Part shown: one piece after another, positions 1 through 64,000 of the stretch
Position numbering within the stretch: position 1 is the first letter of the stretch
How the letters are laid out: each line of letters opens with the position of its first letter
Assembly: GCF_015351245.1 (NCBI RefSeq)
Contig: NZ_JADKSO010000003.1
Coordinates: 248,001-312,000 of the forward strand
DNA: 64,000 bases
Source: Rathayibacter sp. VKM Ac-2879
Lineage (GTDB): Bacteria; Actinomycetota; Actinomycetes; Actinomycetales; Microbacteriaceae
Direction of reading: 5' to 3'
Made by a program: the position numbers and the translations under genes
The notes under the pieces: generated by a model
Told to the model about the DNA's origin: nothing
Database searches by the model: none
What the model saw: only the letters and a program-made list of their open reading frames with translations

Positions 1-2
1 TC

Positions 3-203
3 CCGGCTCGGTTCGCGAGCACACACGATGTCGTGATGAACACCATCGGCGCGGCGATCGGAGCCGGTCTCGGCGCCAGCCTGCGCGCCTGGCTCCTGGG
101 ACGCGAACGCCGGAGGGCTCTGGAGGAGGATCTGGCATACGCACACATCCCGCTCCACGGCGCCTCCGGCGTCCCGATCGATCAGCAGCGCGCTGGCGGC
201 TGA
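3..203 (+). CDS. VanZ-like membrane protein, C-terminal end (partial)
   Basis: The open frame runs in from the left edge and stops at TGA 201-203. The visible 66 residues contain the motif HDVVMNTIGAAIGAGLGA followed by a short basic, hydrophilic tail. A D-x-x-x-N-x-x-G-x-x-x-G segment at the last membrane helix is typical of VanZ-family proteins, small integral membrane proteins linked to teicoplanin resistance or the cell envelope. The gene ends 11 bp before the convergent ugd gene, with no obvious hairpin between them. The family call rests only on this tail, so it is moderate; the start and the rest of the gene lie outside the window. Confidence 0.5.
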   Translation, partial: PARFASTHDVVMNTIGAAIGAGLGASLRAWLLGRERRRALEEDLAYAHIPLHGASGVPIDQQRAGG

Positions 204-213
204 TCGGAGTACA

Positions 214-1518
214 TCAGCGGCCGAGACCGCGGTAGTCCCACCCCGCCTCGCGCCACGCGGCGGGGTCGAGGCAGTTGCGTCCATCCACGATGAAGGCGTT
301 GCCCACCAGCGCGGCCGTCGCGGCGGGGTCGAGGGCGCGGAACTGCTTCCACTCGGTGACGACGACGACCGCGTCGGCACCGCGAAGCGCCTCCTCGACG
401 TCGGCGGTGTACGAGATGTCGGGGTAGCGACGCTGCGCGTTCGCGATCGCCTCCGGGTCGGTGGCACGCACGGTCGCGCCCAGGTCGTGGAAGCGGGCTG
501 CGACGTCGAGCGACGGCGAGTCACGGATGTCGTCCGACTCAGGCTTGAAGGCGAGGCCGAGCACGGCGATGGTCTTGCCGTCGACCGAGCCGCCGAGGCC
601 CTCGGTGACAATGTCGACCACACGCTGACGGCGACGGAGGTTGATCGCGTCGACCTCCTTGAGGAATGCGACCGAGCCGCCCACGCCGAGCTCTTCGGCC
701 CGCGCCGAGAACGCGCGGATGTCCTTGGGGAGGCAACCGCCGCCGAAGCCGATGCCAGCATTCAGGAAGCGGCGACCGATGCGCGCGTCGTATCCGATCG
801 CATCGGCGAGCTGGGTGACGTCGGCTCCCGTGACCTCGGCGATCTCAGCGATCGCGTTGATGAACGAGATCTTGGTGGCGAGGAACGCATTGGCCGACAC
901 CTTGACGAGCTCGGCGGTTGCGTAGTCGGTCACGACGAGCGGGGTGTCGGCGGCGAGGGCGGTCGCGTAGACCTCGTCGAGAGCGGCACGCGCCGCCTCG
1001 CCTGCAGCACCGGCAGGAACGCCGTAGACGAGGCGGTCGGGGCTGATCGTGTCCTTCACCGCGAAGCCCTCACGGAGGAACTCCGGGTTCCAGGCGAGCG
1101 TCGCGCCGGTCGTGGCGACCCGCTCGGCGAGGCGCGCGGCCGTCCCGACCGGCACCGTCGACTTGCCGACGACGAGCGAGCCGGAGTCGAGGTAGGGAAG
1201 CAGTCCCTCCACGGCCGCGTCGACGAAACGCATGTCGGCCGCATTCTCACCCTGCTTCTGGGGGGTGCCGACCGCGACGAAGTGCACGGAGGCTCCCGCC
1301 GCCTCGGCCATGTCGGTCGAGAACCGCAGGCGGCCCGACGCCACACCGGAGGAGAGCAGCTCGGGCAGACCTGGCTCGAAGAAAGGCGCCGTACCGGCCG
1401 ACAGAGCGTCGATCTTCGCCTGGTCCACGTCGATGCCGATCACCTCGTGACCGAGTTCGACCATCGCGGCCGCGTGAACGGCTCCGAGGTAACCGCAACC
1501 AATAACAGAGAGCTTCAC
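214..1518 (-). CDS. ugd: UDP-glucose 6-dehydrogenase
   Basis: This 434-residue protein oxidises UDP-glucose to UDP-glucuronate with two NAD+, supplying a precursor for exopolysaccharide. The N-terminal Rossmann motif is GCGYLGAVHAAAMVELG (residues 8-24) with the acidic IDVD at 29-32. The substrate loop NPEFLREG is at 144-151. The catalytic cysteine is Cys262 in GFGGGCLPKD, followed by the C-terminal UDP-binding half. Length is normal for the UGD/GMD dehydrogenase family. It is the last gene of the minus-strand polysaccharide operon, 136 bp downstream of the phosphatase gene. The start is GTG at 1518 with AGGAGAACCCCT as ribosome-binding site. That site and start are triplicated just upstream (separate entry), which suggests translational control. 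Confidence 0.93.
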   Translation of the reverse strand: MKLSVIGCGYLGAVHAAAMVELGHEVIGIDVDQAKIDALSAGTAPFFEPGLPELLSSGVASGRLRFSTDMAEAAGASVHFVAVGTPQKQGENAADMRFVDAAVEGLLPYLDSGSLVVGKSTVPVGTAARLAERVATTGATLAWNPEFLREGFAVKDTISPDRLVYGVPAGAAGEAARAALDEVYATALAADTPLVVTDYATAELVKVSANAFLATKISFINAIAEIAEVTGADVTQLADAIGYDARIGRRFLNAGIGFGGGCLPKDIRAFSARAEELGVGGSVAFLKEVDAINLRRRQRVVDIVTEGLGGSVDGKTIAVLGLAFKPESDDIRDSPSLDVAARFHDLGATVRATDPEAIANAQRRYPDISYTADVEEALRGADAVVVVTEWKQFRALDPAATAALVGNAFIVDGRNCLDPAAWREAGWDYRGLGR

Positions 1519-1572
1519 AGGGGTTCTCCTAGCTTCACAGGGATTCTCCAGACTTCACAGCGGTTTTCCGAA
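1511..1572 (-). repeat. 20-bp tandem repeat triplicating the ugd ribosome-binding site and start codon
   Basis: On the minus strand two full units follow each other: GTGAAGTCTGGAGAATCCCT (1558 to 1539) and GTGAAGCTAGGAGAACCCCT (1538 to 1519). The true ugd start GTGAAGCTC begins at 1518, and a degenerate third ribosome-binding site (GGAAAACCGCT) lies at 1569-1559. Each GTG therefore has its own Shine-Dalgarno-like sequence. Reading from the upstream GTGs gives two 7-codon ORFs, MKSGESL and MKLGEPL. Each ends in a TGA that overlaps the next GTG as GTGA. The arrangement looks like slipped-strand duplication, and could make translation of ugd coupled and adjustable by copy number. The coupling is inferred. 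Confidence 0.85.
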
Positions 1573-1654
1573 TCAAGGGCGTCGTTGAGTCGCGTCAGGA
1601 AGGGAGGGAGAGGACGGGCGGAGGCGGCGGAGTCGTCGCGAGCACCGCTCGCGC

Positions 1655-2332
1655 CTATCGCCGCGCCAATGCTCTCAGATCTCGCGCCACGTTGCCGACA
1701 GCGGTCGCTATCTGCTCGGCGACGCGGGCGTGCGTGACCTCGCTCCGGCCGATCGGATCGTCGATGTCGTCGCCGGCGGCCTCGACAGGGGCACGGCCAC
1801 GGTGCGTCGCGGCAAGGCGGACGACGGCGCGGAGGCGAGCCGCCGGATCCTCGATGACAGGCAAAGGGACGTCAGCCACCACGAAGGGCAGCACGCGGGC
1901 GAACTCGAGGAGGGTGAAGCCCCGCAGCAGGACCGCAGGGAAGCGGCGGGCCGCGTCGACCAGATGATCGCGCGTCATCGTCAGCATGAGGTCGGCGCTC
2001 GACGCCACGGACTCCGTGAGCCGGGCGCTCGTGTGGTCCACCACCGCGTCGCCTCCGTGCTGCAGCGAGAGACGCGCCGAGATGGGGTCCATCGGATAGC
2101 CGTCGCGAGTCTCCACCCCCGCGCTGTGGAAGGCGAACAGCGGGCCGCCTTGCGGCGACGTCGCATCGTGCAGTGCTGCCCGAAAGAGCTGTTCGGCCAT
2201 CGGAGAACGGCAGACGTTGCCTGTGCACACGGACAGGACCGTGAAGACCGGCGACCCTGAAGAAGTGGGAGGCGCGGCGGGGTTCCATCCCCGACGCGAG
2301 CGGCGCGAGCCATCGTCACCCGGAAAGGTCAT
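1655..2332 (-). CDS. Low-molecular-weight protein tyrosine phosphatase (polysaccharide cluster)
   Basis: A 225-residue cytoplasmic phosphatase, expected to dephosphorylate the tyrosine autokinase encoded just upstream and so control polymer length or export. The P-loop CTGNVCRS spans residues 36-43 (C-x5-R, Cys36 nucleophile, Arg42), and a late EDPAAR segment is a plausible Asp-Pro general-acid loop. It is longer than classical LMW-PTPs (about 150 residues) because of a Ser/Pro/Arg-rich N-terminus and extra C-terminal residues. An ATG at 2332 was chosen because it lies 10 bp after the kinase stop codon; the open frame extends further upstream but only inside the kinase gene. The partner relationship follows from Wzb/Wzc-type systems. 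Confidence 0.85.
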   Translation of the reverse strand: MTFPGDDGSRRSRRGWNPAAPPTSSGSPVFTVLSVCTGNVCRSPMAEQLFRAALHDATSPQGGPLFAFHSAGVETRDGYPMDPISARLSLQHGGDAVVDHTSARLTESVASSADLMLTMTRDHLVDAARRFPAVLLRGFTLLEFARVLPFVVADVPLPVIEDPAARLRAVVRLAATHRGRAPVEAAGDDIDDPIGRSEVTHARVAEQIATAVGNVARDLRALARR

Positions 2333-2342
2333 CGGGACCCGT

Positions 2343-3878
2343 TCACGCCGTGGTGGACGCAGGCGCGGCCGCGGCCTCCGGGCGGGCTCCGGACCGCTCG
2401 GACCCGTAGTAGCTCGTGTAGTAGTAGCCGTATCCTCGGCCGACCTGACCACGCGGAGGCACGCGGTTGAGGATCACGCCCAAGGTGTGCCCGCTGACAC
2501 GCTCGAGGTTCTGGATCGCCTTGCCGAGCTCGTCCGTGGTCGTCTTTCCGGCTGAGATCACTACGAGCGCCCCGTCGGTACGAGCGGTGAGGATCGCACC
2601 GTCGGTGACAGGCAGGAGCGGAGGTGCATCCACGATCACGATGGCCTCGCGGGCGATCTCGTGCAGCAGGATGTCCATTCCGTTGGACCCCAGGAGCTCG
2701 CTCGGGTTCGGTGGGATGGAGCCAGCACCGAGGATCCACAGGTTGCCCGACGGGCCCCAGGGCTGGAGGACGTCTTGCAGCTCGGCCTTGCCAATCAGGA
2801 GGTCGGTGAGGCCGACTCCGGGAACGAGGCCGAACGACTTCGCAACGGTGGGCTTGCGGAGGTCGCCATCGACGACGACGGTGCGCTGTCCGGAGGCGGC
2901 GAGCGTGACGGCGAGGTTGGCGGTCACGGTCGACTTGCCATCGGACGGGAGCGGGCTCGTCACGACGATGATGCGCGGCGGGCTGTCGACGTTCATGAAC
3001 TGCAGATTGGTGCGCAGCTCGCGCAACGACTCCGCGAGGGCGTGCTTGCCGTCGGACTTGACGTAGTCGGTCGTGTCGGCCTCGGGGACAATGCGGTTGG
3101 TGTCACTCAGGCGCTTGTCGATGGGCAGGGTTCCCACCACGGGGAGGTCGAAGAGCCGCTCCACCATCTCGGCGGTGCGGATACGACGGTCGAGGGTATT
3201 GCGCACGAACGCGTAAATCAGGCCCAGCACGAGGCCCATGAGGGCACCGACCGCGAGCACGAGGCGGAGATTGGGGAAAGCGGGAGCGCTCGGCAGTGCT
3301 GCCGCCTGCACGACGGCGAGCTTGATGGAGTCGCCGACTCCCGTGTCCTGGTTGACCTGCTGGACGCGCGTGGCGATGGCCGACACCCAGGCATCGGCGA
3401 GTTTCTTGGCGCCGTCCGGAGTCGACGCGCTCGCCGTCACCTTGAGGACCGGGGCCGCCGTGTCCGGCGTCACCGTGATTGCCGCGATGAGCGACTCGGG
3501 GCTCACATCGAGTCCGAGGTTTTGGATCGCGATCTCGGCCACGGCGCGGGAACTGGCGATCGGCACGTAAGTCGCGAGGCTCGATTTGGCGACCGAATCG
3601 GCGATTTGCCGCGTGTAGATCGCCTGGTCGTCGTTGCTGTTCCCGGCTGTCGAGACCGAGACGATCCCCTGCGAGTCGGCGACATAGCGCGGCTTCTGGG
3701 TCAGCGACCAGCCGAAGGCGAGAATCGTGCCCAGGAGGATAGTCGCGACGATCGCGAGCCAGTGATCGCGGAGAAGCCGGAGGACGTCTCGAAGTTCCAC
3801 AGTGTCAAGTTCCTTCACTGGTTCGGATCGTACGGCGGGCGCCGGAGACGACAAGCTCTGGCATTGTTGCACAGGCAT
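2343..3878 (-). CDS. Polysaccharide co-polymerase with tyrosine autokinase domain (Wzc/CpsCD type)
   Basis: A 511-residue fusion of a Wzz-like chain-length domain and a bacterial tyrosine kinase. The first membrane helix is near residues 40-60 and the second near 205-225, with the extracytoplasmic loop between them. The kinase half has a Walker A-like SPLPSDGKST, a Walker A' VVVDGDLRKP and a Walker B VIVDAPPLLP. Near the C-terminus a tyrosine cluster (YGYYYTSYYG) is the expected autophosphorylation tail. It would regulate the length and export of the polymer whose first sugar is loaded by the transferase of this operon. The start is uncertain: ATG 3878 is given, but GTG 3818 would begin the conserved part directly. 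It lies 24 bp after the HprK/PqqD gene. Confidence 0.9.
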   Translation of the reverse strand: MPVQQCQSLSSPAPAVRSEPVKELDTVELRDVLRLLRDHWLAIVATILLGTILAFGWSLTQKPRYVADSQGIVSVSTAGNSNDDQAIYTRQIADSVAKSSLATYVPIASSRAVAEIAIQNLGLDVSPESLIAAITVTPDTAAPVLKVTASASTPDGAKKLADAWVSAIATRVQQVNQDTGVGDSIKLAVVQAAALPSAPAFPNLRLVLAVGALMGLVLGLIYAFVRNTLDRRIRTAEMVERLFDLPVVGTLPIDKRLSDTNRIVPEADTTDYVKSDGKHALAESLRELRTNLQFMNVDSPPRIIVVTSPLPSDGKSTVTANLAVTLAASGQRTVVVDGDLRKPTVAKSFGLVPGVGLTDLLIGKAELQDVLQPWGPSGNLWILGAGSIPPNPSELLGSNGMDILLHEIAREAIVIVDAPPLLPVTDGAILTARTDGALVVISAGKTTTDELGKAIQNLERVSGHTLGVILNRVPPRGQVGRGYGYYYTSYYGSERSGARPEAAAAPASTTA

Positions 3879-3902
3879 GTTCCCGCGTTGTTTCGCGGCG
3901 CA

Positions 3903-5087
3903 TCATGCGTGCCACCCCTTCGGGGCAGGTGTGGTCGACGTGATTCTCGAGAGGACTCCGAGCTCGTCGAGCTCGTCGAGCGCGTCCCCGACGACCGCGT
4001 CGGCATCCACACCCGCAGGAGGCGCACCGACCTCGGCGAGGAGCGCCTGCGTGAGCTCTGCGCGCGCGATTCCCTCACCCGAGAGCCGCCAGATCGAGGG
4101 ACCGATCCCTGAGAGGCGGACGAGCCGATTCTCGAGGAACAGGAGGATTTCGCCCCCCGGCATGAGCAGGGCGTCGTCAGTCGGAGAGCGGACGATCAGG
4201 CCGTCGGGCACGTCGGCCCGGGCCCCGGTCGGCAGCGGCTCGACCGCCTCCCACAGGGCGGGAGCAGCCTCTTGTGGGGCGGCGAACGCCTTCTCGACCA
4301 GATCGAGGACCGCCTTCGCCTCGGAGTAGACCAGGCGCCGCACGCCGCCGAGCGCGATCAGACGTTCCACCAGATCGGTGATGGGTCGTGGTCGCGCCGA
4401 GAGGTAGGAGGTCTGTGGCACGAGGTCCTCGACGGCGGCGATGGGGTCGACCGGCTCGAAGCGCGGCGTCTCCACTCCTTCACGGCGCTCGAGGAGGATC
4501 ACCCCCGCGAGGACGAGGGGCGCCTCCGGAAGCGGTCTCAACGAGAGCGACGCCGGGGCGAGTTGCGCCTTGGGTGCCGTTCCGGTGAGCGGCTTCACCG
4601 AGAGGGGCTTGGGGTAGGGCAGCACGCGGCCGTCGGGCAGCACGGCCACCGTCTCGTCGGTGACGTAGCCGAAGCGGGTACCGAGGGCCCGCGAGATGGT
4701 GGTCTTGCCGGTGCCGGAGGCGGCGACGAAGGCCAGAACGCGGCCATCGTCGTCGGCGATCCCGCACGCGTGCAGCATCAGGAGTTCGCTGCGCCGCACT
4801 CCGATCGCCTCGACCGTGAGGGTCGAGGTGAGGGTCTCCTCGAGCTGCTGGACCGAGGAGCTGGTGATGCGTGTCCCCTGCGAGACCGGGGTGGGCTGGC
4901 GCTCCCCCACCTCCACGACCACCTCCCGCGAGCCCTCGGTCGGCTCGATGCGACACGACTCCCAGCTGGTCATGATCCGCGCCGCGTCATCCTCGGTGAC
5001 GCCGCTACCGAACACCACACGGAACGGCACCTCGAGCACGGCGACGGACATCGCGAGCAGGGCGACGGGAGCCCCGCTGCCGGTCAA
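3903..5087 (-). CDS. HprK-like P-loop kinase fused to a C-terminal PqqD-like domain
   Basis: About 394 residues. The middle carries an HPr kinase/phosphorylase-like core: LHACGI, then the P-loop AASGTGKTT and, about 20 residues later, GYVTDETVAV, matching the HprK layout of P-loop plus acidic DE motif. The last 100 residues (GLIVRSPTDDALLM, then RLVRLSGIGPSIWRL) resemble PqqD, a small winged-helix peptide-recognition domain. HprK-like and PqqD-like proteins are known as separate neighbours in some polysaccharide clusters (the 'HPr-rel-A' system); here they appear as one chain. The start chosen is TTG 5087: GAGGGGG precedes it and the upstream stop overlaps it as TTGA. ATG 5051 is the alternative. 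The substrate is unknown. Confidence 0.75.
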   Translation of the reverse strand: MTGSGAPVALLAMSVAVLEVPFRVVFGSGVTEDDAARIMTSWESCRIEPTEGSREVVVEVGERQPTPVSQGTRITSSSVQQLEETLTSTLTVEAIGVRRSELLMLHACGIADDDGRVLAFVAASGTGKTTISRALGTRFGYVTDETVAVLPDGRVLPYPKPLSVKPLTGTAPKAQLAPASLSLRPLPEAPLVLAGVILLERREGVETPRFEPVDPIAAVEDLVPQTSYLSARPRPITDLVERLIALGGVRRLVYSEAKAVLDLVEKAFAAPQEAAPALWEAVEPLPTGARADVPDGLIVRSPTDDALLMPGGEILLFLENRLVRLSGIGPSIWRLSGEGIARAELTQALLAEVGAPPAGVDADAVVGDALDELDELGVLSRITSTTPAPKGWHA

Positions 5088-6568
5088 TAGGCCCCCTCGC
5101 GCGCGAGGACGGCGCGCGCGGTCTTGAAGAGGATGACGATGTCTCCCGTCATCGACCAGTTCTCGACGTAGTAGAGGTCGAGTCGGACGGTGTCCTCCCA
5201 CGAGAGGTTGGAGCGCCCGCTGACCTGCCACAGACCGGTGATCCCCGGCTTCATGAGGAAGCGGCGGTGCACGTGCTCCTCGTACTGCTCGACCTCGCGC
5301 GCGAGGGGCGGCCTCGGTCCGATCAGCGACATGTCGCCCCGGAAGACGTTGAGGAACTGGGGCAGCTCGTCCAGGCTGAAGCGGCGCAGCACGGCACCGA
5401 CCCGAGTGACGCGCGGGTCCTTCGCCATCTTGAAGAGGATCGAGTTGCCCTCGGCCCGCTGCTGCGTCGCGAGAGCCTCGAGTCGTGCCTCCGCGTCGAC
5501 CACCATCGAGCGGAACTTGAGCATCTCGAAGGTCGCTCCGTTGAGGCCGATGCGCTCCTGCCGGAACAGGACGGGCCCCGGGCTCGTCGTCTTGACCAGG
5601 ACGGCGACCACGATGAGGACGGGGGCGCTGAGGATGATGAGCATCGTCGAGGCGGCGATGTCGAACAGGCGCTTCGCGAAGCGCTGCCGTCCGTCGAAAC
5701 GCGGCGTCTCGACATGGATGAGCGGAAGACCCGCGACCGGACGCGTGTGAATGCGCGGCCCGCCGATGTCGGTGAGGCTCGGCGCCACGACGAGATGCTC
5801 CCGGCCGGGCTCGAGGGTCCAGCTCAGCTCTCGGATGCGCTGCGGAGCGAGCTCGTCGGAGCTGGTGACGACGACCGTGTCGGCATCGGTGGCGTCCATG
5901 ATGGCGCGCACACCGTCGATGCCGGAGAAGCCGTGGACGGCGAGGCCCACGAGCTCCGGCTCGCCGCGCAACGCCTCCGCACCGCCGACCGAGGTCGAGA
6001 CGGCGCCGACGAGCTTGTAGCCGGCCTCGGAGCCGCGACGCAGCTCTCGCGCCGTGTGCAGCACGCTCGCCTGCGAGCCCAGGAGGACGACGTGGCTCGA
6101 GAAGCGACCCGCGCGACGCTCGCGCGTCAGCCAGGAGCGCCAGAGCAGCCTCCCGGCGCAGATGAGCACGATGCCGGCCGGGAACGCGGTGATGATGTAG
6201 CCGCGTGCGAGGAGGATCTGCAACAGATACGCGATGATCGCGACGATGCCGAAGAGCCAGATGGAGGCGTCGACGATGCGGCGGTACTCGACGTACCCCG
6301 TGCCGACGATGCGGCGGTCACGGGTGTCGAAGACCTGGAGCGCGAGCATCCACGCGATCGACAGCACGACGGACACCCACGTGTAGTTGACCGCGATGTC
6401 GACGGGGTTGTTGAAGCCCACGTCGGAGTTGAGGTCCAGGTCGAACCAGAACAATTGGGTCCCGAAGACGGACACGAGGATCGCGACGACGTCGGTCGCC
6501 AGGAGACGGCGACGGTAGTCCTGCTCCCACGAAGGCCGACGCTTGGGAGCGGATGCCTGCGTGGCCAT
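5084..6568 (-). CDS. Polyprenyl-phosphate sugar-1-phosphate transferase (initiating glycosyltransferase)
   Basis: A 494-residue WbaP/CpsE-type membrane protein that would transfer a sugar-1-phosphate to undecaprenyl phosphate and start the repeat unit. The N-terminal half has several hydrophobic helices and a CoA-binding-like domain. Near residue 300, RLFDIAASTMLIILSAPVLI forms the last membrane helix. The catalytic C-terminal domain follows with PGPVLFRQERIG, FEMLKFRSM, DELPQFLNVFRGDMSLIGPR and KPGITGLWQVSGRS, all signatures of the family. The start is ATG 6568 with GGGGGGATCC before it; an in-frame ATG at 6628 lacks such a site. It is the first gene of the operon, and its promoter should lie in 6569-6692, where I see no convincing -10/-35 pair. 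Confidence 0.93.
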   Translation of the reverse strand: MATQASAPKRRPSWEQDYRRRLLATDVVAILVSVFGTQLFWFDLDLNSDVGFNNPVDIAVNYTWVSVVLSIAWMLALQVFDTRDRRIVGTGYVEYRRIVDASIWLFGIVAIIAYLLQILLARGYIITAFPAGIVLICAGRLLWRSWLTRERRAGRFSSHVVLLGSQASVLHTARELRRGSEAGYKLVGAVSTSVGGAEALRGEPELVGLAVHGFSGIDGVRAIMDATDADTVVVTSSDELAPQRIRELSWTLEPGREHLVVAPSLTDIGGPRIHTRPVAGLPLIHVETPRFDGRQRFAKRLFDIAASTMLIILSAPVLIVVAVLVKTTSPGPVLFRQERIGLNGATFEMLKFRSMVVDAEARLEALATQQRAEGNSILFKMAKDPRVTRVGAVLRRFSLDELPQFLNVFRGDMSLIGPRPPLAREVEQYEEHVHRRFLMKPGITGLWQVSGRSNLSWEDTVRLDLYYVENWSMTGDIVILFKTARAVLAREGAY

Positions 6569-6692
6569 GGATCCCCCCGACCTTTCCTGCTGTTCTGAAA
6601 GGCGTAGTTCCGTTTCCGGTGATGTCACGCCGCAAGGCTACCCACATCCGCGTTTCGCGGGAGTGTCGAAGAGGCGAGGCCTTCTCATGCGA

Positions 6693-7301
6693 CTACCCGC
6701 GGAGGCGTCCGCGGCTCTCCTGGAGGTAGCAGGCACCGCAGAGCGACTCGTACGTGACCGCCGCTCCGTCTATGGCGACCTGGTCGCCGTCGAACACGAA
6801 ACGGCCGTCGACGACGCGACCGTTGAAGATCGCTTTGCGCCCGCACCGGCAGATCGTCTTGAGCTCCTCGAGGCTGTGCGAGATCTCGAGCAGGCGCCTG
6901 CTGCCGGGAAAGGCCTCCGTGCGGAAGTCGGTACGGATGCCGTAGGCGAGCACGGGGACGTTCTCGAGGATCGCGATGCGCAGCAGGTCGTCGACGTGCG
7001 ACTCCGGCAGGAACTGTGCTTCGTCGACGAGCAGAGCACTGACGTCGCGCGCCGACTCGGCGAGGATCCGCGCCCGCGCCGCCGTGAAGACCGCGATCGG
7101 ATCGCCGTCCGGTTCGAACAGGATGTCGACGGGACGTGCCACACCCAGTCGCGAGACGATGAGGTCGTCTCCCTTGGTGTCGACGGCCGGCTTGGCCAAG
7201 AGCACACGGTGCCCGCGCTCCTCGTAGTTGTGCGCAGCCTGGAGCAGCGACGTGCTCTTGCCGCTGTTCATCGCTCCGTAGCGGAAGTACAGCTTGGCCA
7301 T
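6693..7301 (-). CDS. tdk: Thymidine kinase
   Basis: A 202-residue type II thymidine kinase that phosphorylates thymidine with ATP in the salvage pathway. The P-loop GAMNSGKST begins at residue 9, and the magnesium/catalytic motif DEAQF is in the middle. The zinc lasso is formed by the CRCG and CGACY cysteine pairs in the C-terminal third, and length matches the family. The start ATG 7301 has GGAGGAG six bases upstream. It lies between the polysaccharide operon and a LuxR-type regulator, all on the minus strand, with no sign of functional linkage. Confidence 0.95.
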   Translation of the reverse strand: MAKLYFRYGAMNSGKSTSLLQAAHNYEERGHRVLLAKPAVDTKGDDLIVSRLGVARPVDILFEPDGDPIAVFTAARARILAESARDVSALLVDEAQFLPESHVDDLLRIAILENVPVLAYGIRTDFRTEAFPGSRRLLEISHSLEELKTICRCGRKAIFNGRVVDGRFVFDGDQVAIDGAAVTYESLCGACYLQESRGRLRG

Positions 7302-7341
7302 CAGGTCTCCTCCGGAGTCGGCAGGCGGGGGCCGGAGCGGC

Positions 7342-8037
7342 TCACTCGAGGAATCCGTCCTCTTCGGCGCGCCGGATCAACTCGCCCCGCCGACCCGCTG
7401 GTCGGCCGAGGGCGAGGTACTTGCGTCGGATGCGACGCAGATAGGTCTTGGCCGTCTCGAACTGCACGCTCATTCGCTCGGCGACCTCGGGAGTGGAGGC
7501 TCCTGCGGCGTAGAGTCGCAACGCCTCGCGCTCGGAGGGGCTCAGCTTGGGCCGCGGGGGCGGGACGACGGCGAGAGGCGGAGGGCGCCACCCGCCCGGG
7601 TCGACGGGTCGCCCGGGAAGGATGCCGAGCACGGCCTCCGCCACGTCACGCGCGGTGGCGTCGCCGCCGAGGTGCGCTGCCGCCCCTGCCCGCAGCGAAC
7701 GCGCCCGGACCGCATCGTCGTCCGAGGAGAGCACGAGCACCCGCGCACCGGCGGCGCGACATGTGCGGAGTCTCCCCTCGATCGAGAGTGGCTCGTTCAG
7801 TTCGAAGTCCATCACCACGACCTGGGTGGGGAAGGACGGGCTCGTGACGAGCTCGAGCCACGATCCCGCGCTGACGACGACGTCGAGAGCGGGCGCATTG
7901 CGCGAGATCCATTCGACCGTGCGCGTGCGCACGCCCGCGTCGATGCGGAGCATTCCGAGGCGCACGGGACGCGGTGCATCGTCGGGGGCGACCCGGTGGG
8001 AGGAGCCGGGGGAAGGCTCACCGGGGCGGGTGACCAT
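7342..8037 (-). CDS. LuxR-type DNA-binding regulator with pseudo-receiver domain
   Basis: A 231-residue regulator. The N-terminal 130 residues resemble a response-regulator fold (VVVMDFELNEP, VLVLSSDDD, RAGAAAHLGGD), and the aspartate of VVMDFE could be the phosphorylation site. The acidic pocket expected at strand 1 is not evident (LGMLRIDAG), so phosphorylation is doubtful. The C-terminal helix-turn-helix is LSPSEREALRLYAAGASTPEVAERMSVQFETAKTYLRRI (NarL/LuxR type). ATG 8037 was chosen because TAGGA lies eight bases upstream, although the frame is open to 8154. No kinase gene lies beside it. Confidence 0.8.
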   Translation of the reverse strand: MVTRPGEPSPGSSHRVAPDDAPRPVRLGMLRIDAGVRTRTVEWISRNAPALDVVVSAGSWLELVTSPSFPTQVVVMDFELNEPLSIEGRLRTCRAAGARVLVLSSDDDAVRARSLRAGAAAHLGGDATARDVAEAVLGILPGRPVDPGGWRPPPLAVVPPPRPKLSPSEREALRLYAAGASTPEVAERMSVQFETAKTYLRRIRRKYLALGRPAGRRGELIRRAEEDGFLE

Positions 8038-8174
8038 GTCGACGATCCTACGCGGGCGCACGGCCGCCTCGAACCGGAGGCGCTCGCGGCCCGGACGGAA
8101 CGAGCCCAGTCTCGACCGGTCGGCGACGCGTCGGAGCGAGGCGTGTCGGACCATGATTCTCGGGCGGAGTCATC

Positions 8175-9317
8175 TCAGAACAGGGTCGGCTGGCCGACAC
8201 CGGGCAGGGCCGCCGCACGCTCCGGGCCGAGCTCCTCGACGAGGAGACCGTCGCGCTGAAGACCACGGCGCTCGCCTCCGAGGACGCGCAACGTGCCGAG
8301 CGGCTGGTGCGAACCCGCGCCGCCGAGCGCTGACGAGCGCACCGAGCCGGTCGCCGGATCCTCCTCGCCGCGCCGGAGCCGGTGACGACGCATCAGCGGA
8401 CGAATGCGCTCGGACAGCCAGCGACGGTACTCGATCGGCGCGGAGGCGGAACGTCCCGAATACAGGGCGCGATAGCGGTCGACGAGCTCGGGATGCTCGG
8501 CGGCGAGCCATCCGAAGAACCAGTCTTTGACGCCGGGCTTGAGATGTAACGCGGAATACATCACGGTGCTCGCTCCCGCCTCACGGCAGGCGCTCAACGC
8601 CGCGTCGAGGTGGGCCCGGGTGTCGGTGAGGAACGGAAGGATCGGCATGAGGAACACCGAGCACTCGAACCCGGCCTCACGCGCCGCGGTGACCGTCGCG
8701 AGCCGCGCCGCGGCACTCGGCGCCCCCGGCTCGAGGGACCGCTGCAACTCGTCGTCGTAGACGGCGATCGACACTCCGAGGTCGACGGGCACGTGCTCGG
8801 CGGCCTCGGCGAGGAGCGGAAGGTCGCGCCGCAGCAGCGACCCCTTGGTGAGGATCGAAAGCGGGGTGCCCGACGCCGCAAGCGCGGCGATGATGCCCGG
8901 CATGAGCTGGTAGCGCCCCTCGGCACGCTGGTAGGGGTCGGTGTTGGTGCCGAGGGCGACGGGGTGCCGCCCCCAACTGGGGCGGCCCAGCTCTTTTGCC
9001 AGCACGTCGGCCACGTTCACCTTGACCACGATCTGGGAGTCGAAGTCGCGGCCGCCGTCGAACTCGAGGTACTCATGGGTCGGCCGGGCGAAGCAGTAGG
9101 TGCACGCGTGGGTGCATCCGCGCATCGGATTGATGGTCCAGCCGAACGGCATGGACGACGACGAGTGCACCTTGTTCAGTGCGGACTTCGCGAGGATCTC
9201 GTAGAAGGTGATGCCCTCGAACTCGGGGGTGCGCACCGTGCGGACGAGTTCGCTGAGCCGCACGAGCCCGGGCAGCGCCTCCTCGCCCGCTGTGATCGCT
9301 TGACTGCTCCATCTCAT
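8175..9317 (-). CDS. Radical SAM protein of the Rv2578c/SplB-like type
   Basis: A 380-residue protein with the radical SAM iron-sulfur signature CTHACTYC (Cys68, Cys72, Cys75) preceded by NPMRG, the form seen in the Rv2578c family. A SAM-binding segment (LGTNTDPYQRAEGRYQLM) follows near residue 125, and a second-half motif SILTKGSLLRRDLPLL matches the same family. The family is widespread in actinobacteria and distantly related to spore photoproduct lyase; its reaction is not established. It is transcribed alone between mqo and the LuxR-type gene. The start ATG 9317 has no strong ribosome-binding site and could be a few codons off. Confidence 0.85.
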   Translation of the reverse strand: MRWSSQAITAGEEALPGLVRLSELVRTVRTPEFEGITFYEILAKSALNKVHSSSSMPFGWTINPMRGCTHACTYCFARPTHEYLEFDGGRDFDSQIVVKVNVADVLAKELGRPSWGRHPVALGTNTDPYQRAEGRYQLMPGIIAALAASGTPLSILTKGSLLRRDLPLLAEAAEHVPVDLGVSIAVYDDELQRSLEPGAPSAAARLATVTAAREAGFECSVFLMPILPFLTDTRAHLDAALSACREAGASTVMYSALHLKPGVKDWFFGWLAAEHPELVDRYRALYSGRSASAPIEYRRWLSERIRPLMRRHRLRRGEEDPATGSVRSSALGGAGSHQPLGTLRVLGGERRGLQRDGLLVEELGPERAAALPGVGQPTLF

Positions 9318-9461
9318 GAAGAAATGAGAACATACTTTCGATTCCCGGTCAGCCCCCCGGCGCGAGATCTCGAAGATCGCCGGCGTGTCGTCGACGCGCC
9401 CCAGCCGACGGACCTGAGGCGCGAGGCGTCACGCGAGCCTCGCTCCCACGCGCGACCCGGC

Positions 9462-10949
9462 TCAGACGGAAGCGGACAGCGAGAGCGCCTCGGACGTCTC
9501 GTGCACGACACGCTCGGCTATCTCGGGCGAATCGTTGAGCGTCGAGCCGTAGCTCGGCACGAGCGAGCGGATGCGCGGCTCCCACGTCGCCATGCGGTCG
9601 GGGAAGCACTTCCGCACGATGTCGAGCATGATCGGCACCGCCGTGGAGGCACCGGGCGACGCTCCGAGGAGACCCGCGATGCTTCCCTCCGCACCGGTGA
9701 TGACCTCGGTGCCGAACTGCAGCACGCCGCCCTTCTTCTCGTCCTTCTTCATCACCTGCACGCGTTGGCCCGCGGTGATGAGATACCAGTCCTCGGAGCG
9801 AGCGCTGGGGAGGAACTCGCGCAGGGCCTTGAGCTTCTTGGAGCGGCCAGCGAGGACCTCGCCGATCAGGTACTTCATCAGATCGAGGTTGTCGCGCGCC
9901 ACGGCCAGCATCGGGCCGATGTTGTGCGGGCGGATCGACCGCGGCAGGTCGAGCCAGGAGCCGCGCTTGAGGAACTTGGGCGTGAATCCCGCGTACGGCC
10001 CGAAGAGGAGGGACGACTGGCCGTCGACGACGCGGGTGTCGAGGTGCGGCACCGACATCGGAGGCGCACCGACCGCGGCCTTCCCATAGACCTTCGCGTG
10101 GTGCTGCGCCACGACCTCGGGGTTGTCCGTGCGCAGGAACTGGCCAGAGATCGGGAAGCCGCCGAAGCCCTTGATCTCGGGGATGCCCGACTTCTGCAGG
10201 AGGTGCAGCGCTCCGCCGCCGGCCCCGACGAAGACGAAACGGGCCGTGACGCGCTTGGGGGTGCCTCCGACGAGCTGCTTGAGGTCGAGACGCCAGGTGC
10301 CGTCCTTCTGCCGGGTGATGTCGGTCACCTCGTGGCCTGTGTCGAGAGTCCCGCCGTGCGCGACGACGTGGTCGAACAGCTGCCGGGTGAGCGAACCGAA
10401 GTCGACGTCCGTGCCCGCTGGCACCCGCGTCGCCGCGTAGGGCCCGCCGCCAGCAGGGCGTCGCTCCATGAGCAATGGCGCCCACTCGTGGATCATCTTG
10501 ACGCTGTCGGTGAATTCGATGCCGGCGAAGAGCGGCTGGTCTTTCAGCGCCTCGTAGCGCTTGCGCAGGTACTCGACGTTGGCCTCTCCGTGCACGAACG
10601 TCATGTGCGGAGCCGGGTTGATGAAGCTCGACGGCTCTCGGATGTCGCCGGACTCGACGAGGCTCGACCAGAACTGGCGCGAGATCTGGAACTGCTCGTT
10701 GATCTGGATCGCCTTCGCGGGATCGACCGAGCCGTCGGCCGCCTCCGGCATGTAGTTGAGCTCGCAGAGGGCTGAGTGACCGGTGCCGGCATTGTTCCAG
10801 GGATTCGACGATTCCTGCGCGACATCGCCGAGGCGCTCGTAGGCGGCGATCGTCCAATCGGGCTGCAGCTGGGTGAGCAGTGCGCCAAGAGTGGCGCTCA
10901 TGATGCCCCCACCGATGAGGGCGACGTCGACCGGTTCCGAGGAGTTCAC
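9462..10949 (-). CDS. mqo: Malate:quinone oxidoreductase
   Basis: A peripheral membrane flavoenzyme that oxidises malate to oxaloacetate and passes electrons to menaquinone. The FAD-binding motif VALIGGGIMSATLGALL starts near residue 9, followed by ERLGDVAQESSNPWNNAGTG, highly typical of Mqo. Later motifs are FVGAGGGALHLLQKSGIPE and FPISGQFLR, and the C-terminal half includes AGQRVQVMKKD and LLGASPGAST. From GTG 10949 the product is 495 residues, the usual family length. ATG 11012 would add 21 residues that look unrelated. It is monocistronic, with a strong dyad (11043-11069) between its start and the asd stop. Confidence 0.95.
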   Translation of the reverse strand: MNSSEPVDVALIGGGIMSATLGALLTQLQPDWTIAAYERLGDVAQESSNPWNNAGTGHSALCELNYMPEAADGSVDPAKAIQINEQFQISRQFWSSLVESGDIREPSSFINPAPHMTFVHGEANVEYLRKRYEALKDQPLFAGIEFTDSVKMIHEWAPLLMERRPAGGGPYAATRVPAGTDVDFGSLTRQLFDHVVAHGGTLDTGHEVTDITRQKDGTWRLDLKQLVGGTPKRVTARFVFVGAGGGALHLLQKSGIPEIKGFGGFPISGQFLRTDNPEVVAQHHAKVYGKAAVGAPPMSVPHLDTRVVDGQSSLLFGPYAGFTPKFLKRGSWLDLPRSIRPHNIGPMLAVARDNLDLMKYLIGEVLAGRSKKLKALREFLPSARSEDWYLITAGQRVQVMKKDEKKGGVLQFGTEVITGAEGSIAGLLGASPGASTAVPIMLDIVRKCFPDRMATWEPRIRSLVPSYGSTLNDSPEIAERVVHETSEALSLSASV

Positions 10950-11042
10950 GAGAGACGAGTTTACCGTCGCCGTGTGCCGTGCACGCGGGCCAAAGGCCCG
11001 CTCGCCCATCAAATTCGCGGATTTTCCCGCGCGAGCAGGCGG

Positions 11043-11069
11043 GGAGGGGTCGGGAGCGCCGACCCCTCC
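11043..11069. terminator. Hairpin between asd and mqo
   Basis: A perfect 11-bp stem GGAGGGGTCGG / CCGACCCCTCC with a 5-nt loop (GAGCG) lies seven bases beyond the asd stop codon at 11076. It is well placed to end transcription of the lysC-asd unit before mqo on the same strand. There is no U-run after it on either strand, so intrinsic termination is plausible but unproven. Confidence 0.5.
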
Positions 11070-11075
11070 GTGCCG

Positions 11076-12209
<1,134 letters not shown>

Positions 12210-12216
12210 TTAAGGG

Positions 12217-13494
12217 TCAGCGTCCGGTACCGGCGTAGACGACGGCCTCGTCCTCGCCGTCGAGCCCGAACGCGGTGTGCACGACGCGCAGGGCCTCGTT
12301 CACGGTGTCGGCGCGAGTCACGACCGAGATGCGGATCTCGCTCGTCGAGATCATCTCGATGTTGATGCCCGCCTCGTAGAGGGATCGGAAGAGCTTCGCC
12401 GAGACTCCCGCGTTGGTGCGCATCCCGGCGCCGACCAGAGCGAGCTTCGCGATCTGGTCGTCGTACTGCAGCGATTCGAAGCCCACCGCCTCTTTTTCGG
12501 CGTTGAGCGCCATGAGGACGGTCTGACCATCGGCCTTGGGCAGGGTGAACGAGATGTCGGTACGACCCGTGGCGGCCGCCGAGACGTTCTGCACGATCAT
12601 GTCGATGTTCGAGCCGGTCTTGGCGACCACGGTGAAGATCTGTGCGGCCTTGCCCGGGGTGTCCGGCACCCCGACGATCGTGATCTTCGCCTCGTTCAGG
12701 TCGGCGGCGACTCCGGCGATGATCGGCTCTTCCACGGATTGTCCATTCTGATCGGTGTCGCGTGCGTTGTAGACGATGGTGCCCTCGTTGGGGCTGAAGG
12801 AGGAGCGCACATGCAGCGTGACCCCGTGCCTCCGGGCGAACTCGACCGCTCGGATGTGCAGGACCTTCGCGCCGGCAGCGGCGAGCTCGAGCATCTCCTC
12901 GCTCGACACGCGGTCGAGCTTGCGGGCGCGTTTGACCACGCGCGGGTCGGCGGTGAACACGCCGTCGACATCGGTGTAGATCTCGCAGGTGTCGGCGCCG
13001 AGGCCCGCGGCGAGCGCGACGGCCGTGGTGTCGGAGCCACCCCGACCGAGGGTCGTGATGTCCTTCGTGTCGCGGTTGAAGCCCTGGAACCCGGCGACGA
13101 TGACGATGGCGTTCTCGTCGAGCGCCTCCCGGAGGCGGACGGGGGTGATGTCGACGATGCGCGCGGCGCCGTGCTGCGCATCGGTGATCATGCCGGCCTG
13201 ACTGCCGGTGAAGGAGCGGGCGTCGAAGCCCATGCTCTTGATCGCCATCGCCAGCAGCGCCATCGAGATGCGCTCACCCGAGGAGAGCAGCATGTCGAGC
13301 TCGCGAGGGGCGGGGATCGGCGTGACCTCGTGGGCGAGTTCGAGCAGATCGTCGGTCGTGTCGCCCATCGCGGAGACGGCGACGACGACGTCGTTGCCCG
13401 CCTGCTTCGTGGCGACGATGCGCTTCGCGACCCGCTTGATGCTCTCTGCGTCGGCGACGGAGGATCCCCCGAACTTCTGGACGATCAGGCTCAC
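12217..13494 (-). CDS. lysC: Aspartate kinase
   Basis: A 425-residue enzyme that phosphorylates aspartate with ATP. The N-terminus VQKFGGSSVADAESIKRVA is the kinase signature, and FQGFNRDTKDITTLGRGGSDTTAVALA plus TDVDGVFTADPR complete the active site. The C-terminal third carries two ACT domains (from about residue 265), the allosteric lysine/threonine sites. As in other actinobacteria, an internal start may also yield a separate beta subunit, but I cannot assign one here. The start is GTG 13494, with CGGGAG six bases upstream; the open frame continues upstream into recR and that part is not protein-like. It is co-oriented with asd and recR. Confidence 0.95.
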   Translation of the reverse strand: MSLIVQKFGGSSVADAESIKRVAKRIVATKQAGNDVVVAVSAMGDTTDDLLELAHEVTPIPAPRELDMLLSSGERISMALLAMAIKSMGFDARSFTGSQAGMITDAQHGAARIVDITPVRLREALDENAIVIVAGFQGFNRDTKDITTLGRGGSDTTAVALAAGLGADTCEIYTDVDGVFTADPRVVKRARKLDRVSSEEMLELAAAGAKVLHIRAVEFARRHGVTLHVRSSFSPNEGTIVYNARDTDQNGQSVEEPIIAGVAADLNEAKITIVGVPDTPGKAAQIFTVVAKTGSNIDMIVQNVSAAATGRTDISFTLPKADGQTVLMALNAEKEAVGFESLQYDDQIAKLALVGAGMRTNAGVSAKLFRSLYEAGINIEMISTSEIRISVVTRADTVNEALRVVHTAFGLDGEDEAVVYAGTGR

Positions 13495-13586
13495 GCGGTA
13501 CTCCCGGGTCGGTGGCGAGGCCGCCGTCGCGACCCGACGGGCGAGTCTACCCGCGGGCGCATACTGACACGGCCATGTGACACTGC

Positions 13587-14186
13587 TCAGTTCTCGACCA
13601 GCCGCCGGCCCTCGAAGGCGCGGCCGAGGGTGATCTCGTCGGCGTACTCGAGGTCGCCTCCGACCGGGAGACCGGAGGCGAGGCGGGTGATGCGGATGCC
13701 GAGGGTGCTGAGCATCCGCGAGAGGTAGGTGGCGGTCGCCTCGCCCTCGAGGTTGGGGTCGGTCGCGATGATGACCTCCTGCACCTCGCCATCGGCGAGT
13801 CGCTGGAGGAGCTGGCGGATCCGTAGCTGGTCGGGGCCGATGCCGTCGATCGGGCTGATCGCGCCTCCGAGCACGTGATAGAGGCCACGGAACTCTCGGG
13901 TGCGCTCGATCGCGGGAACGTCCTTCGCCTCCTCGACCACACAGATGACGGTGCGGCTGCGACGCGTGTCGCGACAGATGCCGCACGTCGCCTCCTCGGC
14001 CACGTTTCCGCAGATGTCGCAGAAATGCACCCGGCCGCGGAGTTCGAGCAGGATCTCGGCGAGGCGCGTCACGTCGAAGGTCTCGGTCTGGAGGATGTGG
14101 AACGCGATGCGCTGGGCCGACTTCGGCCCGATGCCGGGGAGCCGGCCGAGCTCGTCGATCAGCTCCTGGACGATGCCTTCGTACAC
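13587..14186 (-). CDS. recR: Recombination mediator protein RecR
   Basis: A 199-residue protein that works with RecF/RecO to load RecA at single-stranded gaps. The N-terminal helix-hairpin-helix is [22 protein letters not shown]4 zinc finger ([16 protein letters not shown]) is near residues 55-70, and a Toprim domain ([16 protein letters not shown] to [17 protein letters not shown]) follows. Length is normal. GTG 14186 has AGGAGG eight bases upstream. It directly follows dnaX (64 bp), the conserved dnaX-recR arrangement in bacteria. Confidence 0.96.
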
Positions 14187-14250
14187 GGGGTCGCCTCCTC
14201 TCTCGTGGGGCGGGTGGAAAGCCTGGGGCGAGCGGCCCCGCGCAGGCGCG

Positions 14251-16374
14251 TCATGCGCCGGTCACGCGAGGACCCCGCGGGGTATGCGGCTGCTCCTCGA
14301 TGAACTGGGCGCCGAGGATCTCGCGGACGACGGCCTCGCCGTAGCGCTGCCGTCCGTCGGCGGTGGCCGCCCGGGTGGTGCGCGTGACGGGGCGCGTGGG
14401 CGCCGCGGGGCGCTGCGGGGCGGGAGTGGTCTCGGCCTGTTCCGCCGTGATCGGCTTGCCGGGAGGCGCGACCGTCGCCCAGGCGTCGGGCATCGGCGGC
14501 TCCACGGGAGGCATGTCGTCTTCCGGCGGCTCCTCATCGAAGGGAGGCACATCGTCGGCGACGGGTGTGGCCTGAGCCGCCGGGGCCGGCGCGGCGGGGG
14601 ACGACTCGGGGGCGGGGTCGGCCGGGATCGCGACCGTCGCCCATCCGCCGCCCGAGGCATCGGCCACCGGGGCGACCGGCGCGGGCGCGGCGGGAGTCGC
14701 CTCGGCAGCGGCGCGCTCCGCCTCCGGCGCCGCCGCGGGCGGCTCGACGCGGGCGATGTACTTGACACGGAGGCCGAGCACCTGCTGGATCGCCTGCCGG
14801 AGGTATTCGCTGACGCCCGGCTGGCCCGCGGTCCCGGGCATCTTGAACGACTCGACGTCGTTCTGGCTGGGGAACGAGAGTGTGAGGACGTCGTCTTTGA
14901 GCGCCCTGACCTGCGCGGTGTACGCGACGAGCCAGGCCGTCATCTTGGCCTTCTGCACGACCTCGAGGATCTCGGGCCAGGTGTCCTTCATCCGCTGGAG
15001 CGTGACCGCGGGCTCGGAGTCGATGGGCGCCTCCGAGTCGGGCTCCGACGACTCGGGTTCCGACGACTCGGGCTCCTTCTGAGCGGACGGCTCGGGTGCT
15101 GTCGGGGCGGACGATGCGCGGGAGGCGGTCACGGGCGCCTCCGTGCGCGGGGCGGCGGCGATCGATTCTGGGACGGAGCCGGGCATCGCCGCAGGGGAGG
15201 GTCGATGCGGCACGGCGGGAGGGGCGGCACGACGCGGGTCTTCGGCGTCCGCCGCAGGAGCGATCGTGCCACCCGAGCCCCGAACGAGAGTGCGCGCGAT
15301 CATGAGCTCGAGGTGCAGCCGCGGAGACGTCGCGCCCGTCATCTCGGTCAACGCCTCGTTGACGATGTCGGCGACGCGCGAAAGCTCGGCGAGGCCGAGC
15401 GCGCGTGACTGACCGGCCATGCGATCGAGCTCGTCCTGCGAGACGCCACGGAGGACCGAGGAGGCAGCGCCTCCGGTCGCCGCGACGACGATGAGGTCGC
15501 GGAGACGTTCGAGCAGGTCCTCGACGAAGCGCCGCGGGTCTTGCCCGGTCTGGATGACACGGTCGACGGCGCCGAACGCCTCGGCCGAATCGTGCTCGGC
15601 GAGGGCGTCGACCACCTCGTCGAGGAGGGCGCCGTGGGTGTAGCCGAGCAGCGCGACGGCACGCTCGTACTCGACCGAGGTGCCGTCCGATCCGGCCATG
15701 AGCTGGTCGAGGAGGGAGAGGGTGTCCCGCACGGAACCGCCACCCGCGCGCACCACGAGCGGCAGCACGCCGGGGGCGACATGCACTCCCTCGCGCTCGC
15801 ACAGCTCCTGCGTATAGTCGAGCATCTGCGCAGGCGGGACGAGGCGGAACGGGTAGTGGTGGGTGCGCGAACGGATCGTGCCGATGACCTTGTCGGGCTC
15901 GGTCGTCGCGAAGATGAACTTCACGTGCTCCGGAGGCTCTTCGACGATCTTCAGCAGAGCGTTGAAGCCCTGCGGGGTCACCATGTGCGCCTCGTCGAGA
16001 ATGAAGATCTTGAACCGATCGCGGGCCGGCGCGAAGATGGCGCGCTCGCGGAGGTCGCGCGCGTCGTCGACTCCGTTGTGGCTCGCCGCGTCGATCTCGA
16101 CGACATCGAGGGAGCCCTGGCCGTCGCGGCTGAGCTCGACGCAGCTGTCGCAGACGCCGCACGGGGTGTCGGTGGGGCCGGCTGCACAGTTGAGGCAGCG
16201 GGCGAGGATGCGAGCCGAGGTGGTCTTGCCACAGCCGCGCGGGCCGCTGAAGAGGTAGGCGTGGTTGACGCGGTTGGTGCGCAGGGCCGTCATGAGCGGA
16301 TCGGTCACCTGCGACTGGCCGATCATCTCGGCGAAAGTCTCGGGCCGGTATCGGCGATACAGGGCTGCTACCAC
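14251..16374 (-). CDS. dnaX: DNA polymerase III subunit gamma/tau
   Basis: A 707-residue clamp-loader ATPase. It starts [20 protein letters not shown], with the P-loop [19 protein letters not shown] zinc module of four cysteines spans [19 protein letters not shown], and the Walker B is ILDEAHM. Domain III follows to about residue 365. The rest is a Pro/Ala/Glu-rich tail containing repeated [12 protein letters not shown]-like acidic segments and a short conserved block ([19 protein letters not shown]), the tau-type region. The frame is open upstream to 16638, but that part is antisense to mobA. GTG 16374 (VVAALYRR) matches family starts. I see no slippery frameshift heptamer. Confidence 0.94.
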
Positions 16375-16448
16375 CCGTACAGAGTAGCCGCGACCTCCGA
16401 CACCGGCCGGTGGGCGCGGAGACCCGGCGCTCCCGTAGCCTCGGAGCC

Positions 16449-17438
16449 GTGACCCCACCCGCTTTCGACGCCATCGTGCTGGCCGGCGGGCGCGGCGAGC
16501 GCCTCGGCGGGGCCGACAAGCCGCTGCTCGAGCATCGCGGATCCACGCTGCTCGCCCACGCGCTCGGGGCGGTCTCCGGCGCTCGACGCCTCGTCGTCGT
16601 GGGTCCGACGACGCTCGCCCGCCACGTCGGCCCGGCACTCCTCGTGCGCGAGGAGCCGACGTTCGGCGGTCCCGTCGCCGGTCTCGCCGCCGCGCTCCCC
16701 CTGCTCGGGGAGTCGCCGGACCCGGACTGGGTCATCGTCATCGCCGCGGACCTCGTCGATCCCGCTCCTGCCGTCGAGCGCCTGCTGTCGGCCGCGCAGG
16801 AGGCGCGACCGGCGATCGCCTCGCTGGTCGCGATCGACGGCGACGGGCATCCGCAGCTACTGCTGGGCGTGCACCGTCGGAGCGCGCTGCTCGCCGCGGC
16901 GGCACGACTGGGCACAGCGGCGCACGGTGCCTCCGTGCGCACTCTGCTCGCCGGGCTCACCACGCACCAGGTCGCCGTGCCCGCGGGCTCGACCGCCGAT
17001 GTGGACGACCTGGCCGACGCCCTCCGACACGGAATCGACGTGCGGACGTCCACGACTCAGACTGGGGTGGTGGACGAGACGACGAGCGCCCCCTCCGACC
17101 GCGAGCCCGGCGAGGACCTGGCGCCCCGGGACGACCACGGACCCCGCACGGGCACCGAGCCCCTCACAGACACCGAGCCCCTCACAGACACCGAGGCGAT
17201 CCTCGCCGCGTGGTGGGCGGAGCTCTCCGCCGCGCTCGGACTCGGCGCCGTACCGACCGACAAGGACACCCTGCTCGCCCTCGCCGGGGAGGCGGCGCGC
17301 GGGGTCGTCCGGCCAGCCGCCCCCCTGACGACCTTCCTGGCCGGCTACGCCGCCGGCCTCCGCGGAGGCGACCGTGCCGCGCTCGAGCAGGCGCTGGCCG
17401 CCGCCTCCGAGGCGATCCAGGATCGCTCCCGCGGCTGA
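16449..17438 (+). CDS. mobA: Molybdenum cofactor guanylyltransferase (MobA-like) fused to a DUF6457-type domain
   Basis: A 329-residue two-part protein. The first 195 residues are a MobA nucleotidyltransferase: IVLAGGRGERLGGADKPLLEHRG binds GTP, and FGGPVAGLAAAL and VIVIAADLVDP are the later family motifs. It would attach GMP to molybdopterin. After a hydrophilic linker (196-255), the C-terminal 75 residues (AILAAWWAELSAALGLG onward) look like the small helical DUF6457 domain that also occurs alone beside molybdenum genes. The linker contains an exact 18-bp tandem duplication (17153-17188). GTG 16449 is the start used, with a weak CGGAG just upstream. It is divergent from dnaX and 99 bp before moeA. 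Confidence 0.85.
   Translation: MTPPAFDAIVLAGGRGERLGGADKPLLEHRGSTLLAHALGAVSGARRLVVVGPTTLARHVGPALLVREEPTFGGPVAGLAAALPLLGESPDPDWVIVIAADLVDPAPAVERLLSAAQEARPAIASLVAIDGDGHPQLLLGVHRRSALLAAAARLGTAAHGASVRTLLAGLTTHQVAVPAGSTADVDDLADALRHGIDVRTSTTQTGVVDETTSAPSDREPGEDLAPRDDHGPRTGTEPLTDTEPLTDTEAILAAWWAELSAALGLGAVPTDKDTLLALAGEAARGVVRPAAPLTTFLAGYAAGLRGGDRAALEQALAAASEAIQDRSRG
17153..17195 (+). repeat. 18-bp tandem duplication inside the mobA linker
   Basis: Two exact copies of CACCGAGCCCCTCACAGA lie head to tail (17153-17170 and 17171-17188), followed by a partial third (CACCGAG). They encode TEPLTD twice. The unit is a multiple of three, so the frame is kept and the linker is simply lengthened; it looks like a recent slippage event in a disordered segment. 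Confidence 0.9.
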
Positions 17439-17537
17439 CGTGACCAGAGGACCGACTCGGTGGCGGCCTCGGCTCGGGGACTCGTCTGGAGCAGGGCATC
17501 GCCGGCAGCGGCCCTCCGCGCGCAGCAGAATGGACGG

Positions 17538-18653
17538 ATGAGCACGCCGACCGACTGGGACAGCGCGCGGGCGATCATCGCTGCGGCGACCGCGCGGCAG
17601 CAGCCCTCTCTCGTGCCGCTCGCCGAGGCGGAGACACACGTCACGGTCGACGCCCTCCTCGCGCCACGCCCCCTCCCCCACTACGACTCCTCCGCCATGG
17701 ACGGCTGGGCGGTGCGGGGCGCCGGACCTTGGACGCTCGGCGACGGCACCGCGGTGCCCATCGTCACGGGCGGTCCGGTTCCCGCCTGGTGCGACGCGGT
17801 CCTCCCGACCGAGCACGCCGTGCGGAACGGCGATGTCCTCTCGACCGCGTACTCGCTGCCTGCGGGACGCCACGTGCGCCGGGCCGGGGACGAGGCTCCA
17901 GCGGGGACCGTGCTCATCGACGCCGGGACGCGGCTCCGCCCACCTCACCTGGCTCTCCTCGCGGTCGCCGGGTTCGACGCGGTCACCGCTCGCCCGACGC
18001 CGTCTGTGGCGCTCGTCTTCACAGGCGACGAGATCGATGCCGAAGGGATGCCGAGCCGGGGCCGCGTCCGCGACGCCTTCAGCCCTCTCCTGCCACCCCT
18101 CGTCGAGCGGTGCGGCGGGACAGTCGAGGCGACGGCTCGGCTGGGCGACGACGAGGAGGCGATCGCCTCCGCGCTGCTCGCAGGCTCGGCGCCGATCCGT
18201 ATGACGACGGGCGGCACCGGGTGGTCACGAGCAGATGCGGTGCGTCGCGCGCTCGGCCTCATCGGCGCGACGCTGCTTGTCGATGGCGTCTCGATGCGAC
18301 CAGGCCACCCCACGCTGATCGCGACCCTGCCCGACGGCCCTCTCGTGATCGCCCTCCCCGGCAATCCGCTCGCGGCATTCCTCGCGGCGCTCTCGTTCCT
18401 CCCGCCGGCGCTCGATGCCGCGTCGGGTGCGTGCCCCGTGCCGCTGCGCCGCGGCGTGCTCGGCGAGGCGCTCGGTCGGCCGGGCTCGACCACGCTCGTC
18501 CCGGTCGTCGAGGAGGACGGAACCTGGCGGGCCGTGCACGGCATCCGCTCGCATATGCTCTCGGGCCTCACGGCGGCGGAGGCGGTCGCGGTCGTTCCCG
18601 GAGCGGGCGCCGCGCTCGGCGACTCCGTACGACTGCTGCGCCTCCCCTGGTGA
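17538..18653 (+). CDS. moeA: Molybdopterin molybdotransferase
   Basis: A 371-residue MoeA-type enzyme that inserts molybdate into adenylated molybdopterin. The N-terminal part has PLPHYDSSAMDGWAVRG, the classic MoeA signature, followed by PAGRHVRRAGDEAP. The MoCF-biosynthesis core is seen in VALVFTGDEID and MTTGGTGWSRADAVRRAL. The segment PLVIALPGNPLAAFLA leads into the C-terminal domain. ATG 17538 is preferred over the upstream in-frame ATG 17460 because the protein-like sequence begins there. It is co-oriented with mobA. Only broken remnants of a molybdoenzyme follow it, so its present client must be elsewhere in the genome. Confidence 0.92.
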   Translation: MSTPTDWDSARAIIAAATARQQPSLVPLAEAETHVTVDALLAPRPLPHYDSSAMDGWAVRGAGPWTLGDGTAVPIVTGGPVPAWCDAVLPTEHAVRNGDVLSTAYSLPAGRHVRRAGDEAPAGTVLIDAGTRLRPPHLALLAVAGFDAVTARPTPSVALVFTGDEIDAEGMPSRGRVRDAFSPLLPPLVERCGGTVEATARLGDDEEAIASALLAGSAPIRMTTGGTGWSRADAVRRALGLIGATLLVDGVSMRPGHPTLIATLPDGPLVIALPGNPLAAFLAALSFLPPALDAASGACPVPLRRGVLGEALGRPGSTTLVPVVEEDGTWRAVHGIRSHMLSGLTAAEAVAVVPGAGAALGDSVRLLRLPW

Positions 18654-18686
18654 GAACCGGGGCGAGGCGAGCCGCGGTCCCCGTCC

Positions 18687-18875
18687 TCAGGCAGCCGGCT
18701 CGAGCCGCACGACGACCGACATCGAGGTAGGGCTAGCCCTGATCGCAGCGGTCGAGTCCAACGGCACCAGCACGTTCGTCTCGGGAGGGTAGGCGGCAGC
18801 GCACCCGCGCGGGGTGTCGTAGGCGACGACGCGGAACGCCTCCGCCCGCCGTTCGACCCCGTCTTCCCCCGAGTC
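18687..18875 (-). pseudogene. Remnant of an FdhF/YdeP-type molybdopterin oxidoreductase (C-terminal end only)
   Basis: The minus-strand frame reads DGVERRAEAFRVVAYDTPRG, then CAAAYPPETNVLVPLDS and SMSVVVRLEPAA before its stop. This closely resembles the extreme C-terminus of the FdhF/YdeP family of formate-dehydrogenase-like oxidoreductases, which are normally over 700 residues. Nothing upstream in this frame continues the homology: within about 40 bases the sequence becomes the 3' end of a second gene on the other strand. I read it as a deletion scar. Recognition is from memory of the family, not a search. Confidence 0.6.
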
Positions 18876-18904
18876 CGACGACGACCCGTGCCCGGCCGTC
18901 ACGC

Positions 18905-18979
18905 ATCGCGCGGATGGTGGGCTTCCGTCGCGGCTCCGGCTTCAACCTCTACTCCGGCGAGGCCCGCCTGCTCCCCTGA
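18905..18979 (+). pseudogene. Remnant of FdhD (C-terminal end only)
   Basis: The plus-strand frame reads MVGFRRGSGFNLYSGEARLLP and then TGA at 18977-18979. FdhD, the sulfurtransferase that activates formate dehydrogenases, ends in a closely similar ...LVGFxRGxxFNxYSG... stretch. The rest of the gene is absent. Together with the fdhF remnant on the opposite strand it implies that a divergent fdhF-fdhD pair lost both 5' halves and the shared promoter in one deletion between about 18865 and 18908. Confidence 0.6.
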
Positions 18980-19015
18980 GCCGACACGGAGTCGCGTCGA
19001 GCAGCGGCGCAGTCG

Positions 19016-20200
19016 TTACACGACCGACAGACACTGCCGGGCGATCTCCAGCTCCTCGTTGGTGGGGATCACGAGCACGGCGACGCGGGAGCGGTCGGTG
19101 GAGATGCGGCGCGCGCCGCGTTCCGGGGCCGCGTTGCGGTCGGCGTCGAGCTCGATGCCGAGACCTTCGAGCCCGCGCAGGGCTCCCGCGCGGACGGCGG
19201 GGACGTTCTCGCCGACTCCGGCCGTGAAGACGATCGCGTCGACGCGGCCCAGTTGGGCGTAGTAGGCGCCCACATAGTGGCGGAGGCGGTGGTAGTAGAC
19301 CTCGAGCGCGGCGCGGGCCCGTTCGTCGCCGGCCTCGGCCGCCTCCTGCACGTCGCGCATGTCTCCGCGACCCGACAGGCCGAGGAGGCCGCTGCGGCGG
19401 TTGAGGACCGTGTCGAGCTCGTCGATAGACAGACCCGCCTTGCGGGCGAGGTGGAAGACGACGGCAGGGTCGAGGTCTCCGGAGCGGGTGCCCATGACGA
19501 GGCCTTCGAGCGGGGTCATCCCCATCGAGGTCTCGACGGAGACGCCGCCGTCGACGGCACACGCCGACGCACCGTTGCCCAGGTGCAGGATGATCGACGC
19601 GACGTCGGAGCGACGGCGCCCCAGGAAGGCTGCCGCCGCCTCCGACACGAACTTGTGCGACGTGCCGTGGAAGCCATAGCGCCGGATGCGGTGCTTGTCG
19701 GCGAGGTCGGCGGGCAGTGCGTAGGTCGAGGCCTCGGCGGGGATCGTGTGGTGGAACGCGGTGTCGAAGACGGCGACGTGCGGGACGTCCGGGAACGCCT
19801 TCTGCGCCGCCTCGATGCCCTCGAGGTTGGCGGGGTTGTGCAGGGGCGCGAGGTCGGCGAGATCCTCGATGTTGATCTTGACCAGGTCGGTCACGAGCGT
19901 CGGCTCGAAGAAGCGCTTGCCGCCGTGCACCACGCGGTGGCCGACCGCGACGGGCGGGAACTCGTCGAGGCTCGGCCCCTGCTCGGCGAACGCGCGGAGC
20001 ATCGCGTCGAAGCCGGCCGTATGGTCGGGGATCGGGGCCTCGAACTCGACGGTCTCGCCGTCGTGGCTGTGCCGGGTGCGGCCCGTCTCTTCGCCGATCC
20101 GCTCGACGAGACCGCTGGCGAGCGTCTCCTCGGTGGTCATCTCGATGAGCTGGTACTTGAACGACGACGAACCGCTGTTGACGACGAGGACGACGGACAC
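19016..20200 (-). CDS. ackA: Acetate kinase
   Basis: A 394-residue cytoplasmic enzyme interconverting acetate plus ATP and acetyl phosphate. It begins VVLVVNSGSSSFKYQLIE, with VGHRVVHGGKRF in the first third and HNPANLEGIEAA further on. AVFDTAFHHTIP and GFHGTSHKFV are further family signatures, and the C-terminal half has LHLGNGASACAVDGG and FTAGVGENVPAVR. GTG 20200 has AGGAG seven bases upstream. It lies 53 bp downstream of pta, a standard pta-ackA operon for acetyl-CoA/acetate overflow. Confidence 0.97.
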   Translation of the reverse strand: MSVVLVVNSGSSSFKYQLIEMTTEETLASGLVERIGEETGRTRHSHDGETVEFEAPIPDHTAGFDAMLRAFAEQGPSLDEFPPVAVGHRVVHGGKRFFEPTLVTDLVKINIEDLADLAPLHNPANLEGIEAAQKAFPDVPHVAVFDTAFHHTIPAEASTYALPADLADKHRIRRYGFHGTSHKFVSEAAAAFLGRRRSDVASIILHLGNGASACAVDGGVSVETSMGMTPLEGLVMGTRSGDLDPAVVFHLARKAGLSIDELDTVLNRRSGLLGLSGRGDMRDVQEAAEAGDERARAALEVYYHRLRHYVGAYYAQLGRVDAIVFTAGVGENVPAVRAGALRGLEGLGIELDADRNAAPERGARRISTDRSRVAVLVIPTNEELEIARQCLSVV

Positions 20201-20253
20201 GAGGGACTCCTGGGGTGGTCGGGGTCGGGGAGGAGTGCTGCGGCGGGTGGCCG

Positions 20254-22398
20254 TCAGCGCAAGACGGGGATGGCGGAGGTGGGCGGGACGATGGCCTGGG
20301 TCGCCGCTTGGATCGCGGTGATGGCGACGGTGTTGACGATGTCCTGCACCAGGGCACCACGCGAGAGGTCGTTGACCGGCTTGCGCAGCCCCTGCAGCAC
20401 GGGCCCGATCGCCACGGCTCCCGCCGAGCGCTGCACCGCCTTGTAAGTGTTGTTGCCCGTGTTGAGGTCGGGGAAGATGAAGACGGTCGCGCGGCCCGCC
20501 ACTTGCGAACCCGGCATCTTGGAGGCGGCGACCGCCGCATCCGCTGCTGCGTCGTATTGGATCGGTCCCTCGACGAGCAGGTCGGGGCGGCGCTCACGGA
20601 CCAGCGCCGTCGCCGCGCGGACCTTCTCGACGTCGGCACCCGCCCCGCTCTCGCCCGTGGAGTAGGAGAGCATCGCGATTCGCGGCTCGATGCCGAACTG
20701 CTGCGCGGTTTCGGCGGAGGAGATCGCGATGTCGGCGAGCTGTGCCTCGGTGGGGTCGGGGTTGACCGCGCAATCTCCGTAGACCAGGACGCGATCGGCG
20801 AGGGCCATGAGGAAGACGCTCGACACGACGGAGACGCCGGGGCTGGTCTTGATGATCTCGAAACCGGGGCGGATGGTGTGCGCGGTCGTGTGGGCGGCTC
20901 CCGAGACCATGCCGTCGGCCAGCCCGAGCTGCACCATGAGCGTGCCGAAGTAGGAGACGTCGGTGACGGTGTCGTAGGCGTGGTCGTACGTGATGCCCTT
21001 GTGCGCCCGGATGCGCGCGTACTCGTCGGCGAACCGGGCGCGCAGCTCGGGATCGAGCGTGCTGAGCACGCGCGCCGCGTCGAGGTCGAGCCCGAGTGCG
21101 GCGGCGCGGGCGCGGATCTCAGCCTCCTCTCCCAGGAGGGTGAGGCGGGCGATGCCACGCTTGAGGACCGTGGCGGCGGCGCGGAGGATGCGGTCGTCGC
21201 CTCCCTCGGGCAGGACGATGTGACGATCGGCCATGCGAGCGCGCTCGATCAGCCCGTACTCGAACATGAGCGGCGTGACGACCTCGGAGCGGCCGACGTC
21301 GAGGAGCGTGAGCAGCTCCACCGCGCTCACCGCCTCCTGGAACAGCGCGAGCGAGGTGTCGCGCTTGCGCGGCGAGTCGGCGGCGAGGCGGCCCCGCGCG
21401 GCGGTGACGCGGACAGCGGTGTCGTAGGTGCCGAGCTCGGTCATGACGATCGGGAGGCGGGTGTCGATGCCCTCGATCAGGCGGACGATCGGTTCGGGCA
21501 GCTCGAAGCCGCCGTTGAGGATGATGCCCGTCACGGTAGGGAACGTGCCTGAGGCGTACGCCATGATGACCGCGAGGACCACCTCGGGGCGGTCGCCGGG
21601 CACGATCACGACGCCGCCCTCGGTCAGGCGCGGGAGCACGTTGACCATCGACATGCCCGCGACGACCACGCCGAGCGCCTCGCGACCGAGGAGCTCGGGA
21701 TCGCCGGCGACCACGACTCCGTCGACCGCCTCGACCAGGCGCGACAGGCTGGGAGCAACGAGCAGGGGGTCTTCGCGGATCGCCCAGACGGGGACCTCGA
21801 CGGGGACCGACTCGCGGATGGCGGCGACCGCCTCGACCGCGGTGGCGGGATCGGCGCGGTTCGCGATGACTCCGATGAGTCGCGCGTGCGCGGTGCGCAG
21901 CTCGACGGCGGCGAGCTCGGTGATCTGCCGCATCTCTTCGGGCGTGCGCGCGGGCGCCTGGCCGAGCTGCTCGCGCCGGGAGGGGTCACGGCCGGTCAGC
22001 ACGAGGAGCACGGGCGCGCCGAGGTTGGCGGCGATGCGGGCGTTGTAACCGAGCTCGGTCGGGCTGCCGACGTCGGTGTAGTCGGAGCCGAGGATGACGA
22101 CGGCATCGCACTGGGCCTCGACGCCCTTGTAGCGCTCGACGATCCGCGAGAGCGCAGCCTCGCCGTCGGCGTGCACGTCTTCGTAGGTGACGCCGATGCA
22201 GTCCTCGTAGGCGAGACCCGAGTCGGCGTGTCCGAGCAGCATCTCGAGAACGTAGTCGGGCTCGGACGTGGAGCGGGCGATCGGCCGGAAGACACCGACT
22301 CGCTGCACCGTACTGCTGAGCATGTCGAGGACGCCGAGGGCGACCGTGGACTTGCCGGAATGACCTTCGGCGGACGAGATGTAGATGCTCTGAACCAT
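20254..22398 (-). CDS. pta: Phosphate acetyltransferase (long, multidomain form)
   Basis: A 714-residue Pta that converts acetyl-CoA and phosphate to acetyl phosphate. The N-terminal BioD-like domain has the P-loop SAEGHSGKSTVALGVLDML. A DRTGG domain is in the middle (VVVAGMSMVNVLP to VIVPGDRPEVVLAVIMAY). The catalytic C-terminal part, from about residue 385, has MADRHIVLPEGGDDRIL, MVSGAAHTTAHTIRPG and MLSYSTGESGAG. Length and domain order match the long enterobacterial/actinobacterial type. It is the first gene of the pta-ackA unit. Confidence 0.96.
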   Translation of the reverse strand: MVQSIYISSAEGHSGKSTVALGVLDMLSSTVQRVGVFRPIARSTSEPDYVLEMLLGHADSGLAYEDCIGVTYEDVHADGEAALSRIVERYKGVEAQCDAVVILGSDYTDVGSPTELGYNARIAANLGAPVLLVLTGRDPSRREQLGQAPARTPEEMRQITELAAVELRTAHARLIGVIANRADPATAVEAVAAIRESVPVEVPVWAIREDPLLVAPSLSRLVEAVDGVVVAGDPELLGREALGVVVAGMSMVNVLPRLTEGGVVIVPGDRPEVVLAVIMAYASGTFPTVTGIILNGGFELPEPIVRLIEGIDTRLPIVMTELGTYDTAVRVTAARGRLAADSPRKRDTSLALFQEAVSAVELLTLLDVGRSEVVTPLMFEYGLIERARMADRHIVLPEGGDDRILRAAATVLKRGIARLTLLGEEAEIRARAAALGLDLDAARVLSTLDPELRARFADEYARIRAHKGITYDHAYDTVTDVSYFGTLMVQLGLADGMVSGAAHTTAHTIRPGFEIIKTSPGVSVVSSVFLMALADRVLVYGDCAVNPDPTEAQLADIAISSAETAQQFGIEPRIAMLSYSTGESGAGADVEKVRAATALVRERRPDLLVEGPIQYDAAADAAVAASKMPGSQVAGRATVFIFPDLNTGNNTYKAVQRSAGAVAIGPVLQGLRKPVNDLSRGALVQDIVNTVAITAIQAATQAIVPPTSAIPVLR

Positions 22399-22464
22399 CG
22401 GAATCAGCCTACCGAGAGGGTCCCGGCTCGAGCCTGGGCAGGTGCCCCGGATGGACGTTCGTCC

Positions 22465-22508
22465 AGCGAACTAGGCCTGTGGAGACAGCGAACAAGGCCT
22501 GTAGAGAC
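22465..22508. repeat. Imperfect 22-bp tandem repeat near the 3' end of the SRP RNA
   Basis: AGCGAACTAGGCCTGTGGAG-AC (22465-22486) is followed directly by AGCGAACAAGGCCTGTAGAG-AC (22487-22508), differing at two positions. Both hold the palindrome AGGCCT. The pair starts six bases beyond the predicted 3' end of the SRP RNA on the minus strand. It could affect 3' processing or simply be a duplication; no function is assigned. Confidence 0.8.
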
Positions 22509-22514
22509 AGAGAA

Positions 22515-22602
22515 GACCCCCCGCGCACCCGCCAGAGCCCGGTTACCCTTGCTGCGTTTCCGCCCTGGGGGAGTTGGCCTGGATGGCGCCACGCGGGGAG
22601 CC
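22515..22602 (-). ncRNA. ffs: Small signal recognition particle RNA (4.5S-type)
   Basis: The minus-strand sequence contains the conserved SRP apical hairpin: CAGGGCGGAAACGCAGCAAG, then GGTAACCGGG. A GGAA tetraloop and the A-rich symmetric loop (CAG/AGCA) bind Ffh. Flanking segments CCCCGCG (5' side) and CGCGGGG (3' side) pair to close the stem. The roughly 88-nt length fits bacterial small SRP RNAs that lack an Alu domain. Exact ends are estimated from the base of the stem. It scaffolds Ffh for cotranslational targeting of membrane proteins. It lies between pta and a divergent tRNA-Ser. Confidence 0.88.
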
Positions 22603-22682
22603 GGGAGAGAGTCTAGCCGACTCGGGGCGCCTCCGATCGCTGCGCGTGGGCACGATGGTCAGCGGAGCGGGGCGGCAGCGGG

Positions 22683-22688
22683 TAGTAT
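22683..22688 (+). promoter_or_regulatory. Candidate -10 element of the tRNA-Ser gene
   Basis: TAGTAT, close to the TATAAT consensus, lies 27 bases before the mature 5' end of the tRNA. A -35 box at the usual distance is not convincing (CAGCGG). Confidence 0.35.
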
Positions 22689-22715
22689 CGACGAGTCGCG
22701 GCCCCGGTCGCGCCA

Positions 22716-22800
22716 GGAGGATTCGCCTAGTGGCCTATGGCGCACGCTTGGAAAGCGTGTTGGGTGAAAGCCCTCGGGGGTTCGAATCCCCCATCCTCCG
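22716..22800 (+). tRNA. tRNA-Ser (anticodon GGA)
   Basis: The 85-nt sequence folds as a class II tRNA. The acceptor stem pairs GGAGGAT (22716-22722) with ATCCTCC (22793-22799), with G as discriminator base. The anticodon stem is CACGC/GCGTG around the loop TTGGAAA, giving anticodon GGA for UCC/UCU codons. A long variable arm (TTGGGTGAAAGCCCTC region) and the T arm GGGGGTTCGAATCCCCC follow. No CCA is encoded. A 9-bp hairpin follows four bases after the end. Confidence 0.95.
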
Positions 22801-22803
22801 CGA

Positions 22804-22842
22804 ACGGTGTCCGTTGCTCTCGCCAGCACGGGCACCGTTTGT
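22804..22842 (+). terminator. Hairpin after tRNA-Ser
   Basis: ACGGTGTCC (22804-22812) pairs with GGGCACCGT (22830-22838) over nine positions, one of them a G-U wobble, with a 17-nt loop. It is followed by TTGTGTC, a short imperfect T-run. It lies four bases after the tRNA and probably ends its transcript. Confidence 0.5.
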
Positions 22843-22972
22843 GTCTCCTCGACCCGGGCCGGGATGAACGGCTGGGGTGGCGCCCTCCTCCGATCACTCC
22901 CGTGAGGGCTTGACGCCTTCTCGACCACCATGCCTCGGGCAAAGAAGTGCTTCAGTGGGAATGGAGGATCTG

Positions 22973-23083
22973 ATGAAGCCCCCTCGGACGCCATTTCTCA
23001 TCGGCCTTGTCCTGGTCGTGGTCGTCATCTCCCTCGCGACTCTCTACTCAGGGGGACTGCTCGGTAACGCCTCCGTTCCGTAG
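22973..23083 (+). CDS. 36-residue single-pass membrane protein, unknown function
   Basis: A very small ORF starting at ATG 22973 with a good ribosome-binding site (GGAGG five bases upstream). The product begins MKPPRTPF, continues with an uninterrupted helix LIGLVLVVVVISLATLY and ends with SGGLLGNASVP. A basic, proline-containing N-terminus before the helix predicts an inside-N orientation with a short outer tail. I recognise no family. Its reality rests on the ribosome-binding site plus the clean membrane helix. Toxin-like, regulatory and cell-envelope roles are all possible. Confidence 0.55.
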   Translation: MKPPRTPFLIGLVLVVVVISLATLYSGGLLGNASVP

Positions 23084-23399
23084 GAAGAACGGATCCGCGC
23101 GGCCGCAAAGAGCATGATAAGCGGCGGGATAAACAGAGTTTCGCGCCTTATTTTCCCACCGTGGAATGCGCCAGATGACATTCCCCAGGGATCCCCTCGG
23201 TGCCGTTCAGCACGCAATCCTACCGGCAACGAGTGCGCCGTAAAGACGGCCCCAAAAATGGGGGCTCACAATGTTGATGGTCGGCCGGGCGCTCCTGACC
23301 CGTGTCGCTAGCGTTCAGCGCTGTCACCTCAATCAGCGCAGATGGGGCTTCCTGCGCTCTTTCACAGCATTCCACTGCGCCCTCTAGAACGGATCTCGC
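23084..23399. other. 316-bp intergenic stretch, locally AT-richer
   Basis: No credible ORF. The first half is clearly less GC-rich than its surroundings, for example AGCATGATAAGCGGCGGGAT. Two small dyads stand out: GGAATG (23163-23168) with CATTCC (23179-23184), and GCCCC-AAAAATG-GGGGC (23249-23265). It should hold the promoter of the secreted protein gene at 23400, but I cannot assign -35/-10 boxes with confidence. Confidence 0.5.
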
Positions 23400-23951
23400 A
23401 TGACAACTCCCGCCCCGACCCGACGGGCCGTCGCCATTGCCACTGCGTGGGCGGTTCCCGCCGTCGCCGTCGCCGTAGCCGCTCCCTTCGCCGCCGCATC
23501 GCCCGTCCCGACCCCTACCCCCACTCCGACCCCTCTCGTTCCCGGCCAGCCGGACACGTATCCGGATGCCACCTATTCGGAGACATCTCAGCTCTACAGC
23601 AACCCGAGTCTCCGCAGCTCGAGCGGCACCGGCTATGCCCGCACCCTGTTTCGCGCGAACACCGATGGAGAGGACTTCTCGTCCTACAAGACGGGCTGGA
23701 CCTACGTCATCACCTCGGCGAAGCCGCTCGCCGGCATCACCTATGACACGACGAGCCTGTCGCCCCATCAGCAGGGTGTCGTCGTCGACGGCCTTTACAC
23801 CTACTCGTGGTATCTCACCCACGCGGTCGAGAGCACGTGGGCCCGCGTGAAGCCGACGGCGTTCCCCCAGGCCATTCAGTTCACGCTCAACGACACGACC
23901 GCTGTTCCTCAGGTGGTCGTCGGCGAAGCGACCGCCACGACCCAGCCCTGA
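23400..23951 (+). CDS. Secreted protein of unknown function with Pro/Thr linker
   Basis: A 183-residue exported protein. The N-terminus TRRAVAIATAWAVPAVAVAV ending in APFAAAS looks like a signal peptide of the 'RR...W.VP' kind common in secreted surface proteins of Microbacteriaceae, with possible Tat character (RR). A short linker VPTPTPTPTPLVPG follows at about residues 36-49. The remaining 130 residues (LYSNPSLRSSSGTGYARTLF, then TWARVKPTAFPQAIQFTLND) are beta-rich and Ser/Thr-rich, with no catalytic motif I recognise. It is monocistronic and is followed by a strong 15-bp hairpin. A cell-surface or extracellular role is inferred. Confidence 0.75.
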   Translation: MTTPAPTRRAVAIATAWAVPAVAVAVAAPFAAASPVPTPTPTPTPLVPGQPDTYPDATYSETSQLYSNPSLRSSSGTGYARTLFRANTDGEDFSSYKTGWTYVITSAKPLAGITYDTTSLSPHQQGVVVDGLYTYSWYLTHAVESTWARVKPTAFPQAIQFTLNDTTAVPQVVVGEATATTQP

Positions 23952-23972
23952 CAAGAGCCCTGGTCGGGCTCC

Positions 23973-24008
23973 GGCCGTGAGGGCGACGAGCGTGTCGCCC
24001 TCACGGCC
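23973..24008. terminator. Perfect 15-bp hairpin between convergent genes
   Basis: GGCCGTGAGGGCGAC (23973-23987) pairs perfectly with GTCGCCCTCACGGCC (23994-24008) around a 6-nt loop (GAGCGT). It lies between the secreted protein gene (+) and the histidine kinase gene (-), and its right arm covers the kinase stop codon. There is no T-run on either side. It most likely acts as a shared, bidirectional terminator. Confidence 0.65.
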
Positions 24009-25158
24009 ACCTGACGGCCAGCGCCTCCGGCACTCGGAGGCTCACCGTCACCAGGCCGTCCTCCCTGGTGAGGACGACCTCGCCGCCGAGCGCCGATGCC
24101 GCCGCTCCGAGATCGCGCAGTCCCCGCTCAGTGGAGGGCATCGCCGGAGCAGTGCCCTCGTCGACGCCGCGCTCGGGGGAGGTCACCGCGGCGACCACGC
24201 CGCCCCCTTCATCGATCCGGACCGCCACTCCGAGCGGTCCGGCGGCCGAGTGCTTCAGCGCGTTGGTGAGACCTTCCCGGCAGAATCGGACCAACAGCAC
24301 CGCCGCCTCAGCACTGAGCGCGCCAGGATCGCCGACCACCTGCACATCAAGAGCACGGCCCGTGGCCTGCACCCCCGCGAACAACGCCTCCAGGCTCACA
24401 GCCGCTTCGGTCAGACCTGGGGCAGGAGCGGCTCGCAGTGTCGCCGTGAGCGAGTCGATCGCCATGCGTGTCTGGAGCTCGATCGACTCCGAGAGGATGC
24501 GGAGCTCTCTCGTCGACAGGCTCTCGACGTCTCGCAGGGCCGCAGAATGCAGACTCAGGAGGGTCAGCGAGTGACCGAGGGAATCGTGGATCTCGGAGGC
24601 GATCCGCTCGCGCTCCCCGTCGCGCGACCGTTCGACGTCGGCGGCCCTCCTGTCGAAGGCGACCAGCAGCCGTTCGTTCGCTGCCCGGTCGCTCCTGCGC
24701 TTCACCCCGGCGAGTACCCCCGACACTCCGATGACCACCGTCACCGCCATCGAGAAGACCCCGACGAGGATCGAGGCCCCGAGAGTCTCCGGGGTCGCCC
24801 AGCGCACGATGTAGAGGCCGAGGAGGAACCCGTTCGCGAGCGCGCCGGCGACGATGAACCGCGCGGTCGTCCGCGGGGGCAGGCGAAGGCCGAGGACGAC
24901 GAGGGCCGTCCACATCGCCGGAGTGGCGAGGGGAGTCAGAGCGGAGCCGACGATGGCTGCGACACCCGCGGTCCTCGGCCGGCGGCGCTGCACACCGAGA
25001 GGAAGAATCGCGGCGAGGCCGATCGCCAGGGTCAGGAGCAGATTCCACAGCGGCAGCCGCGGGGCGACGAGCGAGAAGACCGCGAGTCCCACGACGAGAT
25101 TTGCGCTCATCAGGGTCAGGCCGCCGGCCGGACGCTCAAGCCAGGGGGTAGTGGACAT
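24001..25158 (-). CDS. Sensor histidine kinase, NarX/DesK-like (HisKA_3)
   Basis: A 385-residue membrane kinase. The N-terminal 150 residues hold about five hydrophobic helices and little extracellular sequence, so the signal may be membrane-borne. The dimerisation/phosphoacceptor motif ERIASEIHDSLGHSLTLL carries His191. The ATPase domain has the N-box CREGLTNALKHS and a glycine-rich RGLRDLGAAASALGG. ATG 25158 is used because TTGGAG lies eight bases upstream; the frame is open to 25422, but that part overlaps the divergent regulator. It faces the response regulator at 25270 and is its likely partner. Confidence 0.88.
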   Translation of the reverse strand: MSTTPWLERPAGGLTLMSANLVVGLAVFSLVAPRLPLWNLLLTLAIGLAAILPLGVQRRRPRTAGVAAIVGSALTPLATPAMWTALVVLGLRLPPRTTARFIVAGALANGFLLGLYIVRWATPETLGASILVGVFSMAVTVVIGVSGVLAGVKRRSDRAANERLLVAFDRRAADVERSRDGERERIASEIHDSLGHSLTLLSLHSAALRDVESLSTRELRILSESIELQTRMAIDSLTATLRAAPAPGLTEAAVSLEALFAGVQATGRALDVQVVGDPGALSAEAAVLLVRFCREGLTNALKHSAAGPLGVAVRIDEGGGVVAAVTSPERGVDEGTAPAMPSTERGLRDLGAAASALGGEVVLTREDGLVTVSLRVPEALAVRWP

Positions 25159-25269
25159 CGTGGGGCTCCAAGCGAGTGATGCGCGGCAGATCCGACGAAA
25201 GGAGATAATACTGGTGATGAAAGGCAAGCCCTGTCTGAGAAATGGTTCACTACTGCACATCGGGTCACG

Positions 25270-25902
25270 ATGACGTCGATTCCCGCCACGCGGGCAGACA
25301 GCCCGACGCCCCTCCGTGTCCTCCTCGTCGACGATGATCCGCTCGTCCTCATCGCGCTCCGTCTGCTCTTCAGAACCGACCCGTCGATCGATGTGGTGGG
25401 CGCGATCGATGACGGAGCGCACGTTCTCAGCGAGACCAGGAGACTCTCTCCTCAGGTCGTCGTCCTCGATGCCAAAATGAAAGTCGTCTCGGCGCCGGCC
25501 GTGCTCGGACCATTACGCCAAGCCTTTCCCGAATTAGGAATCCTCGTGATGTCTTCTTTTCTCGGGGAGCAGGCCGAAGATGCCCTCCTGCGCGCCGGCG
25601 CGAGTGCTTTCATCACCAAAGTCGCGCCTCCGGCAAAGATACTGGCGGAAGTGCGTCGCGTCGCTGGAGTGAGGGCTTCGCGGAGTACACGAGTGTCGCT
25701 CTCCGCCCGTGAACGCGACGTTGCCCGGTCGATGGCCGATGGTCTGACGAACACCGCGATCGCCGAGCGACTCGGGCTCACGGCGAGCACGACTCGCACC
25801 TACGTGTCCCGCCTGTTCACGAAGACCGGACTCCGGACCCGTCTCGAGGTCGCCAACGCGGTCCACTCAGGCGTCCTCGACGTTCGGGACGCCGACTCTT
25901 AG
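25270..25902 (+). CDS. Response regulator, NarL/LuxR family
   Basis: A 210-residue regulator with receiver domain LRVLLVDDDPLVLIALRLLF, predicted phosphoacceptor Asp67 in VVVLDAKMKV, Ser95 in VMSSF and Lys117 in AFITK. The C-terminal helix-turn-helix is LSARERDVARSMADGLTNTA followed by IAERLGLTASTTRTYVSRLF. It is divergent from the kinase across 111 bp that must hold both promoters; an AT-rich AGGAGATAATACT lies there. The targets are unknown. Confidence 0.9.
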   Translation: MTSIPATRADSPTPLRVLLVDDDPLVLIALRLLFRTDPSIDVVGAIDDGAHVLSETRRLSPQVVVLDAKMKVVSAPAVLGPLRQAFPELGILVMSSFLGEQAEDALLRAGASAFITKVAPPAKILAEVRRVAGVRASRSTRVSLSARERDVARSMADGLTNTAIAERLGLTASTTRTYVSRLFTKTGLRTRLEVANAVHSGVLDVRDADS

Positions 25903-26216
25903 CACGGAAGGCCCCCAGCGCCGGCAAGAATCCACCCCGCACGGCCTCGCACTCTCCTTTCGACACGATCCGATGTGGACTCCTGTTGACGTGTCGTCGC
26001 AGACGACGGTGTCGTGCGCGACGATCGGAGGAGCCCTTACCTCCAGGGAAAGAGGTTCGAGGCCGCTCTACCCGGACCTTCCTGTCACTGGCCGCCCGAA
26101 AGGCATGTGCGGGATACCGGGGGTGCTTGTGTGGGCCGAGCGAATCCCGTAGGTGACGCTCGGCCCGCACATCACCGTGAGGGCAGCAGCTTTCCTTCGC
26201 GCAGGCGGTGCCGCGG
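25903..26216. other. 314-bp intergenic stretch with a terminator-like dyad
   Basis: It separates the convergent response regulator (+) and TetR (-) genes. Short ORFs here lack ribosome-binding sites and protein-like composition. The one clear element is the 14-bp dyad at 26129-26170 (separate entry). A smaller palindromic run, TCGTCGCAGACGA, lies near 25993. Confidence 0.6.
26129..26170. terminator. 14-bp dyad between convergent genes
   Basis: GTGTGGGCCGAGCG (26129-26142) pairs with CGCTCGGCCCGCAC (26157-26170) around a 14-nt loop, with one G-U wobble. It lies 46 bases beyond the TetR stop codon and about 227 bases after the regulator's stop. It has no T-run and is probably a bidirectional terminator. 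Confidence 0.55.
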
Positions 26217-26921
26217 TTAGCGGGACAGTCGGAGCAGCCACTCGTCGAGCAGCCCGGCCTCGGCGACACTCAGGGCATCGACGCTCGGCAGAGCGGTGCG
26301 CAGGGCGACCGCGTGAGCGACGACGGCGCGGGCTTCGGGATCGGCGGGACCCGCCTCCGCAGTGGTGATCGCGGCGAGCACCGACTCGCGCGAGCGCGGC
26401 GAGAGCTCGTCGTCGGGCTCGGCCAGCGCTGTCAGCGTGAGGGTGCAGCCGAGGGCGGCCGACTGGATCAGGCGGGTGGCCCGCTCGACGTCGACGGTGA
26501 GGCGACCGGCCTCGGCCACGGCGCGGACCGCGGCGAGGAGGATGTCGCGGGCCAGCCGCGCCGCCTCCGACTCCTCGCCCGGCCGCGCCGTGAACATGAG
26601 CGCATAGAGGTGCGGCTCGGCGAGGCCGAAGGCGACGTGCTGGTCCCAGCTCGCGCGAAGGGCGTCGACGGGATCGGCGGGCGCCTCGCTCCGCTCGAAA
26701 TCGGCGAGCGCGGAGGCGAAGCCTGCTGCGGCGGCGGAGTCGAGCAGTCCGCGCAGATCGCCGAAGGTCCGGTAGATCGTCGGTGCCTGCACACCGGCGG
26801 CGGCGCTGATCGCGCGGGTCGACACGGCGTCCCTGCCGCCCTCGGCGAGCAGCTCGATGGTCGCCCGGAGGATGCGGTCCCTGGTCGTCACGCTCTCGGT
26901 CACAGGTACCGACGCTAACAC
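26217..26921 (-). CDS. TetR-family transcriptional regulator
   Basis: A 234-residue repressor with N-terminal TetR helix-turn-helix: TTRDRILRATIELLAEGGRD, then VSTRAISAAAGVQAPTIYRTFGDL. The ligand-binding domain is Ala-rich and unassigned. Three in-frame GTG starts are possible (26921, 26903, 26891) and none has a strong ribosome-binding site. The longest is given, although a palindromic operator (26914-26933) overlaps its start, so a leaderless transcript or a GTG at 26903 is plausible. No divergent gene adjoins it, so autoregulation is the main inference. Confidence 0.85.
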   Translation of the reverse strand: MLASVPVTESVTTRDRILRATIELLAEGGRDAVSTRAISAAAGVQAPTIYRTFGDLRGLLDSAAAAGFASALADFERSEAPADPVDALRASWDQHVAFGLAEPHLYALMFTARPGEESEAARLARDILLAAVRAVAEAGRLTVDVERATRLIQSAALGCTLTLTALAEPDDELSPRSRESVLAAITTAEAGPADPEARAVVAHAVALRTALPSVDALSVAEAGLLDEWLLRLSR

Positions 26922-26933
26922 GTCGGCGTTAGC
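26914..26933. promoter_or_regulatory. TetR-type palindromic operator
   Basis: GCTAACACGTCGGCGTTAGC is a near-palindrome: the outer GCTAAC/GTTAGC arms are perfect, and 14 of 20 positions are symmetric overall. Its form resembles operators of TetR-family repressors. It overlaps the 5' end of the tetR gene itself, consistent with autorepression. Confidence 0.6.
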
Positions 26934-27044
26934 GGCCGTGTCCTCTGCGAGATCGAGCCGTCAACGGCGACGGGGGCGACCCCACGCAGCCCACGCCGAC
27001 AGGTACGGCGAGCACCCGGAGGATCGGTCTCTCGGCGACGCCGC

Positions 27045-28304
27045 TCAGCCTTCGCGGACGTGCCAGGGCTGTCCGTAACCGCCTTCGGCGACCGGGCGCG
27101 CCATCAGCTCGAGGTACGGCTCGGCGTCCAACGCCTCCGGGCCGAGCACGCCGACCCCCGACCACGCGCCGGTCGCGAGCAACTCGAGCGCGATCACCGG
27201 GTTGAGTGCGGTCTGCCACACCACGCATTGCGCGCCGTACTCGGCCATCGTCCACTCGTTGTCGCTCACGTGGTAGAGGTACACCTCGCGGCGCTCGCCT
27301 CCCTTGACGCCCGTGACCCACAGACCCGCACAGGTCTTGCCCGTCATCCGCGGACCGATACCGGCCGGATCCGGCAGAGCGGCGGCGACGACGTCCCGCG
27401 GAGCGACGAGCACCGGACCGTCCGCCGAGCGGACCCGGAGCGGCTCGGTGCGGTCGAGACCGAGCAGGTTGAGGGTGCGCAAGACCCCGATGAACTGCTC
27501 GCCCAAGCCGTACTTGAAGGTGACCCGCCGCGCGTCGAGCCAGCGCGGCATGAGCAGCACCTCCTCGTGCTCGACGTTCACGCACTCGACGGGCCCGATG
27601 CCCTCGGGGAACTCGAACACCTCGGGCTCCGAGAAGGGCGGCGTGGTGTACCAACCGCGGTCCCTCTCGAACACCACTGGAGGATTCAGACACTCCTCGA
27701 TGGTCGTCCAGATCGAGAACGACGGCGCGAAGATCTCCTCGCCGTTCTCGTCGCGGACGACGAGGTTCGCTCCGTCACGGACCCCGAGCTCGTCGATCTC
27801 GTCGAAGAGGTGATCGCTCGCGTAGCGCGCGAAGACGTCCGAGAGGCCCGGCTCGACGCCCATGCCGACAAGGGCGAGGCGGCCGCGCGACTCCCACTCG
27901 GCGGCGGCGGCGAACTGCTCGGCGCCCAGGACGACCCCGGTCTGGCGGTGTGGCTCGTGCGGGTGCGGATGCGAGAGGCTCATCGCCATGTCGAGGTAGT
28001 CCGCCTCTGCGGCGAGCGCACCGGCGAAGACCGTGGGCACGAACTTCGGCTCGACCGCATTCATGACGTGGGTGGCCCGGTGTGCGCGCGCGACCGTCTC
28101 GACGTTCTCGGCGTCGGAGGCGTCGATCCGAGCAGCGACGAAACGGTCGTCGACCCCGTGGTGCTCTCCGATCCACGCGACCGTGCGCTCCGCGCGGTCG
28201 AGGTCGTAGTCGCAGACGATGATCTGCTCGAAGAAGGAGCGACGGGCCGTGATCTTCGCGAAGGCGTCGCCGACGCCGCCGGCGCCGACCAGGAGGATTC
28301 TCAT
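27045..28304 (-). CDS. Saccharopine dehydrogenase family oxidoreductase
   Basis: A 419-residue NAD(P)-dependent enzyme. The Rossmann motif is ILLVGAGGVGDAFAKI (residues 3-18). Downstream segments HVMNAVEPKFVPTVFAGAL and YLDMAMSL, then GMGVEPGLSDVFARY, are typical of the saccharopine/carboxynorspermidine dehydrogenase superfamily. The last third, with WVTGVKGGERREVYLYHV, belongs to the same family. Candidate roles are lysine or polyamine metabolism; the exact substrate cannot be told from sequence. It lies upstream of tetR on the same strand with 123 bp between, so it may be separately transcribed. Confidence 0.85.
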   Translation of the reverse strand: MRILLVGAGGVGDAFAKITARRSFFEQIIVCDYDLDRAERTVAWIGEHHGVDDRFVAARIDASDAENVETVARAHRATHVMNAVEPKFVPTVFAGALAAEADYLDMAMSLSHPHPHEPHRQTGVVLGAEQFAAAAEWESRGRLALVGMGVEPGLSDVFARYASDHLFDEIDELGVRDGANLVVRDENGEEIFAPSFSIWTTIEECLNPPVVFERDRGWYTTPPFSEPEVFEFPEGIGPVECVNVEHEEVLLMPRWLDARRVTFKYGLGEQFIGVLRTLNLLGLDRTEPLRVRSADGPVLVAPRDVVAAALPDPAGIGPRMTGKTCAGLWVTGVKGGERREVYLYHVSDNEWTMAEYGAQCVVWQTALNPVIALELLATGAWSGVGVLGPEALDAEPYLELMARPVAEGGYGQPWHVREG

Positions 28305-28392
28305 GCGCCTACCGTAGCGACGGATTCACGTGCAGAACAAGGCTGGAACAGTCGAGATGGAGAAGTGGGGTGGGCCACGGCGACTGATTCCG

Positions 28393-31300
28393 TCATGTCT
28401 CCTCATGATGCGCCCGCTCGAGGAGTCGGATGAAGCGCGAGAGGCGCTCGAGTGACACGAGCGACGTGGGCGCGGAGGTGGGCAGGCTCGGCGCGTGCAC
28501 GAGATACGCCGCCCACTTGGCCCGGGAGATCGCCACGTTGAGGCGATGGGGCAGGAGGAGGAACTCGAGCCCGCGTGGCACGTCGGCACCCGAGGAGGCG
28601 GCGAGCGAGACGATCGCAGCCACCGCCTCCCGCCCTTGGAACAGATCGACGGTGCCGACCGCCGTGTCGCGGAGACCCGCGGCATCGAGGGCCTCGCGCA
28701 GCAGGCCGCCCTGGGCGTTGTAGGGGGCGACGACGATGACGTCGGCGGCGGTCAGGAGGCGCTCGCCGTTTTCGTCGCGCCAGCGCCGCCCGACGAGCGA
28801 GAGCGCGATCTCGACCACACGCCGCGCCTCCTCGGGCGAGGACGTGGTGTTGCCGTGGTGCGGGACGGGGGCCGAGTGGAGCCCGGGCGCGATCCCCTGA
28901 AGGTCGCGTTCCGGCGGGGCGCACGAGGCTAGCGCGCCCTGGTAGGAGAGCTCGGAGACCGCGGCCGCGAGCGCCGGATGCAGCCGGTAGCTCTTGTCGA
29001 GGAAGTAGCCGTATTCGGGCGGGAGCACGTCGTGGCCGTCAGCGAGCCAGCCGAGCGCCGAGGCGTCGACCGGCTCGGGATGGGAACCCTGGCTGACCTG
29101 CGGCAGCTGCTGCGGGTCGCCGAGCAGGAGGATGCGCTTCGCGGCGACCGCCGAGGCGATCGTGGGTGCGAGCGAGAACTGGCCGGCCTCGTCGATCACG
29201 AGGAGGTCGAGGCTCCGCCGCGGCACGCTGGCCTCGTTCGCGAAGGTCCACGCGGTGCCTCCGACGACGCAGCCGCCCTCTGTCTCGAGCACGGAGGCGA
29301 GCGCGGCACCGTCCGCGACGGGCGTCCACGCGAGTGCCTCGAGCGCCTCGGCCGCCACGCCCGAGCGCGGCTTCTTCACGACTCGCGTCGGATCGACTCC
29401 GCGCTCGACGACCGTGGTGAGCAGGTGCTCGACGACCGAGTGCGACTGCCCCACGACCCCCACCCGCCACCCGTGCTCGGCCACGAGCCGGGCGATCACC
29501 TGCGATCCCACGAAGGTCTTGCCGGTGCCCGGCGGACCCTGGACCGCCAGGGCCTGCCGCTCGATCGCGAGCAGGGAGCGGACGACCGCGTCGGCGACAT
29601 CGCCTCCGCCCACCGGCACCACGGACGACGGCGGCCGGCGGCGCAACACGTCGAGCGCGGGATCCGGCATCAGCTCGGGAAGCGCATCGAGGACCTCGCC
29701 GCCCCAGCGCGCGATGGCCTCGGGCTGCGGTGTCGCCCGCGGCGGCGGCGCGGGAGCAAGCGCGAGCGGCACGTCGTCGTGCGGCTCCTCCCCGGCCTTC
29801 AGTCCCTCTTTGAGCAGGAGCTCGACCTGTTCGCCGACGTCGTGGATCTCGAGGATCTCGGCACGCTCGCTCGCACCCCGCAGGCCAGGGCCGGGCGCCG
29901 GCGCTCCGGGCGGAGGCGATGCCTCGTAGACGAGGAACGGCGTGGCGCCCACCCTGAGTCGGCTGCCCGGTGCGAGCCGCCCGAGGAGGCGCACCTCCCG
30001 CGAGAAGAGACGCGCGCGCGGCGGCTTCGACCACTCGCGCACGACCTCCGCGCGCTCGACGACGACCACGTCGCGTGCGTCAGCCCAGTCGTCGAGCGGC
30101 TGGCGGAGGCGGTCGAAGTGTTCCTGCCAGAAGGTCTTCGCTTCGCGACGGTGGTAGTCGATCGCTGCTCCGGCAAGCGCGAGCGCCGTCTGATCGGCGG
30201 TGCGCTCATGCGGCCGGACTCCCTCGACCCGGGCGAGGAGGGCGACCGCGATCGGATCGGGCTCGCGAGCCACGGGAAGATCGACCTCGACCAGCGGGAG
30301 CGGTGCCTCGCGGACGGGGGCGAGCGAGAGCAGCCACTCTCGCAGGCGGAGGGTCGAGCGACAGTCGTACGCGTTGTATTCGGCAATCTCGGCGAGGCGC
30401 CGGCGCCCCTCCTCTTCGCGCGGGCCATCGAGCAGGGCGGCCGCCTCGGCGTACGCGGTGATGCTGTCGGTCGCAGTCGTGACTCCGGCCGCGTCTCGCG
30501 TCTCGCTCGCCATGTAGAGCGGCTCGAGCTTCTTGAGGGAGTAACTGGGCGAGCCCACGCGCAGGGCCCGCCGCACGACCGGGTACAGGTCGACGAGAAC
30601 GCCCTCGCGCAGCAGTCCGTCGACCTCCTCCTCGCCCACACCATGCCGCCGGGCGAGCGAGAGCAAGTGCGCCCGCTCGTAGGAGGCGTAGTGATAGACG
30701 TGCAACCCCGGATGCAGGGCCCGGCGCTCGCGCACCAGCGCGAGGAAGTCGATCAGCGCACGGCGCTCGCCCGCGAGATCGTGCGCCCAGAGCGCGGTGA
30801 ACCGCTCGTGCACGTCGACCAGGCCGAAGAGGTAGTCGAGACCCCACTCATGGCCATCCTGAGTGAAGAGAGGATCGCCCTCGAAGTCGAAGAAGACGTC
30901 GCCCGGGTCGGGCGCGGGCAGCGCCTCGAGGAGGGAGACGTCGACGACCTCGACCACCGGCACGCCGTCGGGAGCGGCCTCGGTGGCGAGCTGGAGCCGC
31001 GCCTGCGCGCGGAGGCTCTCGAGCGCACCGGCGCCCAGACCGGGTACGGGTCCGCGACCGGAGGCGAGCCCGTCGATCGTGGTGACACCCGCCGCGGCGA
31101 GCTTCGCCCTCTGGTCGAGACGGAGCCCCGCGACGAGGATCGGGTCGCGGTGAGCGCGCACCTCGGGTGCACACACTCCACATCGACCACAGGACGCATA
31201 GCGAGGGTCCCCCCAGCGCAGCGGCTCGACCGCGGCGACGCGCTCCTCGAGCACGGCACGCAGCCGCGCTCGCTGCACCCGCTGCACCGGAGCGATGACA

Positions 31301-31830
31301 GCCAGCTCGTGACTCGTGATGGAGCCGTCGCCGAGCACCAAGTGCACGTGAGGACCGACGCGGACGCCGCGCGCCTCGATCTGCTCCGCGTAGGCGGCGA
31401 GCTGCAGCAGCGCGGGGATCGTGGCGTGACGGGCGAGCTTGGTGTCGTAGACCTCGTACGCGCCATCGGGCGTGCGGAGGAGGAAGTCGGAGAAGCCGAG
31501 GAACACGCCGTCGAAGAACGTGGCCTGGTAGAGCACCTCGACCCCCGCCTCCATGGCCGCGACAGCAGCGTCGGCCGCCGCCGCATAGTCGGCGCGCTCG
31601 GGCCGCTCGAACTCGACGACCCGATGCGCCTCTTTGAGCTCTGCCAGGAATCGACGCTCGTGCTCGTCGCCCAGGCGCGCGGTGCGGACGAGCATGTCGT
31701 CCTCGTCGACGTCGAGCTGCGGCGCGCGACCGAGAGCGGTGTCGAGCCTGCGCAGGACCGCCCACTCGCAGGCGGACCAGAGGGAGAGGTCGGTCGGGCT
31801 CGTGACGATCGCCCCGTTCTCGACGTACAT
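28393..31830 (-). CDS. TM0106-type RecB-like nuclease fused to a superfamily 1 helicase
   Basis: A 1145-residue protein. The N-terminal half matches the TM0106 RecB-like nuclease family: it starts MYVENGAIVTSPTDLSLW, has DGVFLGFSDFLLR and a nuclease-like EVYDTKLARHA. A cysteine cluster CGRCGVC follows, then VFFDFEGDPL, an RNase H-like region typical of these fusions. The C-terminal half is a UPF1/DNA2-like helicase with Walker A QGPPGTGKTFVGSQ and Walker B LVIDEAGQF. Motif III is LLLGDPQQLPQ, and late motifs are LFQGREA and RLNVAISRAK. ATG 31830 has GGAGGGAG just upstream. It is probably a DNA repair enzyme; partners are unknown. Confidence 0.88.
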   Translation of the reverse strand: MYVENGAIVTSPTDLSLWSACEWAVLRRLDTALGRAPQLDVDEDDMLVRTARLGDEHERRFLAELKEAHRVVEFERPERADYAAAADAAVAAMEAGVEVLYQATFFDGVFLGFSDFLLRTPDGAYEVYDTKLARHATIPALLQLAAYAEQIEARGVRVGPHVHLVLGDGSITSHELAVIAPVQRVQRARLRAVLEERVAAVEPLRWGDPRYASCGRCGVCAPEVRAHRDPILVAGLRLDQRAKLAAAGVTTIDGLASGRGPVPGLGAGALESLRAQARLQLATEAAPDGVPVVEVVDVSLLEALPAPDPGDVFFDFEGDPLFTQDGHEWGLDYLFGLVDVHERFTALWAHDLAGERRALIDFLALVRERRALHPGLHVYHYASYERAHLLSLARRHGVGEEEVDGLLREGVLVDLYPVVRRALRVGSPSYSLKKLEPLYMASETRDAAGVTTATDSITAYAEAAALLDGPREEEGRRRLAEIAEYNAYDCRSTLRLREWLLSLAPVREAPLPLVEVDLPVAREPDPIAVALLARVEGVRPHERTADQTALALAGAAIDYHRREAKTFWQEHFDRLRQPLDDWADARDVVVVERAEVVREWSKPPRARLFSREVRLLGRLAPGSRLRVGATPFLVYEASPPPGAPAPGPGLRGASERAEILEIHDVGEQVELLLKEGLKAGEEPHDDVPLALAPAPPPRATPQPEAIARWGGEVLDALPELMPDPALDVLRRRPPSSVVPVGGGDVADAVVRSLLAIERQALAVQGPPGTGKTFVGSQVIARLVAEHGWRVGVVGQSHSVVEHLLTTVVERGVDPTRVVKKPRSGVAAEALEALAWTPVADGAALASVLETEGGCVVGGTAWTFANEASVPRRSLDLLVIDEAGQFSLAPTIASAVAAKRILLLGDPQQLPQVSQGSHPEPVDASALGWLADGHDVLPPEYGYFLDKSYRLHPALAAAVSELSYQGALASCAPPERDLQGIAPGLHSAPVPHHGNTTSSPEEARRVVEIALSLVGRRWRDENGERLLTAADVIVVAPYNAQGGLLREALDAAGLRDTAVGTVDLFQGREAVAAIVSLAASSGADVPRGLEFLLLPHRLNVAISRAKWAAYLVHAPSLPTSAPTSLVSLERLSRFIRLLERAHHEET

Positions 31831-31958
31831 GCGACTCCCTCCACGACCGCCGACGGCGATCGCCTCCAGGCTAGGGGGAGCCTCCGACATCGGACCGGGC
31901 TCGAGGAGAGCGTCGCCACGGCCGCTCGGAGGCACCGGACGCATGGCAGGCTGGCCGG

Positions 31959-32729
31959 GTGACCAGGATGCGCTTCGAGATCATCCCGTCGGGCGACATC
32001 GCGGCACGGGCGCAGCGGGCGTTCCCCGACCCCTCCGCGACCACACTCACCGTCACGAGCCTCCCGAAGCACGGCACCGAGCGCACGATCGAGAGCGCCG
32101 TCGAGCTCGCGGGGCTCGGCTTCCGGGTGGTTCCGCACCTCGCGGCACGCACCGTCGACGGCAGGGAAGCGCTGGAGCGGGCCTTGATGCGACTGCGCGA
32201 CGCAGGAATCGATGAGGCGTTCGTCGTCTCGGGTGATGCGAAGACGGCGAGAGGGAGCTATTCGACGAGCCTCGAGCTGATCCGCGACGCCGTCGAAATC
32301 GCGCCCGGCCTGGCTCTCGATATCGCCGGCTACCCCGAGGGACACCCGCACCAGAGCGACGAGAGCATCGAGCGCCACCTGCGCGAGCGCGCGCCGTTCA
32401 TCCGCTCGATCGTCACGCAGATGTGCTTCGACGCCGACGCGGTCGCCCACTACGTCGACCGCGTGCGGGCGCAGGGCATCACGGCGGAGGTGTGGGCCGG
32501 CGTGCCGGGGCCCGTCGAGCGCGCGCGGCTCCTCGCCCTCGGTGCGCGGATCGGCGTCGGCTCGTCGCTGGGATTCCTGCGGCGCAGCCCCTCCATCGCC
32601 GGTGGCCTGCTACGCGGACCCCGCTTCGCGCCCACCGCCTTCGTGGCGCGCCTCGAAGCGGCCGTCGGCGACCGCCTGGCCGGCCTCCACGTCTACACCT
32701 TCAACGAGCTGTCCGCCCTGCCCTTCTGA
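31959..32729 (+). CDS. Methylenetetrahydrofolate reductase-like protein
   Basis: A 256-residue TIM-barrel protein of the MTHFR superfamily. It opens MRFEIIPSGD, continues with VTSLPKHGTERTIESAVELA and GFRVVPHLAARTV, and has EAFVVSGDAKTARGSY in the position of the folate/FAD-binding loop. IAGYPEGHPHQ and QMCFDADAVAHYVDRVRAQG are also family motifs. It is shorter than typical MetF (about 290) and may serve a specialised C1 pathway. GTG 31959 is the first start; GTG-ACC-AGG-ATG leaves ATG 31968 as an alternative. It is divergent from the helicase gene across 128 bp. Confidence 0.85.
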   Translation: MTRMRFEIIPSGDIAARAQRAFPDPSATTLTVTSLPKHGTERTIESAVELAGLGFRVVPHLAARTVDGREALERALMRLRDAGIDEAFVVSGDAKTARGSYSTSLELIRDAVEIAPGLALDIAGYPEGHPHQSDESIERHLRERAPFIRSIVTQMCFDADAVAHYVDRVRAQGITAEVWAGVPGPVERARLLALGARIGVGSSLGFLRRSPSIAGGLLRGPRFAPTAFVARLEAAVGDRLAGLHVYTFNELSALPF

Positions 32730-32745
32730 CCGCCGCCCTCCCCCG

Positions 32746-32814
32746 CCTTCGCGAGATGCCACTTATGCGCGCGACACGCCGATGGAGGCGCGCATAAGTG
32801 GCATCTCGCGAAGG
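32746..32814. terminator. 27-bp perfect inverted repeat between convergent genes
   Basis: The left arm 32746-32772 (begins CCTTCGCGAGATGCCACTTA) and right arm 32788-32814 (ends GTGGCATCTCGCGAAGG) are perfectly complementary over 27 bp, with a 15-nt loop. It lies between the MTHFR-like gene (stop 32729) and the PAP2 gene (stop 32821). A bidirectional terminator is the simplest reading, but it is far longer than needed and could be a member of a dispersed repeat family. Confidence 0.75.
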
Positions 32815-32820
32815 AGGTGG

Positions 32821-33594
32821 TCAGCGACGCGCCCAGAGAGGCGGGTGCGGCAGCTCCGCCTCGGTGCGGAGGCGGCCGGCGAGCGGCGCCCAGACGACGA
32901 GCGCCACGCCCACCCCGAGCAGCAGGCCGCCGACCGTGTCGCTCAGCCAATGCGCACCCAGGTAGGTGCGGCTCGCCATCATCGCCAGCGTGTACAGGAA
33001 CCCGGCGATCCACACCCAGAGCAGCGGGAAGACCAACGCGAGCACCATCGCGGTGGTCGCCGCATTGGCGGTGTGACCGGAGGGGAATGAGCCGTAGTCA
33101 CTGGTGACGAGCATGTCCGCGGGCCGGGCGCGGCCGACGAGCTCCTTGAGGAGCTGCGTGGCACCGACGCTGACGAGCGCGGCGATCGCGTAGTACAGCG
33201 CGGCCCACCGCCTCCGGAACAGGAGGAGGACAGCCACGATCGCCAGAGGGATGATCGCCGTGCCGACGATGCCGGCGCCGATCGTGTTCATCACCAGCGC
33301 CGGCAGGTCCCACAAGGAGGAACGGTGGGCGACGATCTCGTCCATCCACTCGACGTCGAAGCGGAAGGCACTCGTCGGACGGAACGCGATGAGCACCGCG
33401 AGCACCGCGGTGAGCACCAGAGCGACCGACGCGGACACGAGCGGCCACCGCCGAGAGACGCGGTGAGCGGCCTCTGTCGACAGCAGGCGCGCGGCGACGC
33501 CGTCGGAGGGGACCTGCTCCGCCATCCGCGTGCGCTGCACGGCGTCGGGGCGCGCCACAGGCCGGTCGGTCAGGGGCTCATCGCGGGACTCCAT
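32821..33594 (-). CDS. PAP2-superfamily membrane phosphatase
   Basis: A 257-residue integral membrane phosphatase. The three PAP2 signature blocks are present: KELVGRARPADM, PSGHTANAATT and SRTYLGAHWLSDTVGG, the last two carrying the catalytic histidines. Hydrophobic helices surround them, starting with WPLVSASVALVLTAVLAVLI. Possible substrates are undecaprenyl pyrophosphate, phosphatidate or similar lipid phosphates. ATG 33594 is given; ATG 33525 (MAEQVPS) is a reasonable alternative since the first 35 residues are hydrophilic. Confidence 0.88.
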   Translation of the reverse strand: MESRDEPLTDRPVARPDAVQRTRMAEQVPSDGVAARLLSTEAAHRVSRRWPLVSASVALVLTAVLAVLIAFRPTSAFRFDVEWMDEIVAHRSSLWDLPALVMNTIGAGIVGTAIIPLAIVAVLLLFRRRWAALYYAIAALVSVGATQLLKELVGRARPADMLVTSDYGSFPSGHTANAATTAMVLALVFPLLWVWIAGFLYTLAMMASRTYLGAHWLSDTVGGLLLGVGVALVVWAPLAGRLRTEAELPHPPLWARR

Positions 33595-33726
33595 CCGGAC
33601 ATGATGCCGGGCCCGGCCGCCTCGCGCCGGGGATTGCACCGGGGCGATTCGTCTCGACCGAGCGCGTACGAGGCTCAGAAGCCGATCCGCGGACGCGCTC
33701 CGGTGATGGTGTCGCGTACGGAGGCG

Positions 33727-34920
33727 TCAGGCCGCCGGCACCGCGGAGAGCGGCGTCCCGACCGGATCGCCGAGCAGCTGCTCGAAGACGAGCTCGGCCG
33801 CGCCCAGCATCAGCAGATCGGCGCCGAGCTCGGTGCGCACGATGCGCACGGAGTCGAGGGCCACGCGGAAGGGGCCACCGTGCGCGAGACGCTGCTCGAG
33901 CACGCCGGGCGCGACTCCGACCAGCTCGCCGAGGAACCCGCCGAGCACGACCAGCTGCGGATTGAAGATGTTGATGACGGTGCGCAGCGCCACGGCGAGG
34001 TACCCGAGCTGGCGCTCGACCTCAGCGCGCACGGAGGGGTCGTTGGAGGCGGCGAGCGCCTCCTCCAGCCGCTCGCCCTCCTCGAGCCCGAGCACCGTCA
34101 GCAGCTCGGCTCGTCCGACCTCGGTCTCGAGGCAGCCGGTGGCGCCGCAGTGACAGTCGACGCCTGCACTGTTGACGAGAGTGTGACCGATCTCGCCCGC
34201 GTACCCGTCGATCCCGTGCAGCGGCGAGCCTCCGACGATGACGCCCGCGCCGATTCCGCTGGCGCCTCCGTTGAGATAGAGGAGGTGCGAGACGTCGCGA
34301 CCGGCGCCGAGCACGCTCTCGGCGAGCGCGCCGAGGTTGGCGTCGTTGGCCGAGAGCACCGGGAGGCCGGTGGCCTCGGCGAGCATCCGCGAGAACGGCT
34401 CGTCGACCCAGCCGAGATGCGGACCGACGCGGACGAGGCCGTCGGTGTCGCGCACCAGTCCAGGTACGGCGACCCCGACGCCGACGATGCGCGAGTCCTC
34501 GGGCAACTCGCTGAGCAGCTCGGCGATCGCGTCGGCCGCCAGCAGAGCAGCCTCGGCCGCGCTCGGGACCGAGGCGGTGCGGCGGAGGCGACGACGGACT
34601 CCGGCGTCCAGCCCGACTGCGGCGACCGTCACCGCGTCGATCTCGGGATTCACGGCGAGCGCCACCACCCGCGGATCGGCCTCGACGACAGGGCTGGGCC
34701 GCCCGACCTGATTGAGGGCGTCCGGTTCGCGTTCGCGCACGAGACCGCGCTCGACGAGCTCGCCGACGAGGGCGGCGATGGTGGAGCGGTTGAGGCCCGT
34801 CAACCGGGTCAGCTGCGAGCGGGACCGAGGACCGCCGCGGTGCACGAGGCGCAGGATCGCGGAGAGGTTGTGCCGTCGGACGCGGTCGAGGGTGTTGCCG
34901 CGCGTCGCGTGGTCGGGCAT
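33727..34920 (-). CDS. xylR: ROK-family xylose repressor (XylR-like)
   Basis: A 397-residue regulator. The N-terminal winged helix is LSAILRLVHRGGPRSRSQLT, then RLTGLNRSTIAALVGELVERG. The C-terminal ROK sugar-kinase-like domain has GVGVAVPGLV, LSANDANLGALAE and GGASGIGAGVI. The ROK zinc motif is CHCGATGCLE. Its position, divergent from xylA across 257 bp, makes it the likely xylose-responsive repressor of xylAB. Specificity is inferred from context. The intergenic region holds a palindrome at the xylA promoter and a large cruciform-like dyad. Confidence 0.85.
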   Translation of the reverse strand: MPDHATRGNTLDRVRRHNLSAILRLVHRGGPRSRSQLTRLTGLNRSTIAALVGELVERGLVREREPDALNQVGRPSPVVEADPRVVALAVNPEIDAVTVAAVGLDAGVRRRLRRTASVPSAAEAALLAADAIAELLSELPEDSRIVGVGVAVPGLVRDTDGLVRVGPHLGWVDEPFSRMLAEATGLPVLSANDANLGALAESVLGAGRDVSHLLYLNGGASGIGAGVIVGGSPLHGIDGYAGEIGHTLVNSAGVDCHCGATGCLETEVGRAELLTVLGLEEGERLEEALAASNDPSVRAEVERQLGYLAVALRTVINIFNPQLVVLGGFLGELVGVAPGVLEQRLAHGGPFRVALDSVRIVRTELGADLLMLGAAELVFEQLLGDPVGTPLSAVPAA

Positions 34921-35005
34921 TCGGCGGCCTCCTCTGTGTGCCGGGGTCAGCCTATCCGCGCCGCCCCGCCGCGGCAGTCGTGCGCTCGCGGCAGCCGCGC
35001 GGACC

Positions 35006-35075
35006 GCACAACCTCAGCTGAGACGGCCGGTCACGCACCATCGTGCGTCAGGCGCCGTCTCAGCTGAGGTTGTGC
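35006..35075. repeat. 22-bp perfect inverted repeat with inner hairpin, between xylR and xylA
   Basis: The arms 35006-35027 (GCACAACCTCAGCTGAGACG-GC) and 35054-35075 are perfectly complementary over 22 bp. Each arm contains the 10-bp palindrome CTCAGCTGAG. The 26-nt spacer has its own hairpin ACGCAC-CATC-GTGCGT. Unlike the other long dyads here it lies between divergent genes, so termination is not its obvious role. It could be a cruciform, a double operator, or an inserted repeat element. Confidence 0.8.
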
Positions 35076-35103
35076 TGGAACGGCAGCGCCCTTCTCGAGC
35101 CCG

Positions 35104-35142
35104 TTGCACGCCGCCGAGACGCCCGATATGTTGACTTCAACA
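35104..35142 (+). promoter_or_regulatory. xylA promoter with overlapping palindromic operator
   Basis: A -35 TTGCAC (35104-35109) and -10 TATGTT (35127-35132) are separated by 17 bp. The operator TGTTGACTTCAACA (35129-35142) overlaps the -10 box, with perfect TGTTGA/TCAACA arms. It differs by one base from the palindrome in front of the GH43 gene at 54852. Repression by promoter occlusion is inferred. Confidence 0.6.
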
Positions 35143-35177
35143 ACAATTCGGCGACGTCGCCGGAAAGGATCGGATCC

Positions 35178-36368
35178 ATGTCCCTGACCCCCACTCGTGC
35201 CGACAAGTTCTCGTTCGGCCTCTGGACCATCGGCTACAGCGGGACGGATCCGTTCGGCGGCCCCACTCGGCCGCCGCTCGACGTCGTGCACGCGGTCGAG
35301 AAGCTCGACGAGCTCGGCGCCTACGGACTCACCTTCCACGACGACGATCTCTTCGCCTTCGGCTCGACCAACGCCGAGCGCCAGACCCAGATCGACCGCC
35401 TCAAGGGCGCCCTGGAGTCGACCGGCCTCATCGTCCCGATGGTCACCACCAACCTCTTCAGCGCCCCGGTCTTCAAAGACGGAGGATTCACCTCCAACGA
35501 CCGCGACGTCCGCCGCTTCGCGCTGCGCAAGGTGCTGCGCAATCTCGACCTCGCCGCCGAGCTCGGCGCCAAGACCTTCGTCATGTGGGGCGGCCGCGAG
35601 GGCGCCGAATACGACTCGGCAAAGGACATCCGCGCCGCTCTCGAGCGGTACCGCGAGGCCGTCAACCTGCTCGGCGACTACGTCACCGACAGGGGCTACG
35701 ACATCCGCTTCGCGATCGAGCCCAAGCCGAACGAGCCCCGCGGCGACATTCTCCTGCCGACCCTCGGCCACGCGATCGCGTTCATCGACTCCCTCGAGCG
35801 CCCCGAGCTGGTCGGTGTGAACCCCGAGGTGGGCCACGAGCAGATGGCGGGCCTGAACTTCGCCGCCGGCATCGCCCAGGCGCTGTACCACGGCAAGCTC
35901 TTCCACATCGACCTCAACGGCCAGCGCGGCATCAAGTACGACCAGGACCTCGTCTTCGGCCACGGCGACCTGCACAACGCGTTCGCACTCGTCGACCTGC
36001 TCGAGAACGGCGGCCCCGGCGGCGTGCCCGCCTATGACGGCCCGCGCCACTTCGACTACAAGCCCTCGCGCACCGAAGACGAGACCGGCGTCTGGGACTC
36101 CGCCTCGGCCAACATGCGCACCTACCTCCTGCTTAAGGAACGTACCGCGGCCTTCCGCGCCGACCCCGAGGTGCAGGATGCGCTGGCCGCCGCGAAGGTC
36201 GACGAGCTCGCCACGCCGACGCTCGGCGAGGGCGAGTCGTATGACGACCTGCTCGCCGACTCCGCGTCGTTCGAGTCGTTCGACACCGATGTCTACTTCG
36301 GCGGCAAGGGCTTCGGCTTCGTGCGCCTCCAGCAGCTCGCCACCGAGCACCTGCTCGGCGCCCGCTGA
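35178..36368 (+). CDS. xylA: Xylose isomerase
   Basis: A 396-residue actinobacterial-type (class I) xylose isomerase converting D-xylose to D-xylulose. It starts [20 protein letters not shown]. The catalytic histidine is in [14 protein letters not shown], and metal-binding regions include [27 protein letters not shown] and [21 protein letters not shown] 35178 has GGAAAGGA upstream. It leads an operon with xylB, 64 bp downstream, and is divergent from the ROK repressor. Length matches Streptomyces-type enzymes. Confidence 0.97.
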
Positions 36369-36400
36369 TCCGCCTCCCTCCTGGGCGGGCATCTCGTGAG

Positions 36401-36429
36401 GTGTCCGCCGCGATCCAGAGAACGGACAC
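36401..36429 (+). promoter_or_regulatory. Small dyad in front of xylB
   Basis: GTGTCCG (36401-36407) and CGGACAC (36423-36429) form a 7-bp hairpin with a 15-nt loop. It ends three bases before the xylB ATG, so it would cover the ribosome-binding region. It could lower xylB translation relative to xylA. Confidence 0.4.
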
Positions 36430-36432
36430 GCG

Positions 36433-37818
36433 ATGACGCTCGTCGCCGGAGTCGACTCCTCGACCCAGAGCTGCAAGGTGGTCGTACGCGACCTCGAGAC
36501 GGGGGCTGTGGTGCGCACCGGCCGTGCGAGCCACCCCGACGGCACCGAGGTCGATCCGGCCGCGTGGTGGGAGGCGCTCCAGCTCGCTCTCGCCGATGCC
36601 GGCGGCCTCGACGACGTCGCCGCGCTCTCGGTCGGCGGCCAGCAGCACGGCATGGTCGTCCTTGATAGCGAGGGACGCGTCATTCGACCCGCGCTTCTGT
36701 GGAACGACACTCGTAGCGCGTCCGCGGCGACCGCGTTGCTCGACGAGCTGGGCGCGGAGGCGTGGGCGGAGCGCACGGGATCGGTCCCCGTCGCCTCCTT
36801 CACGGCGACGAAGCTGCGCTGGTTGCGCGACGCCGAGCCCGAGAACGCCGCCCGCGTCGCCGCCGTGGCGCTCCCCCACGACTGGCTGACCTGGCGCCTG
36901 CTCGGCTACGGCCCCGGCTCCGCGCGCGGGCCGCGGCTCGACGCGCTCACGACCGATCGCTCCGACGCCTCCGGCACCTCCTACTGGGGCGCCGACGGCT
37001 ACGACCTCGAGCTGCTCGAGCGCGCGCTCGGCCACCGACCGCTGCTCCCCCGGGTCCTCGGCCCCTCGGAGGCGGCAGGACGGACCGACGCCGGCCTCGT
37101 CGTCGGGCCTGGCGCGGGCGACAACGCCGCTGCCGCGCTCGGGCTCGGCGCAGGACCGGGCGACGTGGTCGTCAGTATCGGCACGAGCGGCACGGTGTTC
37201 GCTGTGACGGAGGACCCGGTGCGCGACGCCTCCGGGACCGTCGCCGGCTTCGCCGACGCGAGCGGACGGTTCTTGCCGCTCGTCGCCACGCTGAACGCCG
37301 CGCGGGTGCTCGGCTCGACCGCTGCGCTGCTCGGGTGTGACGTCGACGAGTTCGCGGCCCTCGCGCTCGAGGCGGAGGCGGGGGCCGGTGGCCTCGTGCT
37401 CGTCCCGTATTTCGAGGGCGAGCGCACCCCCAATCTGCCCGAGGCGACGGCGAGCCTGCAGGGGATGACGATCGCGTCCACCACTCGGCCGAACCTCGCC
37501 CGGGCTGCCATCGAGGGGATGCTGTGCGGGCTCGCCGACGGGCTCGACGCGGTACGCGGGCAGGGTGTTCAGGCCCGGCGTCTCCTCCTCATCGGCGGTG
37601 CGGCCCAGAACAGGGCGGTGCAGCTCGCGGCCTCGCAGGTGTTCGACGTGCCGGTGGTCGTTCCGACGCCGGGCGAGTACGTCGCTGATGGCGCGGCGGT
37701 ACAGGCGGCGTGGGTCGTGACCGGCTCACGCCCCACCTGGGCCGTCACCGTGGTGGCCGAGCCCGCTCCAGACCACCGCCCGGTCATCCGCGAGCAGTAC
37801 GCCGCCGCCCGGGCCTGA
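36433..37818 (+). CDS. xylB: Xylulokinase
   Basis: A 461-residue FGGY-family kinase phosphorylating D-xylulose. Signature parts are [14 protein letters not shown] at the N-terminus (phosphate-binding loop), [14 protein letters not shown] with [11 protein letters not shown] (substrate region), and [32 protein letters not shown] and [17 protein letters not shown], the ATP-site motif, follow. Length is slightly short but complete. The operon with xylA delivers xylulose-5-phosphate to the pentose phosphate pathway. Confidence 0.96.
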
Positions 37819-38017
37819 CCGTGCGCCTCCACTCGCGAAGGGCTGTGGGAGGGGCGCCGGCCTCAGCGGGCTGGCACGTCGACCCCGGCGCGGTGCGAGG
37901 CGATCCACGAGATGAGCGCGGCGTCACGGGTGCCGGGGCGCGTTCTCGAGGTGCGGAGAGCGTCGTCGAGTCCCTTCGGACGCGTCGCCCCCGGCGCTCC
38001 GAGGCCGAGCGGCGCCC

Positions 38018-38668
38018 TCACGGTGCCGTCTCGCCCGTCGGCCCCGAGACGGAGTCCACCCCGACGCCCCCGACCGGCTCGCCCTGCCACGACGTCAGCG
38101 ACCATCGCATGCCCGAGCCCTCGAGCACGACGACCCCGGTGTTCTCAAGCAGATGCTCGGAGACGAACCGCGCGTCGAGGTCCGCCGCCCGCATCCCGGC
38201 CCAGCAGCGGATGGCGGCACCGTGGCTGATCATCGCGACGCTCCCGTGCCCACTCGACTCCGCCTCCGCGACGACCGCGTCGTAGCGTGCCGCGAATTCG
38301 TCGCCGGTCTCGCCACCCGCCAGACGGAGCGAGGTCTCGCCGTTCGCCCAGCGGAACACCGTGCCCATGTACTCGCGGACCGCCTCCTCGTCGCCGCGCA
38401 TCTCCAGCCCCGCGGCCGCGATCTCGCGGATGCCGGCCCGTTCGATCGGCTCCAGCCCGAGGGCGGAGGCGAGAGGCGCCGCCGTCTCGTGGGTGCGCCT
38501 CATCGTCGAGACGAAGAGGGCGCCGATCCGTTCCCCCGCCATGGTCGCGGGCAGGGCCTCGGCCTGTTCGTTCCCGAGCGGGGTCAGACCCGGACCGGGA
38601 AGACGGGTGTCGAGCAAGCCCGCGACGTTCGAGAGGGTCTGGCCGTGCCGGATGAGAAGGAGGCGCAT
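38018..38668 (-). CDS. Histidine phosphatase family protein
   Basis: A 216-residue phosphoglycerate-mutase-like phosphatase. The catalytic RHG is in LLLIRHGQTLSNVAG (residues 3-17), with TPLGNEQAEAL, VSTMRRTHETAAPL and the second histidine in VAMISHGAAIRCW. The C-terminal tail (VGGVGVDSVSGPTGETAP) is low complexity. ATG 38668 is chosen because the signature begins immediately after. Substrate unknown; it is convergent with xylB and I see no strong hairpin between them. Confidence 0.9.
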   Translation of the reverse strand: MRLLLIRHGQTLSNVAGLLDTRLPGPGLTPLGNEQAEALPATMAGERIGALFVSTMRRTHETAAPLASALGLEPIERAGIREIAAAGLEMRGDEEAVREYMGTVFRWANGETSLRLAGGETGDEFAARYDAVVAEAESSGHGSVAMISHGAAIRCWAGMRAADLDARFVSEHLLENTGVVVLEGSGMRWSLTSWQGEPVGGVGVDSVSGPTGETAP

Positions 38669-38813
38669 CCGCCCACGGTACCCGCGAAGACACGGCGGGC
38701 CGCCCCGAAAGTGACGTTCCGCGAGGGCGGCCATTGCAGCCGCTCCTCGGCGCTGGCACGATGGGGCGTCCGCCCTCTCGATCCTGCGCGGACCCGACAG
38801 GAAGAGCACCGAC

Positions 38814-39260
38814 ATGGTCAGCGACACCGGCTTCACCAAGGACGAGCGCGCGGCGATGAAGCAGCGTGCCGCCGAGCTGCGGATCGAGGCGAGACGCCAG
38901 AAGCTCGCCGACAAGGCGACCGCAGAGCGCGAGGATGCGCTGGCCGCGATCGCCGCGATGCGCGACGACGAACGGCCCCTCGCCCAGCTGCTGCACGACG
39001 TGGTCGGCGAGGAGGCGCCCGAGCTGCTCCCGAAGACCTGGTACGGCTTTCCCGCCTATGCCCGCGAGGACGGCAAGGCCGTGATCTTCTTCCAGCCGGG
39101 CGCGAAGTTCGGCACGCGCTACTCGACGATCGGCTTCCAGGACGGGGCACAACTCGACGACGGGACCCTCTGGCCCACCGCCTACGCGATCACGGCCGCC
39201 GACGATGCGACGCGCGCCTCCGTCATCGCCCTCGTGCGCCGAGCGGCGGGCATCGCCTAG
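38814..39260 (+). CDS. DUF1801-like protein
   Basis: A 148-residue soluble protein. The N-terminal third is a charged helix (DERAAMKQRAAELRIEARRQ and onward). The rest, with LLPKTWYGFPAYAREDGKAV, then FFQPGAKFGTRYSTIGFQDG and LWPTAYAI, matches the DUF1801/YdhG-like fold family, known from small proteins of largely unknown function. ATG 38814 is the start; a hairpin follows the stop codon. It is monocistronic, with no functional clue from its neighbours. Confidence 0.75.
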   Translation: MVSDTGFTKDERAAMKQRAAELRIEARRQKLADKATAEREDALAAIAAMRDDERPLAQLLHDVVGEEAPELLPKTWYGFPAYAREDGKAVIFFQPGAKFGTRYSTIGFQDGAQLDDGTLWPTAYAITAADDATRASVIALVRRAAGIA

Positions 39261-39267
39261 CACCATC

Positions 39268-39297
39268 GAGGGGGTCTGCGCCTCGCGGCAGACCCTC
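39268..39297. terminator. Hairpin between convergent DUF1801 and lacI genes
   Basis: GGGTCTGC (39272-39279) pairs with GCAGACCC (39288-39295), extendable by GAG/CTC with a small bulge. It abuts the lacI stop codon at 39296 and lies 11 bases after the DUF1801 stop. A shared terminator is likely. Confidence 0.5.
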
Positions 39298-40309
39298 AGC
39301 CCGAGGACTCGCGCGGAACCAGTCGCACCGGCATGAGCCGCACGCCGGGGGTCGAGCGCCCGTGGATGGCCGCGGAAAGCTCCTCCGCTGCGGCGCGTCC
39401 GAGCGTCTCGAGCATCATGTCGACGCTCGAGAGGGGCGGACGTGCGGCCTCGACGAGCATCTCCCAGTTGTCGAAGCCGATGACGGCGATGTCTTGCGGC
39501 ACGCGACGCCCGCGCTCGCGGAGGTGGTCGAGTGCGCCGCGCGCGATCTGATCGCTCGCGCAGATCACGGCGTCGAGGTCGGGATGCGCCGTCAGGAGCG
39601 TCTCGGCGCACTGCCGACCCCAGCTCTCTGACCACTGCCCGTAGAGGACGTCGCCGCCGGCGAGCGGAAGGCCGGCCTCGGCGAGGGCCGACTCCACGCC
39701 GCGGGCTCGATCGCTGGCGGCCGTGTAGCTCGGCTCGCCGTTGATGAGGGCGATCCTGCGGCGTCCGCGTTCGATCAGGTGCCGAGCGGCGAGCACGCCC
39801 GCCTGTGCGTTGTCCGGGGTGAATGACGAGTCACGAGGATCCTCCGAGGGCGCGTAGGCGTAGACCACCGGCACCGGGATCGTGCGGGTGATCGAGGGGC
39901 GCGGGTTCGTGGTGCGCCCGAGCACGACGATGCCGTCGACGCGTTTGGCGAGCAGGTTCTTGATGTGGTGCTGCTCGCGGATGGAGTCGCCGCGCGCGTC
40001 GCACAGGAACACCGAGGTCGAGCCGGCGCCGAACGCGTCCTCGGCCCCCAGCAGCACGGGCAGGACGAAACGATTGTCGAGATCGTTGGTCAGCATCCCG
40101 ATCGTGCCGGTGCGGCGTGAGTTGAGCGCCTGAGCGAACGGATTCGGGGTGAACGACAGCGCTTCCGCGGCGTCGAGAACCCTCTGACGCGTTTCGGCCC
40201 TCACCTGGTCGCGCCCGTTGAGGGCCTTGGAGGCGGTGGCGATGGAGACGCCAGCGGCGGCGGCGACATCGCTGAGGGTGACCGCCCCCGTGGTTTTGCG
40301 TGGCGCCAT
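39296..40309 (-). CDS. LacI-family regulator of the GH127/ABC operon
   Basis: A 337-residue repressor. The helix-turn-helix is TLSDVAAAAGVSIATASKAL with hinge NPFAQALNSRRTGTIGML. The periplasmic-binding-like effector domain continues with RVDGIVVLGRTT, AARHLIERGRRRIALINGEP and IAVIGFDNWEMLVEAARPPL. ATG 40309 has GAAGGGA six bases upstream, and the upstream open frame is discarded. It is divergent from the sugar-binding protein gene, whose promoter region carries a large dyad that is the probable operator. Confidence 0.9.
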   Translation of the reverse strand: MAPRKTTGAVTLSDVAAAAGVSIATASKALNGRDQVRAETRQRVLDAAEALSFTPNPFAQALNSRRTGTIGMLTNDLDNRFVLPVLLGAEDAFGAGSTSVFLCDARGDSIREQHHIKNLLAKRVDGIVVLGRTTNPRPSITRTIPVPVVYAYAPSEDPRDSSFTPDNAQAGVLAARHLIERGRRRIALINGEPSYTAASDRARGVESALAEAGLPLAGGDVLYGQWSESWGRQCAETLLTAHPDLDAVICASDQIARGALDHLRERGRRVPQDIAVIGFDNWEMLVEAARPPLSSVDMMLETLGRAAAEELSAAIHGRSTPGVRLMPVRLVPRESSG

Positions 40310-40360
40310 GTGCCGTCCCTTCCGGGCACGCTCGGCGCCTCCCGCCGATCTTCCCATGTG

Positions 40361-40478
40361 CGACCGAAAAAAAGAAAAGACCGAAAACCTGATTCTCCTT
40401 GACGCCACAGCCTGACGTGCCTAGGTTGAACCCGCAGAAAGTGGTTTCGGTTCTCGATCGTTCGAGACCGACTTTCTG
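40361..40478 (+). promoter_or_regulatory. Promoter, A-rich upstream element and operator dyad of the GH127/ABC operon
   Basis: A -35 TTGACG (40399-40404) and -10 TAGGTT (40422-40427) are 17 bp apart. Just upstream an A-rich run (40361-40388, with GACCGAAAA twice) resembles an UP element. Immediately downstream is an interrupted dyad: CAGAAAGT (40435-40442) with ACTTTCTG (40471-40478), and inside it TCTCGA (40452-40457) with TCGAGA (40462-40467). A LacI dimer bound there would sit at about +1 to +45 and block transcription. Confidence 0.6.
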
Positions 40479-40508
40479 AGGAATCCATCAACGACGAAGG
40501 GATCATCC

Positions 40509-41762
40509 GTGATGACGAGGAAGTACGCGCGGGGCCTCGCCGCCGCCGTCATTCTGGGGACGGCCGCTGCCGCCCTGACCGGCTGCGCAGCAGGCTCAGG
40601 AGGCGACTCGACCTCCGCCGCGGGCGGCACCTACACGTTCTGGGATCCGTATCCCCAGTTCGACTCCTCCTCCGCCTGGTCGAAGCTCATCGACAGCTGC
40701 GGGACCCAGGCCGGGGTCACCATCGAGCGCACCGGCTACGACACGACCGACTTGACCAACAAGGCGCTCCTTGCCGGCCAGCAGGGCAACTCGCCCGACA
40801 TGCTGCTCGTCGACAACCCTGTCGTGTCGACGCTCGCCGACGCGGGCATCCTCACGACGACCGCCGAGAGCGGCCTCTCGACGACCGGCATCGACGCGAA
40901 CATCCTCGCGGCCGGCCAGAGCGGAAGCGACACGTTCGGCGTGCCGATCGGCGCCAACACGCTGGCCCTGTACTACAACAAGGCCGTCCTGCAGAAGGCA
41001 GGCGTGGACGCCTCGTCGATCAAGGACTGGGCCAGCCTCACCGACGCGCTCGGAAAGGTCACCGCCTCCGGAGGCAAGGGCATCACGTTCTCCGCCATCG
41101 GCACCGAAGAGGGCAGCTTCCAGTTCCTCCCCTGGTTCTGGGGCTCCGGTGCCGACCTGACCACGCTCGACTCTCCGCAGGCCGTCGACGCCCTGTCGCT
41201 CTGGACCGACTGGGTGAAGAAGGGCTACGCACCCAACTCCGTCATCGGCAACACGCAGACCACCAGTTGGCAGGAGTTCGCGACCGGCGAGTACGCGTTC
41301 GGCGAGAACGGCACCTGGCAGCTGGCCAACGCGAAGTCCTCGGGCATCGACTACGGCATCCTCAACATCCCGGCCATGTCCGGCGGTTCCGCGCCCGCAC
41401 CGACCGGAGGCGAGTTCCTCACCATCCCCGTGCAGAAGGACACGGCCCGCTACGCCACATCCAAGGCGATCTCCGAGTGCCTGACCTCAACCGCCAACCT
41501 GGTCACGACCGACAACACCCTCTCGTACATCGCCCCGACGGCCGATGCGCAGAAGGCGCAGGTCGCCAGCAACCCCGACCTCGAGCCGTGGGTCTCGGCC
41601 GTGCAGGCCGCCAAGGGCCGCACCTCGGACGACCTGGGCACCAAGTACCCGAAGATCTCGGAGCAGCTGTGGGGCGCGGTGCAGAACGCGCTGAGCGGCT
41701 CGAAGTCGCCCCAAGACGCCCTGACGGCCGCGCAGTCGGCTGCCGCCGCCGCCACGAAGTGA
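40509..41762 (+). CDS. Sugar ABC transporter substrate-binding lipoprotein (family 1)
   Basis: A 417-residue extracellular binding protein. The signal peptide ends at lipobox LTGC (ALTGCAAGSGG), so the mature protein is lipid-anchored. The body (YTFWDPYPQFDSSSAW, then GVPIGANTLALYYNKAVLQK) is a CUT1-type solute-binding fold. GTG 40509 directly precedes ATG 40512; GAAGG lies at good spacing for the GTG. It leads an operon with two permeases and a GH127 enzyme, so the ligand is probably an arabinose-containing oligosaccharide (inference). Confidence 0.92.
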   Translation: MMTRKYARGLAAAVILGTAAAALTGCAAGSGGDSTSAAGGTYTFWDPYPQFDSSSAWSKLIDSCGTQAGVTIERTGYDTTDLTNKALLAGQQGNSPDMLLVDNPVVSTLADAGILTTTAESGLSTTGIDANILAAGQSGSDTFGVPIGANTLALYYNKAVLQKAGVDASSIKDWASLTDALGKVTASGGKGITFSAIGTEEGSFQFLPWFWGSGADLTTLDSPQAVDALSLWTDWVKKGYAPNSVIGNTQTTSWQEFATGEYAFGENGTWQLANAKSSGIDYGILNIPAMSGGSAPAPTGGEFLTIPVQKDTARYATSKAISECLTSTANLVTTDNTLSYIAPTADAQKAQVASNPDLEPWVSAVQAAKGRTSDDLGTKYPKISEQLWGAVQNALSGSKSPQDALTAAQSAAAAATK

Positions 41763-41814
41763 CCGACCGCCGGGCCGGTGCCTCACGCACCGGCCCGGCA
41801 CTCAGGAGAGACAG

Positions 41815-42795
41815 ATGACCACCGCCACCGAGACCGTCGGCCTTTCGCGCCGCGGTCGCAGCTCCACCGACGACCCTCTCGCAGCCAAGGCCTCGACCAG
41901 GCGCTCGCATCGCCCCGACCGTAGTCGGCTCGCGGCGGCAGCGTTCCTCCTCCCGCTGGTCGTCTACCTGCTCGTCTTCTACGCCTTCCCCCTCTATCGC
42001 AACGTCGAGCTGAGCCTGAAGAACTACACGGTCCGCTCGTTCGTGCAGGGCAACGCCCCCTTCGTCGGGCTCGACAACTACATCAAGGTCTTCCAGGACT
42101 CGACCTTCGGGCCGGCCCTGCTGCACACGGCGATCTTCACCGTCGTGTCGATCGTGTTCCAGTTCGGCCTCGGGCTCGCGCTGGCCGTGTTCTTCTACCG
42201 AGTGTTCCCGCTGTCCTCCACTCTGCGGGCACTGTTCCTCGTGCCGTGGCTGCTTCCCCTGATCGTGTCGGCGTCGACCTGGTCATGGATGCTGAACAGC
42301 GACTCCGGCATCGTCAACTCGTTCCTGGAGTCGTTCGGCATCGGCCAGATCAACTGGCTCACCTCGCCGAGCACCTCGCTGCTCGCGGTCCTCATCGCGA
42401 ACATCTGGATCGGCATCCCGTTCAATCTGGTGATCCTCTATTCCGGCCTGCAGAACATCTCGCAGGACCTCTACGAGGCCGCCTCCCTCGACGGGGCGAA
42501 CGGACTGCAGAAGTTCTGGCGTATCACCCTCCCCCTGCTGCGCCCCGTCTCGGCGATCACGATCCTCCTCGGTCTCGTCTACACCCTGAAGGTGTTCGAC
42601 ATCATCTGGATCATGACCAAGGGCGGTCCGGCCGACTCCTCGACCACCCTCGCCACCTGGACCTATCAGCTCGGATTCGGCTCGATGCTCCCCGATTTCG
42701 GGCCTGCAGCGGCGGTCGGCAACCTGCTGATCGTGCTCGCGCTCTTCTTCGGCCTCGTGTACATCCGCGTCCAGCGCAAGCAGGCCGACGCATGA
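41815..42795 (+). CDS. Sugar ABC transporter permease 1 (MalF/UgpA type)
   Basis: A 326-residue inner-membrane permease with about six helices. The first is LAAAAFLLPLVVYLLVFYAF, and the ATPase-contacting EAA loop is EAASLDGANGLQKFWRITLP. The N-terminal 40 residues are cytoplasmic and basic. It follows the binding-protein gene by 52 bp, and its TGA overlaps the next ATG (ATGA). CUT1 family. Confidence 0.95.
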   Translation: MTTATETVGLSRRGRSSTDDPLAAKASTRRSHRPDRSRLAAAAFLLPLVVYLLVFYAFPLYRNVELSLKNYTVRSFVQGNAPFVGLDNYIKVFQDSTFGPALLHTAIFTVVSIVFQFGLGLALAVFFYRVFPLSSTLRALFLVPWLLPLIVSASTWSWMLNSDSGIVNSFLESFGIGQINWLTSPSTSLLAVLIANIWIGIPFNLVILYSGLQNISQDLYEAASLDGANGLQKFWRITLPLLRPVSAITILLGLVYTLKVFDIIWIMTKGGPADSSTTLATWTYQLGFGSMLPDFGPAAAVGNLLIVLALFFGLVYIRVQRKQADA

Positions 42796-43610
42796 CCGCC
42801 CGTCGCCCGTGGTTCCTCACGGCCCTCGGGATCGTCCTCACGGCGATCATGCTGTTCCCGATCTACTGGATGATCAACGTCTCACTCACGCCCACCGGCC
42901 TGATGCGCAAGGATCCGCCGGACTGGTTCCCCTTCACGCCCACCTTCTCGGGCTACCAGGCGGTGCTCAGCGAGCAGCTGCCCTACCTGGGCACGAGCCT
43001 CATCATCGGTCTCGGCACGGTCGTCCTCACGGTCGTGATCGCCGCTCCCGCCGCCTACTCGCTCGCCAAGCTGAGGCCGCGGGGAGGAAGCGCCCTGTCG
43101 TTCATCCTGCTGATCGCGCAGATGGTCCCGGCGATCATCATGGCGATGGGCTTCTACGCCATCTATCTCAACCTCGGGCTGCTCAACTCGATCCCCGGTC
43201 TGATCGTGGCCGACTCCACCATCGCGGTGCCCTTCGGCGTACTGATCTTCACCGCGTTCATGTCGGGCATCCCGGACGAGCTGACCCAGGCGGCGCGCAT
43301 GGACGGCGCGGGATCGTGGCGCACCTTCATCTCGGTGATCATGCCGATCAGCCGGAACTCGGTCGTGACCGTCTCGCTCTTCTCGTTCCTCTGGGCGTGG
43401 TCGGACTTCATCTTCGCCTCGACGCTAGACAGCGGCGGGAAGCTCCAGCCGATCACCCTCGGCATCTACAAGTACATCGGCAACAACAACCAGGAGTGGA
43501 ACTCGATCATGGCCACCGCCGTCGTCGCCTCGCTCCCGGCGGCCGTGCTCCTCGTCGTCGCTCAGCGGTACGTCTCGGCGGGTGTCACCGCCGGCGCCGT
43601 CAAGGACTGA
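42792..43610 (+). CDS. Sugar ABC transporter permease 2 (MalG/UgpE type)
   Basis: A 272-residue permease. It starts with helix FLTALGIVLTAIMLFPIYWM, and has the EAA-type loop ELTQAARMDGAGSWRTFISVIMP. The start overlaps the preceding stop as ATGA, showing translational coupling. No ATP-binding subunit gene is present in this operon, so a shared multitask ATPase (MsiK/MsmX type) encoded elsewhere is expected. Confidence 0.95.
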   Translation: MTARRPWFLTALGIVLTAIMLFPIYWMINVSLTPTGLMRKDPPDWFPFTPTFSGYQAVLSEQLPYLGTSLIIGLGTVVLTVVIAAPAAYSLAKLRPRGGSALSFILLIAQMVPAIIMAMGFYAIYLNLGLLNSIPGLIVADSTIAVPFGVLIFTAFMSGIPDELTQAARMDGAGSWRTFISVIMPISRNSVVTVSLFSFLWAWSDFIFASTLDSGGKLQPITLGIYKYIGNNNQEWNSIMATAVVASLPAAVLLVVAQRYVSAGVTAGAVKD

Positions 43611-43637
43611 CCCCTTCCAGCCCCTAGGAGAGTTCTC

Positions 43638-61909: not shown

Positions 61910-62545
61910 TCAGTCGCGGGCGAGCGCGAGCGAGACCACGAGCGCCGAGTGCACGACCGGCTCCGAGATCGCGAAGTAGCGCGAGGAGCCGTCGACCCAC
62001 GCCTCCGTGCGGCCCTCTCGTGTGCGCACGCGCACCGCCTCCTCGAGGGAGGCGCCGCGGCCGTCGGCCTTGGCGACCGCCTGCGTGCGCAGCTCGGTCA
62101 GCACCTCCTCCGCCGTCGCGGCCCCGGAGGCGACCCGCTCGCGGACGGACCGGGTGCGCGCCGCGTCGATGCCGACGTCGCGTCCAGTCGCCAGCACGGC
62201 CACCACAGCGCCCTCGCAGTGCGCGATGCTGACGCGCATCCGCTCCAGCGCCGAGTGCTCGCCCGCGAGCCGCGGCCGACCGTGGGGGCCGCCGCAACGC
62301 TCGCACCGCGCCTCGACGACGACCTCGAGCGGGTCGATGTCGAGGGCCTCGGCGGCGAGCTCACGCACCAGCACGCGGCCCAGCAGAAAACTGTCGCGGG
62401 CCTCGCGACGGCTCGTCGCCTCGTAGCGCAGCCGCTCCGCGAGGGTGAGGAGACGGAGCATGCGGTGGCGAGCCGAGTCGAGGACCTCGGGTCGCGCCCA
62501 GCGCAGCTGCACGTCGTCGGTAGCGAGGAGGGGGAGTCCGGTCAT
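61910..62545 (-). CDS. 4'-phosphopantetheinyl transferase superfamily protein
   Basis: A 211-residue Sfp-like protein. The N-terminal half has LTLAERLRYEATSRREARDSFLLGRVLVRE, then a CERCGGPHGRPRLAG block typical of actinobacterial PPTases. The core motif is VSIAHCEGAVVAVLATGRDVGID, with the aspartate of VGID as magnesium ligand. The later W/F-K-E-A-x-x-K region appears as RTQAVAKADGRGASLEE, so the usual acidic residue is replaced, which may weaken activity. It would transfer phosphopantetheine from CoA to a carrier protein. ATG 62545 is used; there is no clear ribosome-binding site. Confidence 0.75.
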   Translation of the reverse strand: MTGLPLLATDDVQLRWARPEVLDSARHRMLRLLTLAERLRYEATSRREARDSFLLGRVLVRELAAEALDIDPLEVVVEARCERCGGPHGRPRLAGEHSALERMRVSIAHCEGAVVAVLATGRDVGIDAARTRSVRERVASGAATAEEVLTELRTQAVAKADGRGASLEEAVRVRTREGRTEAWVDGSSRYFAISEPVVHSALVVSLALARD

Positions 62546-62642
62546 GCGCCGCACGCTACGCCGCACAGGCGACATCGACGTGACGAACGAGTGGCCTGCG
62601 GGAGACGGGTCGGACCTCAGGCGGCACGCAGGCCCTACCCGC

Positions 62643-63104
62643 TCAGGCGCGGAAGAACGGGATCGCGATGCGCGGGCGGAACACCACCCGCTGGTTGGTG
62701 CGGACGAGCCCGACGATGATCAGCACGAGGTGGACCACCCACAGCACCGCGAAGATCGTCATCGGGATACCCACGGGGGAGAAGCCCCTCGCGAGCGGAG
62801 TGCCCGACGCGAGGAGCAACAGCACCACATGCGCGGCGACAAGCACGACTCCGACGGACGCGACCGTGAGACCCCAGTTCGCGGCGTAGCGGGCGTTCTC
62901 GGCGGCGAGCCCACCCTTCCTCCTCGCCGAGGGGTAGACCGCCGCCATCACGATTCCGGCGATGATCAGGCCAAAGAAGGGGATGGCGAACGTGAGGAAT
63001 CCGAGCGCATAGGAGAGCGCACCGGTCGGCCCGGCGGGCGCCGCGGGAGGCGCCTCCTGCTCGCTCGCGTCGACCGGACGAGGATCGACGGCGGGCGTGT
63101 CCAT
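62643..63104 (-). CDS. DUF4870-type membrane protein
   Basis: A 153-residue protein with a Pro/Ala-rich cytoplasmic N-terminus and about three membrane helices: ALGFLTFAIPFFGLIIAGIV, ANWGLTVASVGVVLVAAHVV and MTIFAVLWVVHLVLIIVGLV. The segment between helices 1 and 2 (ARRKGGLAAENARYAANWGL) is typical of DUF4870 proteins. Function unknown. It is divergent from the penicillin-binding protein gene. Confidence 0.8.
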   Translation of the reverse strand: MDTPAVDPRPVDASEQEAPPAAPAGPTGALSYALGFLTFAIPFFGLIIAGIVMAAVYPSARRKGGLAAENARYAANWGLTVASVGVVLVAAHVVLLLLASGTPLARGFSPVGIPMTIFAVLWVVHLVLIIVGLVRTNQRVVFRPRIAIPFFRA

Positions 63105-63287
63105 GGCGTCGGCCTAGGAGAACAGTCGCGCTCGGGTCGCGTTCAGCGGCGGTTCAGGGCTCTGGCCTGGCCTTCGTCTTCGGGAGGTGTCAGGCTAGTC
63201 TGTCGGGATTGACCTGGGTGCGGTACGCGTGCAGGGCGTCGGCCACGGCCGTCGCGAGTTTCGGGGGGATTCAGCGAAGGAGAAGGT

Positions 63288-64000
63288 TTGGCGTCCGAGA
63301 GTAGGACCATCGGTGGCGTGGTCAAGGCGACCGTCGGCTTCCTGGGCATGAGCGTCGTGGCCGGAGTCCTGGTCACGGCGACCGTGACTCCCGCCGTCGC
63401 CCTCGCAGGCGTCGCCGCCAACCAGTCGATCGGCGTCTTCGATGGACTGCCCGAGTACCTCGAGGTCGACAAGCTCTCCGAGAAGTCCAACATCTACGCG
63501 ACGCGCGCCGACGGCTCGCCGCAGCTGCTCGCCTCCTTCTACGTCGAGAATCGCGCCGAGGTGCCGCTCGACAAGATGTCGCAGTTCGCGAAGGACGCGA
63601 CCGTCGCCGGCGAAGACCCCCGCTTCTACGACCACGGCGGCATCGATCTGCCCGGCACCCTCCGCGCGGTCGCGCAGACCTATGTGCTCGGCAACGACAC
63701 ACAGGGCGGCTCCTCGATCACCCAGCAGTACGTGAAGAACGTCCTCGTCGAGAAGGCCGTCCGCAACATCACCGACGAGGCCGAGCGCGCCGCGGCGATC
63801 GACGCGGCGACGCGCACCTCCCCGGAACGCAAGCTGCGCGAGATGAAGCTCGCGATCGGCATCGAGAAGCAGTACACGAAAGACCAGATCCTCCAGGGCT
63901 ACCTCAACATCGCCTTCTTCGGAGGCACCACCTACGGTCTCGAGACCGCCGCGAACTACTACTTCAACACCTCCGCCGCGAACCTCTCGATCGCTCAGGC
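63288..64000 (+). CDS. Class A penicillin-binding protein, N-terminal part (continues past the window)
   Basis: The first 237 residues of a bifunctional peptidoglycan synthase. A membrane anchor is near the start (GVVKATVGFLGMSVVAGVLV). The GT51 glycosyltransferase domain then begins with the catalytic glutamate in VAGEDPRFYDHGGIDLPGTL, followed by GGSSITQQYVKN, SPERKLREMKLAIGIEKQYT and YLNIAFFGGTTYGLETAANY. The probable start is TTG 63288 with AAGGAG upstream; ATG 63348 lies inside the membrane anchor. The transpeptidase domain is outside the window. Confidence 0.93.
   Translation, partial: MASESRTIGGVVKATVGFLGMSVVAGVLVTATVTPAVALAGVAANQSIGVFDGLPEYLEVDKLSEKSNIYATRADGSPQLLASFYVENRAEVPLDKMSQFAKDATVAGEDPRFYDHGGIDLPGTLRAVAQTYVLGNDTQGGSSITQQYVKNVLVEKAVRNITDEAERAAAIDAATRTSPERKLREMKLAIGIEKQYTKDQILQGYLNIAFFGGTTYGLETAANYYFNTSAANLSIAQ

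What the first reader, a model, noticed from the sequence alone, without database searches (positions are those of the whole stretch)
1511..1572. Triplicated ribosome-binding site/start cassette in front of ugd, with two coupled 7-codon leader ORFs
Two exact-length 20-bp units, each with a Shine-Dalgarno-like GGAGAA and a GTG-AAG start, precede the true ugd start, and a third decayed ribosome-binding site lies before them. Because 20 is not a multiple of three, each upstream GTG opens a 7-codon ORF (MKSGESL, MKLGEPL) whose TGA overlaps the next GTG as GTGA. Ribosomes could enter at three points and be passed on by termination-reinitiation. Copy-number change by slippage would retune Ugd, and so capsule or EPS precursor supply. 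I know of no described example of this kind in front of ugd.
Basis: partly seen in the sequence, partly recalled or inferred. Interest (0 to 1): 0.72.

Follow-up and report, generated by a model that had tools for sequence, protein, structure and literature searches.

The report
Duplicated start signal before ugd
In some Rathayibacter-like bacteria the short stretch that tells ribosomes where to start the sugar-enzyme gene ugd has been copied two or three times in a row, making tiny overlapping leader genes that probably hand ribosomes on to the real gene.

Summary
On the minus strand, three 20-bp units (1570-1511) lead into the ugd start. Each has a GTGAAG start. The Shine-Dalgarno is intact in the inner two and weak in the outer one. 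The two upstream GTGs open 7-codon ORFs whose TGA overlaps the next GTG (GTGA).

The window is Rathayibacter-like. All 15 genus genomes searched have the orthologue: 12 have one unit, and 3 (one clade) have two, with the same 20-bp period and the same coupled leader layout (MKLGEAL). The trio's extra unit is unchanged at 20 of 20 sites, while 444 of 981 fourfold sites and 27 of 60 adjacent intergenic columns vary. In 398 family genomes the array pattern matched only this trio and one unrelated place.

The outer 'decayed' unit lies in the ancestral position; the inner ones are duplicates. The likeliest working model is termination-reinitiation coupling, a natural counterpart of the synthetic 'bicistronic design'. 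This is inferred, not shown. Copy number differs between species, but fast slippage is not supported: the units have diverged, and one array is fixed in three species; same-species strains were not compared. I rate it a new variant of a known kind.

The parts
214..1518 (-). ugd, UDP-glucose 6-dehydrogenase family CDS, GTG start 1518-1516
   Evidence: ORF; Pfam PF03721/PF00984/PF03720; NCBIfam TIGR03026 nucleotide sugar dehydrogenase above cutoff, the UDP-glucose-specific equivalog models below theirs; best PDB matches are UDP-glucose dehydrogenases
1511..1530 (-). unit 3: ugd's own SD (GGAG 1529-1526), spacer, GTG AAG CT
   Evidence: duplex -7.3
1531..1550 (-). unit 2: SD GGAG 1549-1546, start GTG 1538-1536
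   Evidence: duplex -6.4
1551..1570 (-). unit 1 (outermost, ancestral position): weak SD GGAA 1569-1566, start GTG 1558-1556
   Evidence: duplex -3.5; context GATTCGG shared with single-unit relatives
1535..1558 (-). leader ORF A, MKSGESL*, TGA overlaps the GTG of ORF B
   Evidence: read; pattern match
1515..1538 (-). leader ORF B, MKLGEPL*, TGA overlaps the ugd GTG; the SD for ugd lies inside its Gly-Glu codons
   Evidence: read; pattern match
1519..1654 (-). gap between the upstream LMW-PTP-like gene (ends at 1655, minus) and ugd; it holds units 1 and 2 and the SD of unit 3

Best explanation
The array is a lineage-specific tandem duplication of ugd's own translation-start cassette (SD, spacer, GTGAAGCT), 20 bp per unit. 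Because 20 leaves a remainder of 2 when divided by 3 and the start reads GTGA, each upstream start becomes a 7-codon ORF that ends in the next start at -4 nt spacing and holds the next SD. Most likely ribosomes load on an upstream unit (mainly unit 2 in the window, unit 1 in the two-unit clade), translate the mini-ORF, terminate at TGA and reinitiate at the overlapping GTG, which keeps the ugd start open. That is a natural counterpart of the synthetic bicistronic design. Shown: the anatomy, the duplication, copy number 1/2/3 across species, and invariance of the extra unit in three species. Inferred: that the mini-ORFs are translated, that coupling occurs, and that it raises or steadies Ugd output.
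For: Exact anatomy. Single-unit homologous start in 12 of 15 genus genomes, two-unit in 3 of 15. The trio's leader MKLGEAL keeps SD, a start codon, frame and GTGA overlap although its DNA differs from the window's. In the trio, unit 1 is invariant at 20 of 20 sites, against 444 of 981 fourfold sites and 27 of 60 adjacent intergenic columns variable (chance about 6e-6 at the fourfold rate, 6.6e-4 at the whole-gap rate; chosen after seeing the data). Among 1,021 gene calls, duplicated SD-plus-start at the first possible start was seen only at ugd, in the window and the trio. Window plus trio as one clade is rejected for four concatenated genes (AU p 0.0136), so the arrays probably arose twice with the same coupled outcome. 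In a synthetic C. glutamicum leaderless design, mutating the fore-cistron start lowered expression, and the gain was lost when the SD inside it was mutated (PMC10367133, passages seen).
Against: No expression data. The outermost window unit has lost SD strength, and the trio's leader starts with TTG, a weaker start in general (recalled). Folding predicts the SD of window unit 2, my main entry point, to be mostly paired (unpaired 0.04-0.13), and the trio's unit 1 SD is only 0.04-0.31 unpaired. Identical sequence in three species cannot separate mini-ORF translation from another role of the same bases. 6.7% of 20-column stretches in the coding alignment are also invariant, and so are the 27 intergenic columns next to the upstream gene. 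Ugd alone does not reject window plus trio as one clade (p 0.284), so one origin or exchange is possible. PMC10367133 also reports that some bicistronic cassettes with a 5' UTR lowered expression (passage seen), so a leader need not help.
Confidence: 0.5

Rival explanations
1. Neutral leftover: slippage copied the start cassette, the innermost copy serves ugd, and the upstream copies do nothing measurable.
For: The window's outer unit has a weakened SD and 5 of 20 changes against unit 3. Short tandem duplications are common events (general knowledge). One in three random periods would give the GTGA coupling by chance (arithmetic).
Against: The extra unit is invariant in three species (20 of 20) beside sequence that varies at neutral-like rates. 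A second case at the same gene in the genus, against none at the first possible start of any other gene call in the scan (1,021 calls).
Confidence: 0.25
2. Open spacer or standby site: the extra copies matter because they put weakly folded, SD-bearing sequence ahead of the start, not because the mini-ORFs are translated.
For: Predicted openness of the ugd start codon is 0.67-0.90 in the four multi-unit sequences and 0.01-0.52 in the twelve single-unit ones with 40 nt upstream. With 100 nt it is 0.52-0.90 against 0.02-0.69, which overlap.
Against: SD openness shows no clear difference between the groups (not tested statistically). There are at most two independent events. The frame and stop overlap are kept in both lineages, which a spacer does not need.
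Confidence: 0.15
3. Copy-number switch: fast gain and loss of units tunes Ugd between strains or cells.
For: Copy number 1, 2 or 3 among 16 sequences of the genus.
Against: The units have diverged from one another and the two-unit array is identical in three species, so turnover looks slow. No same-species strains were compared.
Confidence: 0.05
4. Direct-repeat binding site for a regulator, 20 bp apart (about two helix turns).
For: Regular 20-bp spacing of TGTGAAG in the window.
Against: The units are copies of the translation start itself, which is in place in all 12 single-unit relatives. No Rfam match in 1-12000. No inverted repeat found in 1300-1900.
Confidence: 0.05

Closest known systems
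Synthetic bicistronic design (BCD; Mutalik et al. 2013 as cited in PMC10367133, passages seen)
   Same: Short leader ORF carrying the SD of the gene at its end, so that ribosomes recruited by the leader favour initiation at the gene.
   Different: BCD is engineered. Here the leader is 7 codons, arose by copying the gene's own start, and is doubled in the window.
Translationally coupled uORFs with NTGA (-4 nt) overlap (review PMC12548453, passages seen; Huber et al. 2019, PMC6728339, abstract and outline seen)
   Same: TGA of the upstream ORF shares two bases with the NTG of the next; a short ORF may serve only to deliver ribosomes.
   Different: Two such ORFs in series made from one 20-bp unit; coupling not measured here.
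Mycobacterial interspersed repetitive units (MIRUs; as described in PMC12548453, passage seen)
   Same: Repetitive unit at a start codon whose ORF couples to the gene with -4 nt spacing, in an actinobacterium.
   Different: MIRUs are described as mobile elements that insert at start codons. This unit is the gene's own start cassette; in the window it was seen only at ugd, and not at all in 800 kb of G016 outside the ugd region.

Membership tests
Translationally coupled uORF (NTGA type) | Co-directional short ORF directly upstream of the gene | tested here: met
   ORFs A and B read; homologous leader in 3 of 15 genus genomes
Translationally coupled uORF (NTGA type) | Stop of the upstream ORF overlaps the next start (-4 nt) | tested here: met
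   GTGA at 1538-1535 and 1518-1515; GTGA in the trio
Translationally coupled uORF (NTGA type) | Translation of the upstream ORF promotes translation of the gene | not testable with these tools
   needs reporters or ribosome profiling
Bicistronic design architecture | SD of the gene lies inside the leader ORF, which has its own SD | tested here: met
   GGAG of units 2 and 3 lies inside ORFs A and B; the leaders' own SDs score -3.5 (A, weak) and -6.4 (B) kcal/mol
MIRU | Unit found at many genes (mobile by the review; dispersal recalled) | tested here: not met
   Single unit with up to 2 substitutions: only the three copies at ugd in the window, 0 in 800 kb of G016. Tandem pattern: 4 of 398 family genomes, 3 at ugd, 1 unrelated
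Phase-variable or VNTR-controlled gene | Copy number differs between strains of one species | not tested
   one genome per species was used; only between-species difference seen

The most novel reading that the evidence does not exclude
Start-cassette duplication is a repeatable evolutionary route to a coupled leader: in Rathayibacter it happened at ugd in two lineages, was kept by selection in one, and set the translation of the UDP-glucuronate-forming step by the number of ribosome-loading units in series.
Probability: 0.2. Interest if true: 0.62.

Novelty: new variant of a known kind. Interest (0 to 1): 0.42.

Why it matters
It offers a simple path by which a gene can gain a coupled leader ORF: copy its own start with a period that leaves remainder 2 when divided by 3, starting from an NTGA start. 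Natural one-, two- and three-unit versions of the same gene start exist in related species, so the effect of leader number on translation can be measured with natural leaders.

Tried and rejected
Promoter and terminator consensus scan of 1450-1800 found nothing. Rfam over 1-12000 found nothing. A hairpin between the upstream gene and ugd, suggested by eye, was not supported: mean z -0.41 over 16 sequences. A block-identity scan for duplicated starts could not separate the two-unit clade from background (14 of 20 is within noise), so local scores were used. There too the trio's score of 10 overlaps repeats inside other genes; it stands apart only when SD and start codon are required in both copies. 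The gene caller was poor where antisense ORFs are long and was replaced. In one search none of 80 ugd loci exceeded 13 of 22 for a repeated start block, against 18 for the window and 14-15 for the trio. Attenuator peptide: considered and set aside, as the leaders show no run of one codon type.

Papers: nine searches. In the titles and abstract starts listed I saw no tandem start-cassette array before ugd. The library holds open-licence papers only, and several lists were capped.

Rows dropped: of five genes looked at for the tree, the HprK-like one was left out; two outgroup genomes (G018, G005) lack the sugar transferase hit and enter with gaps there. The second, 30% identical G001 match (L096) was not counted as ugd. 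Loci L081-L106 and L162-L165 were not in the background scan.

Full report
What is there. The window's ugd gene (214-1518, minus) belongs to the UDP-glucose dehydrogenase family. The general nucleotide sugar dehydrogenase model is above its cut-off, the UDP-glucose-specific equivalog models are below theirs, and the best solved relatives are UDP-glucose dehydrogenases. It lies downstream of a low-molecular-weight tyrosine phosphatase-like gene, a polysaccharide tyrosine autokinase-like gene and a sugar transferase, i.e. an exopolysaccharide locus. Its start is preceded by a 3 x 20 bp array (1511-1570). On the minus strand the units read CGGAAAACCGCTGTGAAGTC, TGGAGAATCCCTGTGAAGCT and AGGAGAACCCCTGTGAAGCT. 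The two upstream GTGs open MKSGESL* and MKLGEPL*, each ending in GTGA.

Chance. In 60 dinucleotide shuffles of the whole 64 kb, one array reached TRF score 79. The array ranks third among 67 real rows. In 1,021 gene calls with 1,234 SD-bearing candidate starts, from the window, 80 ugd loci, 15 genus loci and 800 kb of one relative, the window array had the highest start-spanning repeat score, 21.5; the best elsewhere was 14. With an SD-like word and a start codon required in both copies, six starts remained. Four are ugd (window 21.5; trio 10 each). Two are weaker (8.5 and 8.0) repeats with periods divisible by three, at internal candidate starts of other genes. The sets overlap in part (the first seven ugd loci and seven of the 15 genus loci come from the same genomes), and the gene caller is a simple codon-score one.

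Relatives. Through these, 15 genomes of the genus were searched and all 15 have the orthologue. Twelve have a single unit, typically GATTCGGAGAANCCCTGTGAAGCTTTCTGT. Three (G013, G014, G016) have GGAGAATCCCCTTGAAGCTT followed by GGAGAAGCACTGTGAAGCTT, again 20 bp apart, with leader MKLGEAL* ending in GTGA. A family-wide pattern search, on a sample of 398 genomes, hit 4: these three at ugd, and G261, where the match is not at a ugd start. An earlier search was mis-spaced and is not used.

History. A tree of four concatenated genes puts the window with R. iranicus, R. tanaceti and G012 (99/98), all single-unit, and the trio apart (100/99). Holding the window with the trio is rejected for the concatenation (AU p 0.0136) and for the genes other than ugd (p 0.0101), but not for ugd alone (p 0.284). 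So two origins are favoured; one origin with losses, or exchange at ugd, is not excluded. The window's outer unit keeps the GATTCGG context of the single-unit species, so it occupies the ancestral position, and the two inner units are the additions.

Selection. In the trio the extra unit (20 of 20) and the whole start region (47 columns, 15 of them ugd codons) are identical. By contrast 444 of 981 fourfold sites and 27 of the 60 intergenic columns just upstream differ, gaps counted. The chance of 20 unchanged sites is about 6e-6 at the fourfold rate and 6.6e-4 at the rate of the whole 88-column gap, in which the first 27 columns are also unchanged. 6.7% of 20-column stretches in the coding alignment are invariant as well. 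The comparison was chosen after seeing the data and rests on three species.

Mechanism. The SD of each downstream start lies inside the preceding mini-ORF, and stop and start overlap at -4 nt, which the review gives as the commonest spacing and among the efficient ones (PMC12548453, passages seen). Anti-SD duplex energies are -3.5, -6.4 and -7.3 kcal/mol from outer to inner unit in the window and -6.6 and -6.4 in the trio, so the window's outer unit is probably a minor entry point. Against this, folding predicts the SD of window unit 2 to be mostly paired (unpaired 0.04-0.13), while the weak outer SD is more open (0.50-0.69). Units 20 nt apart are closer than a ribosome footprint (about 30 nt, recalled), so they would be used in turn, not at once. 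A start-codon openness difference keeps the open-spacer rival alive. Translation of the mini-ORFs and any effect on Ugd remain inferred.

Verdict. A real, derived and partly conserved feature whose working principle is known; the repeated start-cassette form before ugd is a new variant.

Noticed in passing
L019:254 (+), Marisediminicola senii, a gene other than ugd: A 17-bp start-spanning repeat with GTGAGGG in both copies; the upstream GTG would read MRAGTA* and end in the GTGA of the called start. The upstream copy has no SD-like word by my rule. A possible second case of the same layout.
   Followed up: partly
22464-22507: Two head-to-tail 22-bp copies (CAGCGAACNAGGCCTGTRGAGA), found nowhere else in the window, about 200 bp before a tRNA-Ser gene (22716-22801). 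They lie outside the 714-aa ORF 20254-22398 but inside an unverified 293-aa plus-strand ORF.
   Followed up: partly
17142-17195: 18-bp tandem repeat, highest TRF score in the window (87); one of several open frames reads PLTDTE repeats, so it may be a coding repeat.
   Followed up: partly
1589-1596 and relatives: A GTCGC-4 nt-GCGAC element lies upstream of the ugd SD in 13 of 15 genus genomes by my reading of the alignment (not in G018 and G005); the window keeps only the GACGCGAC half.
   Followed up: no
G013/G014/G016 (L107-L109), first 27 nt after the phosphatase gene: 27 intergenic columns invariant in three species although 27 of the 60 columns next to the array vary; a hairpin test over 16 sequences gave no support.
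   Followed up: partly
3903-5132: Gene in the polysaccharide locus with weak HprK-related kinase A and PqqD-like matches, both below the curated cut-offs.
   Followed up: no
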